From: Streptomyces lincolnensis
GTDB lineage: Bacteria > Actinomycetota > Actinomycetes > Streptomycetales > Streptomycetaceae
Length of the DNA: 64,000 nt
Direction of reading: 5' to 3'
Assembly: GCF_001685355.1 (NCBI RefSeq)
Contig: NZ_CP016438.1
Location: 4,464,001 to 4,528,000 of the forward strand
A model generated the notes under the pieces. The model was not told the origin of the DNA and ran no database searches. It worked only from the letters and a program-made list of their open reading frames with translations. Both the position numbers and the translations under genes were made by a program. Shown piece by piece: positions 1-64,000 of the stretch; positions within the stretch are counted from its first letter, which is position 1; every line of letters begins with the position of its first letter.

Positions 1-1
1 C

Positions 2-442
2 CTGGCGTTCGCCTGCGACCTGGTACTGGCCGCCGAATCCGCCCGGTTCATCGAGGTGTTCGTCCGGCGAGGACTCGTGCCGGACGGCGGTGGCGCGTAC
101 CTCCTCCCCCGGCTGGTCGGCCCGCAGCGCGCGAAGGAGCTGATGTTCTTCGGCGACGCGCTCACCGCGGCGGACGCGGAACGCCTCGGTCTGGTCAACC
201 GGGTCGTCCCGGACGCCGAGTTGGACAAGACCGCCCGCGCGTGGGCGGAGCGGCTGGCCGCCGGGCCCACCCGGGCCCTCGCCCTGACCAAGCAGCTCGT
301 CAACGCCTCCCTCGACACCGACCGTGCCGGCGCGTTCGCCGCGGAGGCCGCCGCGCAGGAGATCAACATGACGACCGTGGACGCGCGGGAGGGCGTGGCG
401 AGCTTCGTGGAGCGCAGAAGCCCCGAGTACCGGGGTCGCTAG
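2..442 (+). CDS. enoyl-CoA hydratase/isomerase (crotonase) family protein, 5' end cut off
   Basis: The reading frame is open to the left edge, so only the C-terminal part (about 146 residues) is present. It begins LAFACDLVLAAESARF, the segment of the crotonase fold around the oxyanion hole and catalytic loop, and continues through FVRRGLVPDGGGAYLLPRLV and a typical crotonase C-terminal helical region (LTAADAERLGLVNRVVP). Members hydrate or isomerise enoyl-CoA thioesters in beta-oxidation-like pathways; the substrate cannot be read from this fragment. It ends 41 bases before the flavin reductase gene, with a palindromic operator in the gap, so the downstream gene probably has its own promoter. 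The true start lies outside the window. Confidence 0.9.
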   Translation: MAFACDLVLAAESARFIEVFVRRGLVPDGGGAYLLPRLVGPQRAKELMFFGDALTAADAERLGLVNRVVPDAELDKTARAWAERLAAGPTRALALTKQLVNASLDTDRAGAFAAEAAAQEINMTTVDAREGVASFVERRSPEYRGR

Positions 443-450
443 CCTTCTCA

Positions 451-467
451 TCTGACACCCCGTCAGG
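451..467. promoter_or_regulatory. palindromic operator TCTGAC-N5-GTCAGG
   Basis: The sequence TCTGACACCCCGTCAGG is an inverted repeat with a 5-base spacer, 17 bases upstream of the flavin reductase start. The same arrangement occurs at 8000-8016, 13693-13709 and 13782-13798, always in front of genes of the same acyl-CoA catabolic block. The size and symmetry fit a TetR-family dimer; no cognate regulator gene lies nearby in this window. Confidence 0.6.
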
Positions 468-483
468 TTCAATGGAGGGCGTG

Positions 484-1080
484 ATGGGACAAGCCGGAAT
501 GGCCGAAGCCGCCGTCCGTTATCTCAGGGCGGCCGGGGCACAGCCCGTGGAGGCGCTGCCGCGACCCGAGTTGCGGTGCGTCGGCGAGGACGAGCGGGCG
601 CCGGTCGACCAGGCCGAGTTCCGTCGGGTGCTGGGGAGTTTCGCGACCGGCGTGACCGTCGTGACGGCACCCGCCACCGACAGCGATACCCCTCCCGCCG
701 GGTTCGCCTGCCAGTCCTTCTCCTCCCTCTCCCTCGACCCGCCCCTCGTCGCCTTCATGGTCGGCCGTACGTCGACGACCTGGCCGCGGATCGCCCGCGC
801 CGGGGTCTTCTGCGTCAACGTCCTGGGCGCCCACCAGGGCGAGCTGTGCCGCGGTTTCGCCGTGAGCGGCCGGGACAAGTTCGCCGACGTCGCCTACGAC
901 GCGTCCCCCGCCTCCGGTTCCCCGCGTCTCGCCGGTGCGCTCGCCTGGATCGACTGCACGATCCACGCGGTGCACACGGGCGGCGACCACCTCATCGTCG
1001 TAGGCCGGGTGGAGGCGCTGGGGACGGGCGCGGGCGAGGACGAGGCACCGCTGCTGTTCCACAAGGGCCGGTTCGTCTGA
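484..1080 (+). CDS. flavin reductase family protein
   Basis: 198 residues. From about residue 40 it has the flavin-reductase-like FMN-binding split barrel: FRRVLGSFATGVTVVTA, then FACQSFSSLSLDPPLVAF and the later GDHLIVVGRV strand, as in HpaC and HsaB. Such proteins supply reduced FMN/FAD to a partner monooxygenase. No two-component oxygenase is in the window, so the partner is probably to the left. The ATG at 484 is preferred because GGAGGG lies 4-5 bases upstream; an in-frame GTG at 481 is too close to it. The N-terminal 40 residues lie outside the conserved domain. The gene converges with the MFS gene with a 1-base gap. Confidence 0.85.
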   Translation: MGQAGMAEAAVRYLRAAGAQPVEALPRPELRCVGEDERAPVDQAEFRRVLGSFATGVTVVTAPATDSDTPPAGFACQSFSSLSLDPPLVAFMVGRTSTTWPRIARAGVFCVNVLGAHQGELCRGFAVSGRDKFADVAYDASPASGSPRLAGALAWIDCTIHAVHTGGDHLIVVGRVEALGTGAGEDEAPLLFHKGRFV

Positions 1081-1081
1081 C

Positions 1082-2386
1082 TCAGGCCACCACCGGCGTC
1101 GGCACCGGGGGCCTGCGCCGGATCACCAGCGCCATCAGCGCCGCCGCCGCGCACAGCGCGCCCGAGGCGTACCAGACCATGTCGTACGAGCCGAAGACGT
1201 CCCGCGCGACACCGCCGAGGAAGGCCACCAGGGCGGCGCCGACCTGGTGGGAGGCGAGGACCCAGCCGAAGACGATGGCGCTGTCCTCGCCGTAGTGCTC
1301 GCGGCACAGCGCGACGGTGGGCGGGACGGTGGCGACCCAGTCGAGGCCGTAGAAGACGATGAAGAAGATCATCGGCGGGTGGACCGAGGAGGTGAGCAGC
1401 ATCGGGAGGAAGAGCAGCGAGATGCCCCGCAGCGCGTAGTACACGGCGAGCAGCCGGCGCGGTTCGAAGCGGTCGGTGAACCAGCCGGAGGCGATCGTGC
1501 CGATGACGTCGAACACGCCGATGACCGCGAGCAGTGAGGCCGCCGCCTGGACCGGCATGTGCTCGTCGTGGGCCGCGGGAATGAAGTGGGTCTGGATCAG
1601 GCCGTTGGTCGAGGCCCCGCAGATCGCGAAGGTGCCCGCCAGCAGCCAGAAGGGGCCGGTGCGGGCGGCCCTGAACAGGACGCCGACCGCGCGCCGGGCC
1701 GCCCCGGGCACCGGTTCCGGCTTCGGTACGAACTCCTTGGCGCCGTAGGGCTTCAGGCCCACGTCGGCCGGGTGGTCGCGCAGCAGCAGCCAGACGAAGG
1801 GGACGACGGCGAGGGCGGCCAGCGCCACCGTGACCGCCGGCGGGCGCCAGCCCTGCCGCTCCACCATCCACGACAGCACGGGCAGGAAGATCAGCTGCCC
1901 TGAGGCCGAGGCGGCCGTGAGGATGCCGGTGACCAGGCCGCGCCGTTCGGTGAACCAGCGGTTGGTGACCGTCGCCGCGAAGGCCAGCGCCATCGAGCCG
2001 GAGCCGAGGCCCACCAGCAGGCCCCAGCACAGCAGCAGCTGCCAGGCCGCCGTCATCCACACCGTCAGCCCGGAGCCGAGCGCGATCAGGCTCAGCGCGA
2101 CCGCGACCACCCGCCGGATGCCGAAGCGGTCCATCAGGGCCGCGGCGAAGGGGGCGGTGAGCCCGTACAGCGCGAGGTTGACGGAGACCGCCGCGCCGAT
2201 CGTGCCGCGCGACCAGCCGAAATCCTGGTGCAGGGGATCGATGAGCAGACCCGGCAGGGAACGGAAGGCGGCCGCGCCGATGATCGTCACGAAGGTGACG
2301 GCGGCGACGAACCAGGCCCGGTGGATGCGGATGCGGCGCCGGGGGCCGGTCTCCTGGACGGCGGCGGCTTCGGTTGTCTGGGTCAC
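1082..2386 (-). CDS. MFS transporter (oxalate/formate antiporter-like)
   Basis: 434 residues with about 12 hydrophobic segments and charged loops typical of the major facilitator superfamily. The loop after helix 2 reads LMDRFGIRRVV, a variant of the MFS loop 2-3 motif. A central cytoplasmic loop (LLLRDHPADVGLKPYGAKEF) separates the two six-helix halves. The overall pattern resembles the oxalate:formate antiporter/monocarboxylate branch, so an organic acid substrate is a reasonable guess but not shown. The GTG start at 2386 faces the AdpA-like regulator across 84 bases, suggesting that the regulator may control this exporter. Confidence 0.85.
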   Translation of the reverse strand: MTQTTEAAAVQETGPRRRIRIHRAWFVAAVTFVTIIGAAAFRSLPGLLIDPLHQDFGWSRGTIGAAVSVNLALYGLTAPFAAALMDRFGIRRVVAVALSLIALGSGLTVWMTAAWQLLLCWGLLVGLGSGSMALAFAATVTNRWFTERRGLVTGILTAASASGQLIFLPVLSWMVERQGWRPPAVTVALAALAVVPFVWLLLRDHPADVGLKPYGAKEFVPKPEPVPGAARRAVGVLFRAARTGPFWLLAGTFAICGASTNGLIQTHFIPAAHDEHMPVQAAASLLAVIGVFDVIGTIASGWFTDRFEPRRLLAVYYALRGISLLFLPMLLTSSVHPPMIFFIVFYGLDWVATVPPTVALCREHYGEDSAIVFGWVLASHQVGAALVAFLGGVARDVFGSYDMVWYASGALCAAAALMALVIRRRPPVPTPVVA

Positions 2387-2470
2387 GCCCTACAGCTTCC
2401 GGTCCGCGCCCACCGCGATCGAGTGGCCCGAAGGACAGCATTCGCTAGGATCGGGCCATACGATGGGGCC

Positions 2471-3490
2471 ATGAGCCGTGACCCGGAGTTCCGCCCGCAC
2501 CGCGTGGTCGTCCTCGCCCTCGACGGGCTGCTGCCGTTCGAGCTGGGCATCCCGCACCGGATCTTCGGCCGCCCCAAGGACGCCGGGCGACGGCACCTGT
2601 ACGAGGTCGTGACCTGCTCGATCCGCCCGCCGGGCCCGGTTCAGACCGACGCCGACTTCGCCGTCCACGTCGAGCACGGACCCGAGGCGCTGGCCACCGC
2701 CGACACCGTGATCGTCCCGGCGTCCTACGAACTCGGCCCGGTCTTCGAACAGGGCGTCCTGACCGAGGAACTGGCCGCCGCCCTCGCGCACATCCGCCCC
2801 GGCACCCGGCTCGCCTCGATCTGCACCGGCGTGTACGTCCTGGCCGCCGCCGGGTACCTCGACGGCCGCCCCGCCACCACGCACTGGGCCGACGCCGACC
2901 GTCTCCAGCGGCTCTTCCCGCGGATCGAGGTCGACCCGGACGTCCTGTTCATCGACGACGGCGACGTCCTGACCTCCGCGGGGGTCGCCGCCGGGATCGA
3001 CCTGTGCCTGCACATGGTGCGCCGCGACCACGGCACGGCGATCGCCAACGAGGTGGCCCGCCGCACCGTCGTACCGCCGCACCGCGACGGCGGACAGGCC
3101 CAGTACATCCACCGTCCCGTGCCGGACCCGCAGCAGGCCACCACGACCTCGGCGCGCGCCTGGGCGCTGGGCCGGCTGCACGAGCCGATCCAGCTGCGGG
3201 ACATGGCCGAGCAGGAGGCCATGTCGGTGCGGACCTTCACCCGCCGGTTCCGCGAGGAGGTCGGCGTCAGCCCGGGCCAGTGGCTCACCCAGCAGCGCGT
3301 GGAGCGGGCCCGGCACCTGCTGGAGTCCACCGGCCTCTCCGTCGACCAGGTCGCCCGCGACGCGGGCTTCGGCACCGCCCAGTCGATGCGCCAGCACCTA
3401 CAGGCGGCGCTCGGCGTCACCCCCACCGGCTATCGGCGCACCTTCCGCACCAGCGGCGACACCGACGGCCGCTCCCCGAGCCGCGCCTGA
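2471..3490 (+). CDS. GlxA/AdpA-like transcriptional regulator (DJ-1/PfpI + AraC HTH)
   Basis: 339 residues. Residues about 8-190 form a DJ-1/PfpI amidotransferase-like dimerisation domain with the elbow SICTGVYVLAAAG and the THWADADRL and DGDVLTSAGVAAGIDLCLH segments. Residues about 225-330 are an AraC DNA-binding domain with two helix-turn-helices (MSVRTFTRRFREEVGVSPGQW and VDQVARDAGFGTAQSMRQHL). This architecture is shared with AdpA, the Streptomyces developmental regulator, but the protein is shorter than AdpA. The ATG at 2471 is the first start after the short divergent promoter. Its last 93 bases overlap the 3' end of the convergent MFS gene. Confidence 0.85.
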   Translation: MSRDPEFRPHRVVVLALDGLLPFELGIPHRIFGRPKDAGRRHLYEVVTCSIRPPGPVQTDADFAVHVEHGPEALATADTVIVPASYELGPVFEQGVLTEELAAALAHIRPGTRLASICTGVYVLAAAGYLDGRPATTHWADADRLQRLFPRIEVDPDVLFIDDGDVLTSAGVAAGIDLCLHMVRRDHGTAIANEVARRTVVPPHRDGGQAQYIHRPVPDPQQATTTSARAWALGRLHEPIQLRDMAEQEAMSVRTFTRRFREEVGVSPGQWLTQQRVERARHLLESTGLSVDQVARDAGFGTAQSMRQHLQAALGVTPTGYRRTFRTSGDTDGRSPSRA

Positions 3491-4651
3491 CACCGCCCGC
3501 CGGCTCTCCCCCCACCAGCCGAGCGCCATCAGCAGCAGGCCCAGACCCACGCCGGCCAGGATGGCCGTGGACGGAGCGACCACCTGGAGCAGGGTGCCGG
3601 CGAGCGAGCCCGTCGCCGCGTAACCGGCGCCCGCGGCCGCGTACATCACGGAGTACCCGGCGGCCAGGGCCCCGGGCGGCACGGCCTCGCGCAGGGACAG
3701 GTTGCGGGTGATCAGCGCACCCGACTGGAGCGTGCCCGCCAGGACGAGGGCGACCGCGATCCCGGCCGCGCCCGGTATCAGCGCGGCGAGCGCCACGAAG
3801 GCCGACATGCCGCCCATCAGGACGACACTGCGCGTCCGGAGCCGCCCCGGCCACGACCGCAGTCCGTACAGGAACGCCCCGACGCCCGCTCCCACGGCCA
3901 GTCCCGCCAGCATCGGACCGGACCAGCCGACGCCGATGCCCCGCTGCTCCAGCAGGGCGGGCAGGGTCAGCTCGGCCAGGCCGAGCAGGGTGAGGCTCGC
4001 CGCGCCCGTGACGTACACCGGCCAGGCGCGGACCAGCACACGGACCTTTACGCGGCCGGTGTCCCCGTCCTCGTCCGCCCCGCCCCAGCCGGCGGGCAGC
4101 AGTCGGTGGCCCACGATCGCCGCCGCCATGAGCGCGGCCCCGAGGAGCAGCGGGACGCGCGGGGCGATCCCGAGGGCGAGTCCGGCGACCGCGACCGGGG
4201 AGACCGCCCACACCCCGGACATCAGCATCGACTCGGTGGACAGCGCCTGCGCCACGGCGCGTTCGGGGATCAGCGAGGTCAGCAGCGTCCGCTGACCGCC
4301 GGCCACCGCGGCCGGCGCGGCACCGGCGAGGAACGCGAACGCGCCGAGCACGAGCGGGTGCGCCCCCGCCAGTACCCCGAGCCCGGCGAACCCCACCGCT
4401 CCGCCCGCGAGGCCGAGCGTCAGATGGCGCCGGCCCCGGGCCGGGTCCAGCCGCATCCCGAGGACCGGCGCCCCGGCGATCTCGCCGAGCACATAGGCCG
4501 CTGCGAGCGCCGCACCCAGCGAGTAGCCGCCGGGCCGCTCCCGCACCAGGAAGACCAGGGCCAACGGCGCCATGGCGACCGGCATACGGGCGGCGACGGC
4601 CGCGCCGGCCCAGATCAGGACCTGCTGGGAGGCGACGTCACGGTAGGTCAT
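3398..4651 (-). CDS. MFS transporter
   Basis: 417 residues, almost wholly hydrophobic, with about 12 membrane segments rich in Ala, Gly and Leu and a cytoplasmic loop near the middle (GADEDGDTGRVKVRV). It fits a drug/metabolite exporter of the major facilitator superfamily; no substrate can be assigned. The C-terminal tail (about the last 35 residues, Ala/Gly-rich) is read from DNA that also encodes the end of the AdpA-like gene on the other strand, an antisense overlap of 93 bases. The start codon is 53 bases from a cluster of DnaA boxes in its promoter region. Confidence 0.8.
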   Translation of the reverse strand: MTYRDVASQQVLIWAGAAVAARMPVAMAPLALVFLVRERPGGYSLGAALAAAYVLGEIAGAPVLGMRLDPARGRRHLTLGLAGGAVGFAGLGVLAGAHPLVLGAFAFLAGAAPAAVAGGQRTLLTSLIPERAVAQALSTESMLMSGVWAVSPVAVAGLALGIAPRVPLLLGAALMAAAIVGHRLLPAGWGGADEDGDTGRVKVRVLVRAWPVYVTGAASLTLLGLAELTLPALLEQRGIGVGWSGPMLAGLAVGAGVGAFLYGLRSWPGRLRTRSVVLMGGMSAFVALAALIPGAAGIAVALVLAGTLQSGALITRNLSLREAVPPGALAAGYSVMYAAAGAGYAATGSLAGTLLQVVAPSTAILAGVGLGLLLMALGWWGESRRAVSGAARGAAVGVAAGAEGAPIAGGGDAERRL

Positions 4652-4703
4652 GCGTCGACGCTATGCGTCGGCACCGACAGGCCCCCACGGATTTTCCGCA
4701 GCC

Positions 4704-4764
4704 TGTGGACAACCCCGCTTCCGGCGCCCTGTGGACAACCCGGTTTCCCGGAGCCTGTGGACAA
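4704..4764. other. cluster of three DnaA boxes at 26-bp period
   Basis: Three perfect copies of TGTGGACAA (reverse complement TTGTCCACA, the preferred Streptomyces DnaA box) start at 4704, 4730 and 4756, exactly 26 bases apart and all in the same orientation. The 26-base units are degenerate tandem repeats (GCCTGTGGACAACCC followed by a C/T-rich spacer). They fill the gap between the MFS start (4651) and the alcohol dehydrogenase stop (4786). The arrangement suits DnaA binding or titration, or autoregulated transcription, rather than an origin: no dnaA, dnaN or oriC-scale box array is present. Confidence 0.75.
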
Positions 4765-4785
4765 CCCCGGCCGGGCACAGACACG

Positions 4786-5835
4786 TCAGAACGTCAGCAC
4801 CCCCCGAGCCACCCGGCCCGCCTCCGCGTCCCCCGCCGCCTTCTCGAAGTCCTCGACGGGATAGGTCTGCGTCGCCAACTCGTCCAGCAGCAGCCGCCCC
4901 TGCCGGTACAGCTCGGCGTAGACCGCGATGTCCCGCTGCGGCCGCGACGACCCGTACCGGCAACCCAGGATCGACTTGTCCAGGTACATCGACGAGACCA
5001 GGAAGGACGCCTCGGCGCCCGCGGGCGGGACGCCGAGGAGGATCGCCTGTCCATGGCGGTCCAGCAGGTCGATCGCCTGCCGGATCAGCTCGACCCGCCC
5101 GACGCACTCGAAGGCGTGGTCCGCCCCGGTGGGCAGCAGGTCCCGCACCCCTTCCGTCGAGGTCAGGAAGTCGGTCGCGCCGAACGTCCGGGCCACCGCC
5201 TCCTTCGCGGGGTTGGCGTCCACGGCCACGATCCGCAGCGCGCCCGCGATGCGCGCGCCCTGGATGACGTTGAGCCCGATCCCGCCCGTGCCGATCACCA
5301 GCACACTGTCCCCCTGCCTCACCCCGGCCCGGTTCAGCACGGCACCGACCCCGGTCAGCACCCCGCACCCGATGAGCGCGGCCGACGGCATCGGGATGTC
5401 CTTCGGGATCCGCACCGCCTGCACGCCCCGCACCACGGTCCGTTCCGCGAAGGCGGAGTTGGACGCGAACTGGAACACCGGCTGCCCGCCCCGCGTGAAC
5501 GGCCGCCCCGGCCGCCCGATCGCCTGCCGGCACATCGTGGGCCGCCCCCGGTCGCAGTCGGCGCAGGCCCCGCAGTTGGCGAGCGTGGACAGGGCCACAT
5601 GATCCCCGGGGGCCACATGCCGCACCCCCGCGCCCACGGCCTCCACCACCCCGGCGCCCTCATGCCCCAGCACCACAGGAACCGGGAAAGGTATGGTCCC
5701 GTCCACCACAGACAGGTCGCTGTGGCACAGCCCCGCCGCCGAGATCGCGACCTGCACCTCACCGGGCCCGGGATCCCGTACGACGAGATCGTCCACGACC
5801 TCGACCCGCTTGCCGTCGAACACCACGCCACGCAT
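4786..5835 (-). CDS. zinc-dependent alcohol dehydrogenase (MDR family)
   Basis: 349 residues with a complete medium-chain dehydrogenase signature. Catalytic zinc ligands are seen in GLCHSD, GHEGAGVVE and IGCGV; a structural-zinc loop has four cysteines (CGACADCDRGRPTMC); the Rossmann motif is VLVIGTGGIGLNVIQ. It should oxidise an alcohol or reduce an aldehyde with NAD(P). The ATG at 5835 shares its A with the TGA of the upstream acyl-CoA dehydrogenase (TGATG), so the two are translationally coupled. It is the last gene of the SDR, acyl-CoA dehydrogenase, alcohol dehydrogenase unit. The substrate is probably an alcohol intermediate of the same catabolic route. Confidence 0.9.
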   Translation of the reverse strand: MRGVVFDGKRVEVVDDLVVRDPGPGEVQVAISAAGLCHSDLSVVDGTIPFPVPVVLGHEGAGVVEAVGAGVRHVAPGDHVALSTLANCGACADCDRGRPTMCRQAIGRPGRPFTRGGQPVFQFASNSAFAERTVVRGVQAVRIPKDIPMPSAALIGCGVLTGVGAVLNRAGVRQGDSVLVIGTGGIGLNVIQGARIAGALRIVAVDANPAKEAVARTFGATDFLTSTEGVRDLLPTGADHAFECVGRVELIRQAIDLLDRHGQAILLGVPPAGAEASFLVSSMYLDKSILGCRYGSSRPQRDIAVYAELYRQGRLLLDELATQTYPVEDFEKAAGDAEAGRVARGVLTF

Positions 5836-6989
5836 CACACAGCCCCGCCCTTCGGCTCCCTCGGCAGACCGAGCACGCGCTCGGCGATGATCGTGCGCTG
5901 GATCTGGTCGGAGCCGCCGTAGATCGTGTCGGCGCGCGAGAACAGGAACTGCCGCTGCGACTCGTCCAGTTCGTACGGCGCAGAGGCCGACCACTCCCCG
6001 GGCCCCACCGCCCCCGCCGCGCCCCGCACCAGCATCGCCAGCTCCCCCAGCCGCTGATGCCACCCGCCCCACAGCACCTTGGCCACACTCGGCGCCCCCT
6101 GGTCCCCCGAACCCCCGAGCGTCCGCAACGCGTTCCACCGCATCACCCGCAACTCGGCCCACTGCCGCACCAGCCGCTCCCGTACGACGGAGTCCCGCAC
6201 CGCGCCGGTCGCCACGGCCAGCTCCACGACCCGCCCCAACTCCCGTGCGAACCCGATCTGCTGGGCCAGCGTCGACACCCCCCGCTCGAACCCGAGCAGA
6301 CTCATCGCGACCCGCCAGCCGCCCCCCTCGCCCCCCACCACATGCTCCGCACGCGCACACGCCCCGTCGAAGAAGACCTCGTTGAACTCACTCGTCCCGG
6401 TCATCTGCCGAATCGGCCGCACCTCGATCCGCCCCGGCTGATCCATGGGAACGAGCAGAAAAGTCAGCCCGCGGTGCCGCCGCGACTCCGGATCGCTGCG
6501 AGCGAGTACGAAGCACCAGTCCGCCTCCTGCGCGAGCGACGTCCAGATCTTCTGCCCGCTGACCCGGTACGTCCCGTCCGCGCCCCGCTCGGCCTTCGTC
6601 CGCACCCCCGCCAGATCCGACCCGGCACCCGGTTCGCTGTACCCCTGACACCACAGCTCGTCCCCGGCCGCGACCGGAGGCAGAAACCGCGACTTCTGCT
6701 CCTCCGTCCCATGAGCCAGCAGCGTCGGAGCCAGCAGATTCTCCCCAATATGCCCCGACCGCGAAGGCGCCCCCACCCGCGCGTACTCCTCGGCCCAGGC
6801 GACCTGCTGAGTCAGCGTGGCACTCCGATTGCCATATCCACTCTCCGGCCAACCCAGCCCGATCCACCCGGACTTGCCGAGGGTCCGCTCCCAACTCCGA
6901 CGGTCGGAGGCCCCCTCGACATGAGCCGCAAGCCACTCCCGCGCCTCACCCCGGAACACCTCATCCTCACCAGTGAACCCAAACTCCAC
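5835..6989 (-). CDS. acyl-CoA dehydrogenase family protein
   Basis: 384 residues with the usual N-terminal helical, middle beta and C-terminal helical domains. Signature segments are GYSEPGAGSDLAGVRT (FAD/substrate loop), SGQKIWTSLAQEADW and the C-terminal DQIQRTIIAERVLGLPR. It should introduce an alpha,beta double bond into an acyl-CoA with FAD. The GTG at 6989 is chosen because GAGAGGAGAG lies about 7 bases upstream; an open frame extends further but has no homology. The SDR gene upstream is separated by a copy of the intergenic repeat. It is translationally coupled to the alcohol dehydrogenase. Confidence 0.9.
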   Translation of the reverse strand: MEFGFTGEDEVFRGEAREWLAAHVEGASDRRSWERTLGKSGWIGLGWPESGYGNRSATLTQQVAWAEEYARVGAPSRSGHIGENLLAPTLLAHGTEEQKSRFLPPVAAGDELWCQGYSEPGAGSDLAGVRTKAERGADGTYRVSGQKIWTSLAQEADWCFVLARSDPESRRHRGLTFLLVPMDQPGRIEVRPIRQMTGTSEFNEVFFDGACARAEHVVGGEGGGWRVAMSLLGFERGVSTLAQQIGFARELGRVVELAVATGAVRDSVVRERLVRQWAELRVMRWNALRTLGGSGDQGAPSVAKVLWGGWHQRLGELAMLVRGAAGAVGPGEWSASAPYELDESQRQFLFSRADTIYGGSDQIQRTIIAERVLGLPREPKGGAV

Positions 6990-7028
6990 GAGGGCTCTCC
7001 TCTCAACACCGGTCGAGTCAGCCAACCC

Positions 7029-7099
7029 AGGGGCGCGGGGAACTGCGCGAACAACCACGAACCACCCGCAGCCGCCCGTGGACAGAACCCCCCGAGCTC
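7029..7099. repeat. Streptomyces intergenic repeat, single arm
   Basis: AGGGGCGCGGGGAACTGCGC followed by a CCACGAACC/CCCGCAGCCGC block and ending CCCCCCGAGCTCTTAG, where the last bases are the reverse stop codon of the SDR gene. The same unit recurs as an inverted pair at 18807-18924 and in shorter form at 26318-26345 and 42455-42526. It probably forms part of a hairpin or terminator and is a dispersed repeat of unknown function. Confidence 0.7.
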
Positions 7100-7978
7100 T
7101 TAGGCATCCGGCCCCCGCACAAGCAACGGCATAGGATCCACCCCCACAGACCCCGGCAAAACCTCCGAGATCATCTCCGGAGTCCAGGACCCGCCGGAGG
7201 CATACACAGCCCGCAACTCCCTCGGCTGCGCCCACACCGCAATCTTCGCCCCCGCAACGGTGTACACCTGCCCGGTAACCCCCAGAGCCCGAGCCGCGTC
7301 GGACAACAGATAGACCACCAGCGCCGCCACATCCTCCGGCTCACCGATCTCCACCAACCCGCCCGGCACCTTCGCCGACATCCGCGTACGAGCCACCGGC
7401 GCCACCGCGTTCGCGGTCACCCCGTACTTGTGCAGCCCCAGCGCCGCACTGCGGACCAGCGAGATCACCCCGCCCTTCGCCGCGCTGTAGTTGGCCTGGG
7501 AGACCGACCCCTGGTGATTCCCACTGGTGAATCCGATGAGCGTCCCGGCCCGCTGCTGCCGCATCACCGCGGAGGCGGCCCGGAACACGGTGAACGTGCC
7601 CTTCAGATGCGTGGCGATGACCGGGTCCCACTCCTCCTCGGCCATGTTGAACAGCATGCGCTCGCGCAGGATCCCGGCGACGCACACCACCCCGTCGAGC
7701 CGCCCGAAGGAGGACAGCGCGACATCGACGACCCGCTGCCCGCCCGCCATCGTGGAGATGTCGTCGGCGACGGCGACCGCTTCCCCGCCGGCCGCCTCGA
7801 TCTCCTTCACCACGCCCGAGGCGATCTCACTGGTGGGGGACGCTCCGTCCACGGAGACGCCGTAGTCGTTGACGACGACCTGCGCCCCTTCGGCCGCCGC
7901 GGCCAGGGCCACCGCCCGGCCGATACCGCGCCCGGCACCCGTCACGGCGACGACCTTGCCTGCCAAGAAGTTCCCCAC
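7100..7978 (-). CDS. SDR family NAD(P)-dependent oxidoreductase
   Basis: 292 residues. The classic short-chain dehydrogenase pattern is present: TGAGRGIGRAVAL cofactor motif at residues 14-26, an NDYG loop at about 37-40, catalytic Ser in FTSGNHQGS, and YSAAKGG with the active Tyr and Lys near residue 168. An extended loop after beta-2 (GVSVDGASPTSE) resembles hydroxyacyl-CoA dehydrogenase-like SDRs such as MaoC-linked types. It likely oxidises a 3-hydroxyacyl-CoA or a cyclic alcohol. The start is the ATG at 7978, facing the cyclase gene across an 84-base region that contains two palindromes of the block-wide operator type. Confidence 0.88.
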   Translation of the reverse strand: MGNFLAGKVVAVTGAGRGIGRAVALAAAAEGAQVVVNDYGVSVDGASPTSEIASGVVKEIEAAGGEAVAVADDISTMAGGQRVVDVALSSFGRLDGVVCVAGILRERMLFNMAEEEWDPVIATHLKGTFTVFRAASAVMRQQRAGTLIGFTSGNHQGSVSQANYSAAKGGVISLVRSAALGLHKYGVTANAVAPVARTRMSAKVPGGLVEIGEPEDVAALVVYLLSDAARALGVTGQVYTVAGAKIAVWAQPRELRAVYASGGSWTPEMISEVLPGSVGVDPMPLLVRGPDA

Positions 7979-7999
7979 GCCGGACCCCTTCCCGCGGTT

Positions 8000-8033
8000 T
8001 CTGACGGACCGTTAGATTTTATGACCCGTCAGA
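8000..8033. promoter_or_regulatory. double operator between SDR and cyclase genes
   Basis: TCTGACGGACCGTTAGA (8000-8016) matches the block-wide palindrome with one mismatch in the right arm. A second, tighter palindrome, TGACCCGTCA with GA following, lies at 8022-8033. The pair occupies the middle of the 84-base divergent promoter, so one repressor could control both directions. Confidence 0.6.
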
Positions 8034-8062
8034 CCGCAGGACACAAGCCCCGGGAGGGCCCC

Positions 8063-8989
8063 ATGTCACTGCCCGCCGCGTTCCACGACATCGCCAAGCG
8101 CGTGAACAACTGGGGCCGTTGGGGGTCGGAGGACGAGATCGGCACGCTCAACCTGATCACCGACGAGGTGGTACGCCGGGCCGCGGCCGAGGTCCGCACG
8201 GGGCTCCGTGTCCCCCTCGCCCTGCCGCTGCGGCACGACGGCGTGCAGACCGGGCTGATCCCGGGGCGGGTCAACCCCCTGCACGCGATGACGCAGATCA
8301 ACCAGGAGATCTTCGGCCCGGGGGCGGTGGCGTGCAGCGACGACGCCGTGACGATGGGGCTCCAGGCGGCCACCCACTGGGACGCGCTCACCCATGTCTC
8401 GCACTCGGGCCTGCTCTACAACGGCCGCCCCGCCGCCACCATCACCCCGCACACCGGCGCCGAGTTCAGCGGCATCGACAAGGCACGGCACATCGTCTCG
8501 CGGGGCGTGCTCCTGGACGTGGCCCGCGCCCTCGGCACCGACCGCCTGGACGGCGCGCACGCCGTCACCCCGGAGGATCTGGACGCGGCCGAGGAACTCG
8601 CCGGCACCCGGGTGCGCGCCGGTGACATCGTGCTCGTACGGACCGGGCAGGTGCAGGTGTATCTGGCCGGCAAGAGGGAGGCGTACGGCCATCCGTCACC
8701 GGGGCTGTCCATCCGTACCCCGGAGTGGTTCCACGCGCGGGATGTCGCCGCGGTCGCGAACGACACGCTGACCTTCGAGATCTTCCCGCCCGAGATCGAG
8801 GATCTGTGGCTGCCCGTGCACGCGCTGCACCTCGTGGAGATGGGCATGCTCCAGGGCCAGAACTGGAATCTCGAAAAGTTGTCCACAGCCTGTGGAGAAG
8901 TTGGCCGCTACAGCTTCCTGCTGTCGGCGATGCCCGAGCCGTTCGTCGGGGCGACCGGCACGCCGGTGGCTCCGGTCGCCCTGCTGTGA
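8063..8989 (+). CDS. cyclase family protein (metal-dependent hydrolase fold)
   Basis: 308 residues of the kynurenine formamidase-like cyclase family. The metal-binding HxGTHxDxPxH motif appears here in its variant form, THWDALTHVSHSGLLYNG at about residues 105-122, and the protein ends in a family-typical VGATGTPVAPVALL. Members hydrolyse amides, lactones or cyclic diketone intermediates with Mn or Zn. The ATG at 8063 follows GGGAGGGCCCC. A back-to-back pair of DnaA-box-like sequences (8880-8900) lies inside the coding region. In this block it may open a ring or hydrolyse a lactone; that is inference. Confidence 0.85.
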   Translation: MSLPAAFHDIAKRVNNWGRWGSEDEIGTLNLITDEVVRRAAAEVRTGLRVPLALPLRHDGVQTGLIPGRVNPLHAMTQINQEIFGPGAVACSDDAVTMGLQAATHWDALTHVSHSGLLYNGRPAATITPHTGAEFSGIDKARHIVSRGVLLDVARALGTDRLDGAHAVTPEDLDAAEELAGTRVRAGDIVLVRTGQVQVYLAGKREAYGHPSPGLSIRTPEWFHARDVAAVANDTLTFEIFPPEIEDLWLPVHALHLVEMGMLQGQNWNLEKLSTACGEVGRYSFLLSAMPEPFVGATGTPVAPVALL

Positions 8990-9000
8990 GCGGCCCCGCA

Positions 9001-9044
9001 CGGGCAGGTCGGGGCGGCGGTGCGCCCTGCTCGCCCCGAGCCCG
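9001..9044 (+). terminator. hairpin after cyclase gene
   Basis: TCGGGGCG (9009-9016) pairs with CGCCCCGA (9032-9039), and CGGGC (9001-9005) with GCCCG (9040-9044), giving a GC-rich stem 12 bases after the stop codon. No U-tract follows, as is usual in Streptomyces. Confidence 0.55.
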
Positions 9045-9403
9045 GCACGACGCACCACCGACCACTTCCGGCGTACCCGCCCCAACCCCTCTCGGCCCCG
9101 AGGGAGCCTGACGCCGAATCACGACCCACACTCGCCGAGGGCCTCCGTCACCGAAGCCCTCGTCGTCCCCTCGCGGCGAATCGCTGACCACCAGCGTGAT
9201 CAAACGGTCACGCGACGTCAACACCCGTTCGGGGATTTATTACTTATGCACGGTTTCCCGGAGGCGCGCACGGAAGCATGTCCGGCGCACGGACCCTCCG
9301 CCGACCTCAGGTCAACAGCGCTTTCTGCGACCGCGCGCCAGGCCGCTGCCAGGCCACCGCGAGGCCCGGGAGATGGGCACGCTCCCGGAAGGCCGTGCGC
9401 CGG
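9045..9403. other. intergenic region, no gene seen
   Basis: About 360 bases between the cyclase terminator and the 3' end of the ATP-binding protein gene. No reading frame has convincing codon bias or homology. It contains an unusually AT-rich patch for this genome (GGGATTTATTACTTATGCAC, 9234-9253), which could be a promoter -10 region, but no gene starts just downstream. Confidence 0.5.
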
Positions 9404-9880
9404 TCACACGACCTCGAAGGCCAGCCCTTCGTACGCGGAGGCGTCACCGACGCAGATCGTGGCGCGCTCGCCGGAGTCCTCGCACCGGTCCAGTTCACAC
9501 CAGATGCGCTTGCCGTTGCCCTCGGGGCTCCAGCCCCAGCGGTCGGCGAGGCCGTCGACGAGGGCGAGCCCCCGGCCGCCCGTCTGGTCACCGTCGACGC
9601 AGCGCGGCACCGGGGCCCGGTCGCTGTGGTCGGCGACCTCTAGGCGGACGGTGGCCGACTCCGCGACCACCCGCGGCAGACTGAGCCGCAGCACGGCCGG
9701 ACGGCCGGTGTGCACCACGGCGTTGGTGACCAGCTCGGAGACGAGCAGGATCAGCGTCTCGGCGAGCGGATCGTCGGACCCTATTCCGGACCCGGCGAGC
9801 CGCGAGCGGGCCCAGCTCCGGGCCCGCCCCACCTCCGCGGGGTCGGGCCGGATCTCCAGCTGCACTTGAAGCACCTGCAC
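9404..9880 (-). CDS. ATP-binding protein, RsbW/SpoIIAB-like HATPase
   Basis: 158 residues forming a GHKL-type HATPase domain of the anti-sigma factor kinase family. The N box is LILLVSELVTNAVVHTG at about residues 43-59, and the G1/G2 boxes are seen in GGRGLALVDGLADRWG. Streptomyces encode dozens of these short proteins; some bind sigma factors or phosphorylate STAS antagonists, while most have no known partner. Stand-alone: no sigma factor or antagonist is adjacent, and the nearest STAS protein is at 16.0 kb. The GTG at 9880 is the only reasonable start, with a weak ribosome binding site. Confidence 0.8.
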   Translation of the reverse strand: MQVLQVQLEIRPDPAEVGRARSWARSRLAGSGIGSDDPLAETLILLVSELVTNAVVHTGRPAVLRLSLPRVVAESATVRLEVADHSDRAPVPRCVDGDQTGGRGLALVDGLADRWGWSPEGNGKRIWCELDRCEDSGERATICVGDASAYEGLAFEVV

Positions 9881-10395
9881 CGCTCACACCATCCGAACCG
9901 GCGGACACATAGCCTCGCGCCTCACGAGGGCCACGATCGTAGCCATTTTTTGCATGACCAGAACAACGGCCGGGGGAGCGGCCGGGGCCGGGGTCACGGA
10001 ACGTGAGTCCCTTGTGAGACAGCATGGTTGACGGAAAGTCACGCCAACAAGCGCTTCGGGCATATTCCAGCGCGAAGGAGTACCCGTGCGCGATACTGTG
10101 CGACGCTCGTCGCCAAGGGTCGAACAGGTGGGAACCCGACGGCTTCCCACCCCGCGAACAGCGGCGCGCACCGCCGGATCCGGAGCCACCCCAGGGGCAA
10201 CACCGGCACGGCTCGTGCTCGGAACCACTCGCATCCCACACAAGGTACCGGAGCCCGCCCGCCTCCCCGGGGCGCGACGAGTCACGCCTAGGACACAACC
10301 CGGTATCAACGCTCCGTAATTCCGGTATGCCACAATCCGCGACACGCTTTCGGGCCGACCCCCCGGTATCGCAGTCCAGTGGCCCTGACGGTGGG
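9881..10395. other. intergenic region, no convincing gene
   Basis: About 515 bases upstream of the ATP-binding gene and downstream of an acyl-CoA dehydrogenase. Frames exist on both strands (for example 9884-10345 minus) but have Arg/Pro-rich shadow composition and no recognisable family. AT-rich spots (ATTTTTTGCATG near 9944-9955; CGTAATTCCGGTATGCC near 10314-10330) may mark promoters. The region may hold the promoter of the ATP-binding gene. Confidence 0.4.
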
Positions 10396-11328
10396 TCAGG
10401 ACAGCAGATCACCCGCGAGGACTTCCTCACTCTCCGTGTTCGCGCCGCCACGTTGCGCCCGCACCCACGCCCGCTTGAGGTGCAGGTGCACCTCGCTCTC
10501 CCAGGTGAACCCCATGCCGCCGTGCACCTGGAGGCAGTCCCGGGCGCCGCGGACGGCGGCCTCGTCGGCGAGCAGCCGGGCCGCCGCGATGTCGGCCCGG
10601 CCGGCGGTGACGGCGGCGGCGTACACCGCCGCGCGGGCCAGCTCCGTCCGCACCAGCATGTCGGCGCACAGATGCTTGACGGCCTGGAAGGCCCCGACCG
10701 GCCGTCCGAACTGCTCTCGCGCCCGCGCGTGTTGCACCGCGAGCTCGCACACACGCCCGGCCGTGCCCAGTTGTTCGGCGGCGGTGAGGAGGACGGCGAC
10801 GGGATCCGCGGCCCTTCGGCGGGACACCGAGTGCAGCGGCGTCAGCGGATCGACGGACCGCAGCGGCACGGCCTCCGCGACACCAGGGGCGCCGGGAACA
10901 CCATCGGCACCATACGCACCACCATCACCTCGGACACTCCCGTCACCCCCCACCCCGCACACCACGTCCGCCTCCTCCAGCCACTCCACCAGCTCCCCGT
11001 CGACGGCCGCCACGACCGTCTCCCCCGTGGCCGCCCCCGGTACCGTGCCCGCCGCGAGGTGGGTGGCCACCAGTGGGCCCGGCAGCAGCGCGCGGCCCGT
11101 CTCCTCGAAGGCCAACACCGCCTCCGGCAGGCCGAGTCCGACCCCGCCGTCGGCCTCGGGCAGCCGCAGCGCGAAGAACCCCAGCTCGCCGAGGTCCCGC
11201 CACAGCGCACGGTCCAGCCCGGGTTCCGCCACGGCCGCCCGCAGCGCCTCGCCGTCGAAGCGACGGGCCAGCAGCTGCCGTACGGAATCCCGCAACGCCC
11301 GCTGGTCGCCGGTGAGTCGGAAACGCAT
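10396..11328 (-). CDS. acyl-CoA dehydrogenase family protein (short, C-terminal-type)
   Basis: 310 residues, shorter than the usual 380. It starts MRFRLTGDQRALRDSVRQLL and ends with VHGGMGFTWESEVHLHLKRA, a classical acyl-CoA dehydrogenase C-terminal FAD/tetramer segment. The middle beta domain is mostly replaced by a low-complexity Gly/Asp/Val linker (about residues 125-160). Such short proteins commonly pair with a full-length partner, as in FadE-type alpha2beta2 enzymes of steroid side-chain degradation. The full-length partner would be the gene directly upstream. The ATG at 11328 has AAGGGG 8 bases upstream; a GTG at 11334 that overlaps the preceding stop is the alternative. Confidence 0.85.
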   Translation of the reverse strand: MRFRLTGDQRALRDSVRQLLARRFDGEALRAAVAEPGLDRALWRDLGELGFFALRLPEADGGVGLGLPEAVLAFEETGRALLPGPLVATHLAAGTVPGAATGETVVAAVDGELVEWLEEADVVCGVGGDGSVRGDGGAYGADGVPGAPGVAEAVPLRSVDPLTPLHSVSRRRAADPVAVLLTAAEQLGTAGRVCELAVQHARAREQFGRPVGAFQAVKHLCADMLVRTELARAAVYAAAVTAGRADIAAARLLADEAAVRGARDCLQVHGGMGFTWESEVHLHLKRAWVRAQRGGANTESEEVLAGDLLS

Positions 11329-11330
11329 CG

Positions 11331-12464
11331 TCACGGCCCCTTCGGCAGGCCGAGGATCCGCTCGGCCACGATGTTCCGCTGGATCTGCGAGGTGCCGGCG
11401 GCGATGGTGTACGACAGCGAGGACAGCCGGTCGAGGGTCCAGGGGCCGTCGAGGTCGAGGGAGCGGGGCCCGAGGACCTCGGCGGCGGCGTCGTAGAGCT
11501 CCTGCCGTGCGTGCGAGTACCGGAGCTTGAAGACCGACCCCCCGACGCCCGGTACGCCGCCCGTCTGTTCGGCCTCGCTGACGTTCCACTGGGTGAGCCG
11601 CCACAGGGCGCGGAACTCGGCGTTGAGGCGGCCGAGGCGGCGGCGCAGGACGGGGTCGTCCCAGCGGCCGTTCTCCCGTGCCGTGCGGGCGAGTTCGCCG
11701 AGCACGCGCCGGCAGGCCACCACCTCGCCGACGAAGGCCGTACCGCGTTCGAAGGAGAGGGTGACCATGGTGACGCGCCAGCCGTCGTTCTCCTCGCCGA
11801 CCCGGTTGGCGACCGGGACGCGGACCTCGTCGAGGAACACCTCGGCGAACTCGGCCGACCCGGCGAGGGTGCGCAGCGGCCGGACCGTGATGCCCGGCGT
11901 GGACATGGGCATCGCCAGCCAGGTGATGCCCCGGTGCTTCACCGCCGTCGGATCGGTGCGCACCAACAGCTCGCACCAGTCGGCGACTTCGGCGTGGGAG
12001 GTCCAGATCTTGGAGCCACTCACGACGTACGTGTCCCCGTCGCGCCACGCGCGCGTGCGCAGCGACGCGAGGTCGGATCCGGCGTCCGGTTCGCTGAAGC
12101 CCTGGCACCAGGCCTCCTCGCCGCGCAGGATCGGCGGCAGCCAGCGGGCCTGCTGCTCGTCCGTGCCCTCGGCGGCGATGGTCGGGCCGGCGTGCAGCAG
12201 TCCGACGAATCCGGCGCCCACATAAGGGGCGCCCGCCCTCTCGGTCTCCTCCAGGAAGATCAGCCGGGTGGTCGGGGAGGCGTCCCAGTGCACCTGCCCG
12301 TACCCGGCGTCGTGGAGCGTCCGCTGCCAGCCGAGGTCGTAGGCGCGGCGGGCGGGCCAGTCCTCGGGGGACGGTTTGGGCGGCAGTGTGGGGAGCGCCT
12401 TGGCGAGCCACTCCCGCAGCCGCGCCCGGAACTCCTCCTCCTCGGGCGTGTCCGACAGGTCCAT
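11331..12464 (-). CDS. acyl-CoA dehydrogenase family protein
   Basis: 377 residues with the full three-domain fold. Key segments are GFSEPDAGSDLASLRT, SGSKIWTSHAEVADW and the C-terminal TSQIQRNIVAERILGLPKG. It is a close family relative of the dehydrogenase at 5835-6989. It probably forms a heteromeric dehydrogenase with the short protein encoded immediately downstream, whose start overlaps or nearly overlaps this stop. It lies 7 bases after the amidohydrolase gene, so amidohydrolase and both dehydrogenases form one operon read from the operator at 13.7 kb. Confidence 0.9.
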   Translation of the reverse strand: MDLSDTPEEEEFRARLREWLAKALPTLPPKPSPEDWPARRAYDLGWQRTLHDAGYGQVHWDASPTTRLIFLEETERAGAPYVGAGFVGLLHAGPTIAAEGTDEQQARWLPPILRGEEAWCQGFSEPDAGSDLASLRTRAWRDGDTYVVSGSKIWTSHAEVADWCELLVRTDPTAVKHRGITWLAMPMSTPGITVRPLRTLAGSAEFAEVFLDEVRVPVANRVGEENDGWRVTMVTLSFERGTAFVGEVVACRRVLGELARTARENGRWDDPVLRRRLGRLNAEFRALWRLTQWNVSEAEQTGGVPGVGGSVFKLRYSHARQELYDAAAEVLGPRSLDLDGPWTLDRLSSLSYTIAAGTSQIQRNIVAERILGLPKGP

Positions 12465-12471
12465 CGCGTCG

Positions 12472-13665
12472 CTACCGGTCGAAGTCCAGGTCGAGCATGC
12501 GGATCGCGTTGCCCCGCATCAGCTTGTAGACCGTCTCGTCGTCGAGGCCCTTGACGTGGTCGAGGGCGACCTCCTTGGTGTGCGGGAAGGTCGAGTCGAC
12601 GTGCGGGTAGTCGGTCTCGAAAGTGGCGTTGTCGCGTCCCACGACGTCCAGGGACGCCACCCCGTGCTTGTCGCGGAAGAAGCAGCAGAAGATCTGGCGG
12701 TAGTAGTACGTCGACGGCGGCTCCGGGATCGTGTCGCGGACGCCGCCCCAGGCGCGGTGCTCCGCCCAGACGTCGTCGGCGCGTTCCAGGGCGTACGGCA
12801 CCCAGCCCATCTGGCCCTCGGAGTAGGCGAGGGTGAGGCGCGGGAACTTCACCAGGACGCCGCTGAAGAGGAAGTCCATCATCGAGGCCATCGCGTTGTT
12901 GAAGGACAGCGAGGCCTGGACGGCGGGCGGGGCGTCCGGGGAGGCGGCCGGCATCTGGGACGACGAGCCGATGTGCATGTTGACGACCGTGCCGGTCTCC
13001 TGGCAGACGGCGAAGAACGGGTCCCAGTAGCCGGAGTGGATCGACGGCAGGCCCAGGTGGGTGGGGATCTCGGAGAAGGTCACCGCCTTCACCCCGCGGG
13101 CGGCGTTGCGCCGGATCTCCGCCACGGCGAGGCCGACGTCCCATAGCGGGATCAGACAGAGCGGGATGAGACGGCCGCCGCTGCCGGCGCACCACTCCTC
13201 GACCATCCAGTCGTTGTAGGCGCGCACACAGGCGAGCGCGACCTCCTTGTCGTGCGCCTCGGCGAAGGTCTGTCCGCAGAAGCGGGGGAAGGAGGGGAAG
13301 CAGAGGGAGGCCTCGACGTGGTTGAGGTCCATGTCCTTGAGCCGCTCGACGGGGTCCCAGCAGCCCGGCCGCATCTCCTCACGGGTGATGCCCTCCAGCG
13401 TCATCTCGTCGCGGTCGAAGCCGACGGCGGCGATGTTGCGCTTGTACGGGAACTTCAGGTCCTCGTAGATCCACCAGTCGGTCGGCTGGCCGTCCGGGTC
13501 CATCGTGATCCGGTACTTGCCGCCCACGTAGGCGAGTTCACCGATCCCGGCGGTGAGGGGCCGCGGGCCGCGCTCCCGGTACTTCTTCGGCAGCCAGGTC
13601 TCGAAGAGGTGCGCGGGCTCGATCACGTGGTCGTCGACGCTGATGATGCGGGGCAGTTCGGTCAT
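12472..13665 (-). CDS. amidohydrolase family protein (TIM-barrel, amidohydrolase 2)
   Basis: 397 residues. The N-terminal ISVDDHVIEP is the first metal-binding strand of the amidohydrolase-2 family, with Asp-His in place of the usual HxH. Later conserved segments are NMHIGSSSQ (His ligand), FPRLTLAYSEGQMGWVPY and FETDYPHVDSTFPH with the catalytic Asp-Tyr-Pro-His. This group includes decarboxylases and hydrolases acting on aromatic or cyclic acids. ATG 13665 follows a run of G residues. First gene of an operon with two acyl-CoA dehydrogenases, divergent from a CoA ligase, which suggests a role in breakdown of a cyclic carboxylate; the substrate is unknown. Confidence 0.88.
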   Translation of the reverse strand: MTELPRIISVDDHVIEPAHLFETWLPKKYRERGPRPLTAGIGELAYVGGKYRITMDPDGQPTDWWIYEDLKFPYKRNIAAVGFDRDEMTLEGITREEMRPGCWDPVERLKDMDLNHVEASLCFPSFPRFCGQTFAEAHDKEVALACVRAYNDWMVEEWCAGSGGRLIPLCLIPLWDVGLAVAEIRRNAARGVKAVTFSEIPTHLGLPSIHSGYWDPFFAVCQETGTVVNMHIGSSSQMPAASPDAPPAVQASLSFNNAMASMMDFLFSGVLVKFPRLTLAYSEGQMGWVPYALERADDVWAEHRAWGGVRDTIPEPPSTYYYRQIFCCFFRDKHGVASLDVVGRDNATFETDYPHVDSTFPHTKEVALDHVKGLDDETVYKLMRGNAIRMLDLDFDR

Positions 13666-13692
13666 GGGTCCCCCCACTCGGCCGTACCGATA

Positions 13693-13709
13693 TCTGATGG
13701 ACCGTCAGA
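13693..13709. promoter_or_regulatory. palindromic operator TCTGAT-N5-GTCAGA (amidohydrolase side)
   Basis: TCTGATGGACCGTCAGA, extended by flanking A and T to a 19-base near-perfect palindrome, 28 bases upstream of the amidohydrolase start. Same family as the sites at 451, 8000 and 13782. Confidence 0.65.
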
Positions 13710-13781
13710 TCTACCGTCACAAGCAGGCTAGTGCCAGGCCCCTGGACCGACAAGGCGCCGAGCCCTACGCTCTGGCCACTA

Positions 13782-13798
13782 TCTGACTGCCCGTCAGC
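13782..13798. promoter_or_regulatory. palindromic operator TCTGAC-N5-GTCAGC (CoA ligase side)
   Basis: TCTGACTGCCCGTCAGC, 19 bases upstream of the CoA ligase start. With 13693-13709 it gives one site per divergent promoter, 89 bases apart centre to centre. Confidence 0.65.
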
Positions 13799-13816
13799 TA
13801 TACAGGGGGCCCCGCC

Positions 13817-15319
13817 GTGAACGACACCGCGCACGCGCTCAGCACCTCCCGCACCCTCTGGGACCTGGTCACCGCCCGCGCCGACCTCACCCCCGACCGT
13901 CCGGTCCTCCTCCAGGGCGACCGGGCGCTGGGCTTCGGAGAGCTGCGGGACCGCGCCGAACGGGTCGCGGCCGGCCTGTACGACCTCGGCGTGCGCCCCG
14001 GCACGGTGGTCGCCTGGCAGCTGCCCACCCGTATCGAGACGGTCCTGCTCTCCTGCGCGCTGGCCCGTCTGGGCGCCGTGCAGACCCCGGTCATCCCCTT
14101 CTATCGGGACCGCGAGGTCGCCTTCGCGCTGCGCGAGTCCAAGGCGGAGTACTTCGCCGTACCGGGCGAGTGGCGCGGCTTCGACCACACCGGGATGGCC
14201 CACCGCCTGGGCGCCAAGGGCGTCTTCGAGGCCTACGACCGGCTCCCCGACGCGGACCCGCGGATGCTCCCCGCCCCGCCCGCCGACGGCCGCCCGGTCC
14301 GCTGGATCTACTGGACCTCCGGCACCACCTCCGACCCCAAGGGCGTCCTGCACACCGACCGCTCCCTGATCGCGGGCGGCTCCTGCCTCGCCCACGCCCT
14401 GCGCCCGACCGCCGCCGACGTCGGCTCGATCGCCTTCCCCTACGCCCACATCGGCGGCCCGGACTACCTGGTGATGATGCTGCTCTACGGCTTCCCCGCG
14501 GTGCTGTTCGAGCAGTTCGCACTGCCGGGCGCGCTGGAGGGCTTCCGCCGGCACGGGGTGACGATCGCGGGCGGGTCGACGGCGTTCTACTCGATGTTCC
14601 TGGCCGAACAGCGCAAGCGGCCGGACCGGAAGGTCGTCCCCACGTTACGGCTGCTCGCGGGCGGTGGGGCTCCCAAGCCGCCGGAGCTCCACCACGCCGT
14701 CGTACGGGAGATGGGCGTACAGCTCACCCACGGATACGGCATGACCGAGGTGCCGATGATCACGATGGGGGCGCCGGACGACAGCGCGGAGATGCTGGCG
14801 ACGACGGAGGGGCGGCCGCCGGAGGGGATGGAGATACGGATCGTGGACGGGGAGGTGCGGCTGCGGGGGGAGGCCGTCTGTCAGGGGTATCTGGATCCGG
14901 CGCAGACCGCGGCGGCCTTCGACGAGGAGGGGTTCCTGCGCACCGGGGACCTCGGGCGGCTGACGGACAGCGGGCATCTGGTGCTCACCGGGCGGCTGAA
15001 GGACGTGATCATCCGCAAGGGCGAGAACGTCTCGGCACAGGAGATCGAGGACCTGCTGCACGGGCACCCGCTGGTCGGCGACGTGGCGGTGATCGGGCTG
15101 CCGGACACCGAGCGCGGTGAGCTGGTGTGCGCGGTGGTGGAACAGCCGCCGGGCGCCGGGGAGCTGACCTTGGAGGCGGTGACGTCGTATCTGCGCGCGG
15201 AAGGGCTGTCGACGCACAAGCTGCCGGAGCGGCTGGAGGTCGTGGACGCCCTTCCGCGGGGCGAGACGCTGCGCAAGGTGCTCAAGTACAAGCTGCGCGA
15301 ACGCTTCTCGGGGAGCTGA
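13817..15319 (+). CDS. AMP-dependent acyl-CoA synthetase/ligase
   Basis: 500 residues of the ANL superfamily. The ATP/AMP motif is YWTSGTTSDPKGV at about residues 170-182; THGYGMTEVP is the A5 motif; FLRTGDLGRL and LTGRLKDVIIRKGENVSAQEIE hold the hinge region; PRGETLRKVLKY contains the catalytic C-terminal lysine. The closest style is cyclohexanecarboxylate-/3-(hydroxy)acyl-CoA ligases. It should activate a carboxylic acid to the CoA thioester that the neighbouring dehydrogenases then oxidise. GTG start, just after an operator. Divergent from the amidohydrolase operon. Confidence 0.88.
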   Translation: MNDTAHALSTSRTLWDLVTARADLTPDRPVLLQGDRALGFGELRDRAERVAAGLYDLGVRPGTVVAWQLPTRIETVLLSCALARLGAVQTPVIPFYRDREVAFALRESKAEYFAVPGEWRGFDHTGMAHRLGAKGVFEAYDRLPDADPRMLPAPPADGRPVRWIYWTSGTTSDPKGVLHTDRSLIAGGSCLAHALRPTAADVGSIAFPYAHIGGPDYLVMMLLYGFPAVLFEQFALPGALEGFRRHGVTIAGGSTAFYSMFLAEQRKRPDRKVVPTLRLLAGGGAPKPPELHHAVVREMGVQLTHGYGMTEVPMITMGAPDDSAEMLATTEGRPPEGMEIRIVDGEVRLRGEAVCQGYLDPAQTAAAFDEEGFLRTGDLGRLTDSGHLVLTGRLKDVIIRKGENVSAQEIEDLLHGHPLVGDVAVIGLPDTERGELVCAVVEQPPGAGELTLEAVTSYLRAEGLSTHKLPERLEVVDALPRGETLRKVLKYKLRERFSGS

Positions 15320-15336
15320 CGGTCACCCAGGGACGG

Positions 15337-15849
15337 TCACTCGGGAACGGTGAAGAAGCGGGCGAAGGCGGTCACGATCTCCGTCTCGCCGATCCTGCCG
15401 TCGGTGTCCGCGTCGAGGGCGGTGGCGGCCGTCCGGGCGGCCTCCTCCTCCGCGCCGAGGGCCTTGATCACCCGCACGGTGTCCTCGACGGTGGCCCGGC
15501 CGTCCTCGTCGCCGTCCGCCACGGCCAGGGCCGCGTGCAGGAAGGGGCGGGCGATCTCGGCGAACCGGTCGGGGTTGTCGCGCAGGCGCTTGACCGCGCC
15601 GCCCACGAACTCCTCCCGGGTGATCCGCTGGTCACCGTCCCGGTCCGCTATGCCGGCCATGCCCTGCCAGAACGCCTCCGCGCCGATGTACAGGGCCTGG
15701 CCCTTGTCGGAGCGGGCCGCCGTACCGAACTCGTCCAGCAGCGCCTTGGCCGCCGTGTTGAAGTCCGCGCGGTCGATGTAGCCGTTGCCGTCCTGGTCGA
15801 AGATGGCGAACCGGGCGGCGATCCTGCCCTCGTACTCGCTGCTGACCAT
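15337..15849 (-). CDS. EF-hand calcium-binding protein (calerythrin-like)
   Basis: 170 residues with four EF-hand loops: DQDGNGYIDRADF (about residues 18-30), DRDGDQRITREEF (68-80), a divergent DGDEDGRATVEDT (112-124) and DADTDGRIGETEI (146-158). Loops 1, 2 and 4 keep the Asp/Gly/Glu pattern; loop 3 ends in Asp rather than Glu at position 12. Length and layout match the calerythrin/CabC-type proteins of Streptomyces, which buffer calcium and affect aerial growth. No signal peptide. It converges with the CoA ligase gene and is unlikely to belong to that pathway. Confidence 0.88.
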   Translation of the reverse strand: MVSSEYEGRIAARFAIFDQDGNGYIDRADFNTAAKALLDEFGTAARSDKGQALYIGAEAFWQGMAGIADRDGDQRITREEFVGGAVKRLRDNPDRFAEIARPFLHAALAVADGDEDGRATVEDTVRVIKALGAEEEAARTAATALDADTDGRIGETEIVTAFARFFTVPE

Positions 15850-16026
15850 GTCTCTTCGGGCCGCCTTACGTCACGTCGGGGTGTATCTGGCACGGAGCGT
15901 ACGACGGGAGGGGGCCTTCGAGCGGGCGAAAGCTGCGGTTGTGCCAAGACCGGGGGAATTTCGGGACAACGATGTGGCAGTGGTGGTGAGCGATGTCACG
16001 CCGGCTGCGGTCATTCCGACAGGGGG

Positions 16027-16407
16027 TCACGCCGACAGGGGGTCCACGTCCTCCCGGACGGCCGAGTCCAGGTCCGGGTGGACGTCGAACAGGCGGCGGA
16101 CGCCCAGGGCGGCCAGCACCCGGTTGACGTGCGAGCCGTCCACGGCGCCGTTGGCCGGGAGTATCAGGCGCAACCTGCCCTGGCAGGAGCGGATCAGACG
16201 GCGGGCGGCGATGAGCACGCCGACGCCGCTGGAATCGCAGAAGAACACCTCGGAGAGGTCCAGGACGATGCTGTGGCGGCCCTCGGCCACGGCGTCGTGC
16301 ACCCGTTGCCGCAGCGCGGGTGACGTCACCAGATCCAGCTCGCCCGACACCTGGAGCACGGCCCACTGGCCCTGCCCCTCGCCGGTCACATTGAACACCA
16401 CCACCAT
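16027..16407 (-). CDS. STAS-domain anti-sigma factor antagonist
   Basis: 126 residues forming a single STAS domain. The phosphorylatable serine lies in VFFCDSSGVGVLIAARR at about residues 56-72, as in SpoIIAA, RsbV and BldG. It should bind an RsbW-like kinase and release a sigma factor when unphosphorylated. The C-terminal extension (RRLFDVHPDLDSAVREDVDPLSA) is acidic. ATG 16407 follows GAAGGG. A hairpin-forming inverted repeat (GGAAGCG/CGCTTCC, 16433-16453) lies in the likely leader. It is divergent from an ECF sigma gene, but that sigma has its own zinc anti-sigma, so the partner kinase is unknown. Confidence 0.88.
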   Translation of the reverse strand: MVVVFNVTGEGQGQWAVLQVSGELDLVTSPALRQRVHDAVAEGRHSIVLDLSEVFFCDSSGVGVLIAARRLIRSCQGRLRLILPANGAVDGSHVNRVLAALGVRRLFDVHPDLDSAVREDVDPLSA

Positions 16408-16773
16408 GCCCTTCGCTCGCCGGAAAGCAAACGGAAGCGCTTCTTACGCTTCCTTGCAGCGCGGCTGCCCAGCGGCCGTTCCCTGAAACACCGGCCCAGA
16501 AACAGAAATCGATCGAAAGAGGCTTGTTCTGGTCGCCTTCGATCCTGTTCGATCGTGTCTGATCGCCGCGCGAGCGGGTAGGCACGCCGCAGGGCGGGCG
16601 GAGGAAGAAAGAGGAAGGGAAGAGAAAGCGCGGACGAAGGTCCACTACCACCCACGGCCTCTCCGGGGGCGCACATTGCCACAAAGGGGCGTGCGCCGTG
16701 AGAGGTGCCGACTACATTCGAGGAGACGGTGGGCGCAGGCTTGACGGGGACACGGGCAGGGTGAGGGGGCCGC
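16408..16773. other. divergent regulatory region of STAS and sigma genes
   Basis: 366 bases with no gene. Contents are an inverted repeat GGAAGCG-N7-CGCTTCC at 16433-16453; one GATCGAA (16511-16517) followed by two direct TTCGATC units ten bases apart (16538-16554) in a stretch that is AT-richer than its surroundings; and a purine-rich tract (GGAGGAAGAAAGAGGAAGGG, 16600-16619). These look like regulator binding sites for one or both promoters. Confidence 0.5.
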
Positions 16774-17355
16774 ATGGCGAAGAAGGACGCACCGCCCCGC
16801 TGGGACCGCAAGATGCAGCAGCGACTCGCACGCGGTGAGGCGGCCGCCCTCGGCGAGCTCTACGACCGGTTCGCCTCCCTCGTGCACGGGCTGGCCCACC
16901 GCGTGCTCGGGGACGAGCGCGCCGCCGACGGCATCACCCGCGAGGTCTTCGTCCACGTCTGGGAACACCCCGACGCCTACGACCCCAAGCAGGGCCCCCT
17001 GCGCTCCTGGGTGGCCACCCTCACCCACCGCCTCGCCGTGCAGCGGCTGCGCGCCACCGAGACCGCCGCGCTGGCCCAGGAGGGCCACGGCTCCACCGAG
17101 GACCTGGAGCTGAAGGTCCGCCACGCCTCGGTCGCCGCCCGCGCCGACTACATCGTCCAGTCCATGCCCGTCCCGCTGCGCGCCGCCCTGGAGCTGGCCT
17201 ACTTCCAGCGCCGCGACTACCGCCAGACCGCCGCCGACCTCGGCGTCACCGAGGACGAGGCCCGCCGCCGCCTCCGCCTCGGCCTGCAACTGCTGGCCAC
17301 GGCCCACGACAGCGCGGCCCCCGGGGCACCGCCCGGATACGGGGGTGCGGCGTGA
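16774..17355 (+). CDS. ECF RNA polymerase sigma factor
   Basis: 193 residues. Sigma region 2 covers about residues 20-90 (LGELYDRFASLVHGLAHRVL then FVHVWEHPDAYDPKQGPLRSWV), and region 4 about 125-175 (PVPLRAALELAYFQRRDYRQ, DLGVTEDEARRRLRLGL). The DPKQGPLRSWVATLTHR segment is like the SigK/SigL group. The downstream gene starts inside its stop codon (GTGA) and encodes a zinc-finger protein, the usual sigma/anti-sigma pairing. ATG 16774 is supported by AGGGTGAGGGGGCC just upstream. Confidence 0.87.
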   Translation: MAKKDAPPRWDRKMQQRLARGEAAALGELYDRFASLVHGLAHRVLGDERAADGITREVFVHVWEHPDAYDPKQGPLRSWVATLTHRLAVQRLRATETAALAQEGHGSTEDLELKVRHASVAARADYIVQSMPVPLRAALELAYFQRRDYRQTAADLGVTEDEARRRLRLGLQLLATAHDSAAPGAPPGYGGAA

Positions 17356-18776
17356 GCGGAGCCGGCCGCTTCGAGGCGTACGACGGCCCGGACGAGCCCG
17401 AGGACCCGACGGATCCCGAGAACCCCGGGGACCTCGGGGATCCCGAAGCCAAGGACACCGGGGAGGGTCACGACGGCTCCGGCGGCCAGGGCGACGCCGC
17501 CGGTCCCGGCGGTCCGGACGACCCCGGCAACGGCGACTCCCCCGACTCCGACCCGGACCCGCACCGCCCGCCCCGCATACCCATGCCCCGCGCCTCCGTC
17601 GAGGACGGCGGGCGCCCGCTGCCCACCCTGGAGGAGCTGGGCGACCTGGCACCGCCACCGGCCCCGCTCGTCCTGGAGCACCCCGTCCTGAAGGCACTCC
17701 TCGGGGCCTGGGCACTGGCCGCCTGCTCGCCGGAGGAGACGCTCGCCGTCGAGGAACACCTCGGCGACTGCGGAAGCTGCGCGGACGAGGCGCTGCGGCT
17801 GCGGGAGGCGGTCGGCCTGCTCCAGCGCCCGGAGAGCCTCGACCTGGACCCCGGCCTGCGCACCCGCGTCCTGGACAGCTGCCTGGACCGGCGCCCGCCA
17901 CGCATCCCGGTGCCCGGGTGGGCGACGCCGTACGACGCGGAGACCGCCCGCCTCGACGCGCTGCTCCAGGACTTCGGCGACGCCGAGTGGCACGCGCCGG
18001 TCCGCCTGCGCTGGTTCGAGGGCGAGCGCCAGTCCAGCCGCCGCACGACGGTCGCCGGGGTCATCGCCCACCTGCTGACGGTCGACGGCCTGGTCGCGGT
18101 CGCCCTCGGTCTCGACGACCCGCTGGGCGACGCCGCCGGGGCACCGACGCCCGCCGCGCGCACCGAGGCGTACTGGCGCGCCTCCCACTACCCGCCCACC
18201 CGTTCCGTCCGCGCGCCCTGGCGCGAGCAGAGCCACGACCTGGTGCGCACGGTCTCCTTCACGGGCGGCACCACCGGCCGGCTGGCCGTCTCCTACGGGG
18301 ACTTCGAGCTGCCGTTGCACGACGCGATGCTCGACCGCGCCTTCGAGTGCTGGGTCCACGCGGAGGACATCGCCGAGGCGGTCGACTACCCGTACGCCGC
18401 GCCCTCCGCCCGCCACCTCAACCGCATGATCGACCTCGCGGCCCGCATGCTGCCCACCGTCCTCGCGGTGCGCCGCCACAGCGGCCTCGCCTCACCGGCC
18501 GCGGGCCGCCACCTCGTCCCCGCCGGCGAGCCCGGCCGCAGCCTCCGCCTGGAGATCGAGGGCCACGGCGGCGGCACCTGGCTCATCCCCCTCGACTCCC
18601 CCGGCGCGGTGGGCTCCGCCGAGCACGAGGTCGCGCACGTCGCGCTGGACGGGGTGGAGTTCTGCCATCTCGCCGCGGGTCATGTGTCACCGGAGGAAGC
18701 GGCGGCGGGTCAGCAGGGGGATCGGGACGCGATCCGGGACGTACTGTTCGCGGCGGCGTCGTTGAGCCGGATGTAG
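17352..18776 (+). CDS. zf-HC2 anti-sigma-like protein fused to a maleylpyruvate isomerase (DinB/MDMPI) domain
   Basis: 474 residues. The N-terminal 100 residues are acidic and Pro/Gly-rich, probably disordered. A zinc-binding anti-sigma domain follows (LAACSPEETLAVEEHLGDCGSC, about residues 117-138, with the HxxxCxxC motif). From about residue 195 there is a mycothiol-dependent maleylpyruvate isomerase-type DinB fold (DALLQDFGDAEWHAPVRLRWFEGERQ; CWVHAEDIAEAVDYP) and an MDMPI C-terminal domain. No membrane segment, so it is a soluble anti-sigma. The DinB domain may sense thiol or metal status; that is inference. Starts with GTG overlapping the sigma stop codon. Confidence 0.82.
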   Translation: MSGAGRFEAYDGPDEPEDPTDPENPGDLGDPEAKDTGEGHDGSGGQGDAAGPGGPDDPGNGDSPDSDPDPHRPPRIPMPRASVEDGGRPLPTLEELGDLAPPPAPLVLEHPVLKALLGAWALAACSPEETLAVEEHLGDCGSCADEALRLREAVGLLQRPESLDLDPGLRTRVLDSCLDRRPPRIPVPGWATPYDAETARLDALLQDFGDAEWHAPVRLRWFEGERQSSRRTTVAGVIAHLLTVDGLVAVALGLDDPLGDAAGAPTPAARTEAYWRASHYPPTRSVRAPWREQSHDLVRTVSFTGGTTGRLAVSYGDFELPLHDAMLDRAFECWVHAEDIAEAVDYPYAAPSARHLNRMIDLAARMLPTVLAVRRHSGLASPAAGRHLVPAGEPGRSLRLEIEGHGGGTWLIPLDSPGAVGSAEHEVAHVALDGVEFCHLAAGHVSPEEAAAGQQGDRDAIRDVLFAAASLSRM

Positions 18777-18806
18777 CCGGATGTAGGGGCGGGTTGCGGG
18801 TTCGTC

Positions 18807-18924
18807 GGCGGCTGCGGGTTGTTCGTGGTTGCTCGCGCAGTTCCCCGCGCCCCTTGACAGGCACCGTTGCCTTTCCAGGGGCGCGGGGAACTGCGCGACC
18901 AGCCCCCACCAACCCGCAGCCGCC
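18807..18924. repeat. inverted pair of the Streptomyces intergenic repeat
   Basis: Two copies of the repeat face each other. GGCGGCTGCGGGTT (18807-18820) pairs with AACCCGCAGCCGCC (18911-18924), and CGCGCAGTTCCCCGCGCCCC (18834-18853) pairs with GGGGCGCGGGGAACTGCGCG (18878-18897). It lies between the convergent anti-sigma and purU genes and can serve as a bidirectional terminator. It is followed by CCCCCGAGCTCCTAG, whose last bases are the reverse stop codon of purU. Confidence 0.8.
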
Positions 18925-18947
18925 CTACGACAAGAACCCCCGAGCTC

Positions 18948-19826
18948 CTAGGCGAACACAACCGTCCGCCGCCCGTTCAACAGAATCCGCCGCTCCGCAT
19001 GCCACTTCACGGCCCGCGCCAGCGCCTGGCACTCGACATCCCGCCCGATCGCCACGAGCTGGTCCGGCGCGACGTCGTGCGCCACCCGCTCGACCTCCTG
19101 CTCGATGATCGGCCCCTCGTCGAGATCCGCGGTCACGTAATGCGCCGTCGCCCCGATCAGCTTCACACCCCGCGCATGCGCCTGGTGGTACGGCTTCGCG
19201 CCCTTGAAGCTCGGCAGGAACGAGTGGTGGATGTTGATGATCCGCCCGCTGAGCTGCTTGCACAGTTCGTCGGAGAGCACCTGCATGTACCGGGCGAGCA
19301 CGACCAGCTCGACGCCCTGCTCCCGCACGAGTTCCAGCAGCCGCGCCTCCGCCTCGGCCTTCGTGTCCTTCGTGACCGGAATGTGGTGGAAGGGGATGTC
19401 GTAGGACTTCACGAGCTCGGCGTAGTCGGTGTGGTTGGACACCACCGCGGCGATCTCCACCGGCAGCGCCCCGATGCGGGCGCGGAAGAGCAGGTCGTTC
19501 AGGCAGTGGCCGAACTTGCTGACCATGAGGACGATCCGCATCCGGTCCTCGACCCGGTGGATCTGCCAGTCCATGTGGAAGGCGTCACCGATCGCCGTGA
19601 AACTGGCCCGGAGTTTGTCCACCGTCACCGGCGCCTCCGCCGAGAAGTGGACGCGCATGAAGAACAGTCCCGTGTCGTGGTCGCCGAACTGCTGACTGTC
19701 CTCGATGTTGCAGCCGGTCATGAAGAGGTAGCTCGACACGGCGTGCACGATGCCCTGCTTGTCGGGACAGGCGAGAGTGAGGACGTACTGGTCGGAGGCG
19801 GCGGCTTGACCGGACTGCTCGTTCAT
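18948..19826 (-). CDS. purU: formyltetrahydrofolate deformylase
   Basis: 292 residues, the normal PurU length. An N-terminal ACT regulatory domain (LTLACPDKQGIVHAVSSYLF, about residues 16-35) precedes a formyltransferase-fold domain with MRIVLMVSKFGHCLNDLL, the conserved INIHHSFLPSF (catalytic His) and ATAHYVTADLDEGPIIEQ (catalytic Asp). It hydrolyses 10-formyl-THF to formate and THF, balancing one-carbon pools and feeding formate-dependent purine synthesis. ATG 19826. Monocistronic in appearance, ended by the inverted repeat described above. Confidence 0.95.
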   Translation of the reverse strand: MNEQSGQAAASDQYVLTLACPDKQGIVHAVSSYLFMTGCNIEDSQQFGDHDTGLFFMRVHFSAEAPVTVDKLRASFTAIGDAFHMDWQIHRVEDRMRIVLMVSKFGHCLNDLLFRARIGALPVEIAAVVSNHTDYAELVKSYDIPFHHIPVTKDTKAEAEARLLELVREQGVELVVLARYMQVLSDELCKQLSGRIINIHHSFLPSFKGAKPYHQAHARGVKLIGATAHYVTADLDEGPIIEQEVERVAHDVAPDQLVAIGRDVECQALARAVKWHAERRILLNGRRTVVFA

Positions 19827-19924
19827 GCAGGACAGGGTCGCATATCACGCCACCCCCACCGGTCCGCCGTCTCGCCACGCGGACCTCAAACCACTCGGAA
19901 CACGCCACCGACCGGAACACGCCA

Positions 19925-20425
19925 CTACGCGGAGCGCGTCATGATGTGCAGCACCTCCAGCGTGCGCGGGGGCGCGTCCGGGTCCTCGGCGTCGGCCGTG
20001 GCCATCCGTACGTGCGCGTCCCGTGCCGCCCGGACCGCGTCCGGCCAGCCCTGGTGGTCCATGTAGGCGGAGACCGGGGCGTCGGGACCGACCTGGTGCA
20101 TGATCCGCAGCACGCGCAGGACGGCGGTGTCGACGAGGGCCGCCTCCTGGGAGTCCCGGAAGATCGTGCCGACGTACTTCTCGGCGGACCAGTTGTCCAG
20201 CCAGGTGTCCTCGACCAGGCGGTACACCGCGTCGGTCACGTCTCCGTACCCGTCCGCGCCCGCCAGCCAGACGTCCCGCTGGAACACGGGGTCGGAGAGC
20301 ATGTGCAGCGCGGAGCGCACATTGCTGCGCCAGCGCCACCACGGCATGTCGTTGAGTGGCATGCCGCCCATGGTGGACGAGCGACGGCTGCGACGGGAAG
20401 AGTTCTCCGAACCTTGCACGGTCAT
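19925..20425 (-). CDS. conserved hypothetical protein (SCO4402-like)
   Basis: 166 residues. An Arg/Ser-rich N-terminus (RRSRRSSTMGG) precedes a compact, Trp-rich domain (MPWWRWRSNVRSALHMLSDP, VEDTWLDNWSAEKYVGTIFRD, AYMDHQGWPDAVRAARDA). I know the sequence type as a Streptomyces-conserved protein next to purU, but no biochemical function. No membrane segments or cofactor motifs are visible. GTG start at 20425. It shares a promoter region with the divergent solute-binding lipoprotein. The shorter start within MGGMPLNDMPWW is possible. Confidence 0.7.
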   Translation of the reverse strand: MTVQGSENSSRRSRRSSTMGGMPLNDMPWWRWRSNVRSALHMLSDPVFQRDVWLAGADGYGDVTDAVYRLVEDTWLDNWSAEKYVGTIFRDSQEAALVDTAVLRVLRIMHQVGPDAPVSAYMDHQGWPDAVRAARDAHVRMATADAEDPDAPPRTLEVLHIMTRSA

Positions 20426-20542
20426 CGATCGTACGTTCCCCTCCTCGGAGGTCCCCCGACCCCCCTCTGTTCACCTTCACGTCACCGGTCGACAACCAAG
20501 AGTCACTCTCGGGTTAGCGATGTGACGGAAGCGTGTGTGCCC

Positions 20543-21847
20543 ATGACCTGCAGGCGACGCACCCGCAGCACCTTCCTCCCCAAGCTCCCCCGGCCCGTCA
20601 GAGCCACCGCCCTCGCGGCAGGAGCACTCGCGGCGAGTGTGTCGCTCACCACCGGATGCGGGGTCGTCCCCGGTGCCACGGGGGGCTCCGGGGACGATCC
20701 GATCAAGGTCATGACCTGGGCTCCGGAGGATACCAACGCCACCAACAAACCCGGCATGCCCGCCTTCGCGCAGGCCTACGCCCGCTGGGTCAACGCCCAC
20801 GGCGGTCTCGACGGCCGCGAGCTCACCGTCCTGACCTGCAACGAGCGCAACGACAGCCTGGCCGCCGCGCGGTGCGCCCAGCGCGCGGTCGACGAGGGCG
20901 TGGTCGCCGTCGTCGGCTCCTACAGCCAGTACGCCGACTCGTTCCTGCCGCCCCTGGAGGGCGCGGGCATCCCCTACATAGGCGGCTACGGCCTCACCAC
21001 CGACGAGTTCACCAGCCCGCTCTCCTACCCCGTCAACGGCGGCCAGCCCACCCTCCTGGCCGGGCTCGGCAGGGCCCTGGCGGGCTGCGGGCCCGTCGCG
21101 CTGGTCCGGCCCGACACCATCGCGGGCGACGCCCTGCCCTCCCTGCTCGACTCCGGCCTCACCGCGGGCGGCCACGCGGGCACCCAGGACGTGCGGGCGG
21201 CGGAGGACGCCACCGAGTACTCCGGGAAGGCGGACCAGGCGCTGGACAGGACGACCACGGACCCGGCGAAGCAGGGGTGTGTGGTGCCCGCGCTCGGTGA
21301 CCGCACCGACACCTTCATGGACTCCTTCCGGCGCGCCCGCGAGGACCACACCGACGTCCGCACCGCCATGGTGCTCGGCAACGTCGACCAGACGGTGATC
21401 AACGCCTCCGGCGGCGCGTCCGGGCCGTACGAGGGCTCGTACATCACCGGCTGGTACCCGGTGGAGACGGACGCGCGCTGGGATCCGATGAAGAAGGTCA
21501 TCAGCGAGCAGGCCTTCGACGACAACCGCATCGACGCCGCGGACGCCGGGGTGCAGACCACCTGGATCGCCTACACGGTCCTCAAGGAGATCGTCGAGTC
21601 GCTGGGCGGCGGCCAGGTGACCGCCGACGCCGTCCACAAGGCCCTGGACAACGGTCTGAAGGTCACCACGGGCGGACTGACGCCGACGCTGAAGTGGCGC
21701 TTCCAGGGCCCGCTCGCGGCCGTCGGCTATCCGCGGCTGGTCAACACCGACGTGACCCTCCAGGTCGTCCGGGAGGGCCGGCTGGTGTCCGCCAGGAAGG
21801 GCTTCACCGACGTGACGGACACCCTGAAGAACGCCGACCTGGACTGA
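20543..21847 (+). CDS. branched-chain amino acid-type ABC transporter substrate-binding lipoprotein
   Basis: 434 residues. A twin-basic-rich N-terminus and hydrophobic segment end in SLTTGCGVVPG, a probable lipobox with the modified Cys near residue 39. The mature part is a periplasmic-binding type 1 fold of the LivJ/extracellular ligand receptor family (AQAYARWVNAHGGLDGRELTV; GVVAVVGSYSQYADSF). It should bind a small ligand outside the membrane. No permease or ATPase gene of the Liv type is near, so it is an orphan receptor. In-frame GTG codons at 20522 and 20537 are alternative starts; the ATG gives a standard signal peptide. Confidence 0.8.
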   Translation: MTCRRRTRSTFLPKLPRPVRATALAAGALAASVSLTTGCGVVPGATGGSGDDPIKVMTWAPEDTNATNKPGMPAFAQAYARWVNAHGGLDGRELTVLTCNERNDSLAAARCAQRAVDEGVVAVVGSYSQYADSFLPPLEGAGIPYIGGYGLTTDEFTSPLSYPVNGGQPTLLAGLGRALAGCGPVALVRPDTIAGDALPSLLDSGLTAGGHAGTQDVRAAEDATEYSGKADQALDRTTTDPAKQGCVVPALGDRTDTFMDSFRRAREDHTDVRTAMVLGNVDQTVINASGGASGPYEGSYITGWYPVETDARWDPMKKVISEQAFDDNRIDAADAGVQTTWIAYTVLKEIVESLGGGQVTADAVHKALDNGLKVTTGGLTPTLKWRFQGPLAAVGYPRLVNTDVTLQVVREGRLVSARKGFTDVTDTLKNADLD

Positions 21848-21848
21848 G

Positions 21849-23813
21849 TCACAACTGCGTGGGCTGCCGCTCCGTCAGACCGTAGGTCTTCGCGATCGCG
21901 TTCCACAGCTCGGCCGCCCTGACCTTCTCGGTGCTGGCGGTGCCGCTCGCCCGGTTGCCGGCCTGGGTCTGGCCGGTGACGGCGGCCCTGCCCTTCTTGC
22001 AGCCCTTCTTGCCGGCCGTCTGGTCGGCCCAGGCCGCGTAGTGGTTGTCGGCCGACGCGGACGCCTGCCAGGCCTTGGTGAGGGCGTCGGTCAGCGCCGC
22101 GTGCTCGGGCAGCCTGTCCACCGAGATCCTGGACAGCCGGGTCACCAGACCGGTCCGCTGCTGGGCCGCGCCCCGCAGGTCCTTGGCCGCCTGCCCCAGT
22201 TCCTTGCAGGACTTCACGTCCTCCACCGCGTTGATCACGGTCGTCCGGCTGCTGCCGCTGTCCGCGAGCAGCTTGTCCAGCGCGACCGCCTGCTGCTCCG
22301 CCGGATCGGCGGACGGCGAGGCGGACTCGCTCGCGGGAGCCGCGGCGGAGACCGGCTGGTTCTTGCCGTCCTTCTGGTCGTCGCCCCCGCCGCCGCCCTC
22401 GGCGAGCAGCGCCCCGGCGCCGATCCCGAGGACGGCGATCCCGACCCCGACGGCGGCGATCACAGGCAGCCGGGATCGGCTACGACCGCCCCGGCCGCGT
22501 CCCTCGTCGCCGTGACCGCCCGGACGGCCGCCGCCTGCCTGCGGGGGGAAGTACCCCGACGGACCGGCCGGCGCGGGCTCGGGCTGCTGGAAGCGGGGCA
22601 TCTGCTGGGTGGCCCCGGCCGGGCCCGGTTCGCTGCGGAAGAGGTTGTCGAACTCGGCGGGCGGCTGCCGCTCCCCGCCGTAGGGCGCGCCCGCGGGCTG
22701 CTGACCCGGGACGGGCGCGATGAACTGGGTGGGCTCGGCGTCCGGGTTGGCGGGGGGCAGCGGTCCGGCTCCGGGCCGGGAGCCGTCCCTCGGCGTACGG
22801 CCCAGGAACTGCGTCGACTCACCGGACGCCGGGGCGCCCGTCTCCGGCGGCAGCGCCCCGGGGCCGACGGGCGGAATGTACTGGGTCACGCCCTCCGGGC
22901 CGCCGTCGGCCGCGACCGGCGGTATGTACTGCGTGGCGCCCTCGTCGGCGGGCGGCAGGGGGGCACCGCCGACGGGAGCGTCGTAGGCACTGGCGGGAGG
23001 CAGGGGCGCTCCTCCGGCCGGCCGGCCGTAGGGGTCCGCGGGGGGCATAGGAGCGCTCCCGCCGTGGGCGCCGTAGCCGCCGGTGGGCTGGGTGCCGTGG
23101 TGGCCGCTCTCCGGCGGCAGGGGGGAGCCGTAGGGGCCGGCCGGCGGAACGGCGTCCGGTCTGACGGGCGGCAGGTAGTAGGAGGTGGGCGGGTTGTCGT
23201 CGTGCCCGGTGGGCTGCTGCGGGGCGCCGGTCCCCGCGGAGTACGCGTCGGCGCCGTACGCCGGGGCCTGCGCGCCCTCGGAGGGCAGCGGCTGGGAGGT
23301 GGACGGGGACTGGGGCGGCATGCCGCCCGGGGTCTCCTGCCCGCTCCAGTGGCCGGAGGGCGCCGAGGTGCCCTGCTCGGGGGTGCCCCAGGACTGCGCG
23401 GGCGGCGACGACCAGCCCTGTTCCTGCTGCGGTACGGGGTGCTGCTGGTCCGGACCCCAGGGTGTGCCCCAGGCCTGACCGCCGGCCGGTGCCGCGGCCG
23501 ACGCGGGCGGCTGCCCGGGCGCCTGTCCCTGCGGCGCGGCGGACGCCTGCCCGTACACCTGGTCGTAGGCCGACTCGTAGGTCTGGCCGGACGTCTGGCC
23601 GGTCTGGCCGTACTCCGCATCCGGGGGCTGACCGGTCGTCCGACCGTTCTCCTGGCCGTACGCGGCGTCGGGCGTCTGGTGCTGTGGGCCGGGTCGGCCG
23701 CCGTAGCCGCCCGTCATTCCCGGCAGCAGGGGTTCCCCACCGTCGGAGGGCAGCACGATGCCTTCGCGCGCTTCGCGCGCCGAGGGCTCCTCGCCCTGTC
23801 CACTCTGCGTCAC
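21849..23813 (-). CDS. proline-rich single-pass membrane protein with repeated TQ motifs
   Basis: 654 residues. About residues 1-440 are disordered, rich in Pro, Gly, Gln and Tyr (YGQ and PPA runs). They carry repeated short motifs ATQYIPPV, VTQYIPPV, STQFLGRTP, PTQFIAPV and ATQQMPRF, plus EFDNLFRSE. A basic stretch (RGRGGRSRSRLP) and one membrane helix (VIAAVGVGIAVLGIGAGALLA, about 450-471) follow, then an extracellular 180-residue helical domain with two Cys pairs (SCKEL, GCKKG). The TQ motifs look like Ser/Thr-kinase or FHA-linked sites. Function unknown. Convergent with the lipoprotein gene with a 1-base gap. Confidence 0.75.
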   Translation of the reverse strand: MTQSGQGEEPSAREAREGIVLPSDGGEPLLPGMTGGYGGRPGPQHQTPDAAYGQENGRTTGQPPDAEYGQTGQTSGQTYESAYDQVYGQASAAPQGQAPGQPPASAAAPAGGQAWGTPWGPDQQHPVPQQEQGWSSPPAQSWGTPEQGTSAPSGHWSGQETPGGMPPQSPSTSQPLPSEGAQAPAYGADAYSAGTGAPQQPTGHDDNPPTSYYLPPVRPDAVPPAGPYGSPLPPESGHHGTQPTGGYGAHGGSAPMPPADPYGRPAGGAPLPPASAYDAPVGGAPLPPADEGATQYIPPVAADGGPEGVTQYIPPVGPGALPPETGAPASGESTQFLGRTPRDGSRPGAGPLPPANPDAEPTQFIAPVPGQQPAGAPYGGERQPPAEFDNLFRSEPGPAGATQQMPRFQQPEPAPAGPSGYFPPQAGGGRPGGHGDEGRGRGGRSRSRLPVIAAVGVGIAVLGIGAGALLAEGGGGGDDQKDGKNQPVSAAAPASESASPSADPAEQQAVALDKLLADSGSSRTTVINAVEDVKSCKELGQAAKDLRGAAQQRTGLVTRLSRISVDRLPEHAALTDALTKAWQASASADNHYAAWADQTAGKKGCKKGRAAVTGQTQAGNRASGTASTEKVRAAELWNAIAKTYGLTERQPTQL

Positions 23814-23911
23814 CGGGACTCCTACTAATGGGGGACCTTCGGAATCGTCGGCTCACGCTACCGGGTCCCCAGAGCCAGGTGCTACGCAGCACAGGAGGTG
23901 ACCTGCGTCCC

Positions 23912-23927
23912 TGTGACCGCGGTAACA
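23912..23927. promoter_or_regulatory. CRP-like palindrome TGTGA-N6-TAACA
   Basis: TGTGACCGCGGTAACA is a 16-base palindrome with one mismatch, the spacing of cAMP-receptor-protein sites. It lies about 100 bases upstream of the proline-rich membrane protein gene and just past the TPR regulator stop. Streptomyces Crp recognises a related GTG-N6-GNCAC pattern, so a Crp site is plausible. Confidence 0.35.
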
Positions 23928-23983
23928 GATCACCACGGCCGCAGCGACGAACCCGGCCCCTCACGCTTCGGAACGGCCTCCCC

Positions 23984-25369
23984 TCACGCCGCCGCCTGAA
24001 GGTCGAGCCGGGCCCCGAACTCCCTTACCACGGGCTCGTCCCGGAACGGCTCCAGCCGCTGCTGGAAGTCGTCCAGGTACTCCGCGCCCCGGTTGGAACG
24101 CAGGGTCTCCAGGAGCTCCACGGCCTTCAGACCGGTGGCGCAGGCCTGTTCCACCTCCCGCTGCTGCACCTGCGCGGTCGCCAGCAGGACGTAACCGATC
24201 GCGCGCCGCCGCGCCTTCGTCTCGGGCAGGCCGTCCAGGGACTCCTGCGCGGTCCGCGCCGCCGCCTCGGCCTGTCCCAGGTCGCGGTGGCAGTGCGCCA
24301 ACTCGTCGGCGAGATAGGCCTCGTCGAAGTGCGCGATCCACGCCGGATCGTCCCCGGCCGCCGGATCCGCCTGCTCCAGCGCGTTCACCGCGCGGCCCGA
24401 CGCGGTCTGCGCCGCCCGCGCGTCGCCCATCAGCGCGTGGCCCCGGGCCTCCGCCGCGTGGAACATCGCCTCCGCGCGCGGGGTCACCCGCCCGCGCGCC
24501 CCTTCCTGCGCCGCCCGCGCCAACTGCGCGATCTCCCGCGGGTTCCCGAGCTGCGCGGCGAGGTGGCTCATGGACGCGGCCAGGACGTATCCGCCGTAGC
24601 CGCGGTCACCGGCCGCCTGGGCGAGCCGGAGCGCCTGGATGTAGTACCGCTGGGCCAGGCCGGGTTGGCCGGTGTCGACGGCCATGTAGCCCGCCAGCTC
24701 GGTCAGTCGGGCCACCGCGGCGAACAGGTCGCGGCCGACCGCCTCCCGGTACGACCCGGCCAGCAGCCCCGAGACGACACTGTTGAGGTAGTGCACGACG
24801 ACCGGGCGCACATGCCCGCTGCCGTACTGGTGGTCGAGGTCGACCAGGGCCTGGGTCATCGCGCGGACGGCCGCCACGTCGGACGGCCCCACCCGGGGCC
24901 CGGCCGCGCGCGAGACCTGGGAGTCCGGCGAGGAGATCAGCCAGTCGCGGCTGGGCTCGACCAGCGCGGACGCGGCGACGGAGGAGCCGGACAGGAAGTC
25001 CCGCCGCCCCACGTCACTGCGCCACAGCTCACACACCTGCTCGATGGCCCCCAGTACCGTCGGCGAGAACTGGAGACCGACCCCCGAGGCGAGGTTCTTG
25101 CCGTTGGCCATGCCGATCTCGTCGATCGTGACCGTACGGCCGAGTTTGCGGCCGAGCGCCTCCGCGATGATCGCCGGGGCGCGGCCCCGCGGCTGCTGGC
25201 CCCGCAGCCAGCGCGCGACGGACGTCTTGTCATAGCGCAGGTCGAGACCGTGCTCGGCACCGCACATGTTGACCCTGCGGGCCAGCCCGGCGTTCGAGCA
25301 ACCCGCTTCCTGGATGAGCGCCTGCAACCGTTCGTTCGGCTGCCGCGCGACGAGAGGCCTTGCGGCCAT
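23984..25369 (-). CDS. XRE-like regulator with TPR domain
   Basis: 461 residues. The N-terminal segment (LQALIQEAGCSNAGLARRVN, then RYDKTSVARWLRGQQPRG, about residues 14-58) is a divergent helix-turn-helix. The rest (about 180-450) consists of helical tetratricopeptide-like repeats (ARLTELAGYMAVDTGQPGLA; YYIQALRLAQAAGDRGYGGY; AEARGHALMGDARAAQTASG). This is the Streptomyces TPR-regulator type that includes NsdA-like proteins acting on development and antibiotic output. ATG 25369 follows AGGGGG by 5 bases; a longer in-frame GTG at 25522 lacks homology. The target is unknown. Confidence 0.82.
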   Translation of the reverse strand: MAARPLVARQPNERLQALIQEAGCSNAGLARRVNMCGAEHGLDLRYDKTSVARWLRGQQPRGRAPAIIAEALGRKLGRTVTIDEIGMANGKNLASGVGLQFSPTVLGAIEQVCELWRSDVGRRDFLSGSSVAASALVEPSRDWLISSPDSQVSRAAGPRVGPSDVAAVRAMTQALVDLDHQYGSGHVRPVVVHYLNSVVSGLLAGSYREAVGRDLFAAVARLTELAGYMAVDTGQPGLAQRYYIQALRLAQAAGDRGYGGYVLAASMSHLAAQLGNPREIAQLARAAQEGARGRVTPRAEAMFHAAEARGHALMGDARAAQTASGRAVNALEQADPAAGDDPAWIAHFDEAYLADELAHCHRDLGQAEAAARTAQESLDGLPETKARRRAIGYVLLATAQVQQREVEQACATGLKAVELLETLRSNRGAEYLDDFQQRLEPFRDEPVVREFGARLDLQAAA

Positions 25370-25654
25370 GGCGTACCCCCTGTGGCTGCGGTGCCTGCCC
25401 ACGCACCGAGTTGACGTGTCTTCCACCGAAAAGTTCCGGCCGTGAAGATCAATGCCCCGCCAACATGGCGAAAATGCGAGGCATGCGAGGATTGCCGGGG
25501 TAAAGACTGTTGCCGTCCCCACACGTGGCTACCCAGCTCACGCCGAGGTTCCTCCTCTGCGCCCCCGCCCATGCACCCATGCGCCCCGGATGCGGGATCA
25601 ATGCGCTTCCCGGCGCGCGGGACCTGGCCGTAACCCGAGGTGGGTGCGGGAGTT

Positions 25655-26317
25655 GTGTTGAGCGTGGAAGAGACGATCGCGGGCACCGAAGCCGCTCAGA
25701 TTCCGAAGCAGCGTGGCGAATCGCTGCTGGAGACAGCCGTACGTTACGCCGAGGAGCGCCACTGGGACGTCTTTCCCGGAACCTGGCTGGAAGCCGTCGA
25801 CGGGGTGCAGCGCTGCTCGTGCGGCGACGCCGCGTGCGCCGCCCCCGGCGCGCATCCGGCGCGCGGGGACTGGGGGACGCAGGCGACCGGGAGCGCGACG
25901 GTCGCGCGGCGGATGTGGCAGAAACAGCCGACCGCTTCGATCCTGTTGCCCACCGGCCGTACATTCGACGCGATCGATGTGCCCGAGACCGCGGGGTTCC
26001 TCGCGTTGGCGCGCATGGAGCGCATGGAGTTGACCCTCGGTCCCGTCACGTTGACGCCGGATCGCCGAATGCAGTTCTTCGTACTGCCGGGGGCGTCGGT
26101 GAAGGTGCCGGAGCTGGTGCGGAAGCTGGGGTGGACTCCCTCGTCGCTGGATCTCGTCGCCCTTGGCGAGGGGGCGTATGTGGCTGCGCCGCCTACTCGG
26201 TTCGGGTCCTCGGGGGCCGTGCAGTGGGCTTGTCGGCCCACCCCGGCCAATCGGTGGTTGCCGGATGCGGAGGAGCTCATCTCGCCGCTTGCATATGCGT
26301 GCGGTCGGGACAGGTAG
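25655..26317 (+). CDS. bifunctional DNA primase/polymerase N-terminal domain protein
   Basis: About 220 residues. A prim-pol-like domain spans most of the protein (AVRYAEERHWDVFPGTWLEA; CSCGDAACAAPGAHPARGDW with a clustered Cys/His zinc-like loop; ASILLPTGRTFDAIDVPETA). The family occurs in plasmid and phage replication proteins, but Streptomyces chromosomes also carry short stand-alone copies such as this one, whose role is not established. The metal-binding DhD motif of true primases is reduced to DAIDVP. Start uncertain: GTG 25655, TTG 25658 and GTG 25664 all lie near GCGGGAG. Confidence 0.72.
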   Translation: MLSVEETIAGTEAAQIPKQRGESLLETAVRYAEERHWDVFPGTWLEAVDGVQRCSCGDAACAAPGAHPARGDWGTQATGSATVARRMWQKQPTASILLPTGRTFDAIDVPETAGFLALARMERMELTLGPVTLTPDRRMQFFVLPGASVKVPELVRKLGWTPSSLDLVALGEGAYVAAPPTRFGSSGAVQWACRPTPANRWLPDAEELISPLAYACGRDR

Positions 26318-26345
26318 CCTGCGCGGTTCCCCGCGCCCCTGAGGG
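26318..26345. repeat. short copy of the intergenic repeat
   Basis: GCCTGCGCGGTTCCCCGCGC followed by CCCTGAGG lies directly after the stop codon of the prim-pol gene. It matches the core GCGCAGTTCCCCGCGCCCCT of the units at 7.0, 18.8 and 42.5 kb, again at a gene 3' end. Confidence 0.6.
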
Positions 26346-26371
26346 TGGATGGCGAACCGTAGGGTTCAGCC

Positions 26372-27148
26372 ATGACGTCAGCGGCCGTACGTGTACATGG
26401 GCTCTGGAAGCGGTTCGGGCAGCAGGTGGCTGTGGCCGGGATCGATCTGGAGTTGCCCGCCGGGAAGTTCATCGGGCTCGTCGGGCCGAACGGAGCCGGG
26501 AAGACCACCACCCTGTCCATGGTGACCGGGCTGCTCCGGCCCGACGCGGGGAGCGTGGAGGTCGTCGGGCACGACGTGTGGCAGGACCCGGTGCAGGTGA
26601 AGGCCCGGATCGGGGTGCTGCCGGAGGGGCTGCGGCTCTTCGAGCGGCTGTCCGGGCGTGAACTGCTCGGCTACACCGGGCGGTTGCGGGGACTGCCCGG
26701 TGCCGAGGTCGACAAGCGGGCCACCCAGCTCCTGGACGTCCTCGATCTCGCGGGGGCACAGCACAAGCTGGTCGTGGACTACTCGACCGGCATGCGCAAG
26801 AAGATCGGCCTGGCCGCCGCGCTGCTGCACAACCCCGAGGTGCTCTTCCTCGACGAGCCGTTCGAGGGCGTCGACCCGGTGTCCGCGCAGACCATCCGGG
26901 GCGTCCTTGAGCGGTACACCGCCTCCGGCGCCACCGTCGTCTTCTCCTCGCACGTGATGGAGCTGGTGGAGTCCCTGTGCGACTGGGTCGCCGTCATGGC
27001 GGCCGGCAGTATCCGCGCCCACGGGACGCTCGCGGAGGTGCGCGGGGACGCTCCCTCACTCCAGCGGGCGTTCCTCGAACTCGTCGGGGCGCACGGCCGG
27101 GACACCGGCTCGCACCTCGACTGGCTGGGCGGCGGGGCGGCCCGGTGA
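26372..27148 (+). CDS. ABC transporter ATP-binding protein
   Basis: 258 residues. Walker A GPNGAGKTT (about residues 38-46), Q-loop GVLPEGLRLF, signature YSTGMRKKIGLAAALLHNP with the atypical YSTGM in place of LSGGQ, and Walker B VLFLDEPFEGVDP are all present, with a late His switch (SSHVMELVE). This is the DrrA/CcmA-like subfamily of exporters. It energises the permease encoded by the next gene, whose GTG overlaps this stop codon (GTGA). The substrate is not evident. Confidence 0.9.
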   Translation: MTSAAVRVHGLWKRFGQQVAVAGIDLELPAGKFIGLVGPNGAGKTTTLSMVTGLLRPDAGSVEVVGHDVWQDPVQVKARIGVLPEGLRLFERLSGRELLGYTGRLRGLPGAEVDKRATQLLDVLDLAGAQHKLVVDYSTGMRKKIGLAAALLHNPEVLFLDEPFEGVDPVSAQTIRGVLERYTASGATVVFSSHVMELVESLCDWVAVMAAGSIRAHGTLAEVRGDAPSLQRAFLELVGAHGRDTGSHLDWLGGGAAR

Positions 27149-28743
27149 GCGCCGACGTCACCCCCGTCACCCCCGTCGTCGTAAGGCTGAAGCTGTCCCT
27201 GCTGAAGAACGGGCTGAAGCAGTCCGGCGGGCGGCGGGCCGCGTACATCGGTTCGGCCGTGGCCGTGCTGCTCTTCTCCGTGTTGCAGCTGATCGGGCTG
27301 ATCGCGCTGCGCGGGCACGCGCACGCCGGGTCGGTGGTGGTGCTGCTGGTGGCGGTGCTGGCGGCCGGCTGGGCCGTGATGCCGCTGTTCTTCCCCAGCG
27401 GCGACGAGACCCTCGACCCGACCCGGCTGGTGATGCTGCCCCTGCGGCCCCGGCCGCTGGTGCGGGCGCTGCTCATGGCCTCGCTGGTCGGCATCGGGCC
27501 GCTGTTCACGCTGTGCATGCTGACCGGGTCGGTGATCGCGGTCGCGCACGGGGGTGTGGCGTACGTCGTCGGCGTCATCGGTGCGGTGCTCGGGCTGCTG
27601 GTGTGCGTGGCCCTCGCGCGGACCGTCGCCGCGGCCAACATCCGGCTGCTGACCAGCCGTAAGGGCCGTGATCTGGCGGTGCTGAGCGGGCTGGTCATCG
27701 CGGTGGGGGCGCAGGTGGTGAACTTCGGCGCGCAGCGGCTGGGTTCGCGCGGGCTGGGGCAGCTCGACGGGCCGGCCGAGGTGCTGAAGTGGGTGCCGCC
27801 CGGCTCGGCGATCGGGGCGGCGGACTCGGCGAGCGAGGGGTCCTACGGCGTTGCCTTCCTCCAACTCGCCCTGTCGGCGCTGGCTTTGGTCGTGCTGCTG
27901 GGCGTGTGGTCGCGGCATCTGACCCAGCTGATGACCTCGCCGGACGGCTCCACCCTCCAGGCCGCCGACTCCAGGAGCCGGGAGCGGAACTCGACGGGGC
28001 TGTCCCGGCTGCTGCCGGCCGGCCGTACCGGCACGGTCATGGAGCGCAGCCTGCGCTATGTGTGGCGGGATCCGAAGACCAAGGCGGCCTGGGTGACCTC
28101 GCTGGCCATCGGGCTGATCGTGCCCGTGTTCAACGCCCTCCAGGGCACCGGCTCCATCTACTTCGCGTGCTTCGCCGCCGGGATGCTCGGCGTGCAGATG
28201 TACAACCAGTTCGGGCAGGACACCTCCGCGTTCTGGATGGTCGCGATGACGATCTCCTCGACCCGGGACGCCTACGTCGAGCTGCGGGCGCGGGCACTGG
28301 CCCTGCTGGTGATCACCCTGCCGTACGCCACGCTCGTGACCGTCCTGACGACGGCGATGCTGGACGACTGGCCGAAGCTGCCCGAGGTGCTGGGGCTGTC
28401 CTTCGCGCTGCTCGGGGCGATGCTGGCGACCGGGGCGTGGACGTCGGCGCGCTTTCCGTACTCCATCCCGCAGGAGGGCTACAAGAACGTGGCCCCCGGG
28501 CAGTCCGGGCTGGCCTTCATGGCCATCCTGGGCGGCATGGTCTCGGCGGCCCTGCTGTGCGCCCCCGTCATCGCGGGGACGATCTGGCTGAACGTCAGCG
28601 AGGGCGGCGAGCGGTGGAGCTGGCTGCTGCTGCCCGTGGGGACGGTCTACGGCGTGCTGATCACGGTGGCGGGGCTGCGGCTGGCGGCACCGCGCACGGC
28701 CCGCCGGCTGCCGGAGATCCTGGCGCTGGTCAGCAAGGGGTGA
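27145..28743 (+). CDS. ABC transporter permease-like membrane protein
   Basis: 532 residues with about 12-14 hydrophobic segments in two clusters, separated by a soluble region (SPDGSTLQAADSRSRERNST; GRTGTVMERSLRYVWRDPKT). The layout resembles large putative ABC-2-type permeases linked to single ATPase genes in actinobacteria. No conserved substrate-binding motif is known to me. Its GTG start overlaps the ATPase stop, so the two proteins are made together. A hairpin (28753-28775) ends the operon. Confidence 0.82.
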   Translation: MSADVTPVTPVVVRLKLSLLKNGLKQSGGRRAAYIGSAVAVLLFSVLQLIGLIALRGHAHAGSVVVLLVAVLAAGWAVMPLFFPSGDETLDPTRLVMLPLRPRPLVRALLMASLVGIGPLFTLCMLTGSVIAVAHGGVAYVVGVIGAVLGLLVCVALARTVAAANIRLLTSRKGRDLAVLSGLVIAVGAQVVNFGAQRLGSRGLGQLDGPAEVLKWVPPGSAIGAADSASEGSYGVAFLQLALSALALVVLLGVWSRHLTQLMTSPDGSTLQAADSRSRERNSTGLSRLLPAGRTGTVMERSLRYVWRDPKTKAAWVTSLAIGLIVPVFNALQGTGSIYFACFAAGMLGVQMYNQFGQDTSAFWMVAMTISSTRDAYVELRARALALLVITLPYATLVTVLTTAMLDDWPKLPEVLGLSFALLGAMLATGAWTSARFPYSIPQEGYKNVAPGQSGLAFMAILGGMVSAALLCAPVIAGTIWLNVSEGGERWSWLLLPVGTVYGVLITVAGLRLAAPRTARRLPEILALVSKG

Positions 28744-28752
28744 CCGGGGTGA

Positions 28753-28775
28753 GCCGGGCGGACGGCCCGCCCGGC
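28753..28775. terminator. hairpin between convergent ABC and hydrolase genes
   Basis: GCCGGGCGG (28753-28761) pairs with CCGCCCGGC (28767-28775) across a 5-base loop, ten bases after the permease stop. It can act for both converging genes. Confidence 0.65.
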
Positions 28776-28803
28776 CGCGGGTGGGTCAGCCGCCGAGGTC
28801 GGT

Positions 28804-29736
28804 TCAGCCGCTGAGGTCGGTGAGGACGCTGTCCAGGAAGGGTTCGATGGCGGCGCGCCAGGCGTCCGGCTGGTCGTAGTGGACGAGGTGGCCGGCGTCG
28901 GCGACCTCCGCGTACTGGCCGCGGGGCAGGACGCGGACCATCTCCTGGGCCTCGGCGCGGCCCAGCTCGCCGTCGAGGCCGCGGACGACCAGGGTGGGGC
29001 AGCGGACCTGGGCGAGTTCCTCCCAGTGGGCGTCGTAGACCCAGGTCTCGCGGGACTCCAGCATCTGCTCCGGTTCGAAGACCGGGCGCCAGCCGTCGGG
29101 GGACTCCTGCATGACCTCGGCGTAGAACTCGCCGCGTGCCCGGCTCGGGCGCTCCACCCAGGGGTCGTCCTCGCCGAACCACTTGCGTACGTCGGAGAGG
29201 GTGGCGAAGGGGGCGGGCCAGGCCTTGAACCAGTCCTCCCACTCGCGCTGCGAGGCGGCGCCGAGGGCGGAGGCCCGCATGTCGCAGATGATCAGCCCGC
29301 AGACCAGGTCGGGGCGCTTGGCGGCGAGCTGCCAGGCGGTCAGGGCGCCCATGGCGTGCCCGACCAGGACGGCGGGGGCGAGACCGAGCTGTTCGAGAGC
29401 GGCTTCGGCGTCCTCGACGTAGGCCTCGCGGGTGAAGGCGGCCCTCGGGGGCTTGTCGCTCTGGCCGTGTCCACGCTGGTCGAGTGCGACGGCGCGATGC
29501 CGTGCGGAGAGCCAGCGGGCGGTGGAGGCCCAGTGCGAGGCGCGGCCCATCAGGCCGTGCAGTAACAGCACGCCGGGCGCCCGTTCCGCCGCGCCGGGGC
29601 CCGGCGGGCGTGGTGCGGGCACGGGGTGCGCCCCCTGCGGTACGTCCCTGGCCTGATCGCTCTTGGGAGGGTCGCCGAACTCCCAGGCCGCCAGGCGTAC
29701 GTCGCCCGCCCCGGTCACGTCGATGCGTCGCGCCAC
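28804..29736 (-). CDS. alpha/beta hydrolase-fold protein lacking the nucleophile serine
   Basis: 310 residues. The fold is clear: oxyanion segment VLLLHGLMGRASHW (about residues 55-68), DQRGHGQSD, catalytic-acid region VVRGLDGE and DAGHLVHYDQPD with the active His. The nucleophile elbow, however, reads VGHAMGAL, with Ala (codon GCC) where Ser, Cys or Asp is expected. It is therefore either non-catalytic (binding or scaffold role) or uses another mechanism. A proline-rich insert (residues about 32-52) precedes the core. The start is the ATG at 29736. It stands alone, convergent to the ABC operon. Confidence 0.82.
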   Translation of the reverse strand: MARRIDVTGAGDVRLAAWEFGDPPKSDQARDVPQGAHPVPAPRPPGPGAAERAPGVLLLHGLMGRASHWASTARWLSARHRAVALDQRGHGQSDKPPRAAFTREAYVEDAEAALEQLGLAPAVLVGHAMGALTAWQLAAKRPDLVCGLIICDMRASALGAASQREWEDWFKAWPAPFATLSDVRKWFGEDDPWVERPSRARGEFYAEVMQESPDGWRPVFEPEQMLESRETWVYDAHWEELAQVRCPTLVVRGLDGELGRAEAQEMVRVLPRGQYAEVADAGHLVHYDQPDAWRAAIEPFLDSVLTDLSG

Positions 29737-30395
29737 GGTTCTGGCACCCCCCTAGCTCCGCTCGGACCGCCCGTTCTCTCGCCGGCCGGTCCTGTGTGAA
29801 CCCCGTCCTGGCCTGCTCTGTCCGTCGTGCCCCGCCCTACCCCCTGAAGCGCGTGGGCCGCGTGATACGTCACCCGCATCCCCGCGAGACTATCGAATAC
29901 CCATTCGAAGATACCGTTCTCGCCGGCAACACCCCTCGTTCGAGTGACCGCACTCAAGGAATGATCGCCGCTGCCGAGGGGAGATCTTCAGCGGGAGGCG
30001 GACCGATCGGGGAAACCGGTCCGAAGGGGATGACCCTGGGAGCTCGGGGCTCCGGGTCAGCACAGGGGAGGACAGGCCCCGGCGCCACACGGCGCCGGGG
30101 CCCTCTCCCTGCTCACGGCACATCATCCCCGCCCCTCCCCGGCCGGACGGCATCACTGCCGACCACGGCCAAGAACCCCTCAGGTCATATGCCTCACGCG
30201 ACAGCCTCGCACGGGATGCGCCCGGGCGCTGCGATTCGGCGCAGTGAATCTTGCTTTCGGCACCCCCGCCGAAGCACCACAACTGCCTCCCGGTTCACAG
30301 CAGTTGACGGCCACCCGACGGAAGTGCGCACTCCACGGGACCGCCGCCGCCCGGCGCGGGACACTCGGCGTCCAGCACCCGGCGCCCGGCACCGC
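29737..30395. other. long intergenic region upstream of hydrolase, downstream of dmdR1
   Basis: About 660 bases without a convincing gene. Besides the strong hairpin at 30075-30102 it has an AT-richer patch (CGAATACCCATTCGAAGATA, 29894-29913) that may be the hydrolase promoter. Frames such as 29890-30282 (minus) lack a recognisable family. A small RNA could be encoded here, but no known one was recognised. Confidence 0.4.
30075..30102. terminator. perfect 12-bp GC hairpin
   Basis: GGCCCCGGCGCC (30075-30086), loop ACAC, GGCGCCGGGGCC (30091-30102). It lies about 300 bases downstream of the dmdR1 stop, so it either ends a long dmdR1 3' UTR or an unannotated transcript. Confidence 0.7.
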
Positions 30396-31088
30396 TCAGC
30401 GCTTGGCGACGAACACGTGGGAGGCCACGTCCGACTCCAGCTCGGCCGCCTCGCCGCCGCTGCCCACCAGCACACCGCCCGCCGACTCCGTCACGCTGAC
30501 CACCGAGCCGGGCTGCACGCCCGCCCGCCGCAGCGTGTACATCAGCTGCGCGTCCGTCTGGATCGGCTCGCCGATCCTGCGCACCACGACCGTCTTGCCC
30601 TCCACACCCGGGTCGAGGTCGGCGAGCGACACCATGCCCTCGTCCAGGAACGGGTCGGCGCCGTCCTTCTCGCCGAGCTCCTCAAGACCGGGGATCGGAT
30701 TGCCGTACGGCGACTCGGTCGGGTGGCGCAGCAGCTCCAGCACACGGCGCTCCACGGCCTCGCTCATCACATGCTCCCAACGGCACGCCTCGGCGTGGAC
30801 CTGCTCCCACTCCAGGCCGATCACGTCGACGAGCAGACACTCGGCGAGGCGGTGCTTGCGCATCACGCGCGTGGCCAGCCGGCGGCCCTCGTCGGTGAAC
30901 TCCAGGTGCCGGTCGCTGGCGACGGCCACCAGGCCGTCCCGCTCCATCCGCGCCACCGTCTGGCTGACGGTCGGCCCGCTCTGGTCCAGCCGCTCGGCGA
31001 TCCGGGCGCGCATGGGGACCACACCTTCCTCCTCCAGCTCAAGGATGGTGCGGAGATACATCTCCGTGGTGTCGATCAGTCCGGACAT
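30396..31088 (-). CDS. dmdR1: iron-dependent transcriptional regulator, DtxR family (DmdR1-type)
   Basis: 230 residues, the length of Streptomyces DmdR1. A winged-helix DNA-binding domain (about 1-70: TTEMYLRTILELEEEGVVPM, DQSGPTVSQTVARMERDGL) is followed by a dimerisation/metal domain (HRLAECLLVDVIGLEWEQVH, CRWEHVMSEAVERRV with Cys, Glu and His metal ligands) and an SH3-like C-terminus. With Fe(II) it represses desferrioxamine synthesis and uptake genes by binding iron boxes. ATG 31088. It is divergent from the UPF0309 sugar-isomerase gene, with a DasR-type site between them. A long open frame runs antisense through the whole gene. Confidence 0.9.
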   Translation of the reverse strand: MSGLIDTTEMYLRTILELEEEGVVPMRARIAERLDQSGPTVSQTVARMERDGLVAVASDRHLEFTDEGRRLATRVMRKHRLAECLLVDVIGLEWEQVHAEACRWEHVMSEAVERRVLELLRHPTESPYGNPIPGLEELGEKDGADPFLDEGMVSLADLDPGVEGKTVVVRRIGEPIQTDAQLMYTLRRAGVQPGSVVSVTESAGGVLVGSGGEAAELESDVASHVFVAKR

Positions 31089-31240
31089 ACGTGCCCCTTG
31101 ATGAGATCTGCCGGAAGCACGACAGCTTCGCGGCGCGTGCGCTGGCCCTGGGGTCAATTCTGCCGGATACCACCGACAACCGTGCCGCGCCGGTGAAACC
31201 AAGGCGTTAACCAGTGGCGACACGGCCGTATTGACATCCC

Positions 31241-31256
31241 ACTGGTCCAGACCGCA
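31241..31256. promoter_or_regulatory. DasR-type dre site between dmdR1 and SIS gene
   Basis: ACTGGTCCAGACCGCA matches 13 of 16 bases of the DasR consensus ACTGGTCTAGACCACT. It sits 5 bases after a TTGACA hexamer (31231-31236), i.e. between the -35 and -10 of the likely SIS-gene promoter, where a bound GntR-type repressor would block transcription. A further inverted repeat, CCAGTGG/CCACTGG, spans 31211-31245. Confidence 0.6.
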
Positions 31257-31297
31257 CGGTGATCCGCGACACAGCGACGAAAGGGTGGGGTGCTCGC

Positions 31298-32080
31298 ATG
31301 GGCGACACGGGCGGCACGGATTTCACGACCGGGGGCACGCTGTCCGACCGGTTCTTCGACGCCGCGATCCGCCTGCTGGAACGGGCCCGGGACGAGGAGG
31401 CCGAGACCGTCCGGGCGGCCGGCGGGCTCCTCGCCGACACCGTCGCCTCCGGCGGGCGCCTGTTCGCCTTCGGCGCCGGGCACTCCTCGCTCGCCGCACA
31501 GGACGTCGTCTACCGCGCCGGCGGACTCGCCCTGATGAACCTGCTGGCCGCGCCCGGTCTCGTCGGCGTCGACGTGATGCCCGCCACGCTCGGCTCCGCC
31601 CTGGAACGCGTCGACGGCCTCGCCACCGCCGTCCTGGACTCCTCGCCCCTGCGCGCGGGCGACGCCCTCGTGATCATCTCGCTCTCCGGACGCAACGCGC
31701 TGCCCGTGGAGATGGCGATGCGGGCCCGTGAGCTGGGCGTCCGCGTGATCGGCGTGACCTCCGTGGCCTACGCCGCCGAGACCTCCCCCCGGCACTCCTC
31801 CGGCACCTTCCTCAAGGACCACTGCGACATCGTCCTCGACTCCAAGATCGCCATCGGCGACGCCGAGCTCACCCTCGACACCGTCCCGGCCCCCTTCGCC
31901 CCCGCCTCCACCGTCGTCACCTCCGCCCTCCTCCAGGCCGTCATGGCCACCGCGGCGGGCGCCCTGGCCGACCGGGGCATCGACCCGCCCCTGCTGCGGT
32001 CGGGGAACGTGGACGGGGGGCTGGCCTGGAACGACGAGGTGTTCGAGAAGTACGGGGAGCGGATCTTCTATCGGCGGTGA
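31298..32080 (+). CDS. SIS-domain sugar isomerase-like protein (UPF0309)
   Basis: 260 residues. A SIS fold spans about residues 30-240: GGRLFAFGAGHSSLAAQDVVYRAGG contains the phosphosugar-binding loop, followed by ALVIISLSGRNALPVEMAM with the second Ser-rich loop, and GVTSVAYAAE. Members bind phosphorylated sugars, often amino sugars; this subgroup is annotated UPF0309 and has no proven reaction. ATG 31298 follows GGGTGGGG. A DasR site in its promoter supports a link to N-acetylglucosamine metabolism. Confidence 0.85.
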   Translation: MGDTGGTDFTTGGTLSDRFFDAAIRLLERARDEEAETVRAAGGLLADTVASGGRLFAFGAGHSSLAAQDVVYRAGGLALMNLLAAPGLVGVDVMPATLGSALERVDGLATAVLDSSPLRAGDALVIISLSGRNALPVEMAMRARELGVRVIGVTSVAYAAETSPRHSSGTFLKDHCDIVLDSKIAIGDAELTLDTVPAPFAPASTVVTSALLQAVMATAAGALADRGIDPPLLRSGNVDGGLAWNDEVFEKYGERIFYRR

Positions 32081-32098
32081 GCGCCGGCGCGCGTGCCG

Positions 32099-32120
32099 CG
32101 TGGCCGTAGCTGCGGCCACG
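32099..32120 (+). terminator. hairpin after SIS gene
   Basis: CGTGGCCG (32099-32106) and CGGCCACG (32113-32120) pair across a 6-base loop, 19 bases after the SIS stop codon. Confidence 0.6.
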
Positions 32121-32280
32121 GGCGGACAGTCGTACCGCTGGACAGCGCCCGGTCATGCGGTGGCGGCTGCCGGTTCGCCGAGCCGCGGGCGCACCTTCGC
32201 CGCCGTGTCCGCAGGCGCTGCTTGCCGCGGGCGTCCCGCGCCGCCGTAGCCACGGGGTGCCCGACCGCCGGACCGGTGCC

Positions 32281-33708
32281 CTACCCCCGCCCCAGCACCT
32301 CGCCCAGATCCAGGGCCGCGGCGATCCGGACGGCCACGTCCTCCGCGTACACCGCGTCGCCGCGCTCGAACTGGCTCCGGCCGGACCCCCGCAGAAACGT
32401 CACGACACCGAGCGTCCGCCCCCGGCTGCGCAGCACCGCACACAGCGCGTGCACCGAGTCCGCGGGCCATTGCCGGGCGATCGCCCACTCCCGGGCCGCC
32501 TCCGCGGACACCGCCCCCACGCTCGCCCGCACGGATCCGATGCGGTCCGCGCACTGCAAGGCCGGATGCCCCTCGGCATACCGCACGGGCAGCCCCGCCT
32601 GACCGGTGAGCGGACTCGGCCCGGGCGCCCCCGAAGGCGTCGCGGCGACCCGCACGAGCCGCAGCGGCCCGTCCGTCACCGCCCCGTCGGCCACCGCACC
32701 ACCCGCGACCCGGTCGATCAGCGCGTGATCGGCGAACCCGGCGAGCGCGAAGTCCAGATGAACCGTCGCCGCCTCCCGCGGATCCTCACACTCGGCGGCC
32801 GCCCGCGCCGCCCGGTGCAACTGGTTCGTACGGAACCGCAGCAGCGACGCCTCCTGCTCGCCCTGCTTGCCCTCCGTCACGTCCTGGAAGAGCCACCCGA
32901 CACCCAACGGCACCGGCTCCTCCGCGAGCGGCGACGCCAGCCGCACGAACCCGCACCGCCAGCAGCGCCGCTGCTCGCCCTCCGGCGTCCGCACACTCAC
33001 CCAGATCTCCGCGGGCGCCGGCGGAGCGCCCTCGGCCAGCACATGCGTGAGCGCGCTCTCCAGCTCCTCCACACCCTGCGCGAGCAGCTCACCCAGCGGC
33101 CGCCCCAGGACGGACGTACGCCCGATGCCCAGCGCCCTGGCCGCATGCGCGTTGACGACCGCGGGCCGCAGATCGGCGTCGACCAGCACGACACCCCAGG
33201 ACGCGTCCTCGAACAGCGCCTCACTCAGCGCGATGGACCGCTCCAGGTCGATCTGCGCGTGCACCTCGCTGAAGGCGCAGTACAGACCGGCCGGCTTCCC
33301 GTCGGGCCCGCGCACGGCCGCCGACTGCGTCCGCACCAGCACCCGCCCGCCGTCCTTGGTCAGCAGCGCGAACTCGTGCACCTGCCGCCCCGGCGCGTGC
33401 ATCGCCGACAGCAGCCGCCCCTCGACCTCCTCGGCGTCCGCACTCCGTACGGCCCACCCCGCGAACCCGTGCCGCCCCACCGCCTCCGCCGCGGTCCAGC
33501 CGAGGATCCGCTCCGCCTCACGGTTCCAGTGGGTGACCACCCCGTCCACGTCGAACGCGCACAGGGCCGCGTCCATCCCGTCGAGCAGCGCGGCCAGCAG
33601 ATCCGAGCCGCTCGGCCCCTCCGGGCCGCCCGAGCCCTGCGGACCCTCCGGCCCTTGCTCGTCCGGTCCGATCTCGTCGGTGGTCCCACTACGCCGGGAA
33701 GCACTCAC
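32281..33708 (-). CDS. PAS/GAF-domain sensor-like protein
   Basis: 475 residues. An acidic N-terminus precedes a first PAS domain (about 45-160: CAFDVDGVVTHWNREAERIL, GWTAAEAVGRHGFAG) and a second (about 170-285: LFEDASWGVVLVDADLRPAV). The C-terminal half looks like a GAF-type region (about 320-470: ADSVHALCAVLRSRGRTLGV). No kinase, phosphatase or DNA-binding output domain is visible, unlike typical SpoIIE-linked PAS proteins, so it may act through partners. GTG 33708 is preferred because AGGGGG lies 4-5 bases upstream; an upstream GTG at 33765 has no ribosome binding site. Confidence 0.8.
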   Translation of the reverse strand: MSASRRSGTTDEIGPDEQGPEGPQGSGGPEGPSGSDLLAALLDGMDAALCAFDVDGVVTHWNREAERILGWTAAEAVGRHGFAGWAVRSADAEEVEGRLLSAMHAPGRQVHEFALLTKDGGRVLVRTQSAAVRGPDGKPAGLYCAFSEVHAQIDLERSIALSEALFEDASWGVVLVDADLRPAVVNAHAARALGIGRTSVLGRPLGELLAQGVEELESALTHVLAEGAPPAPAEIWVSVRTPEGEQRRCWRCGFVRLASPLAEEPVPLGVGWLFQDVTEGKQGEQEASLLRFRTNQLHRAARAAAECEDPREAATVHLDFALAGFADHALIDRVAGGAVADGAVTDGPLRLVRVAATPSGAPGPSPLTGQAGLPVRYAEGHPALQCADRIGSVRASVGAVSAEAAREWAIARQWPADSVHALCAVLRSRGRTLGVVTFLRGSGRSQFERGDAVYAEDVAVRIAAALDLGEVLGRG

Positions 33709-33858
33709 CTGGACCCCCTGCAGGCTGCCGCGTCCGTCGCACCAACAACACGCCGGTTCGCTCACTGACCATCATTGAACTCGAACGTGACGCAGCACAC
33801 ACCGGGTTCCCACAAGATTGAAGGAATCGTTGTACGCCGGAAACGTCCCGAAACCGCA

Positions 33859-34314
33859 CTACCCGCCGACGGGCGACTCCAGCCGCAGATCGATCCACAG
33901 GTCGGTCTCACCGTCCAGCACATACCGATCGACCTCCCGGAACCCGCGCGCCTTCGCGAACCGCACCCCGTCCTCGTTGGCGGCCAGCACACACGTCTCG
34001 ATCACCCGGGCACCGAGCACCCGCGCGTGATCAAAACCCTTCTCGTACAGAGCCGTCCCGAAACCCCGCCGCCGATACTCGGACAGCACCCGCGCGATCA
34101 CGGTCCCCACAGCCCCCTCCCCCTCCGGCGGCCGCACCGTCGAACACCCCACCAGCACGTCCCCGAGATACGCGTTCACCAGCCGATACCGCCGCACCCG
34201 CTCCCGCACGGCCTCGATCCCCATCGCCGCGGGCGGAACGACCACGTTGTGAACATGACGCCACTGCTCCAACATGTCGTCCCCGACCACCGGCTCCATG
34301 CGCAGACCAGCCAT
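33859..34314 (-). CDS. GNAT family N-acetyltransferase
   Basis: 151 residues. The acetyl-CoA pyrophosphate loop is VLSEYRRRGFGTALYEKGFDHA at about residues 76-97 (the R-R-x-G-x-G/A pattern), followed by CVLAANEDGVRFAKARGF (motif B region). It should acetylate a small amine or protein N-terminus; the substrate is unknown. ATG 34314. The DNA to its right is atypical: the intergenic sequence and the decayed IscB element begin here, so the element may have inserted upstream of this gene. Confidence 0.82.
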   Translation of the reverse strand: MAGLRMEPVVGDDMLEQWRHVHNVVVPPAAMGIEAVRERVRRYRLVNAYLGDVLVGCSTVRPPEGEGAVGTVIARVLSEYRRRGFGTALYEKGFDHARVLGARVIETCVLAANEDGVRFAKARGFREVDRYVLDGETDLWIDLRLESPVGG

Positions 34315-34454
34315 AGGAACCCGCTCCCTCCCTGCGTACGCCTTGATCCCGATCTTCCTACGGCGATCCTGATGGATGCCTCAGGACTTACGGGCCGCCG
34401 CTAGCAGCAAGATCGGCTATGCGTTCGACGATTCAGGATCTTTCGCACGAACGA

Positions 34455-34800
34455 GCGCCATCGACTGATTCAGTCGATCACTGACGGCTTGGTCATTAGC
34501 GTTGCTTGCACCCTTCGGAAAGGAGGTCACTCGCTCCCCAACGCAGGTTGCCGAGTGACCAGCCCCAGTCATCACGATCCCCAAGATCAGGGAGGTGCCC
34601 CGATGACTACGTTCCCCGCAGGTGAGTAGACCCACCAGGCTGTGCTTCCTCAGCAGCCTGCTCTGGAATCCGTGGGAGCAGACACCCCCGGGAGCAGGGA
34701 CGAAACGGCTCACGGACATCCCGCCACCGCGCGGGACACCGGCCGGGAACATGGGCGAGGGGAGACCGACGGGCGCGGTGACGCTCCCCCGCACAACCCG
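34455..34800 (+). ncRNA. structured leader upstream of the iscB remnant; candidate omega RNA (HEARO)
   Basis: IscB proteins use an RNA encoded just upstream of their gene. This stretch is rich in potential stems: ATCGACTGA/TCAGTCGAT (34460-34478), GGTCACTCG/CGAGTGACC (34525-34560), AGTCATC/GATGACT (34567-34608) and TCCGTG/CACGGA (34669-34716), and no frame has good coding bias except a short minus-strand one. The position and folding potential fit a HEARO/omega RNA, but similarity to a known one was not tested. It may be as decayed as the protein. Confidence 0.35.
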
Positions 34801-34827
34801 CCGTACACCGGCGGCATCGGCGCGAGC

Positions 34828-36045
34828 AGAGTCTTCGTCCTGTCCAAGGACGGACACCCGCTCATGCCCTGCCACCCCGCCCGCGCCCGGGAACTCCTCG
34901 GCAAGGGACGGGCCGTGGTCGCCCGACAAGTACCCTTCGCCATTCGGCTGCGTCGACCCCGGCTCCAAGGGCACGGGTCTCGCCCTCACCGACGAGAAGA
35001 AGGAAGTCGACGCGCACGGCGCCGTCGTCACCGTCAGACGCGGGCTCACAGCACTGGAACTCCAGCACCGCGGCGACCAGAACCACCGATCCATGCAGCA
35101 GCGTGCCGGTTACCGACACCGGCGGCGCTCCGCCAACTGCCGCTACCGAGCCCCTCGCCCAGACAACCGACCGCGCCCCGCAGGATGGCTCCCACCCTCC
35201 CTGCGCCACCGCGTCGACACCACCTATTCCCAGGCAGCACGCCTCTGCCGCTACGCCCCCGCCACCGAGATCCACATCGAACGCGTCGCCTTCGACACCC
35301 ACGCCATGAGCGCGGGCAGACCCCTCACCCAAGCCGAGTACCAGCAAGGCACACTCGCCGGAACCGAAGCCCGCGCCTACCTCCACGCCAAGTGGAACCA
35401 CTCCTGCGCCTACTGCGACGCCACCGGCGTACCCCTGAACATCGACCACCTCAGGCCCCGCAGCCAAGGAGGGTCGAACCGCATCTCCAGCAGGTGAGAA
35501 CGCCCCTCCATGACGCCGCCGCCATGAACGCGACCCGTTGGCAGCTCACGGAAACCCTCAGCGACCTCGGCAAGCCGGTACACGCCTGGTCAGGCGGCCG
35601 TACGAAGTGGAACCGCAGCGCCATGGGACTGGAGAAGACCCACACCCTGGACGCGCTGTCGGTCGGGCGCCTGAATCATCAGAGCGGCGACGCCATCGTG
35701 CGGTTCCCGGGGCAGGTGCTCAACGTCAAAGCCACCGGTCGCGGATCGTACGCCCGCACCACTCCGGACCGCTTCGGGTTCCCACGGCTCCGCCGGGCCC
35801 GCACCAAGCAGCACTTCGGGTACGTCACCGGGGATCTTGTCCGGGCCCATGTACCGACCGGCAAGTGGGCAGGCACATGGACCGGGCGCATCTCCGTCCG
35901 CGCCAGGGGGCAACACAGCCTCACCACACCGAGGGGTCGTATCAACGTCTCCCACCGGAATCTGAGACTGCTGCAACGGGGCGACGGATACGGCTACAGC
36001 ACCCGGCAGGAACTCTCAGAGTCAACTTCTCAAAAAACCGGTTGA
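34828..36045 (+). pseudogene. iscB: IscB (OMEGA) RNA-guided nuclease, decayed by deletions and frameshifts
   Basis: Homology runs across two frames. Frame A (34828-34950): RVFVLSKDGHPLMPCHPARA through VPFAIRL, the PLMP domain. Frame B (34952-35497): RuvC-I VDPGSKGTG (Asp codon 34955), Arg-rich bridge segment YRHRRRSANCRYR, GWLPPSLRHRVDT, RuvC-II IERVAFDTH (Glu codon 35279), HNH start CAYCDATGVPLNIDHLRPRS (Cys codons 35405 and 35414, His 35447), then TGA. Frame A again (35491-36045): TPLHDAAAMNATRW, SGGRTKWNR, RuvC-III HTLDALSVG (Asp codon 35650) and a C-terminal TAM-interacting-type domain GDLVRAHVPTGKWAGTW to LLQRGDGYGY. The linker after PLMP and the second half of the HNH domain are missing at the frame junctions. 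No normal start codon precedes PLMP. Sequencing error cannot explain the missing segments. No TnpA-like transposase is adjacent. Confidence 0.85.
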
Positions 36046-36103
36046 TCCGTGCCGGACCTCTTCCTAAGGTGTCGCTTACGCATGAGAGGAGGTGATCGGG
36101 TAC

Positions 36104-36142
36104 ATGAGTGAAACCCGGACGCGCGAGGTGGCTGCGGGCTAG
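36104..36142 (+). CDS. possible 12-codon leader-type ORF with perfect Shine-Dalgarno
   Basis: ATG at 36104 is preceded, 6 bases away, by AGGAGGTGATC (36087-36097), an 11-base perfect complement of the 16S rRNA 3' end. The frame encodes MSETRTREVAAG and stops. No gene follows on this strand, so it is either a small peptide gene, the 5' stump of a deleted gene, or chance. Its 3' half can form a GGTGGC/GCCACC stem (36127-36154). Confidence 0.3.
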   Translation: MSETRTREVAAG

Positions 36143-36177
36143 CGGCTCGCCACCACACCTAGTGCGGTGCCGGACCA

Positions 36178-36305
36178 GCGTGTGCGCGAAACACGCAGCC
36201 GGCCCAAACCAACGCAGTCACCCGACCCGCGAGCTCGCCGGTAACGTCCGGCCGGCTCCCCAGCCGTCAGGCGGGGGAACCCGAGTTCGCGGGTCGTCTG
36301 CGTTG
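36178..36305. terminator. long imperfect hairpins downstream of citrate synthase
   Basis: CAACGCAG (36210-36217) plus CCGACCCGCGA pairs with TCGCGGGTCG plus CTGCGTTG (36298-36305), giving a large stem of about 20 pairs with bulges, 12 bases from the citrate synthase stop. A second stem, GCGTGT/ACACGC (36178-36196), flanks it. The natural reading is the terminator of the minus-strand citrate synthase gene, though the size is unusual. Confidence 0.5.
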
Positions 36306-36316
36306 ACGGAGAGGCC

Positions 36317-37417
36317 CTAGCGGGCGATGTCGCCGTAGCCCTCGATCTCCCGCGGGTCCCGGGTGCCGGGGCCGATGTAGCGGGCCGAGGGGCGGACCAG
36401 GCGGCCGGTGCGCTTCTGTTCCAGGATGTGGGCGGACCAGCCGGCCGTGCGGGCGCAGGTGAACATGGACGTGAACATGTGGGCCGGGACCTCGGCGAAG
36501 TCGAGGACGATGGCGGCCCAGAACTCGACGTTGGTGGCAAGGACGCGGTCGGGGCGGCGGGCGTGGAGCTCGGCGAGGGCGGCCTTCTCCAGGGCTTCGG
36601 CGATCTCGAAGCGGGGAGCGCCGAGTTCGCGGGCGGTGCGGCGCAGGACGCGGGCGCGCGGGTCCTCGGCGCGGTAGACGCGGTGCCCGAAGCCCATCAG
36701 GCGCTCGCCCTTGTCGAGGGCCTGCTTGACGTACGCCTCCGCGTCGCCCGTGCGCTCGATCTCCTCGATCATGTGCAGGACTCGGGAGGGTGCGCCGCCG
36801 TGGAGGGGGCCGGACATGGCTCCTACGGCGCCGGACAGCGCGGCGGCGACGTCGGCGCCGGTGGAGGCGATGACGCGGGCGGTGAAGGTGGAGGCGTTCA
36901 TGCCGTGCTCGGCGGCGGAGGTCCAGTAGGCGTCGACGGCGGCGACGTGCTTGGGGTCCGGCTCGCCGCGCCAGCGGATCATGAACCGCTCGACGACGGA
37001 CTGCGCCTTGTCGATCTCCCGCTGGGGGACCATCGGCAGGCCCTGGCCGCGGGCGGACTGGGCGACGTAGGAGAGGGCCATGACGGCGGCGCGGGCCAGG
37101 TCCTCGCGGGCCGTGGCGGCGTCGATGTCCAGCAGGGGCTTCAGGCCCCAGACCGGCGCGAGCATGGCGAGCGCGGACTGGACGTCGACGCGGATGTCGC
37201 CGGAGTGCACGGGGATCGGGAACGGCTCGGCGGGCGGCAGGCCGGGGTTGAAGGCGCCGTCGACGAGCAGGCCCCAGACGTTGCCGAACGAGACGTGACC
37301 GACCAGGTCCTCGATGTCGACGCCTCGGTACCTGAGCGCGCCGCCCTCCTTGTCGGGTTCGGCGATCTCCGTCTCGAACGCGACGACTCCTTCGAGTCCG
37401 GGTACGAAGTCGGACAT
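36317..37417 (-). CDS. citrate synthase 2
   Basis: 366 residues, as in the short actinobacterial citrate synthase II. Conserved catalytic His regions are [11 protein letters not shown] (about residue 205) and [11 protein letters not shown] (about 245). The third catalytic position reads [12 protein letters not shown] (about 297-308), with Glu where classical enzymes have Asp (NVDF). This may be a subfamily trait and would tune activity toward citrate or methylcitrate synthesis. It condenses acetyl- (or propionyl-) CoA with oxaloacetate. ATG 37417 follows AGGAG by 7 bases. Divergent from pdxH. Confidence 0.88.
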
Positions 37418-37562
37418 CAGGCGGCTCCTCATGATGGGTACGACGGATGGCGCCCCGCGGATCCACGGTCGTGCGTTCGACTCGCGGTCCCGGGCGGTCA
37501 CCCCGGTGATGCCCCGTGCGGTCGGCGGTCATCCCTCGGGACGGCATCAGCACCATATCCCC

Positions 37563-37595
37563 GAGTGCCACCTTTGGGGAGAGTTCGCGGCACTC
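37563..37595. promoter_or_regulatory. inverted repeat in citrate synthase/pdxH divergent promoter
   Basis: GAGTGCC (37563-37569) and GGCACTC (37589-37595) form an inverted repeat with 19-base spacing; AGTGCCAC recurs immediately after. It is a candidate operator or leader hairpin 64 bases upstream of pdxH. Confidence 0.35.
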
Positions 37596-37658
37596 AGTGC
37601 CACACAGGATGCGGGGCGACCGCCCGTACGGCGTCCTCCCATACGGCAGGATGACGGC

Positions 37659-38339
37659 GTGACCGACCGAGATGCCGCCCTCGATCCCGCCGCCCTCGAC
37701 CCCGCCGCCATGCGCCAGCAGTACCGCGCCGAGGGCCTCACCGAGACCGACCTCGCCGCCACCCCGGTGGAGCAGTTCGCGCGCTGGTTCAAGCAGGCCG
37801 CGACGGAGGGCCGTCTCTTCGAACCGAACGCCATGGTCGTCTCCACCGCCGACGCCGAGGGCCGCCCGAGTTCCCGCACGGTGCTGCTGAAGCACTTCGA
37901 CGACCAGGGCTTCGTCTTCTACACCAACTACGACTCCCGCAAGGCCCACGAGCTCGCCCGGAACCCGCATGTCTCCCTGCTCTTCCCCTGGCACCCGATG
38001 GCCCGCCAGGTCATCGTCACCGGCGTCGCCCGCCGCACCGGCCGCGACGAGACCGCCGCCTACTTCCGCACCCGCCCGCACGGCTCCCAGCTCGGCGCCT
38101 GGGCCAGCGGCCAGTCGTCGGTGATCGCCGACCGTGCCGCCCTCGACGCCACCTACGCGGAACTCGCCGCCCGCTACCCGGAGGGCGAGCAGGTCCCGGT
38201 CCCCCCGCACTGGGGCGGCTTCCGGGTGGCCCCGCGGACGGTGGAGTTCTGGCAGGGACGGGAGAACCGGCTGCACGACCGGTTGCGGTACGTGGCGGAG
38301 GCGGACGGGAGCTGGCGGGTGGAGCGGCTCAGCCCTTGA
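37659..38339 (+). CDS. pdxH: pyridoxamine 5'-phosphate oxidase
   Basis: 226 residues. The FMN-binding split-barrel core has [20 protein letters not shown] (about residues 67-86), [19 protein letters not shown], and the C-terminal PdxH segment [25 protein letters not shown]. It oxidises pyridoxine/pyridoxamine 5'-phosphate to PLP with FMN and oxygen. The GTG at 37659 follows AGGATG. It ends 25 bases before the convergent TetR gene. Confidence 0.95.
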
Positions 38340-38364
38340 TCAGCCCCTGGAGGGAGGGCTCCCG

Positions 38365-38997
38365 TCAGCCCAGCGTCTGGTCCAGGAGTGTGGCCCACTG
38401 CGCCACGACGCGTTCGCGGCGGGCGGTGTCGTTCGTGAGGAGGTTGGCGAGGCCGAGGCCGCGGGACATGTCGAGGAGGCCCTGGACGGTTTCGCGTACG
38501 CCGGGGGTGGACTCGTCGGCGCCGAGGAGGTCGACGGCGATGCGGTGGGTCTCGCGGCCGACGTGGGCTTCCAGTTCGGTGACGCGGGGGCGGAGCTGGT
38601 CCTCGTTGGAGGCGGCGACCCACAGGTGGAGGGCGGCGCGGAACAGCGGGCCGGTGTAGAGGTCGACGAGGGCGGTGACCACGGCGCGGCGGTCGCCCGT
38701 CGCGCCCTGGGGGAAGAGGGCGCGCAGGGCCGTGGAGCGTTCCTCGGCGACGTATTCCACCGCCGCCGTGAACAGGTCCTCGCGGGTGGGGAAGTGGTGT
38801 TGGGCGGCGCCGCGGGAGACGCCGGCGCGTTCGGCGACGACGGAGACGGTGGAGCCCGCCCAGCCGTGTTCGGCGAGGCAGGACACGGCGGCTTCGAGCA
38901 GCCGCTGCCGGGTGGCGCGGCTGCGGTCCTGCTTGGGGGTCCGTTCGGTGCGTTCGGTGCGGTCCACACGGTCACCGGCCGTGCTCACAGCGCCCAT
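38365..38997 (-). CDS. TetR family transcriptional regulator of the acyl-CoA operon
   Basis: 210 residues. The helix-turn-helix is ATRQRLLEAAVSCLAEHGWA followed by VAERAGVSRGAAQHHFPTRE (about residues 28-75). The C-terminal ligand domain is helical (TALVDLYTGPLFRAALHLWV). It is the last gene of the minus-strand acyl-CoA carboxylase/dehydrogenase operon and its start overlaps the enoyl-CoA hydratase stop by 13 bases, so it is co-expressed with the operon it probably represses. The likely operator is the palindrome at 48498-48511. The ligand may be an acyl-CoA, as for LiuR/AtuR-like regulators (inference). Confidence 0.85.
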   Translation of the reverse strand: MGAVSTAGDRVDRTERTERTPKQDRSRATRQRLLEAAVSCLAEHGWAGSTVSVVAERAGVSRGAAQHHFPTREDLFTAAVEYVAEERSTALRALFPQGATGDRRAVVTALVDLYTGPLFRAALHLWVAASNEDQLRPRVTELEAHVGRETHRIAVDLLGADESTPGVRETVQGLLDMSRGLGLANLLTNDTARRERVVAQWATLLDQTLG

Positions 38998-39719
38998 GGG
39001 GGATCCCGTCGTTCGAGGAAGGCCGTCATGCCCTCGCGGGCCTGTGCGGAGGCGAACAGGCGGGCCGAGAGCGCGGTGAGATCGGCCGCGTCCCGGTCGA
39101 AGGCCTCCAGCACCCTAACCGTGAGGAGTCGTTTGGTCTCGGCCAGGGCCTGGGGGGCGGCTCGGCGCAGTCCGTCGAGGGCGGGGGCGAGGACGGTGTC
39201 GACGTCGTCGCCGGCGGCCGTGAGGAGGCCGATACGGGTGGCCTCGGTCGCGTCGAGGCGTTCGCCGGTGAGGTAGTAGCGGGCCAGGGCGCGGGGGTCG
39301 GTGCGGGGCAGGAGGGGCAGGGAGATGACCGCGGGGGCGACGCCGATGTGGACCTCGGTGAAGGCGAAGGTGGACGCGGTCGACGCGAAGGCCATGTCGC
39401 AGGCGGCGAGGAGGCCGAGGCCGCCCGCGCGGACGTGGCCGGTGACCCGGGCGAGGACGGGCCGGTTCGTCTCGACGATCTGCCGGAGCAGGGCCACCAG
39501 GGCCTCGGGGCGGGGCGGGTCCCTCAGGTCGGCGCCCGCGCTGAAGGTGGTGCCGGTGTGGGTGAGGACGACGGCGCGTACGTCGTCGTCCTTGCCGCAG
39601 TTGTCCAGCGCGTCCGCCAGTTCGCCGACGAGGGCGGACGACAGGGCGTTGCGGTTGTGCGGGGAGTCCAGGGTGAGGGTCTCGACTCCGCGCGCGCGGG
39701 CACGGCCGATCAGGGTCAT
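38985..39719 (-). CDS. enoyl-CoA hydratase family protein
   Basis: 244 residues, crotonase fold. The two oxyanion-hole segments are seen in NRNALSSALVGELADAL-type and FSAGADLRDP, and GHVRAGGLGLLAACDMAFAS, with FTEVHIGVAPAVISLPLLPR. The catalytic Glu pair is reduced to the EVHIG region, so it is either a hydratase or a 3-methylglutaconyl-CoA hydratase-like enzyme as in liuC/atuE. ATG 39719 overlaps the upstream ligase stop (ATGA). Part of the eight-gene operon. Confidence 0.88.
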   Translation of the reverse strand: MTLIGRARARGVETLTLDSPHNRNALSSALVGELADALDNCGKDDDVRAVVLTHTGTTFSAGADLRDPPRPEALVALLRQIVETNRPVLARVTGHVRAGGLGLLAACDMAFASTASTFAFTEVHIGVAPAVISLPLLPRTDPRALARYYLTGERLDATEATRIGLLTAAGDDVDTVLAPALDGLRRAAPQALAETKRLLTVRVLEAFDRDAADLTALSARLFASAQAREGMTAFLERRDPPWAL

Positions 39720-41284
39720 GTGGGCTGCCTCAGCTGTCGGCGCAGGATCTTGCCGGAGGCGGCGCGCGGGACGCCGTCGATGAAGGTGACCCGGCGGACG
39801 CGTTTGTAGGGGGCGACGCGTTCGGCGACGTACATCATGATCTCGCCCTCGGAGAGGTCGGGGGCGGTGGGCCGGCGGACGACGTGGGCGTGCGGGATCT
39901 CGTTGCCGTCGTCGTCGTAGGTGCCGATGACGGCGGCGTCGGCGATGCCGGGGTGGGTGAGGAGGAGGGCTTCGAGTTCGGCGGGGGCCACCTGGAAGCC
40001 CTTGAACTTGATGAGTTCCTTGACGCGGTCCACGACGAACAGCCAGCCGTCCGCGTCGATGTGGCCGACGTCGCCGGTGTGCAGCCAGCCGTCGGTGTCG
40101 ATCATCGCGGCGGTGGCGTCGGGGCGGCCGAGGTAGCCCTTCATGACCTGGGGGCCGCGGATGAGGATCTCGCCGGATTCGCCGGTGCCGAGGTCCTTGC
40201 CGGGGTCGTCGAGGGAGACGATCCGCATCTCGGTGCCGGCGATGAGCTTGCCGACGGTTCCGGGCGGCGCCTCGCGCATGGCGTCCCGGGGGACGACGTG
40301 GGTGCCCGGGGAGAGTTCGGTCATGCCGTACGCCTGGCCTACGGGCGGCAGGCCGAGCCGCCGGGAGCAGGCGGCCGCGAGGTGCGCGTCGAGGGGGGCG
40401 GCGGCGCTGAGGACGTAGTGGAGGGAGGAGAGGTCGTACTGGGCGACCAGGGGGTGTTTGGCGAGGGCGAGGACGATCGGCGGGGCCACGTAGAGGCCGG
40501 TGATGCGGTGGTTCTGGATGGCCGCGAGGAAGGTCTCCAGGTCGAAGCGGGGCAGGACGACGACGGTGGCGCCCAGGCGCAGGGGCGCGTTCATGAGGGC
40601 TGTCAGGCCGTAGATGTGGAAGAACGGCAGGACGGCGAGGATGCGGTCGCCGGGTCCGGACGGCATGACCGGCTGGAGCTGGGCCAGGTTGGTGGCGATC
40701 TGCCGGTGGGTGAGCATCACGCCCTTGGGGGTGCCGGTGGTGCCCGAGGAGTACGGCAGGGCGGCGACGTCCTCGGCCGGGTCGATGCCGACCACCGGTT
40801 CCGGGGCGGCCGAGGCGAGCATGTCGATGAGTGAGCGGTGTCCGGGCGCGCTGTCGCAGACGAAGATCTCCTGGACGCCGCCGGCGAGTTCGGCGGCCCT
40901 GCGGGCCGTCTCCAGCAGGGGCGAGACGGTGACGATCCAGCGGGCGGAGCAGTCGGCGAGTTGTTTGGCGAACTCCTCGGGCGTGGCCTGCGGGTGCACG
41001 GTCGTCACGGAGGCGCCGGCGCGGGTGGCCGCGTAGAAGGCCGTGGGGAAGGCGATGGTGTTGGGGCTGTGCAGGGCGAGGACGTCGCCCTTGCGGACGC
41101 CCGCCTCGGCGAGGGCGGCGGCGACGCGGCGGTGGAAGCGGTCGAGTTGTTCGTAGGTGAGGGTGGTGCCGTCGGTGCCGTCGATCAGGGCGGGTGTCGC
41201 CCCGAACTCGGCCGCCCGGCCCAGTACCGCGTCGTGGATGGGGAGGTCTACGGGCTGGACGTCTGCGTACGAGCTGCGGAACAC
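39716..41284 (-). CDS. 4-coumarate/cinnamate:CoA ligase-type acyl-CoA synthetase
   Basis: 522 residues, the length of the characterised Streptomyces cinnamate:CoA ligase (ScCCL), which it resembles throughout. The ATP motif is PYSSGTTGTPKGVMLTH (about residues 167-183), then GQAYGMTELSPGTHVV, DGWLHTGDVGHIDADGW, KFKGFQVAPAELE and the catalytic Lys in ASGKILRR. It makes a CoA thioester from a phenylpropanoid or other acid. GTG 41284 follows GGAGGAACC. Located in an acyl-CoA carboxylase operon, so it may activate the acid that enters this pathway. Confidence 0.88.
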   Translation of the reverse strand: MFRSSYADVQPVDLPIHDAVLGRAAEFGATPALIDGTDGTTLTYEQLDRFHRRVAAALAEAGVRKGDVLALHSPNTIAFPTAFYAATRAGASVTTVHPQATPEEFAKQLADCSARWIVTVSPLLETARRAAELAGGVQEIFVCDSAPGHRSLIDMLASAAPEPVVGIDPAEDVAALPYSSGTTGTPKGVMLTHRQIATNLAQLQPVMPSGPGDRILAVLPFFHIYGLTALMNAPLRLGATVVVLPRFDLETFLAAIQNHRITGLYVAPPIVLALAKHPLVAQYDLSSLHYVLSAAAPLDAHLAAACSRRLGLPPVGQAYGMTELSPGTHVVPRDAMREAPPGTVGKLIAGTEMRIVSLDDPGKDLGTGESGEILIRGPQVMKGYLGRPDATAAMIDTDGWLHTGDVGHIDADGWLFVVDRVKELIKFKGFQVAPAELEALLLTHPGIADAAVIGTYDDDGNEIPHAHVVRRPTAPDLSEGEIMMYVAERVAPYKRVRRVTFIDGVPRAASGKILRRQLRQPT

Positions 41285-41301
41285 GGTTCCTCCAAGGCGG
41301 C

Positions 41302-42441
41302 CTAGTACGACTTGGGCAGGCCCAGGGTCTGGTGGGAGACGTAGTTGAGAATCATCTCCCGGCTCACCGGGGCGATACGGGCCACACGCGATGCCGTGAT
41401 CAGCGAGGCGATCCCGAACTCGCGCGTCAGGCCGTTCCCGCCGAGGGTGTGCACGGCCTGGTCGACCGCCTTCACGCAGGCCTCCCCCGCCGCGTACTTC
41501 GCCATGTTGGCGGCCTCGCCCGCTCCGGCGTCGTCGCCGATGTCGTACAGGTGGGCGGCCTTCTGCATCATCAGGCGGGCGAGTTCGAGGTCGATGTGCG
41601 CCTGGGCGAGGGGGTGGGCGATGGCCTGGTGGGCGCCGATGGGGGTGCTCCACACGGTGCGGTCGCGGGCGTAGGCGACGGCCTGCGCGAGGGCGTGGCG
41701 GCCCATGCCGATCGCGAAGGCGGCCGTCATGATGCGTTCGGGGTTGAGGCCGGCGAAGAGCTGGAGGAGGCCGGCGTCCTCGTCGCCCACGAGGGCGTCG
41801 GCGGGGAGCCGTACGTCGTCGAGGGTCAGCTCGAACTGCTTCTCCACGGCGTGGAGTTCCATGTCGATCTGACGGCGTGCGAAGCCGGGCGCATCACGCG
41901 GGACGATGAACAGGCAGGGTTTGAGGCTGCCCGTTCGTGAGTCCTCCGCGCGGCCGACTATGAGGGTCGCGTCCGCGATGTCCACGCCGGAGACGAAGAC
42001 CTTTCGGCCGGTGAGGATCCAGTCTCCGGTGTCCTGGTCGCGGCGGGCCGTGGTGGAGATGCGGTGGCTGTTGGAGCCGGCGTCGGGTTCGGTGATGCCG
42101 AAGGCCATGGTGCGGGTGCCGTCGGCGAGGGCGGGGAGCCAGGTTCGTTTCTGGTCCTGTGTGCCGAAGCGGGCGATCACCGTGCCGCAGATGGCCGGGG
42201 AGACGATCATCATGAGCAGGGGGCAGCCGGCTGCGCCGAGCTCTTCCAGGACGATGGAGAGTTCGGCGATTCCGCCGCCGCCTCCGCCGTATGCCTCCGG
42301 CAGGTTGACGCCCAGGTAGCCGAGCTTGGCTGCGTCGGACCAGAGGGTTGCTCGGTCGTAGGTGCGGCCGTGGCTTTTGCCGAGGGTTGCTACGGCTGTG
42401 CGGAGTGCTTTGTGTTCTTCGGATTCGAGAGTGGGGGGCAT
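41302..42441 (-). CDS. acyl-CoA dehydrogenase (AtuD/citronellyl-CoA dehydrogenase-like)
   Basis: 379 residues. Full fold with FGITEPDAGSNSHRISTTAR, TGRKVFVSGVDIADA, a YARDRTVWSTPIGAHQAIAH segment, and the C-terminal HTLGGNGLTREFGIASLITA. It oxidises an acyl-CoA, probably branched or terpenoid, to the enoyl-CoA that the downstream biotin carboxylase complex carboxylates. ATG 42441. A copy of the intergenic repeat lies between it and the upstream biotin carboxylase gene (42455-42526). Confidence 0.9.
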   Translation of the reverse strand: MPPTLESEEHKALRTAVATLGKSHGRTYDRATLWSDAAKLGYLGVNLPEAYGGGGGGIAELSIVLEELGAAGCPLLMMIVSPAICGTVIARFGTQDQKRTWLPALADGTRTMAFGITEPDAGSNSHRISTTARRDQDTGDWILTGRKVFVSGVDIADATLIVGRAEDSRTGSLKPCLFIVPRDAPGFARRQIDMELHAVEKQFELTLDDVRLPADALVGDEDAGLLQLFAGLNPERIMTAAFAIGMGRHALAQAVAYARDRTVWSTPIGAHQAIAHPLAQAHIDLELARLMMQKAAHLYDIGDDAGAGEAANMAKYAAGEACVKAVDQAVHTLGGNGLTREFGIASLITASRVARIAPVSREMILNYVSHQTLGLPKSY

Positions 42442-42454
42442 GGGGCTCCTTCCC

Positions 42455-42526
42455 GGGTGCGGGTCGTTTGTGGCTGGTCGCGCTCACGCGGCGGTAGCCG
42501 CAAATAGATACAGCCCCGCGCCCCTA
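42455..42526. repeat. diverged copy of the intergenic repeat inside the operon
   Basis: GGGTGCGGGTCGTTTGTGGC, then TGGTCGCGC, a diverged middle (GCGGCGGTAGCCGCAAATAG) and AGCCCCGCGCCCCTAG, where TAG region contains the reverse stop codon of the biotin carboxylase gene. The repeat sits in the 82 bases between two operon genes and could cause partial termination or processing. Confidence 0.6.
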
Positions 42527-44392
42527 GGGTGCTTGCACCACCGCCAGCAATGAACCCACCGTCACCTGTTGGCCAGGGGAGACGTTCAGGGCCGTCAGTG
42601 TTCCTGTGGCCGGGGCGGTGATCTTGTGTTCCATCTTCATGGCCTCCAGCCAGAGGAGGGGCTGGTTCGCTTCTACGGCGGAGCCCGCCGACAGGCCCTC
42701 CGCGACCCGCAGCACCGTGCCCGGCATGGGGGCCACCAGGGAGCCCGGGGCCAGGTGGGCCGTCGGGTCGGGGAAACGGGGCAAGGCCCTGAGGGTGGTG
42801 TTGTCGACGTAGAGGAGGTCGTCGTCGTAGCGGGCGATCTCGAAGCGGCGCTGCAGACCGTCCATGTCGAGTACGACCAGACGCGCGTCGGCGTGTACGA
42901 CCCGCGCCCCGTCCGTCTCCAGGCCCCGGCGCGTGTGGCGGTAACGGGCCTCGATCTCCTCGTCCGCCATGACGTACCTCTTCACCTGCGGCTGGGAGGG
43001 TACGTTGCGCCAGCCCCCGAAGCGCGAGCGGCCGTGGGCGTCGGAGAGGGCGGCGGCGAGGGGGGCGAGGGGGTCGGCGGCGGGCTGGGTGAGGTCGGGC
43101 AGGTGGCGGTCGTAGAAGCCGGTGTCCATGCGGGCGGAGGTGAACTCGTCGTGGCGCAGGGAGTTCAGCAGGAGGTCCCGGTTGGTGGTGGGGCCGTGGA
43201 CGGTGGAGCGTTCGAGGGCGTCGGCGAGGCGGCGGATCGCGGCGGCGCGGGTGGGGGCGTGGGCGATGAGTTTGGCGAGCATGGGGTCGTAGTGGACGCC
43301 GATCTCGTCGCCGTCGGTGAAGCCGGTGTCCAGGCGGACGCCCTCGGGGACGGCGAGGCGGTGCAGGGTGCCGGTCTGCGGGGCCCAGTCGTGGGCGGGG
43401 TCCTCGGCGTAGAGGCGGACCTCGACGGCGTGGCCGGAGGGCTGCGGGGGGTTGCCGTCGAGGGTGCCGCCGTCGGCGATGTCGAGCTGGAGGGCGACCA
43501 GGTCGAGGCCGAACACGGCTTCCGTGACGGGGTGTTCGACCTGGAGGCGGGTGTTCATCTCCAGGAAGTGGACGCGGTCGCCGGAGACGAGGAACTCGAC
43601 GGTGCCGGCGCCGACGTAGCCGATCGTGCGGGCCGCGGTGGAGGCGGCCGAGCGCAGGCGCTGTTCAACGTCGGCGCTCAGGCCGGGGGCGGGGGCCTCC
43701 TCGACGACCTTCTGGTGGCGGCGTTGGAGGGAGCAGTCGCGGGTGCCGAGCGTCCAGACGGTGCCGTGGGTGTCCGCGAGGACCTGCACCTCGACGTGGC
43801 GGCCGTCTTCGACGTACGGCTCGACGAACACCGTGCCGTCGCCGAAGGCGCTCTCGGCCTCGGTCGACGCGGCCCTCAACTCCTCTTTCAGGGCGTCGAG
43901 TCGGCGTACGACCCGCATGCCACGTCCGCCGCCGCCCGCGGCCGCCTTCACCAGGACCGGGAGGTCGGACTCCGTGACCGTGTCCGGGTCGAGGGGGGCG
44001 AGCAGGGGTACTCCGGCGGCGGCCATCAGGTCCTTGGCGCGGGTCTTGGACGCCATGGCCTCGATCGCCTCGGGGGGCGGGCCGATCCAGGTCAGGCCGG
44101 CGCCGAGGACCGCGCGGGCGAAGTCGGCGTTCTCGGAGAGGAAGCCGTAGCCGGGGTGCACGGCGTCCGCGCCAGCGGTGAGGGCGGCCTTCACGATGAG
44201 GTCGCCGCGCAGGTAGGTGTCGGCGGGGGCGGTGCCCGGCAGTCGTACCGACATGTCGGCCGTGCGGGTGTGCAGGGCCTTCTCGTCGGCGTCCGAGTGC
44301 ACGGCGACCGTGCGGATCGCCGAGGTACGGCAGGTGCGGAAGACGCGGCAGGCGATCTCGCCCCGGTTGGCGACGAGCAGAGAAGTGATCAC
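42524..44392 (-). CDS. acyl-CoA carboxylase biotin-carboxylase/BCCP subunit
   Basis: 622 residues. A biotin carboxylase domain occupies about 1-445 (LLVANRGEIACRVFRT; HPGYGFLSENADFA; AAGGGGRGMRVV ATP-grasp loop; EMNTRLQVEHPVTE). A biotinyl carrier domain lies at the C-terminus with LEAMKMEHKI carrying the biotin lysine, a few residues from the end of the domain. It carboxylates biotin with bicarbonate and ATP, passing CO2 to the partner carboxyltransferase. The linked domain order matches geranyl-/methylcrotonyl-CoA carboxylase alpha subunits. GTG 44392 follows AGGGACC. Confidence 0.93.
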   Translation of the reverse strand: MITSLLVANRGEIACRVFRTCRTSAIRTVAVHSDADEKALHTRTADMSVRLPGTAPADTYLRGDLIVKAALTAGADAVHPGYGFLSENADFARAVLGAGLTWIGPPPEAIEAMASKTRAKDLMAAAGVPLLAPLDPDTVTESDLPVLVKAAAGGGGRGMRVVRRLDALKEELRAASTEAESAFGDGTVFVEPYVEDGRHVEVQVLADTHGTVWTLGTRDCSLQRRHQKVVEEAPAPGLSADVEQRLRSAASTAARTIGYVGAGTVEFLVSGDRVHFLEMNTRLQVEHPVTEAVFGLDLVALQLDIADGGTLDGNPPQPSGHAVEVRLYAEDPAHDWAPQTGTLHRLAVPEGVRLDTGFTDGDEIGVHYDPMLAKLIAHAPTRAAAIRRLADALERSTVHGPTTNRDLLLNSLRHDEFTSARMDTGFYDRHLPDLTQPAADPLAPLAAALSDAHGRSRFGGWRNVPSQPQVKRYVMADEEIEARYRHTRRGLETDGARVVHADARLVVLDMDGLQRRFEIARYDDDLLYVDNTTLRALPRFPDPTAHLAPGSLVAPMPGTVLRVAEGLSAGSAVEANQPLLWLEAMKMEHKITAPATGTLTALNVSPGQQVTVGSLLAVVQAP

Positions 44393-44403
44393 TGAAGGGT
44401 CCC

Positions 44404-46002
44404 TCACATCCGGAAGACGCCGAAGCCGCCGCGTGCGCCTTCGTAGGGCGCGGTGTGGATCGCGGACAGGCACAGGCCGAGGACGGTCCGGGTGTCGCGC
44501 GGGTCGATGACGCCGTCGTCGTACAGTCGGCCGGACAGGAACATCGGCAGCGACTCGGACTCGATCTGCTGCTCCACCATGGCCCGCAGGGCCGCGTCGC
44601 CCTCTTCGTCGTACGGCTGTCCCTTGGCCGCCGCGGACTGGCGGGCGACGATCGACAGGACGCCGGCGAGCTGTTGCGGGCCCATGACGGCGGACTTGGC
44701 GCTGGGCCAGGCGAAGAGGAAGCGGGGGTCGTAGGCGCGGCCGCACATGCCGTAGTGGCCGGCGCCGTAGGAGGCGCCCATGAGGACGGACAGGTGGGGC
44801 ACCCGGCTGTTGCTGACGGCGTTGATCATCATCGCGCCGTGCTTGATGATGCCGCCCTGTTCGTACTCCTTGCCGACCATGTAGCCGGTGGTGTTGTGCA
44901 GGAAGAGGAGCGGGATGTCGCGCTGGTTGGCGAGCTGGATGAACTGGGCGGCCTTCTGGGACTCCTCGCTGAACAGGACGCCCTGGGCGTTGGCCAGCAC
45001 CCCCACGGGATAGCCGTGCAGGGTCGCCCAGCCGGTGGTGAGGCTGGTGCCGTAGAGGGGCTTGAACTCGTCGTAGTCGGAGGCGTCGACGATCCGGGCG
45101 ATGACCTCGCGGGGGTCGAAGGGGGTGCGGAGGTCGCCGGGGACGATGCCGAGGAGTTCGTCGGGAGAGTACTTCGGCGGCTCGGCGGGTCCCGGATCGC
45201 CGTACGCCTTGCGGTGGTTGAGGCGGGCGACGACCCTGCGGGCCTGCCGGAGGGCGTCCGGTTCGTCCACGGCGAAGTAGTCCGCGAGACCCGACACGCG
45301 CGCGTGCATCTCGGCGCCGCCGAGGGACTCGTCGTCGCTCTCCTCGCCGGTGGCCATCTTCACGAGGGGCGGGCCGCCGAGGAAGACCTTGGCGCGCTCC
45401 TTGACCATGATCACGTGGTCGGACATGCCGGGGATGTAGGCCCCGCCGGCCGTGGAGTTGCCGAAGACGACCGCGACGGTCGGGATGCCGGCGGCGGACA
45501 GCCGGGTGAGGTCGCGGAAGATGGCGCCCCCGGGGATGAAGATCTCCTTCTGGGACGGCAGGTCGGCGCCGCCGGACTCGACGAGGCTGATGCACGGGAG
45601 CCGGTTGGCGAGCGCGATGTCGTTCGCGCGCAGGGCCTTCTTCAGGGACCAGGGGTTGCTGGCGCCGCCGCGCACGGTCGGGTCGTTGGCGGTGATCAGG
45701 CACTCGACGCCCTCGACGACTCCGATGCCGGTGACGAGGGAGGCGCCGACGGTGTACTCGCTGCCCCAGGCGGCCAGCGGGGACAGCTCCAGGAAGGGGG
45801 TGTCGGGGTCGAGGAGCAGTTCGACGCGTTCGCGGGCGAGGAGTTTGCCGCGCCCCCGGTGCCTGTCGACGTACTTCTCGCCGCCGCCCGCGAGGGCTTT
45901 CGCGTGCTCGGCTTCGAGGTCGGTGAGCTTGGCGAGCATGGCCTCGCGGTTGGCCCGGTGGTCCGGGCCGGTGGTGTCGAGGGTGCTGGCGATGACCGTC
46001 AC
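44404..46002 (-). CDS. acyl-CoA carboxylase carboxyltransferase subunit
   Basis: 532 residues, the methylcrotonyl-/geranyl-CoA carboxyltransferase type. Conserved segments: GRGKLLARERVELLLDPDTP, SLVESGGADLPSQKEIFIPGG, NSTAGGAYIPGMSDHVIMVK, TTGYMVGKEYEQGGIIKHGA and MGASYGAGHYGMCGRAYDPR. It transfers CO2 from biotin to the gamma or alpha carbon of the acyl-CoA. The GTG start overlaps the AtuA-like stop (GTGA). Whether the substrate is a 3-methylcrotonyl, geranyl or other branched enoyl-CoA cannot be told; the AtuA neighbour favours a terpenoid. Confidence 0.93.
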   Translation of the reverse strand: MTVIASTLDTTGPDHRANREAMLAKLTDLEAEHAKALAGGGEKYVDRHRGRGKLLARERVELLLDPDTPFLELSPLAAWGSEYTVGASLVTGIGVVEGVECLITANDPTVRGGASNPWSLKKALRANDIALANRLPCISLVESGGADLPSQKEIFIPGGAIFRDLTRLSAAGIPTVAVVFGNSTAGGAYIPGMSDHVIMVKERAKVFLGGPPLVKMATGEESDDESLGGAEMHARVSGLADYFAVDEPDALRQARRVVARLNHRKAYGDPGPAEPPKYSPDELLGIVPGDLRTPFDPREVIARIVDASDYDEFKPLYGTSLTTGWATLHGYPVGVLANAQGVLFSEESQKAAQFIQLANQRDIPLLFLHNTTGYMVGKEYEQGGIIKHGAMMINAVSNSRVPHLSVLMGASYGAGHYGMCGRAYDPRFLFAWPSAKSAVMGPQQLAGVLSIVARQSAAAKGQPYDEEGDAALRAMVEQQIESESLPMFLSGRLYDDGVIDPRDTRTVLGLCLSAIHTAPYEGARGGFGVFRM

Positions 46003-47675
46003 AGGAGGGCCTCCGGGATGTCCAGGTGGCGGGAGCGCAGCCATTCGCCCAGCGCCTTGGCCTGCGGATCGAAACGGTGCTGGGCGGCGACGCCCTCGCC
46101 GAGGATCCCCTCGACGACGAAGTTGAGGGCGCGCAGGTTGGGCAGCGGGTGCCTGGTGACCCGCAACTCGGCCGTCTCCGGGAGCAGTTCGCACAGGCGG
46201 TCGACGGTGAGCGTGTGGGCCAGCCACCGCCAGGCCTCGTCCGTCCGCACCCAGACGCCGATGTTGGCGTTCCCGCCCTTGTCACCGCTGCGGGCGCCGG
46301 CGACGAGGCCGAGGGGGGCGCGGCGGGTCGGTTCCGTGACGGGGAGCGGCTCGGGCAGTGGTGGCTGCGGCACTTCTTCGAGTACGAGGATGTCGTGGGC
46401 CGGTGTCACAGGGATCCGGTGTCCGTCGTGGAGGACGGCCACATGGTCGACGGCGCTGTGTGGGACGTACACATCCTCGAAGACCCCATAGGGCGTGCCC
46501 TTCCCCGGTGGGGCCAGCACATGGAAGCCGGGGTAGCTGGCGAGGGCCAGTTCTACGGCGGCACCGCTGAAGGTGCGCCCGACGGTCTCCTGGTCGGGGT
46601 CCCGTACGACGAGACGGAGCAGGGCGGAGGCGGTCTCCTCGGTGGGGGCGTCGGGGCGGTCGGTGCGGACGAGGTCCCAAGTCACCTGCGCGGGACGGGA
46701 CTTGGCCATCGCATCGGCCATCTGCTGTTCGACCAGCGCGGCCTTCGCCTCGATGTCGAGCCCGGTCAGGACGAAGGTGACCTCGTTGCGGAAGCCGCCA
46801 AGACGGTTGAGGCCGACCTTGAGGGTCGGGGGCGGGGCCTCGCCGCGTACGCCGTCGATCCGGACGCGGTCGGGCCCGTCCTGGGTGAGCCCGACCGTGT
46901 CGAGGCGTGCGGTGACATCGGGGCCGGGATAGCGGGCGCCGGCGGTCTCGTAGAGGAGCTGGGCGGTGACGGTGCCGATGTCGACGAAGCCGCCGGTGCC
47001 GGGGTGTTTGGTGATGACGGCGGTGCCGTCCTCGTGGATCTCGGCGAGGGGGAAGCCGGGTCGGCGTACGTCGCCCTCCTGGAAGTGGGCGTAGTTGCCC
47101 CCGGTGGCCTGCGCCCCGCATTCCAGGACGTGCCCGGCGACGACGGCCCCGGCGAGCCGGTCGTAGTCCTTCGGCCCCCACCCGAAGTGGGCGGCGGCGG
47201 GTCCGGTGACCAGCGCCGCGTCCGTCACCCTGCCCGTGACGACGACGTCCGCGCCCTCCTTCAGGCAGGTGGCGATGCCGAAGCCGCCGAGGTAGGCGTG
47301 GGCGGCGAGGTTGCCGGGGTGGCGGGCGGTGAGGTCGTCGCCCTCGACGTGGGCGACACGGACGGGAAGACCGAGCCGTCCTGCCAACTGCCGTATCTCT
47401 TCGGCCAGTCCGGAGGGATTGAGACCACCCGCGTTGGTGACGATCCTGACCCCGCGTTCGTGGGCGAGGCCGAGGCACTCCTCCATCTGGCGCAGGAAGG
47501 TGCGGGCGTATCCGGCGCCGGGGTCCTTGAGCCGGTCGCGGCCCAGGATCAGCATGGTGAGTTCGGCGAGGTAGTCGCCGGTGAGGACGTCGAGTTCGCC
47601 CCCGGTGAGCATCTCGCGCACGGCGTCGAAACGGTCGCCGTAGAAGCCGGAGGCGTTGCCGATGCGGAGGGTCAC
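45999..47675 (-). CDS. acyclic terpene utilization AtuA family protein (DUF1446)
   Basis: 558 residues. The N-terminal DUF1446 domain starts [20 protein letters not shown] (about residues 4-23) and contains [58 protein letters not shown] and [14 protein letters not shown]. The C-terminal part (about 440-558) has [18 protein letters not shown], the AtuA-like/DUF4387-style tail. AtuA is needed for citronellol/geraniol breakdown in Pseudomonas; its reaction is still unclear. Overlaps both neighbours by GTGA. Confidence 0.9.
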
Positions 47676-48466
47676 GGGGTGCCGTCCTTGGGCGGGCGTC
47701 CGGCGCCGGGTGGGCCCGCGAAGGCCTGGGCGATGTCGAGCCAGCGGTCGGCGTCGGGGCCGGTGGCTTGGAGGGCGAGGTCGTCGCGGTGGGCGCGCTG
47801 GGTGACCAGGAGGCAGAAGTCGAGGGCGGGGCCGGTGACGCGTTGGGGGGCGCCTTCGGGGCCGTATGCCCACAAGTCCCCGCCGGGTCCGGTGAGTTCG
47901 AGACGGAAGGGGTCGGTGGGGGCGGGCAGGCCGTGCACCGCGTAGGCGAAGTCGCGGGTGCGGAAGCCGAGTCGGGCGATGTGCCGGATACGGGCGGTGG
48001 GTGCGGGAGTGACGCCGAGGGCGTCCGCGATGTCCAGGCCGTGGGCCCACGTCTCCATGAGCCGCGCGGTGGCCATGGAAGCGGTCGACATGGGCGGGCC
48101 GTACCAGGGGAAACGGGCGCCGGGGGGTGCGGCGCGCAGGGCCTTGTCGAGGGCGGCCCGGGTCTGGCGCCAGGTGTCCAGCAGCTCGGCGGGCGGGAGC
48201 CGGACGAGCTCCTCGGCCCCCTCGTCGACGAACGACTCGGGCGCCGCGAGCGCCTTCTCCACGAGCGCCCGGAACGCGTCCTCGTCCGTCACCGCCACCA
48301 AAGCCGAGCGGTCGGTCCAGGCGAGGTGCGCGATCTGGTGGGCGACGGTCCAGCGGGGGGCGGGGGTCTGTAGCGCCCACTTCTCCGGACTCAGCTCGGC
48401 GACGAGTCGGTCGAGCGCGTCGGACTCGGCGCGGAGGTCCTCGATCACGGGGGTCGGGTCGGCCAT
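47672..48466 (-). CDS. TIGR03084-type DinB/maleylpyruvate isomerase-fold metal-binding protein
   Basis: 264 residues. A DinB fold starts [20 protein letters not shown] and [20 protein letters not shown], with the usual metal-binding His residues, and [20 protein letters not shown], characteristic of MDMPI_N proteins that use mycothiol. It is the first gene of the operon. ATG 48466 has no clear Shine-Dalgarno, so the mRNA may be nearly leaderless. Members often precede AtuA-type genes in actinobacteria; the thiol-dependent step here is unknown. Confidence 0.82.
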
Positions 48467-48497
48467 GGGGGGAGCATGGCAGTGACCCAAGAAACAA

Positions 48498-48511
48498 GCA
48501 AGCGTGCTTGC
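48498..48511. promoter_or_regulatory. palindromic operator GCAAGC-N2-GCTTGC at operon head
   Basis: GCAAGCGTGCTTGC is a perfect palindrome with 6-base arms in an AT-richer context (AAACAAGCAAG...GCATTAATTTG), 31 bases upstream of the first operon gene. It has the size of a TetR operator; the TetR gene at the far end of the operon (38365-38997) is the obvious candidate. Confidence 0.6.
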
Positions 48512-48547
48512 ATTAATTTGACGGCCCGCTCACTTACTCGTCGGCGG

Positions 48548-48871
48548 TCACTCCGGGTGAGCCACCGCGGCCTTCTGGAGCTGCACCGCCGCCAGCAGGC
48601 TCAGCCGGGGTTCCGCCTGGCGGAGCGCCTTCACCGCGGCGACCGAGGAGAGGTCACCGGTGAATCCGACCTCGTCCAGGCGGGAGCGGACCCAGCGGGC
48701 GCGCAGCTGGTCGTCGGTGGCGGCCGCGGTGGACTTGACGAGCGCGGCGGCGCGCTCCAGGCCCGGGCGCTCCTCGGGCGCGGCCTCGGCCAGCGCCCGG
48801 CTCAGGGCCGCGGCGACCATGTCCGCGTCCCGGATGACCAGCACGACGTCCTGCTTCTTGTTGCGTCCCAT
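48548..48871 (-). CDS. conserved hypothetical protein
   Basis: 107 residues. MGRNKKQDVVLVIRDADMVA then mostly Ala/Arg/Glu-rich helices (RPGLERAAALVKSTAAATDD; VKALRQAEPRLSLLAAVQLQ). No signal peptide or known domain. ATG 48871 follows AGGAATC; upstream in-frame ATGs at 48883 and 48892 are alternatives. A decayed paralogue of its C-terminal half is found at 51438-51563, about 2.6 kb away, so the intervening block was inserted beside or duplicated with this gene. Confidence 0.65.
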   Translation of the reverse strand: MGRNKKQDVVLVIRDADMVAAALSRALAEAAPEERPGLERAAALVKSTAAATDDQLRARWVRSRLDEVGFTGDLSSVAAVKALRQAEPRLSLLAAVQLQKAAVAHPE

Positions 48872-49011
48872 GATTCCTGGCATGCGGATCATCGTGGCCG
48901 CCGTGCTCCCGGCCCGCCAAGCGACTTGAGGAGGCTCAGAGGGTCGGACGGGGCGTGTGGCACCGAGTCGACCCGCTCCCACCACTGACGGCGCGACTCG
49001 ACCCGTTGCCT

Positions 49012-49272
49012 TCACAGCAACGGATCGGGCGTGATCTGCCAGATGGTGGCAAGTTCCGAGCGTGGCGTGATCATGTAGACGAAGAACCCGCCCTCCACGA
49101 ACGCGTGCTTCGCCCCCTCGTCCGCTCCCTGGTACGCCGGACCATGGAGGTAAAGGACCTCCGCAGCCCGCACCAGCTCATCGGCCTTCTTCTCCACCTC
49201 GGCAAGGAAGGCGGGCGATGCCCCGGCCGCTACGGTTTCCTCGTCCGGGACGTACTCCCAGCACCAGGTCAC
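49012..49272 (-). CDS. small hypothetical protein, possible RelE-like partner of DUF6247 gene
   Basis: 86 residues. Helical N-terminal half (FLAEVEKKADELVRAAEVLY) and beta-rich C-terminal half (GGFFVYMITPRSELATIWQI). The order helix then strands, with a late GG-x-VY and WQI, faintly recalls RelE/ParE toxins, but catalytic residues of RelE are not evident. Its ATG overlaps the stop of the preceding gene (ATGA), the coupling seen in toxin-antitoxin pairs. The assignment is a weak inference. Confidence 0.6.
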   Translation of the reverse strand: MTWCWEYVPDEETVAAGASPAFLAEVEKKADELVRAAEVLYLHGPAYQGADEGAKHAFVEGGFFVYMITPRSELATIWQITPDPLL

Positions 49273-49631
49273 TCCGAGTGCACCGCCTTGGACGCGTCGC
49301 GGTAGATGGCGCTGGCTGCGTTCAGATGGTCGCGCGCACTTTCCGGCGTGGTGGCGACGTGGGCCAGGTACTCGGCACGGTGGTATCTCTGAGCCAGCGA
49401 GGGGTGGCGTTCGATCTCGATCAGAGCGGCCCAGTGACTGAGGTAGGCGTGAACGGGCTTGAGCGAACCGTGTTCCACCGCCTCCCCGAGAGCCTGGTCC
49501 TTGGCCTGGTCGTAGGCGGCCAGAAGCTGCGGGGCGACGACGGCGCAGGCCGCGCGCAGGGCACCCGGAGTTCGCTCCGGACGAGGGATGAGCGGCCCGT
49601 CACCTGCGGTTTCGGTGTGTTGCAGACTCAT
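49269..49631 (-). CDS. DUF6247-like hypothetical protein
   Basis: 120 residues. The motif ERTPGALRAACAVVAPQLLA followed by AYDQAKDQALGEAVEHGSLK and HAYLSHWAALIEIERHPSL fits the DUF6247 family, whose members are usually encoded just before small toxin-like proteins in Streptomyces. It may be an antitoxin-type partner of the next gene. ATG 49631 follows AAGGG with good spacing; a longer frame to 49721 is less likely. Function not established. Confidence 0.65.
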   Translation of the reverse strand: MSLQHTETAGDGPLIPRPERTPGALRAACAVVAPQLLAAYDQAKDQALGEAVEHGSLKPVHAYLSHWAALIEIERHPSLAQRYHRAEYLAHVATTPESARDHLNAASAIYRDASKAVHSE

Positions 49632-49724
49632 GCCACCCTTCCCTTCATGCCAGTGGTCGATCCGACCGCGCGCCAGGTGCCGGTGGTCCGGTGTACACGA
49701 GCCCGACTCTAGCCGCACCACACC

Positions 49725-50162
49725 TCAGGCGGCGGCGAGCTCGCACCACACGTATTTGCCCCGGCTGCCGTTCCTGGCCTGCGGCTGCCAGCCCCAGAGG
49801 TCGGCGCAGGCCCGGACGAGGGCGAGCCCTCGGCCGTCCTCGGCCTCGGCCCCGTTCAGCTGGTCCCAGGACCGTGGGGGTTCCGGCGGCTCGGGACTGG
49901 CGTCCCATGCGCCGATGCGCAGCGCGCTGGCCGACCAGCACACCCGCAGGGCGGCGGGGCCCTTCGTGTGGCGTACGGCGTTGGAGACCAGCTCCGCCGC
50001 GAGCAGCTCCGCGAGGTCGACGAGGGTGATCAGGCCGTGCATGGTCAGGATGAGGCGGAGGGTGCGGCGGCTGATCGTGACGGCTCTGGGGTCGTTCGGG
50101 ATGTGGAGGACGTACTCCCACGATTCGGGCTGGGCTTCGGTTTCGGCTTCGGTTTTGGGCAT
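49725..50162 (-). CDS. ATP-binding HATPase protein of a whiJ-like module
   Basis: 145 residues. HATPase_c_2 fold with the N-box LVDLAELLAAELVSNAVRHT (about residues 47-66), a GRGLALVRACADLWGW G2 box and the terminal GKYVWCEL. It belongs to the RsbW-like family. Divergent from an XRE-DUF5753 regulator followed by a DUF397 gene, the arrangement of the whiJ locus and its paralogues in Streptomyces, where these small proteins affect development. ATG 50162 follows GGAG. Confidence 0.82.
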   Translation of the reverse strand: MPKTEAETEAQPESWEYVLHIPNDPRAVTISRRTLRLILTMHGLITLVDLAELLAAELVSNAVRHTKGPAALRVCWSASALRIGAWDASPEPPEPPRSWDQLNGAEAEDGRGLALVRACADLWGWQPQARNGSRGKYVWCELAAA

Positions 50163-50390
50163 GCGGCAACTCCGTTCGGGCGGTGGGGGGGTGCGGTCGG
50201 CGCGGGCGGTGGCAGTGTCGCGGCCGTCATGGCAGGACGGGGCGGTGCGCTTCCGGGGTCCCGGGGTTCCGCAGGGTGTGCGTCGCATCACTGACGGTAG
50301 GGCTCAAATTTGGTCCCACGCAAGTCGTTGCCGTAATCTGCCGCACGAACGAGTCACTGCTTCATGCCAGTTGGGGCTACGGAGGAGACC

Positions 50391-51242
50391 ATGCCGCGCA
50401 GGCAGCAAGCCACTGCACGCCAGGAGCGCCTGGGCGCCGAGCTGCGGAAACTGCGGGAGGCGGCAGGGCTGAAGGGGCGCGAGGCCGCTGCACTGCTGGG
50501 GACGGACTCCGCCCAGGTGAGCCAGATCGAGGCCGGCCTCGCGGGCGTCAGCGAGGCACGCCTACGCAGGATCGCGGCTCACTATGCCTGTACGGATCAG
50601 GAGTTGATCGACGCCTTAGCGGCCATGACAGCCGACCGTACGCGCGGCTGGTGGGAGGAGTACCGAGGGCGCCTCCCCACGGCATTCCTGGACCTGTCGG
50701 AGCTGGAGTACTACGCCTCCCACCGATGGGACGTGGAGTTCCTGCATGTCCCCGGCCTTCTCCAGACGGAGGACTGCGCGCGGGCGCTCTTCTCGTCCCG
50801 GGTTCCCGAACTCCCGGATGAGGACTTGGAGCTGCGCGTCCAGCACCGCATGCAGCGGCGCTGCATCCTCGAGAAGGAGCCGCCGGTTCCATACGACGTG
50901 TTGGTCCACGAGGCGGCACTACGGATGAGGGTCGGCGGCCGCACCGCCTCACGGGCTCAGCTTGCACGCGTCTTGGAGCTCTCCGAAGCGGATCACATCA
51001 CGGTGCGCGTCATCCCCTTCGACCTGGAGGACTTCGCCGACCTCGGTTCCGCCATGGTGTACGCGGGCGGCGCCGTCCCGAAGCTGGACACCGTCGTTCG
51101 CGATGGACCTCACGGCACGGGCTTCATCGACTCCGCAGCGCAGCTGAATGTGTTCCGAACGCATTTCCGTAGAGTGGAGGCGGTGTCGCTCGCCCCCGAG
51201 CGGTCACGAGACTTCATCCACAGGCTGTCGAAGGAACTGTGA
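50391..51242 (+). CDS. XRE-type regulator with DUF5753 (WhiJ-like)
   Basis: 283 residues. N-terminal helix-turn-helix (LGAELRKLREAAGLKGREAA, LLGTDSAQVSQIEAGLAGVS, about residues 14-52) and a long DUF5753 domain (about 100-275) with EFLHVPGLLQTEDCARALFS, DVLVHEAALRMRVGG, ITVRVIPFDLEDFADLGSAM. WhiJ-type proteins repress development genes and are countered by a DUF397 partner. ATG 50391 is preceded by GGAGGAG. Together with the next gene it forms an operon; the HATPase gene is divergent. Confidence 0.87.
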   Translation: MPRRQQATARQERLGAELRKLREAAGLKGREAAALLGTDSAQVSQIEAGLAGVSEARLRRIAAHYACTDQELIDALAAMTADRTRGWWEEYRGRLPTAFLDLSELEYYASHRWDVEFLHVPGLLQTEDCARALFSSRVPELPDEDLELRVQHRMQRRCILEKEPPVPYDVLVHEAALRMRVGGRTASRAQLARVLELSEADHITVRVIPFDLEDFADLGSAMVYAGGAVPKLDTVVRDGPHGTGFIDSAAQLNVFRTHFRRVEAVSLAPERSRDFIHRLSKEL

Positions 51243-51249
51243 GGCACTC

Positions 51250-51450
51250 ATGGCCACCCGCGACCACTGGCGCAAGTCGTCCTACTCCGGCGGCGGCGAC
51301 GGCAACGCCTGCGTAGAGATCGCCCACCGCCGCACACACATAGCCGTCCGCGACACCAAGCACCGCACCTACGCCACCCTCACCTTCCCGGCCGCGGCCT
51401 TCGCCCCCTTCCTGGAAGCCCTGAAGACCACCGGGGATCACCCGGGATGA
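51250..51450 (+). CDS. DUF397 small protein
   Basis: 66 residues. The DUF397 signature W-R-K-S-S-Y-S-G appears as HWRKSSYSGGGDGNACVEIA, then HIAVRDTKHR, and ATLTFPAAAFAPFLEAL. It is the usual small partner of WhiJ-like DUF5753 regulators. The start is the ATG at 51250, 7 bases after the regulator stop. Its stop overlaps the beginning of a decayed gene on the other strand (51438). Confidence 0.85.
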   Translation: MATRDHWRKSSYSGGGDGNACVEIAHRRTHIAVRDTKHRTYATLTFPAAAFAPFLEALKTTGDHPG

Positions 51451-51563
51451 GCCACCGCCTCCTTCTGCACCCGCACCGGCGTCAGCAGACTCAGCCGCGG
51501 CTCCGCCTGACGTAGCGCCTTCACCGCCGCGACCGCGACGCCGCTTTCCAGGCCCGGGCGCGC
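51438..51563 (-). pseudogene. decayed copy of the 48548-48871 gene (C-terminal part)
   Basis: On the minus strand it encodes VKALRQAEPRLSLLTPVRVQ KEAVAHPG, nearly the C-terminus of the 107-residue gene (VKALRQAEPRLSLLAAVQLQ KAAVAHPE), then jumps to a match of its GLERAA region (CCAGGCCCGGGCG, 51548-51560), with the intervening part missing. No start codon fits. It sits between the DUF397 gene and an alpha/beta hydrolase gene and marks an old duplication or excision. Confidence 0.7.
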
Positions 51564-52433
51564 CTACGAGGCGCCGTCAAGGATCTCCCGCAGTCGCCGC
51601 GCGAACTCGTCCGGCTTCCCCGGATAGCCGAACTCGCCGTCCAGGAAACCGCCGTGATGGCTCGGGAAGACGGCCACCCGCTGGCCGAGCAGCTCGGCGG
51701 TCGCGACGGAGGTGCGGCCGGTCTGCACGTGCTCGGACTCCTCGCCCACGGCGATCACGACGCGGGTCGGCGCGGCGGCGAGCGCGTCGACGTCCGGCCG
51801 GTAGCTGCTCACCGCCCAGGACCGGTCGGACAGCAGGGGATCGTCACGCGAGCCGTCGTCCTCCGTGGGCATCCCGAAAGCGGCGGGATCCGGCTCCGGC
51901 TGGGCGAAGTACGCGTCGGTGAACTCTCCCTCCCACGAGGTCATGGCCACGAACGCGGCCATCCCGGCCCCCCACCCCCGCTTCTCGTACGCCTCCCGGA
52001 CACCGGCCCGCGCCCGCACGGCCGCCGGGCCGTCCGGGGTGAGGGTGATGAGCGGCGGCTCGTGCGCGACCAGGGTGGTCACGTCCGCGGGGTACTGCGC
52101 CACGACCGCGAGCGCGGTGACCGCTCCGCCGCTGCTGGCGAACATCTCGACCGGCCCGGCCCCGAGGGCCTCGATGACGGCGTGCACGTCGTCGGCCTGG
52201 GTCTGCGGTGTGTGGTCGGTCCGGCCGTCCTTGCGTGTGCTGCGGCCGAGTCCGCGCGGGTCGTAGGTGACGACCGTCCGGTCGGGGAAGCGCGCCGCGA
52301 GCGCGACGAAGCCGGAAGCGTCCATGGGCTGCCCGATCATGAACAGCGGCGGGCGTCCGTCCGTGGTCGGCAGCGGTCCGCGAACGTCATAGACGAGGTC
52401 CGCGCCGGCTGTCTTGAGCGTGTGAGTCTCCAT
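51564..52433 (-). CDS. alpha/beta hydrolase
   Basis: 289 residues. Oxyanion region PPLFMIGQPMDASGF (about residues 28-42), TYDPRGLGRSTR, nucleophile elbow MFASSGGAVTAL (Ser in FASSGG, about residue 102), acid region VVIAVGEESEHV and a C-terminal HHGGF with the probable catalytic His. Esterase or haloperoxidase-type activity is likely; the substrate is unknown. The start ATG at 52433 is preferred over none better. Its promoter region is shared with the convergent protease terminator side only by proximity. Confidence 0.85.
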   Translation of the reverse strand: METHTLKTAGADLVYDVRGPLPTTDGRPPLFMIGQPMDASGFVALAARFPDRTVVTYDPRGLGRSTRKDGRTDHTPQTQADDVHAVIEALGAGPVEMFASSGGAVTALAVVAQYPADVTTLVAHEPPLITLTPDGPAAVRARAGVREAYEKRGWGAGMAAFVAMTSWEGEFTDAYFAQPEPDPAAFGMPTEDDGSRDDPLLSDRSWAVSSYRPDVDALAAAPTRVVIAVGEESEHVQTGRTSVATAELLGQRVAVFPSHHGGFLDGEFGYPGKPDEFARRLREILDGAS

Positions 52434-52500
52434 GCCCGTACAGACCGGCCCTGCCCCGGAAACTCATCGGCGCGGCAGGGCCGGTCACGGGGGCTGCCGG

Positions 52501-53388
52501 TCAGCGGCCGAGGAGCTGCTTGATCTTCTTGCCCTTGTCGGACTCTTCGAGCGTGTTCCACAGCTCGTCGGAGCCGGTGTACGTGTAGACGCCCGGGGCG
52601 CCCTGCTCGGCGCAGCCCAAGCCGTAGGACGTGATGCCTATCTGGTACACGCGGCCCTGGATCTTGCGGATCATCGGTCCGCCGCTGTCACCCTGGCAGG
52701 TGTCCTTGCCCTCGACCCCGGCGCAGACCTTGATCTCCTTGTCGTACTCCGGGTAGGTCGCGGTGCACTCGGCGTGCGACAGGATCGGGACGTCCACCGC
52801 GCGCAGCCGGTCCGCGTAGGCCGTGATCTCGGTGTCGGTGTTGCCCCAGCCGATGACGGTGGCCAGGGCTCCGGGACGGATCAGCGCGTCCGTGCCGGCG
52901 GTCGGCAGACGGACCGCCGCGATGCCCGTGACGGGCTTGTCCAGCGTCAGGAAGGCGGCATCGTAGTTGACGTCCACGTTGTCGTAACGGGGGTGGACGA
53001 CGATGTCGGACACGTTGCGCAGCTGACCCTGGCTCTCGTCGGACATCACGGTCCGGCCGACGGTCGTCTCGATCTCCTCGGGCTTGAGGCCGTCGACGCA
53101 GTGCGCGGCCGTCATCACGACGGTCGGCGAGAGCAGGCTGCCGCCGCAGAACCACCTGTCGGTCGGGGCCTCCTTGCCCTTGAACAGCACTGCGGCCATG
53201 AAGGGGTGGGCACCGTCTGCCTGCTCGGTACCGCCGATGATGCGGGGGCTCGGACGGTCCCTGTCCGCTGCGGTGGCGGCGTGTGCCGTCGAGACGGACG
53301 CGAGGGCGAGACCGAGTGCGGCACTGGTCGCGACGACGCCGGAGAGGGTTCTCCGGACCGCTGGTCTGCGGAACTTACTGAAAAACAT
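52501..53388 (-). CDS. secreted trypsin-like serine protease (S1 family)
   Basis: 295 residues. Signal peptide RRPAVRRTLSGVVATSAALG followed by ASVSTAHA (cleavage near residue 36). The mature enzyme begins with RIIGGTEQADGAHPF, the activation site of trypsins; catalytic triad His in MTAAHC, Asp in YDAAFLTLD, Ser in CQGDSGGPMI. Disulfide Cys pairs and a SYGLGC loop near the specificity pocket are present. It is exported and cleaves after Arg/Lys-type residues by family. ATG 53388 follows GGAGAACC. Confidence 0.92.
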   Translation of the reverse strand: MFFSKFRRPAVRRTLSGVVATSAALGLALASVSTAHAATAADRDRPSPRIIGGTEQADGAHPFMAAVLFKGKEAPTDRWFCGGSLLSPTVVMTAAHCVDGLKPEEIETTVGRTVMSDESQGQLRNVSDIVVHPRYDNVDVNYDAAFLTLDKPVTGIAAVRLPTAGTDALIRPGALATVIGWGNTDTEITAYADRLRAVDVPILSHAECTATYPEYDKEIKVCAGVEGKDTCQGDSGGPMIRKIQGRVYQIGITSYGLGCAEQGAPGVYTYTGSDELWNTLEESDKGKKIKQLLGR

Positions 53389-53460
53389 GGGGGGTTCTCC
53401 ATTCTCCGAAGCAGCCATACCCGGCTGACATGCCGCGGGTATGGCGCCAGAGATGCCATC

Positions 53461-53475
53461 TTTGCACCGTGCAAA
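53461..53475. promoter_or_regulatory. palindrome TTTGCAC-C-GTGCAAA upstream of protease
   Basis: A perfect 15-base palindrome with single-base centre, 72 bases upstream of the protease start. Another inverted repeat, GTGAAAG/CTTTCAC (53508-53542), lies further up, nearer the divergent methyltransferase. Both are candidate operators. Confidence 0.45.
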
Positions 53476-53596
53476 CCCCCTTTTGATTCAAGGGCGGTGA
53501 AGGGACAGTGAAAGTGCTCCGCATGCGCGTCGGCCCTTTCACGGTGCGGGAAAAATTGGCGCGCGTGCCGCCCAACTCCCGCAGTACGGTCGGCCC

Positions 53597-54331
53597 GTGG
53601 ACGATACGGACGGGTACTTCGGAGAGTCGGTCGCGGCCGGGTACGACGAGTCGTCGGCCGGGATGTTCAGCGCGGACGTGGTGACACCGGCGATCGACCT
53701 GCTGGCCGAACTGGCCGGTGACGGGCGGGCGTTGGAGCTGGGCATCGGGACCGGGCGGATCGCGTTGCCGCTCGCCGGGCGCGGGGTCCAGGTGCACGGG
53801 ATCGATCTGTCACGGGCCATGGTGGAGCGGCTGCGGGCCAAGCCCGGCGGGGACGCTGTGGCCACCACCATCGGGGACTTCGCCACCACGAAGGTGGACG
53901 GCACCTTCACGGTCGCCTATCTCGTCTTCAACACGATCATGAATCTGACGAGCCAGGACGAACAGGTCGCCTGCTTCCGCAATGTCGCCGAACACCTGGA
54001 GCCCGGCGGGACGTTCGTCGTCGAGGTCACGGTCCCGCAGCTGCGGAAGCTGCCGCCCGGACAGAACGCGGTGCCGTTCCACACGAGTGCGACGAAGTGG
54101 TCTTTCGATCTGTACGACGTGGCCACCCAGGCGATGAGTTCGAACTACGTCGAGGTCGTCGAGGGGAAGGGGTCCTACTGGACCATTCCGTTCCGCTACG
54201 TCTGGCCCGCCGAGCTCGATCTGATGGCCCGGCTCGCGGGGATGCGGCTGCGGGAGCGGTGGGGCGGCTGGGGGCGGGAGCCGTTCACCGGGGAGAGCGA
54301 GCAGCATGTGTCGGTGTGGGAGAAGGTCTGA
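53597..54331 (+). CDS. class I SAM-dependent methyltransferase
   Basis: 244 residues. The SAM-binding motif I is ALELGIGTGRIALPLAGRGV (about residues 45-64), followed by VHGIDLSRAMVERL (motif post I) and a TFTVAYLVFNTIMNLT motif II-like strand. It should methylate a small molecule; the substrate is unknown. GTG 53597. Downstream and convergent lies a HEAT-repeat protein gene 6 bases away. Confidence 0.85.
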   Translation: MDDTDGYFGESVAAGYDESSAGMFSADVVTPAIDLLAELAGDGRALELGIGTGRIALPLAGRGVQVHGIDLSRAMVERLRAKPGGDAVATTIGDFATTKVDGTFTVAYLVFNTIMNLTSQDEQVACFRNVAEHLEPGGTFVVEVTVPQLRKLPPGQNAVPFHTSATKWSFDLYDVATQAMSSNYVEVVEGKGSYWTIPFRYVWPAELDLMARLAGMRLRERWGGWGREPFTGESEQHVSVWEKV

Positions 54332-54337
54332 GCGGAC

Positions 54338-55765
54338 TCAGCAGGGCAGCGCTCCCTCCGGGTGCCCGTGTTCGCGGCCGCACGCGGTGAGGGCCAGGAC
54401 GCCGGAGCCGGTGACCCGGGTGTGCGGACCCAGGGAGCCGGGGTCGACCGAGAGCCGCGCCGCGATGTCGGTGGCGTGGCAGGTCTCGGGGATGCCGAAC
54501 TCGTCCATCACCTGGCGGCGTCGGGCCAGGTACGCCTCGAAGTCCATGAGGTCCACCCCGTCGAAGGCGCCGTCGGGGAAGCCGTCCAGGTGCGGCAGGA
54601 GGTAGCCGGCCTCGGCGGGATGCGCGGGGGCACCGGCCCCGACGGGACGGCTCCGGCCCCTCTCACCCTGTCTCTCCCCCTCCCTCTCCCCCGCCTCGAA
54701 CACGTCGTAGTGGCGCACCACTTCCCCGCCCTCGGCGATGCACCACGCCGTCCATCCGTCCCCGCAGCTCATCCCGTACCACTGCGCGGCCCCGAACCGT
54801 CGGCCGAGGTCGGCGCAGCGCCGGCGGACGACGGGCCCCTGGGCCTTCTCCGGGTCGTCGGCGTCGCCGATGCGGTGGGTGTCCTCGGAGGACTCGCCGA
54901 AGACCAGGGTCCAGCCGTCCAGGGCCGGGCTGACGAAGACGCGGGCGCACTTGTGGTGGGTACGGGTGCGGTGCCATCCGTGGTGGTCCTGGTTCCAGGC
55001 CGCAGCGCCCGTGCGCAGGGTGACCGGCTCGGGGTCGGCCAGGCCGAAGGCGTCCAGTACGGCGTCCTGGTCGGTGCTCGGGACGGCGTACCAGGATCCG
55101 CACACATGCATGCCCTCCGGGATCTCGGTCCGCCGCTTGATCCTGGTCAGGCGCCGCCAGGCCGCCAGGTCCCGGCGGTCGAGCACGGCCGGTCCTGCGA
55201 CGGCCGCGAGTGCCTCCAGGGCTCCGGCCCGGATCCCCGGCGCGGGCGCGGGCCGCCGCCGTATGCGACGCAGCAGGGGTACGGCGGTCTCGGCTCCCAT
55301 CGCCTCGAACAGCAGCACCGCCTGCCGCCGGACCTCGGGGGCCGGATCGCCGAGCAACGGCACCGCCGGGTCGGCGAACCGCCGTGGTGCCGCCTTGTCC
55401 TGGTGCCGCAGGACGGAGAGCGCGAGCTCGCGGACCGTGGCGTGCGGGTGCTTCAGCAGCGGGACGTAGACGCCGGGGTCGTCCACCTCCAGCCGTGCCG
55501 TCGCCCAGGCGATCCGCCGCGCCACCTCGGGCGACCGGGCCGCCCGCGCCGACGCGGCGGCCTCCGCCAGCGGCAGGAGCGCGGGTTCCCCGATCCGGCA
55601 CAGCACGTCCCCCGACACCGTCCACTCCACGGGCGATTCCTCGTCGCAGAGCACGTCCAGCACGGGTGCCACCACGCCCACGCCCTGCTCCACCAGGGCG
55701 TCACGGGCCGCCCTGGTGTCCTCCAGGGACCCGGCGAGTCGGTCGGTCAGCGCTGCCTCGTCCAT
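54338..55765 (-). CDS. HEAT-repeat protein of unknown function
   Basis: 475 residues. The N-terminal 210 residues contain HEAT/PBS-lyase-like helical repeats (LEDTRAARDALVEQGVGVVA; PLAEAAASARAARSPEVARR; PHATVRELALSVLRHQDK; DPAPEVRRQAVLLFEAMGAE). The C-terminal half is a beta-rich domain of the Streptomyces type without known function (WYAVPSTDQDAVLDAFGLAD, RRCADLGRRFGAAQWYGMSC, CIAEGGEVVRHYDVFEAGER). ATG 55765 follows AGGGTCC. No membrane segments. It may be a protein-binding scaffold. Confidence 0.78.
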   Translation of the reverse strand: MDEAALTDRLAGSLEDTRAARDALVEQGVGVVAPVLDVLCDEESPVEWTVSGDVLCRIGEPALLPLAEAAASARAARSPEVARRIAWATARLEVDDPGVYVPLLKHPHATVRELALSVLRHQDKAAPRRFADPAVPLLGDPAPEVRRQAVLLFEAMGAETAVPLLRRIRRRPAPAPGIRAGALEALAAVAGPAVLDRRDLAAWRRLTRIKRRTEIPEGMHVCGSWYAVPSTDQDAVLDAFGLADPEPVTLRTGAAAWNQDHHGWHRTRTHHKCARVFVSPALDGWTLVFGESSEDTHRIGDADDPEKAQGPVVRRRCADLGRRFGAAQWYGMSCGDGWTAWCIAEGGEVVRHYDVFEAGEREGERQGERGRSRPVGAGAPAHPAEAGYLLPHLDGFPDGAFDGVDLMDFEAYLARRRQVMDEFGIPETCHATDIAARLSVDPGSLGPHTRVTGSGVLALTACGREHGHPEGALPC

Positions 55766-55819
55766 GGCGGGGACCCTAACCGGGGGCACTGACAACACCG
55801 GACGGACGGGAGAACGCGG

Positions 55820-56365
55820 TCAGGCCGCCCGCTCCTCCAGCCACCGTCGCGCCCCGGCCTCGCTCGGGTACTCGCGGACGGTCAGCATGGCGACCGACCA
55901 GCCGACGCACCACGCGGCGAGCATCGGCAGGACCGGCGCGGCGATCAGCAGGGGCAGGAGGCCGGCACGGGCAAGTCCCGGGGAGCGGGACATCCGGTCT
56001 CGCCGGGTCTCCCACATCCGCTGAGGGCTCGGAGGATCGAGGAGTTGCCTGCGGTGGTCTCGCCGCTGCTTCGTCCACCCCCACACAAGCAACACGCCGG
56101 ACGCGACCGCCTGCGCCCAGTCCCACACCGCGCGCACCGTCGGCGGCAGGTCGCTGCGGGGAACACCCAGGTAGAGCCGGAACGCGAGGTAGCAGTAGAC
56201 GGCCAGGAGGGGAAGCCACACGACCGCTGTACGGATCCTGCGGGCCCAGTAGCGCGTGCCTCGCTCGTACCAACTCCTGCCGAGCCCCGGCAGCTTCGGG
56301 ATCGGCGCGGGGGCCCGGGGGGTCGAGGCGTCAGAAGATGCTCTTGATGCCATGCCAGACGTCAT
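55820..56365 (-). CDS. hypothetical membrane protein
   Basis: 181 residues with about 3-4 hydrophobic segments (TAVVWLPLLAVYCYLAFRLY; VRAVWDWAQAVASGVLLVWG; LLPLLIAAPVLPMLAAWCVG) and basic loops. No family recognised. The start overlaps the preceding gene's stop by about 35 bases; an ATG at 56353 is an alternative. It is the last gene in the direction of a WXG100-like substrate cluster and may be a membrane partner. Confidence 0.65.
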   Translation of the reverse strand: MTSGMASRASSDASTPRAPAPIPKLPGLGRSWYERGTRYWARRIRTAVVWLPLLAVYCYLAFRLYLGVPRSDLPPTVRAVWDWAQAVASGVLLVWGWTKQRRDHRRQLLDPPSPQRMWETRRDRMSRSPGLARAGLLPLLIAAPVLPMLAAWCVGWSVAMLTVREYPSEAGARRWLEERAA

Positions 56366-57620
56366 CCTTCAGTCGTACGAGGTCGTCCCCGGTCTCGGAG
56401 AGGACGTCGCCGGCGCCGTGCAGCACCCCGCCCACCACCCCGTGGTCGTGGATGTCCTCGCTCCAGTGCTCATGGAAGGCGTGGTCGATCACGCTGGTCG
56501 CGACGATCGTCGCTCCTACACCGACCACGGCCACCGCGCCGGCGGTCAACTCGACGGGAGCGGCGGCGACCACGCCCGCGGTGATCGCCGCACCGGCGGC
56601 GAGGCCACCGAGATTGGCGCCCTCGTCCACCACGACGGACTTCTTCCAGGACCACCCCTTGTCGTGGTCGTCGGAGGCCTCCAGCACCCCGCAGGCACCG
56701 GCCGCGGCGACGTCCAGGACCGGGATCTCCCTGAGGAACTCCGGCAGTTCCGCCACGCCCCTGCCCACGCGCAGCGCCTCCGCCGCGTCCGCCAGCTTCA
56801 CGTTCAGCGCCCGGTCGTACGGCAGTGCCGTACTGCCGTTGTCCGCGCGGGCGATGGCCTCCTCCAGGGAGTCGAGCTTGGTGACCGCGTCCGCGTAGGC
56901 GCCTTTGGCCGGAAGGTCCTTGGGCAGCGCGCGGCCCGCCTTCTGGTACGCCTTGCGCTCGGCCCGGAGCTCCTTCTTCGCGGCCTGCTCCTCCGCCTTG
57001 GCGCTGTCGAGCGCGGCCCGCGCCTCCCTGCCTCCGGCCCGGGCGTCCTCGGCGTCGTAGGCGTACAGACCGCGCAGCGCGTCCGCGAGGGTGACCTTGT
57101 CCCCGGTCGACGCCGGCGCCGTCACCTGTGCGTAGAGCCCGCGCAGCTTGTCCGCCGCGACCAGCCGGGCCTGCTGGGCGGTGTGCAGGATCTGGCGGCG
57201 GACCGTGTCGTACTCGGTCAGCGCGGCGGTGGTCGTCCGGTCACCGGCGTCGGGTGGGGCCGCCGTGACGACCGGCAGCGGCACGCCCCCGGCGCCGGTG
57301 GTGACGCCCTGCCGCGTGGCCGTGTGCTCGGCGTTCTGGAGGGCCGTCTCGCAGGTGGACAGGGCGTCGACGAGGTCGGAGACGATGTCGCCCGCGCTGT
57401 GCACGAGGGTCGCGAAGCCGCCGGCCGCCATGAGGTCCTCGCTCCACTTGGCGCGGAAGGTCTCGGCGGCCTCGCCCTGCCAGTGCGTGTCGGCCGCCAG
57501 GTTCTCGACCGCGCGACCGAGGGGCGTGACCACGCCGTCCAGCTTCTCCTTGGCGGCCCGGTACGTCTCGGCCATCGTGCGCAGTCCGCCGATGTCCCCG
57601 CCGACCCAGCTGTCACCCAC
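56331..57620 (-). CDS. WXG100/LXG-like type VII-type substrate with hydrophobic C-terminus
   Basis: 429 residues. The N-terminal 130 residues resemble a WXG100/PPE-type helical hairpin (IGGLRTMAETYRAAKEKLDG; NLAADTHWQGEAAETFRAKW with the central W-x-G). A long coiled-coil-prone region (about 195-290) follows, then a Gly/Ala/Val-rich hydrophobic stretch (about 355-395: AAGAAITAGVVAAAPVELTA) and a short His-rich end. It looks like a type VII secretion substrate or bacteriocin-like toxin delivery protein. GTG start. It is followed downstream by the membrane protein gene. Confidence 0.75.
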   Translation of the reverse strand: MGDSWVGGDIGGLRTMAETYRAAKEKLDGVVTPLGRAVENLAADTHWQGEAAETFRAKWSEDLMAAGGFATLVHSAGDIVSDLVDALSTCETALQNAEHTATRQGVTTGAGGVPLPVVTAAPPDAGDRTTTAALTEYDTVRRQILHTAQQARLVAADKLRGLYAQVTAPASTGDKVTLADALRGLYAYDAEDARAGGREARAALDSAKAEEQAAKKELRAERKAYQKAGRALPKDLPAKGAYADAVTKLDSLEEAIARADNGSTALPYDRALNVKLADAAEALRVGRGVAELPEFLREIPVLDVAAAGACGVLEASDDHDKGWSWKKSVVVDEGANLGGLAAGAAITAGVVAAAPVELTAGAVAVVGVGATIVATSVIDHAFHEHWSEDIHDHGVVGGVLHGAGDVLSETGDDLVRLKDDVWHGIKSIF

Positions 57621-57626
57621 CGGTCC

Positions 57627-57926
57627 TCAGCCCTCCCCCGCCATCAGGTCCTCGAACAGCCCGTGTACGTCGATGTCGTGCCGTCGGAAGGAGTCGCGGG
57701 CGTGGGCCACCTTGTCGCCGTGGTCGTCGAGGCGGTCGGCCAGGCCGGCATGCAGGCCGACGATGAGCCGGGCGACCTCGTTCAGGGCGTGGTCGAGGCC
57801 GGGGTCGCCGCAGTCGGCCACGGGCGGGGCGACGGCGGCGTGCAGGCCGCGATAGTGGGTGGCCTCGTCGTGGAAGGTCTTCGCCATCGCGGTGAGGTCG
57901 CTCTGAACCGCCTTGAGGTCGGCCAT
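57627..57926 (-). CDS. WXG100-like small helical protein (DUF6317-type)
   Basis: 99 residues, almost all helix (LKAVQSDLTAMAKTFHDEAT; VARLIVGLHAGLADRLDDHG; VAHARDSFRRHDIDVHGLFE). This is the layout of a WXG100-like chaperone or secreted partner lacking a clear W-x-G. ATG 57926 overlaps the upstream stop (TGATG), and the next gene (56331-57620) starts 6 bases after its stop. It likely pairs with the larger substrate. Confidence 0.72.
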   Translation of the reverse strand: MADLKAVQSDLTAMAKTFHDEATHYRGLHAAVAPPVADCGDPGLDHALNEVARLIVGLHAGLADRLDDHGDKVAHARDSFRRHDIDVHGLFEDLMAGEG

Positions 57927-58405
57927 CACGCCACCTCGCGGGCGTACGCGGCCAGGTCCGCCGGCCGCCAGTTGGGCGGCCCGGGCGCGATCCGCGGATC
58001 CAGCCGGACCGTGACGCCGAGTTCGCCCACCCCTTCGGCCAGCGGGCCGAGCGACGTGGCCACCCACGGCTGCGCCTCGCCGAGCGCCGCGACCAGCCTG
58101 CCCAGGGTGGTGAAGGCGAGGGCCACGGTGCCGTCCGTGGGGTGCGCGAAGAGTTCGTACGCGATGAAGGGGATGCGGGTGGGGGTGCCGGAGGCGTCGT
58201 CCGTGTCGAGGTGGCGGAGATGGGCGGGGACGAAGACGGGGGTGTGGTAGGCCGGGCTGCCGGGGCGTCCAGGCCGTTCGACGTCGACGTAGTCCAGGAG
58301 GCGTGACCGACGGGGCTCCTGGGCCTGGGCCGACACCGCGGGCGGCGCCGCCCTGTCGGTCGGTTCCACGTAATCGAGAAGGCGCGAACGTATCGGTGTA
58401 CCCAC
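57926..58405 (-). CDS. SAV_915-like small protein with duplicated SRLLDYV motif
   Basis: 159 residues. The N-terminus carries the motif SRLLDYV twice, at about residues 7-13 and 34-40. The C-terminal 100 residues match a Streptomyces-conserved SseB-like family (FVPAHLRHLDTDDASGTPTR; PFIAYELFAHPTDGTVALAF; GEAQPWVATSLGPLAEGVGE). GTG 58405. It is the first gene of the type VII-like cluster. The duplicated motif may be a binding peptide; that is inference. Confidence 0.75.
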   Translation of the reverse strand: MGTPIRSRLLDYVEPTDRAAPPAVSAQAQEPRRSRLLDYVDVERPGRPGSPAYHTPVFVPAHLRHLDTDDASGTPTRIPFIAYELFAHPTDGTVALAFTTLGRLVAALGEAQPWVATSLGPLAEGVGELGVTVRLDPRIAPGPPNWRPADLAAYAREVA

Positions 58406-58591
58406 CGCTGTGTCCTCTCCCCGTCATCACACCCGATGTGGCGCCACCAACGTAGCCAGCACACAAAGGGGCAGATCACTCCATGCCGGGGCGAGGGGGA
58501 CAGCGCATGCGGAACCCATACGCCGGTTTGGCCACGGTCTGGCCAGCCCTTGACCGCGTGATGACCACCGACGGGGATCGCACCGCCGGGA

Positions 58592-59572
58592 TCACCCCTC
58601 CGGCAGCGCCGCCTTCCCCCGCCCCACCTGGGTCCGCAGCGCGCCGATGCTCGCCGCGATGACGAGGGCGATGGCGAGGGACTCCAGGGCGGACAGGGCC
58701 TGGTCGAGGATGAGGAAGCCGGCGGTGGCGGCGAGGGCCGGTTCCAGGCTCATGAGGATCGCGAAGGTGGAGGCGGGCAGGCGACGCAGGGCGAGGAGTT
58801 CGAAGGTGTACGGCAGGACGGAGGACATCAGCGCGACCGCCGAGCCCAGTGCCAGCGTGGTCGGGTCGAGGAGTTTCGTGCCGGCCTCGGCGATGCCGAG
58901 CGGCAGGAACGCCACCGCGGCGATCATCATGGCCAGCGCCAGCCCGTCGGCCTGCGGGAAACGGCGGCCGGTGCGCGCGCTGAAGACGATGTACGTCGCC
59001 CACATCGCGCCCGCGCCCAGCGCGAACGCGGCACCCAACGGGTCGAGGTTGGAGAAGCCCCCGCCGCCGAGGAGGAAGACTCCGCCGAGGGCGAGGCCCG
59101 CCCACACCAGGTTGATCGCGCGGCGGGACGTCAGGACGGAGAGCGCGAGGGGGCCGAGCACCTCCAGGGTGACGGCGGGCCCGAGCGGGATGCGGTCGGC
59201 GGCCTGGTAGAAGAGGCCGTTCATCGCGGCCATGGTGAGGCCGAAGAGGGTCAGCGTGCCCCAGTCGGCGCGCGAGTGGCCGCGCAGCCGGGGGCGGCAG
59301 ACCAGCAGCATGACGACCGCGGCGGCCGCCAGCCGCAGGGTGACCACACCGAGCGCGCCCGCCCTCGGCATCAGCGACACCGCGAGCGCCGCACCGAACT
59401 GGACGGACACCCCCGCGGCGAGCACCATGCCCACCGGGCCGAGGGCGTTCCGGCGGGGCGAGGCGCTCTCGGGCGGGGAGGCGACCGGGATCGACGAAGG
59501 GGCGTCGGCGCTGGGTGTCGTCACGGGGCTTCCAGGGATCGGCTCGGGGCTCAGGGCCCGGGGCGGGTTCAT
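58592..59572 (-). CDS. EamA/DMT family transporter
   Basis: 326 residues with ten hydrophobic helices in two repeated halves, each an EamA domain (GPVGMVLAAGVSVQFGAALA; GLTMAAMNGLFYQAADRIPL; GAGAMWATYIVFSARTGRRF; LEPALAATAGFLILDQALSA). The pattern is like RhtA-type amino acid or metabolite exporters. ATG 59572 has a poor ribosome binding site; GTG 59524, just before PSADAPSSIP and with GGAAG upstream, is an alternative. Convergent with nothing to its left; the FAD/Fe-S gene follows on the same strand. Confidence 0.82.
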   Translation of the reverse strand: MNPPRALSPEPIPGSPVTTPSADAPSSIPVASPPESASPRRNALGPVGMVLAAGVSVQFGAALAVSLMPRAGALGVVTLRLAAAAVVMLLVCRPRLRGHSRADWGTLTLFGLTMAAMNGLFYQAADRIPLGPAVTLEVLGPLALSVLTSRRAINLVWAGLALGGVFLLGGGGFSNLDPLGAAFALGAGAMWATYIVFSARTGRRFPQADGLALAMMIAAVAFLPLGIAEAGTKLLDPTTLALGSAVALMSSVLPYTFELLALRRLPASTFAILMSLEPALAATAGFLILDQALSALESLAIALVIAASIGALRTQVGRGKAALPEG

Positions 59573-59693
59573 CACGGCGTACTGCTCAGTCCACGGTAAT
59601 GGACTTCGACAGGGGTGTGAACCCGTTTTGCGGCTGACCTCGGCGGCGCTCGCCCGCGCGGGGACCGGCCGGGTCGGGGATGCCGTCCCGAGT

Positions 59694-62621
59694 TCACCCG
59701 CGACCGCTGTCCCCCTCGCCCCCGTCGGCCCAGTCGCCCCTGCCGTCCCCTTCGTCCTCCCCCAACGCATCCGCCAGCACCTCCGCCAGATGCCGCCCGC
59801 GCCCCCCCGCGAGCTGCTCCAGCTGGGTCCGGCAGGAGTAGCCGTCGGCCAGGACCACCGCGCCGTCCGGTGCCTGCCGTACCGCCGGCAGGAGCTGCTC
59901 CTCGGCGCAGGCGGCCGACACCTCGAAGTGCCCCTTCTCGAAGCCGAAGTTGCCCGCGAGACCGCAGCAGCCGCCGCTCAACTCGCCTGACAGCAGGGCG
60001 GCTTGACGCAGCCGGCGGTCGGCCGCGTCGCCCAGGACCGCGTGCTGGTGGCAGTGGGTCTGGCCGGTGACCGGGCGGTCCAGGGCGGGCGGGGTCCAGT
60101 CGGGGGCGAGGCGTTCCAGCGCCTCCGCGAAGGTCAGCACCTTCGCGGCGAGGCGGGCGGCGCGGGGGTCGTCGTGCAGGAGTTCCGGCAGGTCGGTCCG
60201 GAGCGCGGCCGCGCAGCTGGGCTCCAGGACGACGACCGGGGCGTCCGTCTCCAGCACCGGTGCCATGAGGTCCAGCGTGCGCAGCAGCACCGTACGGGCA
60301 CGGTCCAGCTGGCCGGTGGAGACGTACGTCAGACCGCAGCAGACGCGGCTGCGGCGCGTGCTGAGCAGGGAGATCGCCGCCTTGGACGAGCCGTCCCCCA
60401 CCGGGCGCACCGCCATCCGCAGCGTCGGCGGCAGCACCACCCGCAGCCCCGCCGCCTCCAGCACCCGCACGGCCGCCCGTCCCACGGACGGCGAGAGGTG
60501 TTCGGTGAAGGTGTCGGGCCACAGGACGACCGTCTCCCCCGTGTCGCGGCGACCCTTCGGCCGCCTTCCCCACCAGCGGCTGAACGTCTCCGTCGCCACC
60601 CGCGGGATCCGCCGCTCGGGCGCGATCCCGCCGAGCCGCCTGGCCAGCGAGGCCAACGGCCGTACGCCGGACAGGGCGTTGACGATCCCGGCCAGGCGCA
60701 GCCGGGTGACCGCGCGGAGCCACACCGGCAGCCACCCCATGCTGTAGTGGGCGGCCGGGCGTCGGCGGCCCTCGTAGTGGTGGTGCAGGAACTCCGCCTT
60801 GTACGTGGCCATGTCGACCCCGACCGGGCAGTCGGACCGGCAGCCCTTGCAGGACAGGCACAGGTCGAGCGCGTCCCGGACCTCCGTCGAGCGCCAGCCG
60901 TCGGTCACGACGCCTCCCGCCTCGCCCGCGAGCATCTCGTGCAGCAGCCGGGCACGCCCGCGCGTGGAGTGCTCCTCCTCCCCGGTGGCCCGGAAGGACG
61001 GGCACATCACGGCGGCCCCGGACCCGGATGTCGTACGACACTTGGCGACGCCCACGCACCGCCGTACCGCGGCCGAGAAGTCGCCGCCGTCGGCCGGGTA
61101 GCCGAAGGCCACGTCGACGGGCTGCCGGGGCAGGACGGCGAAGCGCAGGTTGGCGTCCAGGGGGGCCGGGCGGACCAGCATGCCCGGGTTGAGCAGGTCG
61201 TCCGGGTCCCAGACGCTCTTCGTCCGCTCGAACAGCCGCACCATGTCCGCCCCGTACATCCGGGGGAGCAGTTCGGCCCGGGCCTGGCCGTCCCCGTGCT
61301 CGCCGGACAGCGAGCCGCCGTGCGCGACGACCAGGTCGGCCAGCTCCTCCGAGAAGCGGCGGAAACGGGCCACGCCCGCCTGCGTCAACAGATCGAAGTC
61401 GATCCGGACATGGATGCAGCCGTCCCCGAAATGGCCGTACGGCGTCCCGCGCAGGCCGTGCTCCGCCAGGAGCCCTCTGAAGTCCCGCAGATACGCCCCC
61501 AGCCGGGCCGGCGGCACCGCGCAGTCCTCCCACCCGGGCCACGCCTCGCTGCCGTCGGGCATCCGGGTGGCCGTACCGCTGGCGTCCTCCCGGATCCGCC
61601 ACAGCGCCCGCTGCCCGGCCGGATCGGTCACCACCAGCGCGTCGAGGACGTCCGCGGCCCGCACGATCGCCTCCGCACGCGCGCGTGCCTCGTCCTCGGA
61701 CTCCCCGCCCGTCTCCACGAACAGCCAGGCCCCGCCCCGCGGCAGCCCGGCCGCCGAGCGCACCAGATCCGCCGCCATGCCCTCCACCGTCAGAGGGCGG
61801 TGCGGCAGCAACCCGGCCGCGGCCTCGGCGGCCGCGCCCTCCTCCGGATACCCGAGCACCGCCAGCGCACGCGCCCGCGGCGCCTCCACCAGCCCCACGA
61901 CCGCCTCCGTCACCACCCCCAGCGTGCCCTCCGACCCGCAGAAGGCCCGGGCGACATCGGCCCCCTTCTCGGGCAGCAGCGCGTCCAGCGCGTACCCGGA
62001 GATCCGCCGCGGCAGCTCCGGAAACCCGGTACGCAACCGCTCCAGCTCACCGTCGACGAGTTCCCGCAGACCCGCGGGCGCCCCCCGCCACCCCTGCCCC
62101 AGCCGCAGCCGTTCCCCCCGCCCCGTGACCACGTCCAGCTCCCGCACACTGTCCGCCGTCGTCCCCCACGCCACCGAATGCGACCCGCACGAGTTGTTCC
62201 CGATCATCCCGCCGAGCGTGCACCGACTGTGCGTCGACGGATCGGGCCCGAACCGGAGCCCGTACGGAGCGGCAGCGCCCTGAAGCCGGTCGAGCACGAG
62301 CCCGGGCTGCACAACGGCGGTACGCGCCTCGGCGTCGATCGACACCAGCCGGTTCATGTGCCGGGTGAAGTCCAGGACGACACCTGTGCCGGTGGCCTGC
62401 CCGGCGATGGAGGTCCCGCCCCCACGCGCCACCACCGGCACCCCCTGCGCCCGGCACACCTCCAGCACGGCCGCGACGTCGTCGGCGTCCCTGGGAGCGA
62501 CGACCCCCAGGGGGACACGCCGGTAGTTGGAGGCGTCCATGGTGACCAGCGCCCGCGAGGTGACGTCGAAACGGACGTCACCACGGACGGCTTTGCGCAG
62601 CCCGACCTCAAGATCCGTCAT
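59694..62621 (-). CDS. FAD-linked oxidase fused to Fe-S/CCG domains (D-2-hydroxyacid dehydrogenase-like)
   Basis: 975 residues. An N-terminal FAD-binding 4 domain (RDADDVAAVLEVCRAQGVPV; GGGTSIAGQATGTGVVLDFT; TLGGMIGNNSCGSHSVAWGT) is followed by a C-terminal oxidase domain (GTPYGHFGDGCIHVRIDFDL; GSLSGEHGDGQARAELLPRM). The last third has a 4Fe-4S-type CLSCKGCRSDCPVGVD and two cysteine-rich CCG segments (CCGLTYVSTGQL and GGCCGLAGNFGFEK). This is the architecture of large bacterial FAD-Fe-S enzymes such as the Dld/GlcD-GlcF fusions that oxidise D-lactate or glycolate and pass electrons to quinone. ATG 62621; divergent from serC. Confidence 0.88.
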   Translation of the reverse strand: MTDLEVGLRKAVRGDVRFDVTSRALVTMDASNYRRVPLGVVAPRDADDVAAVLEVCRAQGVPVVARGGGTSIAGQATGTGVVLDFTRHMNRLVSIDAEARTAVVQPGLVLDRLQGAAAPYGLRFGPDPSTHSRCTLGGMIGNNSCGSHSVAWGTTADSVRELDVVTGRGERLRLGQGWRGAPAGLRELVDGELERLRTGFPELPRRISGYALDALLPEKGADVARAFCGSEGTLGVVTEAVVGLVEAPRARALAVLGYPEEGAAAEAAAGLLPHRPLTVEGMAADLVRSAAGLPRGGAWLFVETGGESEDEARARAEAIVRAADVLDALVVTDPAGQRALWRIREDASGTATRMPDGSEAWPGWEDCAVPPARLGAYLRDFRGLLAEHGLRGTPYGHFGDGCIHVRIDFDLLTQAGVARFRRFSEELADLVVAHGGSLSGEHGDGQARAELLPRMYGADMVRLFERTKSVWDPDDLLNPGMLVRPAPLDANLRFAVLPRQPVDVAFGYPADGGDFSAAVRRCVGVAKCRTTSGSGAAVMCPSFRATGEEEHSTRGRARLLHEMLAGEAGGVVTDGWRSTEVRDALDLCLSCKGCRSDCPVGVDMATYKAEFLHHHYEGRRRPAAHYSMGWLPVWLRAVTRLRLAGIVNALSGVRPLASLARRLGGIAPERRIPRVATETFSRWWGRRPKGRRDTGETVVLWPDTFTEHLSPSVGRAAVRVLEAAGLRVVLPPTLRMAVRPVGDGSSKAAISLLSTRRSRVCCGLTYVSTGQLDRARTVLLRTLDLMAPVLETDAPVVVLEPSCAAALRTDLPELLHDDPRAARLAAKVLTFAEALERLAPDWTPPALDRPVTGQTHCHQHAVLGDAADRRLRQAALLSGELSGGCCGLAGNFGFEKGHFEVSAACAEEQLLPAVRQAPDGAVVLADGYSCRTQLEQLAGGRGRHLAEVLADALGEDEGDGRGDWADGGEGDSGRG

Positions 62622-62732
62622 GACTCCAGCCAACCAGCACGTACCGGCCGGGTCAGCTCCTCCGGCGTTCCCGCCGCACCACGCGTCTCACCCGACGGAC
62701 GAGGTTTCGCCCAGATTTCCTCCACGGGCTAA

Positions 62733-63860
<1,128 letters not shown>

Positions 63861-63875
63861 CCGCTTCGGTACGAC

Positions 63876-63917
63876 GATGAGGGGCGCCCGGCGAAGCTTC
63901 GCCGGGCGCCCCTCATC
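63876..63917. terminator. perfect 21-bp inverted repeat after serC
   Basis: Positions 63876-63896 are the exact reverse complement of 63897-63917 with no loop in the DNA palindrome (centre AAG/CTT); flanking bases extend the pairing by a few positions. The RNA would form a GC-rich stem with a tight loop, ending serC and also the converging gene to the right. Confidence 0.9.
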
Positions 63918-63941
63918 GTTGTCGACCTTCGTTGCCGAGGC

Positions 63942-64000
63942 TCAGCCGCGCAGGCCGAGATCCCCCAGCAGCGTGGTCACGGTGGTCGTCGCGGAGCTCA
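63942..64000 (-). CDS. C-terminus of a gene running off the right edge
   Basis: The minus frame ends SSATTTVTTLLGDLGLRG followed by TGA and stays open to the edge. The terminator at 63876-63917 lies just beyond its stop, as expected for a convergent neighbour of serC. Too short to assign a family. Confidence 0.4.
   Translation of the reverse strand, partial: SSATTTVTTLLGDLGLRG

Follow-up and report, generated by a model that had tools for sequence, protein, structure and literature searches.

What kind of element left a broken IscB gene in the chromosome of Streptomyces lincolnensis, and is the gene a lone fossil or one copy among many? The window, here the whole stretch of 64,000 nucleotides that was analyzed, probably holds the recently broken copy of a chromosomal homing unit that is made up of IscB and its omegaRNA and travels with a resistant allele of its neighboring gene, as judged from sequence comparisons.

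The broken iscB gene

The original prediction, a decayed IscB split over two reading frames with its expected parts still recognizable, was confirmed by profile matches, structural matches and alignment to relatives. The gene lies at 34828-36045 on the plus strand, and consecutive model parts are matched in alternate frames: Pfam RRXRR (PF14239) at 1-42 in the frame of ORF 34642 and at 56-174 in the frame of ORF 34622, and NCBIfam guided_IscB (NF040563) at 57-222 in the second frame and at 247-314 in the first again. Among PDB chains, the two ORFs match those of IscB and one of IsrB. The PLMP motif is found at 34858, and the acidic RuvC residues are all encoded in the sequence where predicted (D at 34955, E at 35279, and D at 35650). 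DNA alignment with four intact relatives (L027, L033, L079, and L081; 78-81% nucleotide identity) shows just two gaps, one of 47 bp following 34949 and one of 100 bp following 35485, with zero further indels in the gene; a raised gap penalty was used, and the open reading frames agree with the result. The predicted losses of a linker and of the second half of HNH correspond to these gaps, the first removing the linker before RuvC-I and the second removing the part of HNH that the intact relatives have. Because 47 and 100 add up to 147 bp, the first frame is restored after the second gap, leaving three fragments:

34831 to 34949, plus strand: iscB fragment 1, PLMP domain, in the frame of ORF 34642-36045 (85% amino acid identity to L027 core residues 1-41; PF14239 1-42)
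34950 to 35485, plus strand: iscB fragment 2, RuvC-I, arginine-rich region, RuvC-II and HNH first half, in the frame of ORF 34622-35497 after the 47-bp deletion (75% identity to L027 core residues 57-236)
35486 to 36045, plus strand: iscB fragment 3, RuvC-III and C-terminal domain, in the first frame after the 100-bp deletion (79% identity to L027 core residues 258-453)

These pieces are 75-85% identical to the L027 protein, and the range for 23 other open copies compared is 61-84%. The copy in the window has the PLMP/RRXRR N-terminus of an IscB, three RuvC motifs with their acidic residues, and a HEARO/omegaRNA directly upstream, and lacks a complete HNH within RuvC and a single ORF. By its sequence, it is a pseudogene of an IscB ancestor, unable to make the whole protein. 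Since it carries only two lesions and appears otherwise undamaged, the sequence suggests that the pseudogene is young and was broken recently. In the source genome (10.32 Mb, one contig), no RRXRR match was found besides the two pieces in the window and no second HEARO match at E <= 0.001; there are five guided_IscB matches, of which all three among the matches listed fall in the window and the remaining two are weaker.

Setting and distribution in Streptomyces

A census of 392 Streptomyces genomes, in which matches above the curated cut-off were counted as strong, found strong IscB in 40 genomes. In 23 of these, the source genome included, iscB lies immediately upstream of the small RNA gene Ms_IGR-5; copies in this position are called resident and copies elsewhere mobile. 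The other 17 genomes have their strong copies elsewhere (one of them, G177, keeps a resident remnant too), and G049 and G097 carry both resident and mobile IscB. Relative to the L027 protein, identity is 61-100% for open resident copies and 46-58% for mobile copies, with lower values for broken resident copies (48% in G321). Named resident carriers include S. griseoruber, S. violaceus, S. gelaticus, and S. adelaidensis. A survey of the family (249 genomes in 17 genera, E <= 1e-60) gave matches in nine genomes of two genera; those of the second genus are 58-60% identical, and the loci fetched for them contain no Ms_IGR-5 leader.

The resident unit is usually found between a PAS-GNAT gene pair and citA-pdxH, so that the predicted position between a GNAT gene and citrate synthase is indeed the usual one, but the link to Ms_IGR-5 is stricter than that to citrate synthase: citA-pdxH is flipped in six loci (L080, L086, L087, L088, L037, and L038) and lies elsewhere in L035, and Ms_IGR-5 stays with iscB. 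Comparison of the same locus in other Streptomyces, which had been proposed as a check, revealed intact copies in many genomes and unit-free sites in others. The claim of a nuclease fossil in a Streptomyces core region thus stands as far as the broken IscB is concerned, but it is not a lone fossil, and an isolated dead insertion is rejected because intact copies sit at the same site elsewhere. The unit or a remnant is present in 20 of the 100 loci fetched, which were chosen partly for having iscB, so this proportion is no estimate of frequency. Remnants of iscB were also seen at L115, L116, L153, L090, L092, and L078, in genomes that lost an intact resident copy; several consist of just the C-terminal end beside the Ms_IGR-5 promoter.

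The further suggestion that the losses show which parts went first did not hold up. There are only two deletions in the window, and other broken resident copies lost other parts (the middle in G252, more than the first half in G295, a piece near the C-terminus in G125, and most of the body in G253). Decay order as a clock for the losses was dropped for this reason.

The upstream parts of the unit

The feature as first delimited is too small, since a left block, a guide, and an omegaRNA upstream of the gene belong to it as well, the guide being the informative part:

34396 to 34478, plus strand: left block travelling with iscB (TAGCAGCAAGATCGG...TTCGCACGAACGAGCG; nhmmer 64.1 bits, E 6.2e-18)
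34497 to 34502, plus strand: TAGCGT, a box resembling a -10 element, 7 nt upstream of the guide; an alignment of upstream regions made by eye shows it conserved across the resident clade (putative promoter function)
34510 to 34525, plus strand: 16-nt guide ACCCTTCGGAAAGGAG of the omegaRNA, abutting HEARO model position 1
34526 to 34770, plus strand: omegaRNA scaffold (HEARO, RF02033, a model matched over its whole length at 62.3 bits and E 1.1e-11, short of the gathering score of 83)

An intact resident unit thus consists of the left block, a short promoter-like stretch, the 16-nt guide, the omegaRNA, and iscB, in total about 1.8 kb. The left block, which covers about 80 nt upstream of the guide, is present in 21 of the 138 sequences searched, every one with iscB or its remnants; at six iscB loci (L021, L035, L038, L075, L088, and L187) it gave no nhmmer match at E <= 0.01. 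No -35 element was identified upstream of the guide for the TAGCGT box. Among 12 other Streptomyces iscB loci searched for HEARO, 11 score 42-67 bits, all below the gathering score, and L210 gave no match; the omegaRNA in the window is therefore not visibly decayed, its score being comparable to those of other iscB loci. HEARO starts with GTCACTCGC or a variant, the preceding base being the last base of the guide, and the Rfam start agrees with this boundary in the window and nine other loci (in L211 it lies 27-28 nt further in).

Two resident units have an unusual upstream region. In L035 (Streptomyces sp. SID13726), a piece resembling the left block is fused straight to the omegaRNA, with iscB open and the guide seemingly gone. 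In L086 (G182), a 613-aa ORF at 5331-7172 lies within the omegaRNA region and, by eye, is presumably a group II intron reverse transcriptase.

The Ms_IGR-5 gene and its two target sites

Downstream, the unit runs directly into the Ms_IGR-5 gene, in which the following parts are recognized:

36042 to 36070, plus strand: promoter-like pair TTGATC-N17-TAAGGT of the Ms_IGR-5 gene (aligned in sequence with unit-free G342, 67/79 identical; putative promoter function)
36076 to 36091, plus strand: target site A of the resident IscB clade (Ms_IGR-5 leader and Shine-Dalgarno), followed by GTGATC; best-match place in other genomes for 26 of 28 guides
36078 to 36302, plus strand: Ms_IGR-5 small RNA gene (RF02471; 64.1 bits, gathering score 45)
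36104 to 36142, plus strand: predicted 12-codon small ORF MSETRTREVAAG within the Ms_IGR-5 gene
36112 to 36127, plus strand: target site B within the small ORF, followed by GTGGCT; place of exact matches of the G222 (nine loci) and G129 (one locus) guides in other genomes

The iscB stop codon (36043-36045) lies inside the -35 of the promoter-like pair. When the source genome is compared with its unit-free relative G342, homology resumes at AAAAAACCGGTTGATCC, so that the last iscB codons and the stop fall in the Ms_IGR-5 promoter region. The distance from the iscB stop to site A is 46 nt in the window; of 28 loci scored, the window among them, 13 have a distance of 45-47 nt and 15 gave no reliable value. 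The start codon of the small ORF and its GAGGTGRCTG end belong to a pattern matched in 149 loci, several genomes being counted twice.

The leader and the small ORF also form a covarying 4-bp helix (CACG/CGTG, CTTC/GAAG, CCGA/TCGG, and CGTA/TACG), which is absent from the Rfam consensus line. It is fully paired in 74 of 119 loci, compared with a mean of 24 and a maximum of 35 in 2000 shufflings (two registers allowed, relatedness ignored), and its strands fall in sites A and B (36076-36091 with 36112-36127 in the window). In published work, Ms_IGR-5 is visible in S. lividans RNA-seq and is an sRNA unit of S. avermitilis (PMC8079986, PMC8780764). Identification of the small RNA with scr2736 was withdrawn, as a table in PMC8079986 has the two as separate genes; from locus-tag order alone, scr4389 would be a guess.

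Guides match the Ms_IGR-5 genes of other genomes

Thirty guides were read, and 28 of them (21 distinct) were compared with the Ms_IGR-5 of 119 loci and used in the permutation tests, those of L086 and L092 being added later. Guides were unreadable in seven loci (L035, L044, L078, L087, L089, L090, and L188), where the 5' part is lost or altered. For 25 of the 30, the best match to the Ms_IGR-5 of another genome has at most 2 mismatches, and six (G049, G212, G252, G129, G222, and strain S3) match exactly; five have no close target in the sample (G215 with 4 mismatches; G039, G537, G564, and G335 with 3 each). The guide in the window matches the leaders of other genomes with 2 mismatches at best (4 of 118 loci), versus 8 mismatches to its own copy.

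In the 28-guide set, 290 guide-locus pairs have at most 2 mismatches, 252 at site A and 38 at site B, the site B guides coming from G222 and G129. The six bases that follow these matches are GTGGTT, GTGGCT, GTGATC, or GTGACT (GTGRYY); the constant GTG is no independent evidence, because GTG (site A) and GAGGTG (site B) were built into the pattern used to search for the gene. The match stops at 16 nt, since the 17th base agrees in only 2 of 41 exact guide-locus pairs (pairs share targets). As a control, 1500 16-mers with a G[GA]AGG[TC] end were taken from the fetched loci, from which target sites and guides had been excluded; at up to 2 mismatches none of them matched any of 113 targets, and at up to 3 mismatches 11 did.

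One guide together with GTG (CACACGAGAAGGGAGGTG) occurs exactly once in each of 61 of the 392 genomes, and the reversed control occurs in one. Twelve of the 61 occurrences fall in fetched loci, every one at site A, and the others are unplaced. The string was not found in G049 and G212, the carriers of that guide, where the mismatch-free hits of the guide are the guide loci alone, without GTG, and three further places have 3 mismatches. None of the 23 resident carriers is among the 61 genomes (hypergeometric 0.018, ignoring relatedness); in G128, the leader departs from the pattern at its first base alone. Loci within 2 mismatches of at least one known guide comprise 65 of the 79 unit-free loci and 30 of the 40 loci with the unit or a remnant.

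A mere ribosome-binding site or promoter duplicate was also considered for the sequence preceding the omegaRNA; the exact 16-nt ends, the guides for site B, and the 0/1500 controls speak against this candidate.

The allele of the host itself

The guides fit the Ms_IGR-5 of their own hosts far less well, with 4-9 mismatches in 30 of 30 cases. Shuffling the 28 guides leads one to expect about 5.3 with at most 3 own mismatches when all loci are used and 3.2 among carriers; the observed zero has a permutation p of 0.0016 and 0.020, respectively (relatedness ignored). In the mean-mismatch version of the test, which likewise ignores relatedness, p is 0.0034 for all loci and a borderline 0.061 among carriers. 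Within their last 8 nt, the 26 guides for site A have only 0-2 mismatches to the allele of their host, so self-immunity would come mostly from the half of the guide far from GTG. At the level of sequence, guides thus match the alleles of others and mismatch their own, which makes the carrier allele putatively resistant.

Reciprocal pairs number three among the 378 pairs compared (G275/G372, G212/G128, and G222/S. adelaidensis). In each of them the guide and allele types are swapped; the iscB genes of the first pair are 90% identical. Guide types are also switched between G049 and GKU895, sisters at 98% support in the IscB tree.

Selection and conflict between trees

Median dN/dS over 105 pairs of resident iscB is 0.22 (range 0.15-0.35), compared with 0.06 for citA, 0.12 for PAS, and 0.16 for pdxH; judged by these sequence ratios, resident IscB is under purifying selection. 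All 24 copies compared retain the RuvC residues, the HNH Asn, and the HNH cysteine pairs; the HNH His has become Tyr in L077.

In AU tests on 15 genomes, the IscB data reject the flank, citA, and PAS trees (p-AU 2e-57, 2e-66, and 6e-33), and the citA, PAS, and flank data each reject the IscB tree. The citA data are compatible with the combined flank tree, which contains citA, and the PAS data reject neither the citA nor the flank tree (p 0.09), but the citA and flank data reject the PAS tree, indicating that the locus recombines anyway. The IscB tree nevertheless conflicts with citA and PAS far more than citA and PAS conflict with one another. This conflict implies that IscB changed hosts yet kept its place: horizontal spread at a fixed locus is supported by the tests, which do not separate guided spread from other recombination.

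Mobile copies and the missing transposase

The mobile copies of Streptomyces serve as a control. Their sites are scattered; judged by eye (L003, L175-L194), most of the elements have a Shine-Dalgarno on one side and the ATGA start codon of a gene directly downstream. G257 has at least five copies. Three of them (L190, L191, and L193) lie before one gene and have guides ending in GAGGAGTACCCAAGGG, AAGGAGCACCAAGGG, and GAGGAGACCTAGGG; insertion-free loci of that gene read, e.g., GAGGAGTACCAAGGG or GAGGAGACCTAGGG right before ATGACG in 16 of 30 fetched, the 16 being those caught by the pattern used. The guide-boundary rule thus holds in these mobile relatives, the guides being the same as, or nearly the same as, the sequence before insertion. 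At that gene, the former Shine-Dalgarno region serves as the guide, and the element supplies a new Shine-Dalgarno.

No Y1 transposase lies beside iscB in the window, and the only match in the source genome is 4.36 Mb away; the unit therefore lacks the Y1 tnpA that marks an IS200/IS605 element. Among the 12 resident-carrier genomes tested, five (G153, G104, G007, G222, and G129) have no Y1 transposase.

Explanations of the resident unit

Homing would account for the fixed place beside Ms_IGR-5, kept even where citA-pdxH was flipped or moved, and for guides that fit the alleles of other genomes, a mismatched own allele, conflicting trees, and retained function. In such a cycle, the omegaRNA would be transcribed from the -10-like box, a sensitive allele would meet the unit through mating, merodiploidy, or DNA uptake, and IscB would cut the sensitive Ms_IGR-5 allele. 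Repair from the carrier chromosome would then copy the unit together with the linked resistant allele, as in intronless homing; guides and alleles would chase each other, with guides switching, and copies that have gone to fixation or run out of targets would decay, as the copy in the window may have done. Counted against homing are the near fit of site A guides to their own allele in the last 8 nt, the borderline mean-mismatch result among carriers, the five guides without a close target, the finding that loci with the unit or a remnant are matched by other guides about as often as unit-free loci, and the general recombination of the locus. The left promoter and guide could also be a duplicated leader.

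The strongest rival, which we consider unlikely, is that of an ordinary IscB element that inserted once at the Ms_IGR-5 leader, the guide recording the allele in which it landed; inheritance, drift, and general recombination would explain where the unit is now present or lost, with no guided homing. The mobile relatives before one gene behave in this way, their guides resembling the sequence before insertion and the elements ending in a replacement Shine-Dalgarno; by eye, the distance between the -10-like box and the guide is similar to the spacing in the target gene, and rejection of the PAS tree on citA data indicates recombination at the locus in any case. The guides of three mobile relatives equal or nearly equal the flank of the empty site, and resident guides resemble the Ms_IGR-5 of other genomes, two of them at site B. 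Counted against this rival, those two guides, of G222 and G129, fit site B over exactly 16 nt and yet are preceded by the left promoter context rather than the start of the small ORF, a combination that is impossible from a single insertion at site A. Guide types have switched in related copies (G275/G372; G049/GKU895), and the discordance of IscB far exceeds that between citA and PAS.

Nuclease-dead relatives of TnpB act as regulators, and resident IscB with its omegaRNA could by analogy bind and control the small RNA gene beside it in its own host, particularly as iscB adjoins that gene, site A covers the leader and Shine-Dalgarno, and the guides for site A come close to fitting the allele of their host in their last 8 nt. 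Such domestication is nonetheless highly improbable given at least 4 mismatches to the own target in 30 of 30 cases, RuvC and HNH residues kept in 24 copies (except for the His to Tyr change in L077), and a unit missing from 79 of 119 loci. Slightly less probable still is a defense system whose guide protects the host from plasmids or phages with Ms_IGR-5-like sequence, for although a chromosomal RNA-guided nuclease under purifying selection would suit it, the target is a chromosomal gene found in 99 of the 100 loci fetched, and the exact target string (one pattern) occurs in 0 IMG/VR contigs.

Comparison with known systems and significance

The usual proposal for the natural role of IscB is transposon retention. 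The resident unit resembles IscB/OMEGA systems with HEARO (NF040563, RF02033) in its PLMP, split RuvC with HNH insert, and C-terminal domain, and in an omegaRNA directly upstream with a 16-nt guide at its 5' end and a short motif 3' of the target. It differs in that the guide belongs to a conserved unit with a promoter-like box and is aimed at the neighboring host gene in other strains, and in that no Y1 transposase lies beside the unit in the window. Mobile Streptomyces IscB share the family (46-58% identity to L027), the HEARO RNA, and the guide boundary with resident copies but occupy scattered sites.

Among phages, free-standing endonucleases spread by intronless homing, in which the nuclease gene lies beside the gene that it attacks, an immune allele is linked to it, and repair spreads both. 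Resident iscB likewise adjoins its target gene and is linked to a mismatched, putatively immune allele, and would likewise be spread by repair, but an RNA guide sets its specificity and the setting is bacterial chromosomes. RNA-guided homing has been proposed for TnpB (PMC12477157) and a plasmid gene drive by TnpB reported (PMC11870625). As in these IS200/IS605 systems, RNA-guided cutting of the element-free allele would favor the element. The guides of the TnpB described there (PMC11870625, PMC12477157) record the insertion site of the element itself; the resident unit, by contrast, can switch its guide from one to the other of two sites in one conserved gene and is linked to a mismatched allele. 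A report of resident IscB tracking the alleles of a neighboring gene was not found in the literature searched, which mostly excluded subscription journals.

A bolder form of the homing reading, which we regard as evenly balanced between true and false, is that the unit forms a natural chromosomal RNA-guided gene drive that re-programs its 16-nt guide against the alleles of other lineages at two sites, the strands of one covarying helix, and carries a resistant allele, with lineages targeting each other reciprocally. The 30 natural guides can be paired with their likely targets and with the mismatched alleles of their hosts, and such natural pairs give access to guide length, flanking motif, mismatch tolerance, and guide turnover. 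If homing is true, resident IscB would be a chromosomal RNA-guided gene drive, which could explain the sharply different allele types of the Ms_IGR-5 leader.

What the first reader, a model, noticed from the sequence alone, without database searches (positions are those of the whole stretch)
34828..36045. Decayed IscB (OMEGA nuclease) between a GNAT gene and citrate synthase
PLMP, RuvC-I/II/III, the first half of HNH and the C-terminal GDLVRA/GDGYGY domain are all recognisable and in the right order but split over two frames. The three RuvC acidic residues are intact (codons 34955, 35279, 35650), while the HNH second half and a linker are deleted. It is a fossil of an RNA-guided nuclease in a Streptomyces core region, and the losses show which parts went first.
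Basis: partly seen in the sequence, partly recalled or inferred. Interest (0 to 1): 0.75.

Follow-up and report, generated by a model that had tools for sequence, protein, structure and literature searches.

The report
Broken RNA-guided nuclease beside its target
This is an apparently recently broken copy of a bacterial RNA-guided DNA cutter that sits next to a small-RNA gene, and in related species the cutter's guide matches that small-RNA gene in other strains but not the carrier's own copy, which looks like a natural gene-drive-like (homing) element.

Summary
In detail: window 34828-36045 carries a broken IscB in three pieces (frames a-b-a), RuvC acids intact, part of HNH lost. The copy is no isolated fossil. 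The same omegaRNA-IscB cassette sits directly upstream of Ms_IGR-5 in 25 of 392 Streptomyces genomes, and 28 of 40 distinct carriers keep an open IscB. The 16-nt guide is not the insertion flank. It resembles the start of Ms_IGR-5 in other species, followed by GTG, and never comes within 3 mismatches of the carrier's own site (0 of 40). The commonest guide end plus GTG occurs once per genome in 131 of 392 genomes but in only 1 of 25 carriers, whose IscB is broken. Two carriers' guides match a second Ms_IGR-5 site, again not their own. I infer RNA-guided intronless homing: IscB cuts non-self Ms_IGR-5 alleles, and repair copies in the cassette with its resistant allele. Cleavage and spread are untested, the IscB tree is mostly vertical, and one of my self-avoidance tests was not significant.

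The parts
34370..36045 (+). whole cassette (left end approximate): omegaRNA promoter region, guide, scaffold, broken IscB
   Evidence: host-flank homology of relatives ends 131-164 nt upstream of the guide junction in 4 clear carrier/empty pairs of 10 compared; homology of the window to empty-site G001 ends at 34369
34442..34457 (+). block TTCGCACGAACGAGCG, seen in similar form near the left end of many carriers
   Evidence: alignment of carriers, letters
34497..34502 (+). -10-like TAGCGT in front of the guide, spacing similar to the -10-like box of Ms_IGR-5
   Evidence: promoter inferred, not tested
34510..34525 (+). omegaRNA guide ACCCTTCGGAAAGGAG (16 nt; length and end +-2 nt inferred)
   Evidence: lies directly before the HEARO model start; comparison across 40 carriers
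34526..34770 (+). omegaRNA scaffold (HEARO RF02033)
   Evidence: 62.3 bits, E 5e-11; 14 of 60 predicted pairs have at least one of 18 sequences with both sides changed and the pair kept
34828..34956 (+). IscB piece 1, frame a: PLMP region
   Evidence: NF040563 model 1-41
34949..34950 (+). 47-bp deletion point, frame a to b
   Evidence: alignment with 6 intact carriers
34943..35497 (+). IscB piece 2, frame b: RuvC-I (D 34955), arginine-rich region, RuvC-II (E 35279), first half of HNH
   Evidence: NF040563 model 57-222, above cut-off
35488..36045 (+). IscB piece 3, frame a: RuvC-III (D 35650) and C-terminal domain; about 100 bp of HNH and linker missing before it
   Evidence: NF040563 model 256-314; gap sizes
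36042..36047 (+). -35-like TTGATC of Ms_IGR-5; the IscB stop TGA 36043-36045 lies inside it
   Evidence: the same overlap in 24 of 28 intact carriers
36065..36070 (+). -10-like TAAGGT of Ms_IGR-5
36076..36091 (+). own target-equivalent site TTACGCATGAGAGGAG, followed by GTGATC; 6 of the last 14 nt differ from the own guide
36078..36302 (+). sRNA gene Ms_IGR-5 (RF02471), the presumed target gene
   Evidence: 64.1 bits, above gathering
36112..36127 (+). second target site AACCCGGACGCGCGAG followed by GTGGCT; 16 of 16 match to the guide of S. griseorubiginosus (L063/L121)

Best explanation
The window holds an apparently recently broken copy of an omegaRNA-IscB cassette that lives at one chromosomal place in Streptomyces, just upstream of the promoter of the sRNA gene Ms_IGR-5. 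Shown by sequence: the cassette is at the same place and mostly intact in other species; its guide does not match the own Ms_IGR-5 but resembles, often closely, Ms_IGR-5 of other species, with GTG next to the match; the commonest such target occurs once per genome. Inferred: intact IscB with its guide cuts the Ms_IGR-5 allele of chromosomes that lack the cassette. The break is repaired from a carrier chromosome, for example during mycelial mating, and this copies in the cassette together with its linked, uncuttable Ms_IGR-5 allele. This would be RNA-guided 'intronless homing', close in logic to engineered cleave-and-rescue drives. Guides and Ms_IGR-5 alleles would then chase each other, and cassettes decay once their targets are gone, as in the window.
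For: omegaRNA and IscB directly upstream of Ms_IGR-5 in the window's genome and 24 others of 392; 15 further omegaRNA loci fetched later are not at Ms_IGR-5. 28 of 40 distinct carriers have an open IscB; in these RuvC D, E, H, D and two HNH N are present in 28 of 28, the HNH H in 27 (L056 has Y); dN/dS median 0.20 in 120 pairs of 16 carriers. Guides of 40 carriers: best match to another species' Ms_IGR-5 has 0/1/2/3 mismatches of 16 in 3/11/16/10 guides; column-shuffled guides average 0.15/1.55/7.8/16.5 over 20 shuffles. All 40 best matches are followed by GTG: 38 at one register, L063 and L071 36 nt further; the L063 guide plus GTG is found in 10 of 118 Ms_IGR-5 but not in its own. Own guide/own site: 0 of 40 within 3 mismatches of 16, against 8.05 expected from non-carrier alleles (P 4.5e-5) and 3.36 from other carriers (P 0.026). 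Nearest-relative test: guide mismatches 3.93 to the nearest non-carrier's site against 5.48 to own, Wilcoxon one-sided P 0.0015, n=40. Commonest guide end plus GTG: one hit in each of 131 of 392 genomes, reversed control 1 hit in 392; carriers 1 of 25, the rest 130, Fisher P 4e-5 for 1 of 31 carriers and remnants against 130 of 361. With up to 2 mismatches, G049 and G212 hold no copy of their guide plus GTG except the guide gene itself; G001, G063 and G067 have one perfect hit each. The guide in its own gene is followed by GTC, GCC or ATC in 40 of 40 carriers, the Ms_IGR-5 site by GTG in 40 of 40.
Against: No cleavage, expression or inheritance bias has been shown. The IscB tree is largely vertical (Spearman 0.55 with species distance; 8 of 25 splits shared; only 5 of 14 strong splits conflict), so spread between species looks rare, and within-species spread was not observable. 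Self-avoidance by mean mismatch against other carriers' sites is not significant (P 0.14-0.32 for 8-20 nt); 5 of 40 own pairs share 8 or more contiguous letters next to GTG (other carriers 0.23, non-carriers 0.36). Carriers are not independent; only the paired test handles relatedness. 26 of 40 guides keep 2-3 mismatches to their best target, the window's own guide 3. TAM, guide length and guide position come from knowledge of IscB, not from a test here. IscB lacks an ordinary start codon near the conserved N-terminus in 10 of 15 intact carriers checked.
Confidence: 0.6

Rival explanations
1. Relic of a classical ISC (IS200/605-like) transposon: the guide is simply an old copy of the target sequence at insertion, and later recombination shuffled Ms_IGR-5 alleles; nothing is targeted today.
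For: The family is transposon-associated (recalled; PMC9755519, passages); the IscB tree is mostly vertical and 12 of 40 carriers are not open, as expected for a stranded element.
Against: The guide is inside the cassette, not its flank: host homology ends 131-164 nt upstream of it in 4 clear pairs of 10. Guides of L063 and L071 match a different site in Ms_IGR-5, which an insertion fossil does not explain. Open frames, catalytic residues and dN/dS 0.20 persist. The commonest target is nearly absent from carriers.
Confidence: 0.2
2. Self/non-self barrier kept for the host: carriers destroy incoming or resident DNA with foreign Ms_IGR-5 alleles (marker exclusion), without spread of the cassette.
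For: The same guide/target data; a mostly vertical tree with purifying selection.
Against: No reason to aim at one's own neighbour gene unless linkage matters; patchy presence (25 of 392) and frequent loss.
Confidence: 0.12
3. The cassette regulates its neighbour Ms_IGR-5 in cis by partial pairing, like TldR or short-guide Cas9.
For: Proximity; the own guide and own site share 4-5 letters next to GTG in 32 of 40 carriers and 7-9 in 6.
Against: Own pairs fit worse than pairs with relatives; nuclease residues are intact, unlike nuclease-dead TldR (recalled).
Confidence: 0.05
4. The likeness of guide and Ms_IGR-5 start is only a shared -10 box plus Shine-Dalgarno-like GGAGG.
For: Both have a TAG-like box, about 20 nt and GGAGGT in most carriers.
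Against: Shared variable haplotypes beyond column composition; the exact 17-mer occurs once per genome in 131 of 392 with 1 control hit; 6 related omegaRNAs at other places lack GGAG there; the second-site guides lack the motif.
Confidence: 0.03

Closest known systems
IscB / OMEGA (HEARO) RNA-guided nucleases
   Same: PLMP, RuvC, HNH and C-terminal domain; HEARO-type RNA upstream; NF040563 match above cut-off
   Different: one fixed chromosomal site; guide not derived from the insertion flank; the window copy is broken
Intronless homing of free-standing endonucleases (phage T4 SegF/SegG; PMC2988022, passages read)
   Same: cassette beside the target gene, cut site apart from the insertion site, downstream promoter overlapping the nuclease gene; own allele not cut (recalled)
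   Different: the cut would be aimed by an RNA guide, in a bacterial chromosome; activity not shown; distance about 75-100 nt rather than hundreds to thousands
TnpB-driven spread of IS200/605 in plasmids (PMC11870625, abstract and passages read)
   Same: RNA-guided cutting of copies that lack the element
   Different: there the guide records the insertion flank and a transposase moves the element; here the guide resembles a neighbour gene's non-self alleles
Engineered cleave-and-rescue gene drives (PMC7951863, search listing and start of abstract only)
   Same: nuclease with guide, linked to an uncuttable version of the target gene
   Different: natural, bacterial, target an sRNA gene whose essentiality is unknown
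TldR, nuclease-dead TnpB repressors (recalled)
   Same: resident guide RNA system whose guides resemble one gene
   Different: here nuclease residues are intact and the own gene is not matched

Membership tests
IscB / OMEGA | match to the IscB profile over PLMP, RuvC I-III | tested here: met
   NF040563 over three pieces; RRXRR; PDB IscB chains match piece 2 and an intact relative, none match piece 3
IscB / OMEGA | RuvC acids D, E, D | tested here: met
   codons 34955, 35279, 35650; 28 of 28 open relatives
IscB / OMEGA | complete HNH domain | tested here: not met
   second half deleted in the window; HNH columns present in open relatives, the H in 27 of 28
IscB / OMEGA | single open reading frame | tested here: not met
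   three pieces, two frames; 28 of 40 carriers have an open frame
IscB / OMEGA | HEARO/omegaRNA upstream | tested here: met
   RF02033, E 5e-11, below gathering, and no gathering-level HEARO in 18 relative loci; paired changes in 14 of 60 pairs
IscB / OMEGA | RNA-guided cleavage | not testable with these tools
   needs bench work
ISC / IS200-605 transposon | guide equals the sequence flanking the insertion | tested here: not met
   host flank ends 131-164 nt before the guide in 4 clear pairs of 10; a fifth, short one (L050/L081) ends further out; the other 5 are uninformative on the left
ISC / IS200-605 transposon | scattered insertion sites | tested here: not met
   24 fetched relatives of this clade all have Ms_IGR-5 directly downstream; a second clade, 22 fetched loci, sits elsewhere
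ISC / IS200-605 transposon | TnpA transposase | not tested
   six neighbouring genes scanned are not transposases; the rest of the genome was not searched
Intronless homing element | patchy presence at one site, empty alleles exist | tested here: met
   25 of 392 carriers, at least 10 with IscB remnants only; sites without the cassette read
Intronless homing element | target in alleles lacking the element, absent from carriers | tested here: met
   mean-mismatch test among carriers not significant
Intronless homing element | biased inheritance in crosses | not testable with these tools
   tree mostly vertical between species
TldR-like repressor | nuclease-dead, guide matches the regulated own gene | tested here: not met
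   catalytic residues present in open relatives; own site mismatched

The most novel reading that the evidence does not exclude
A natural RNA-guided homing drive with a linked rescue allele: Streptomyces lineages carry rival omegaRNA-IscB/Ms_IGR-5 haplotypes, each aimed at the Ms_IGR-5 alleles of others and immune to itself, in a continuing allele arms race around one core sRNA gene; the window is a casualty of that cycle.
Probability: 0.45. Interest if true: 0.92.

Novelty: new variant of a known kind. Interest (0 to 1): 0.8.

Why it matters
Why IscB nucleases persist in chromosomes, often without a transposase, is open (PMC9755519, passages: few HEARO nucleases lie near TnpA). This locus gives a concrete, testable answer: guides aimed at non-self alleles of a neighbour gene. 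It would be a natural counterpart of RNA-guided homing and rescue drives in a bacterial chromosome. It also offers guide/target pairs predicted from sequence, including a second target site, and a series of decayed copies.

Tried and rejected
Rejected: an isolated fossil (25 of 392 genomes have the cassette at this place); another IscB in the same genome driving this omegaRNA (none found; the other NF040563 hits cover only the HNH part, model 182-242); long-term exaptation of the RNA after loss of the protein (considered because in the 13 closest loci the RNA is about 90-96% identical and the IscB DNA 75-81%; the window's IscB pieces still look constrained, so it cannot be said); guide as insertion flank (I held this view for a while, note); cis-regulation (own sites mismatched). 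Self-avoidance by permutation of mean mismatches among carriers failed to reach significance and is reported. Other IscB clade: in 6 loci examined no good guide match near their own loci, one 3-mismatch hit. A draw of 300 from the genus gave no new carrier. Plasmid search: one S. canus plasmid IscB at 70% and one Polaromonas; the S. canus region was fetched, but no omegaRNA core was found by my motif, so its guide is unread. Literature listings were capped (for example 15 of 26 and 12 of 160 papers shown).

Counting notes: the first guide extraction mis-placed several junctions and was redone. Carrier loci whose guide or site could not be read (L064, L066, L073, L116, L130, L136) were left out of the 40; duplicate loci of one genome were merged by guide and site. 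The non-carrier set of 79 includes one mis-read locus (L250), dropped but counted, and at least two loci with small IscB remnants (L178/G083, L259/G160). The Fisher test took 6 remnants; searches show four more (G083, G160, G177, G292), none of them with the 17-mer, so remnants are 0 of 10 and the rest 130 of 357. Thresholds are unadjusted. The hypothesis was formed on the carriers plus 3 empty sites, then checked on Ms_IGR-5 alleles read afterwards and on the 392-genome pattern search.

Full report
What is there. Piece 1 (34828-34956, frame a), piece 2 (34943-35497, frame b) and piece 3 (35488-36045, frame a) match the NCBIfam IscB model NF040563 at positions 1-41, 57-222 and 256-314. Solved IscB chains (TbaIscB, HfmIscB, OgeuIscB) match piece 2 and an intact relative; piece 3 alone matches none. 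The second half of HNH is gone. Compared with intact relatives there are three losses: about 70 bp between the RNA and the gene, 47 bp before RuvC-I and about 100 bp in HNH. The neighbours are GNAT and citrate synthase. Searches of the genome showed no second HEARO and no second IscB, only HNH-part matches.

A HEARO/omegaRNA match covers 34526-34770 (E 5e-11, 62.3 bits, below the gathering score 83; none of 18 relative loci scanned reaches it either). Among 18 aligned sequences 14 of 60 predicted pairs keep pairing through changes on both sides in at least one sequence. Just downstream lies the actinobacterial sRNA gene Ms_IGR-5 (36078-36302), matched in 78 of 80 and again 78 of 80 Streptomyces genomes searched (some matches partial). 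It is marked as seen by RNA-seq in S. lividans (PMC8079986, passage) and detected as a transcription unit in S. avermitilis (PMC8780764, passage). The IscB stop codon lies in the TTGA of its -35-like box in the window and in 24 of 28 open carriers.

The locus in other species. Of 392 Streptomyces genomes searched, 24 others plus the window's have omegaRNA and IscB (or part of it) directly upstream of Ms_IGR-5, with PAS/GNAT and citrate synthase/PNPOx genes near by in varying order and orientation. At least 10 more have only an IscB remnant there (6, 4). Related IscBs of a second clade (22 fetched loci) are not beside Ms_IGR-5. A scan of named genomes put names to several carriers (S. regalis, S. 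cyaneochromogenes, S. albiflavescens) and added others (such as S. coeruleorubidus and S. viridochromogenes). Of 40 distinct carriers with guide and Ms_IGR-5 both read, 28 have an open IscB and 12 are broken in different ways. In the open ones the RuvC residues are complete in 28 of 28 and the HNH histidine in 27. Pairs of 16 of them show dN/dS 0.20 (median of 120); the window pieces show 0.205 against open copies, so there is no sign of long decay. The IscB tree follows the species largely but not fully.

Boundaries. In 4 clear pairs among 10 carrier/empty comparisons, host homology ends 131-164 nt upstream of the guide in the carrier and 72-99 nt upstream of the corresponding point of Ms_IGR-5 in the empty site; in all 10 the Ms_IGR-5 promoter region aligns better than shuffles between carrier right end and empty site. 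So the cassette includes its own promoter-like region, guide, scaffold and IscB, and sits just upstream of the sRNA promoter. The guide is not the insertion flank. By eye, some empty-looking sites (L217, perhaps L082 and L222) keep a short tail of the IscB end next to the promoter.

The guide. In IscB the guide is the stretch just before the scaffold (recalled). In 38 of 40 carriers this stretch resembles the first part of Ms_IGR-5, up to the point followed there by GTG. Best matches to another species' Ms_IGR-5 have 0, 1, 2 or 3 mismatches of 16 in 3, 11, 16 and 10 of the 40 guides; guides shuffled within columns give 0.15, 1.55, 7.8 and 16.5. The guide of L063 (S. griseorubiginosus) matches instead a site 36 nt further in, 16 of 16, in 10 of 118 Ms_IGR-5 sequences but not in its own; the last 12 nt of the L071 guide match the same place in 3 others but not its own, its full guide with 3 mismatches at best; GTG follows in both. 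The window's Ms_IGR-5 carries the perfect L063 target at 36112-36127.

Self and non-self. No carrier's guide comes within 3 mismatches of 16 of its own site (0 of 40; expected 8.05 from non-carrier alleles, P 4.5e-5; 3.36 from other carriers, P 0.026, unadjusted). By mean mismatch against other carriers the difference is not significant. Against the nearest non-carrier relative the guide fits better than against the own site (3.93 and 5.48 mismatches of 14, n=40, P 0.0015). The commonest guide end with GTG has one hit in each of 131 of 392 genomes (reversed control: 1 hit in all 392): 1 of 25 carriers (a broken one), 0 of 10 known remnants and 130 of 357 others (the Fisher P of 4e-5 used 1 of 31 against 130 of 361). 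In the guide's own gene it is followed by GTC, GCC or ATC in 40 of 40 carriers, never by GTG.

Reading. These data fit an element whose nuclease is aimed at Ms_IGR-5 alleles of chromosomes that lack it, with its own allele changed. The closest known behaviour is intronless homing of free-standing phage endonucleases, where the cut lies away from the insertion and promoters of downstream genes are embedded in some of the nuclease genes (PMC2988022, passages). RNA-guided spread is known for TnpB insertion sequences in plasmids, where the guide records the insertion flank (PMC11870625, abstract and passages). I saw no report of a chromosomal IscB of this kind in the listings of searches; the listings are capped, the library holds only open-licence papers, and Altae-Tran 2021 and Weinberg 2009 could not be read. 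Cutting, repair-copying and spread remain inference. Vertical descent between species argues that any drive acts within species.

Verdict. The window finding is a confirmed broken IscB, apparently recent, with an intact-looking omegaRNA. By itself it is an ordinary pseudogene; the family it belongs to is not ordinary. Filed as a member of IscB with two defining features (single frame, full HNH) not met in this copy; filed as 'works like' intronless homing, not as a proven member.

Noticed in passing
window 36104-36142 and 118 Ms_IGR-5 sequences: Ms_IGR-5 holds a 12-codon frame after a strong Shine-Dalgarno (MSETRTREVAAG in the window; pattern M-x-x-x-R-T-x-E-V-x-A-G in 116 of 118), but variation per codon position is flat (0.46/0.47/0.42 bits), so RNA constraint is as likely as a peptide.
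   Followed up: partly
L050-L089, e.g. L052 against L050: The citrate synthase/PNPOx gene pair beside Ms_IGR-5 is inverted or moved repeatedly between species, in carriers and non-carriers.
   Followed up: no
L057 (G182) 3813-6287: About 2.5 kb is inserted inside the omegaRNA scaffold although IscB stays open.
   Followed up: no
intact carriers, e.g. L054 4069-4090: Of 15 syntenic intact IscB checked, 10 have no ATG, GTG or TTG within 60 nt in frame upstream of the conserved start; how translation starts is unclear.
   Followed up: no
L075-L077, L079, L084-L086, L270-L277, L279-L285: A second IscB clade with related RNAs sits at other places in Streptomyces genomes, sometimes more than one copy per genome; what its guides aim at is unknown.
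   Followed up: partly
carriers against non-carriers, first 6 nt after the site: GTGATC prevails in carriers (26 to 13 GTGGTT) and GTGGTT in non-carriers (61 to 15), Fisher P 1e-6, not corrected for relatedness; part of the escape may lie in the adjacent motif.
   Followed up: partly
L056 (G196) IscB: One open carrier has Y in place of the HNH histidine (27 of 28 have H), so it may cut one strand only.
   Followed up: no
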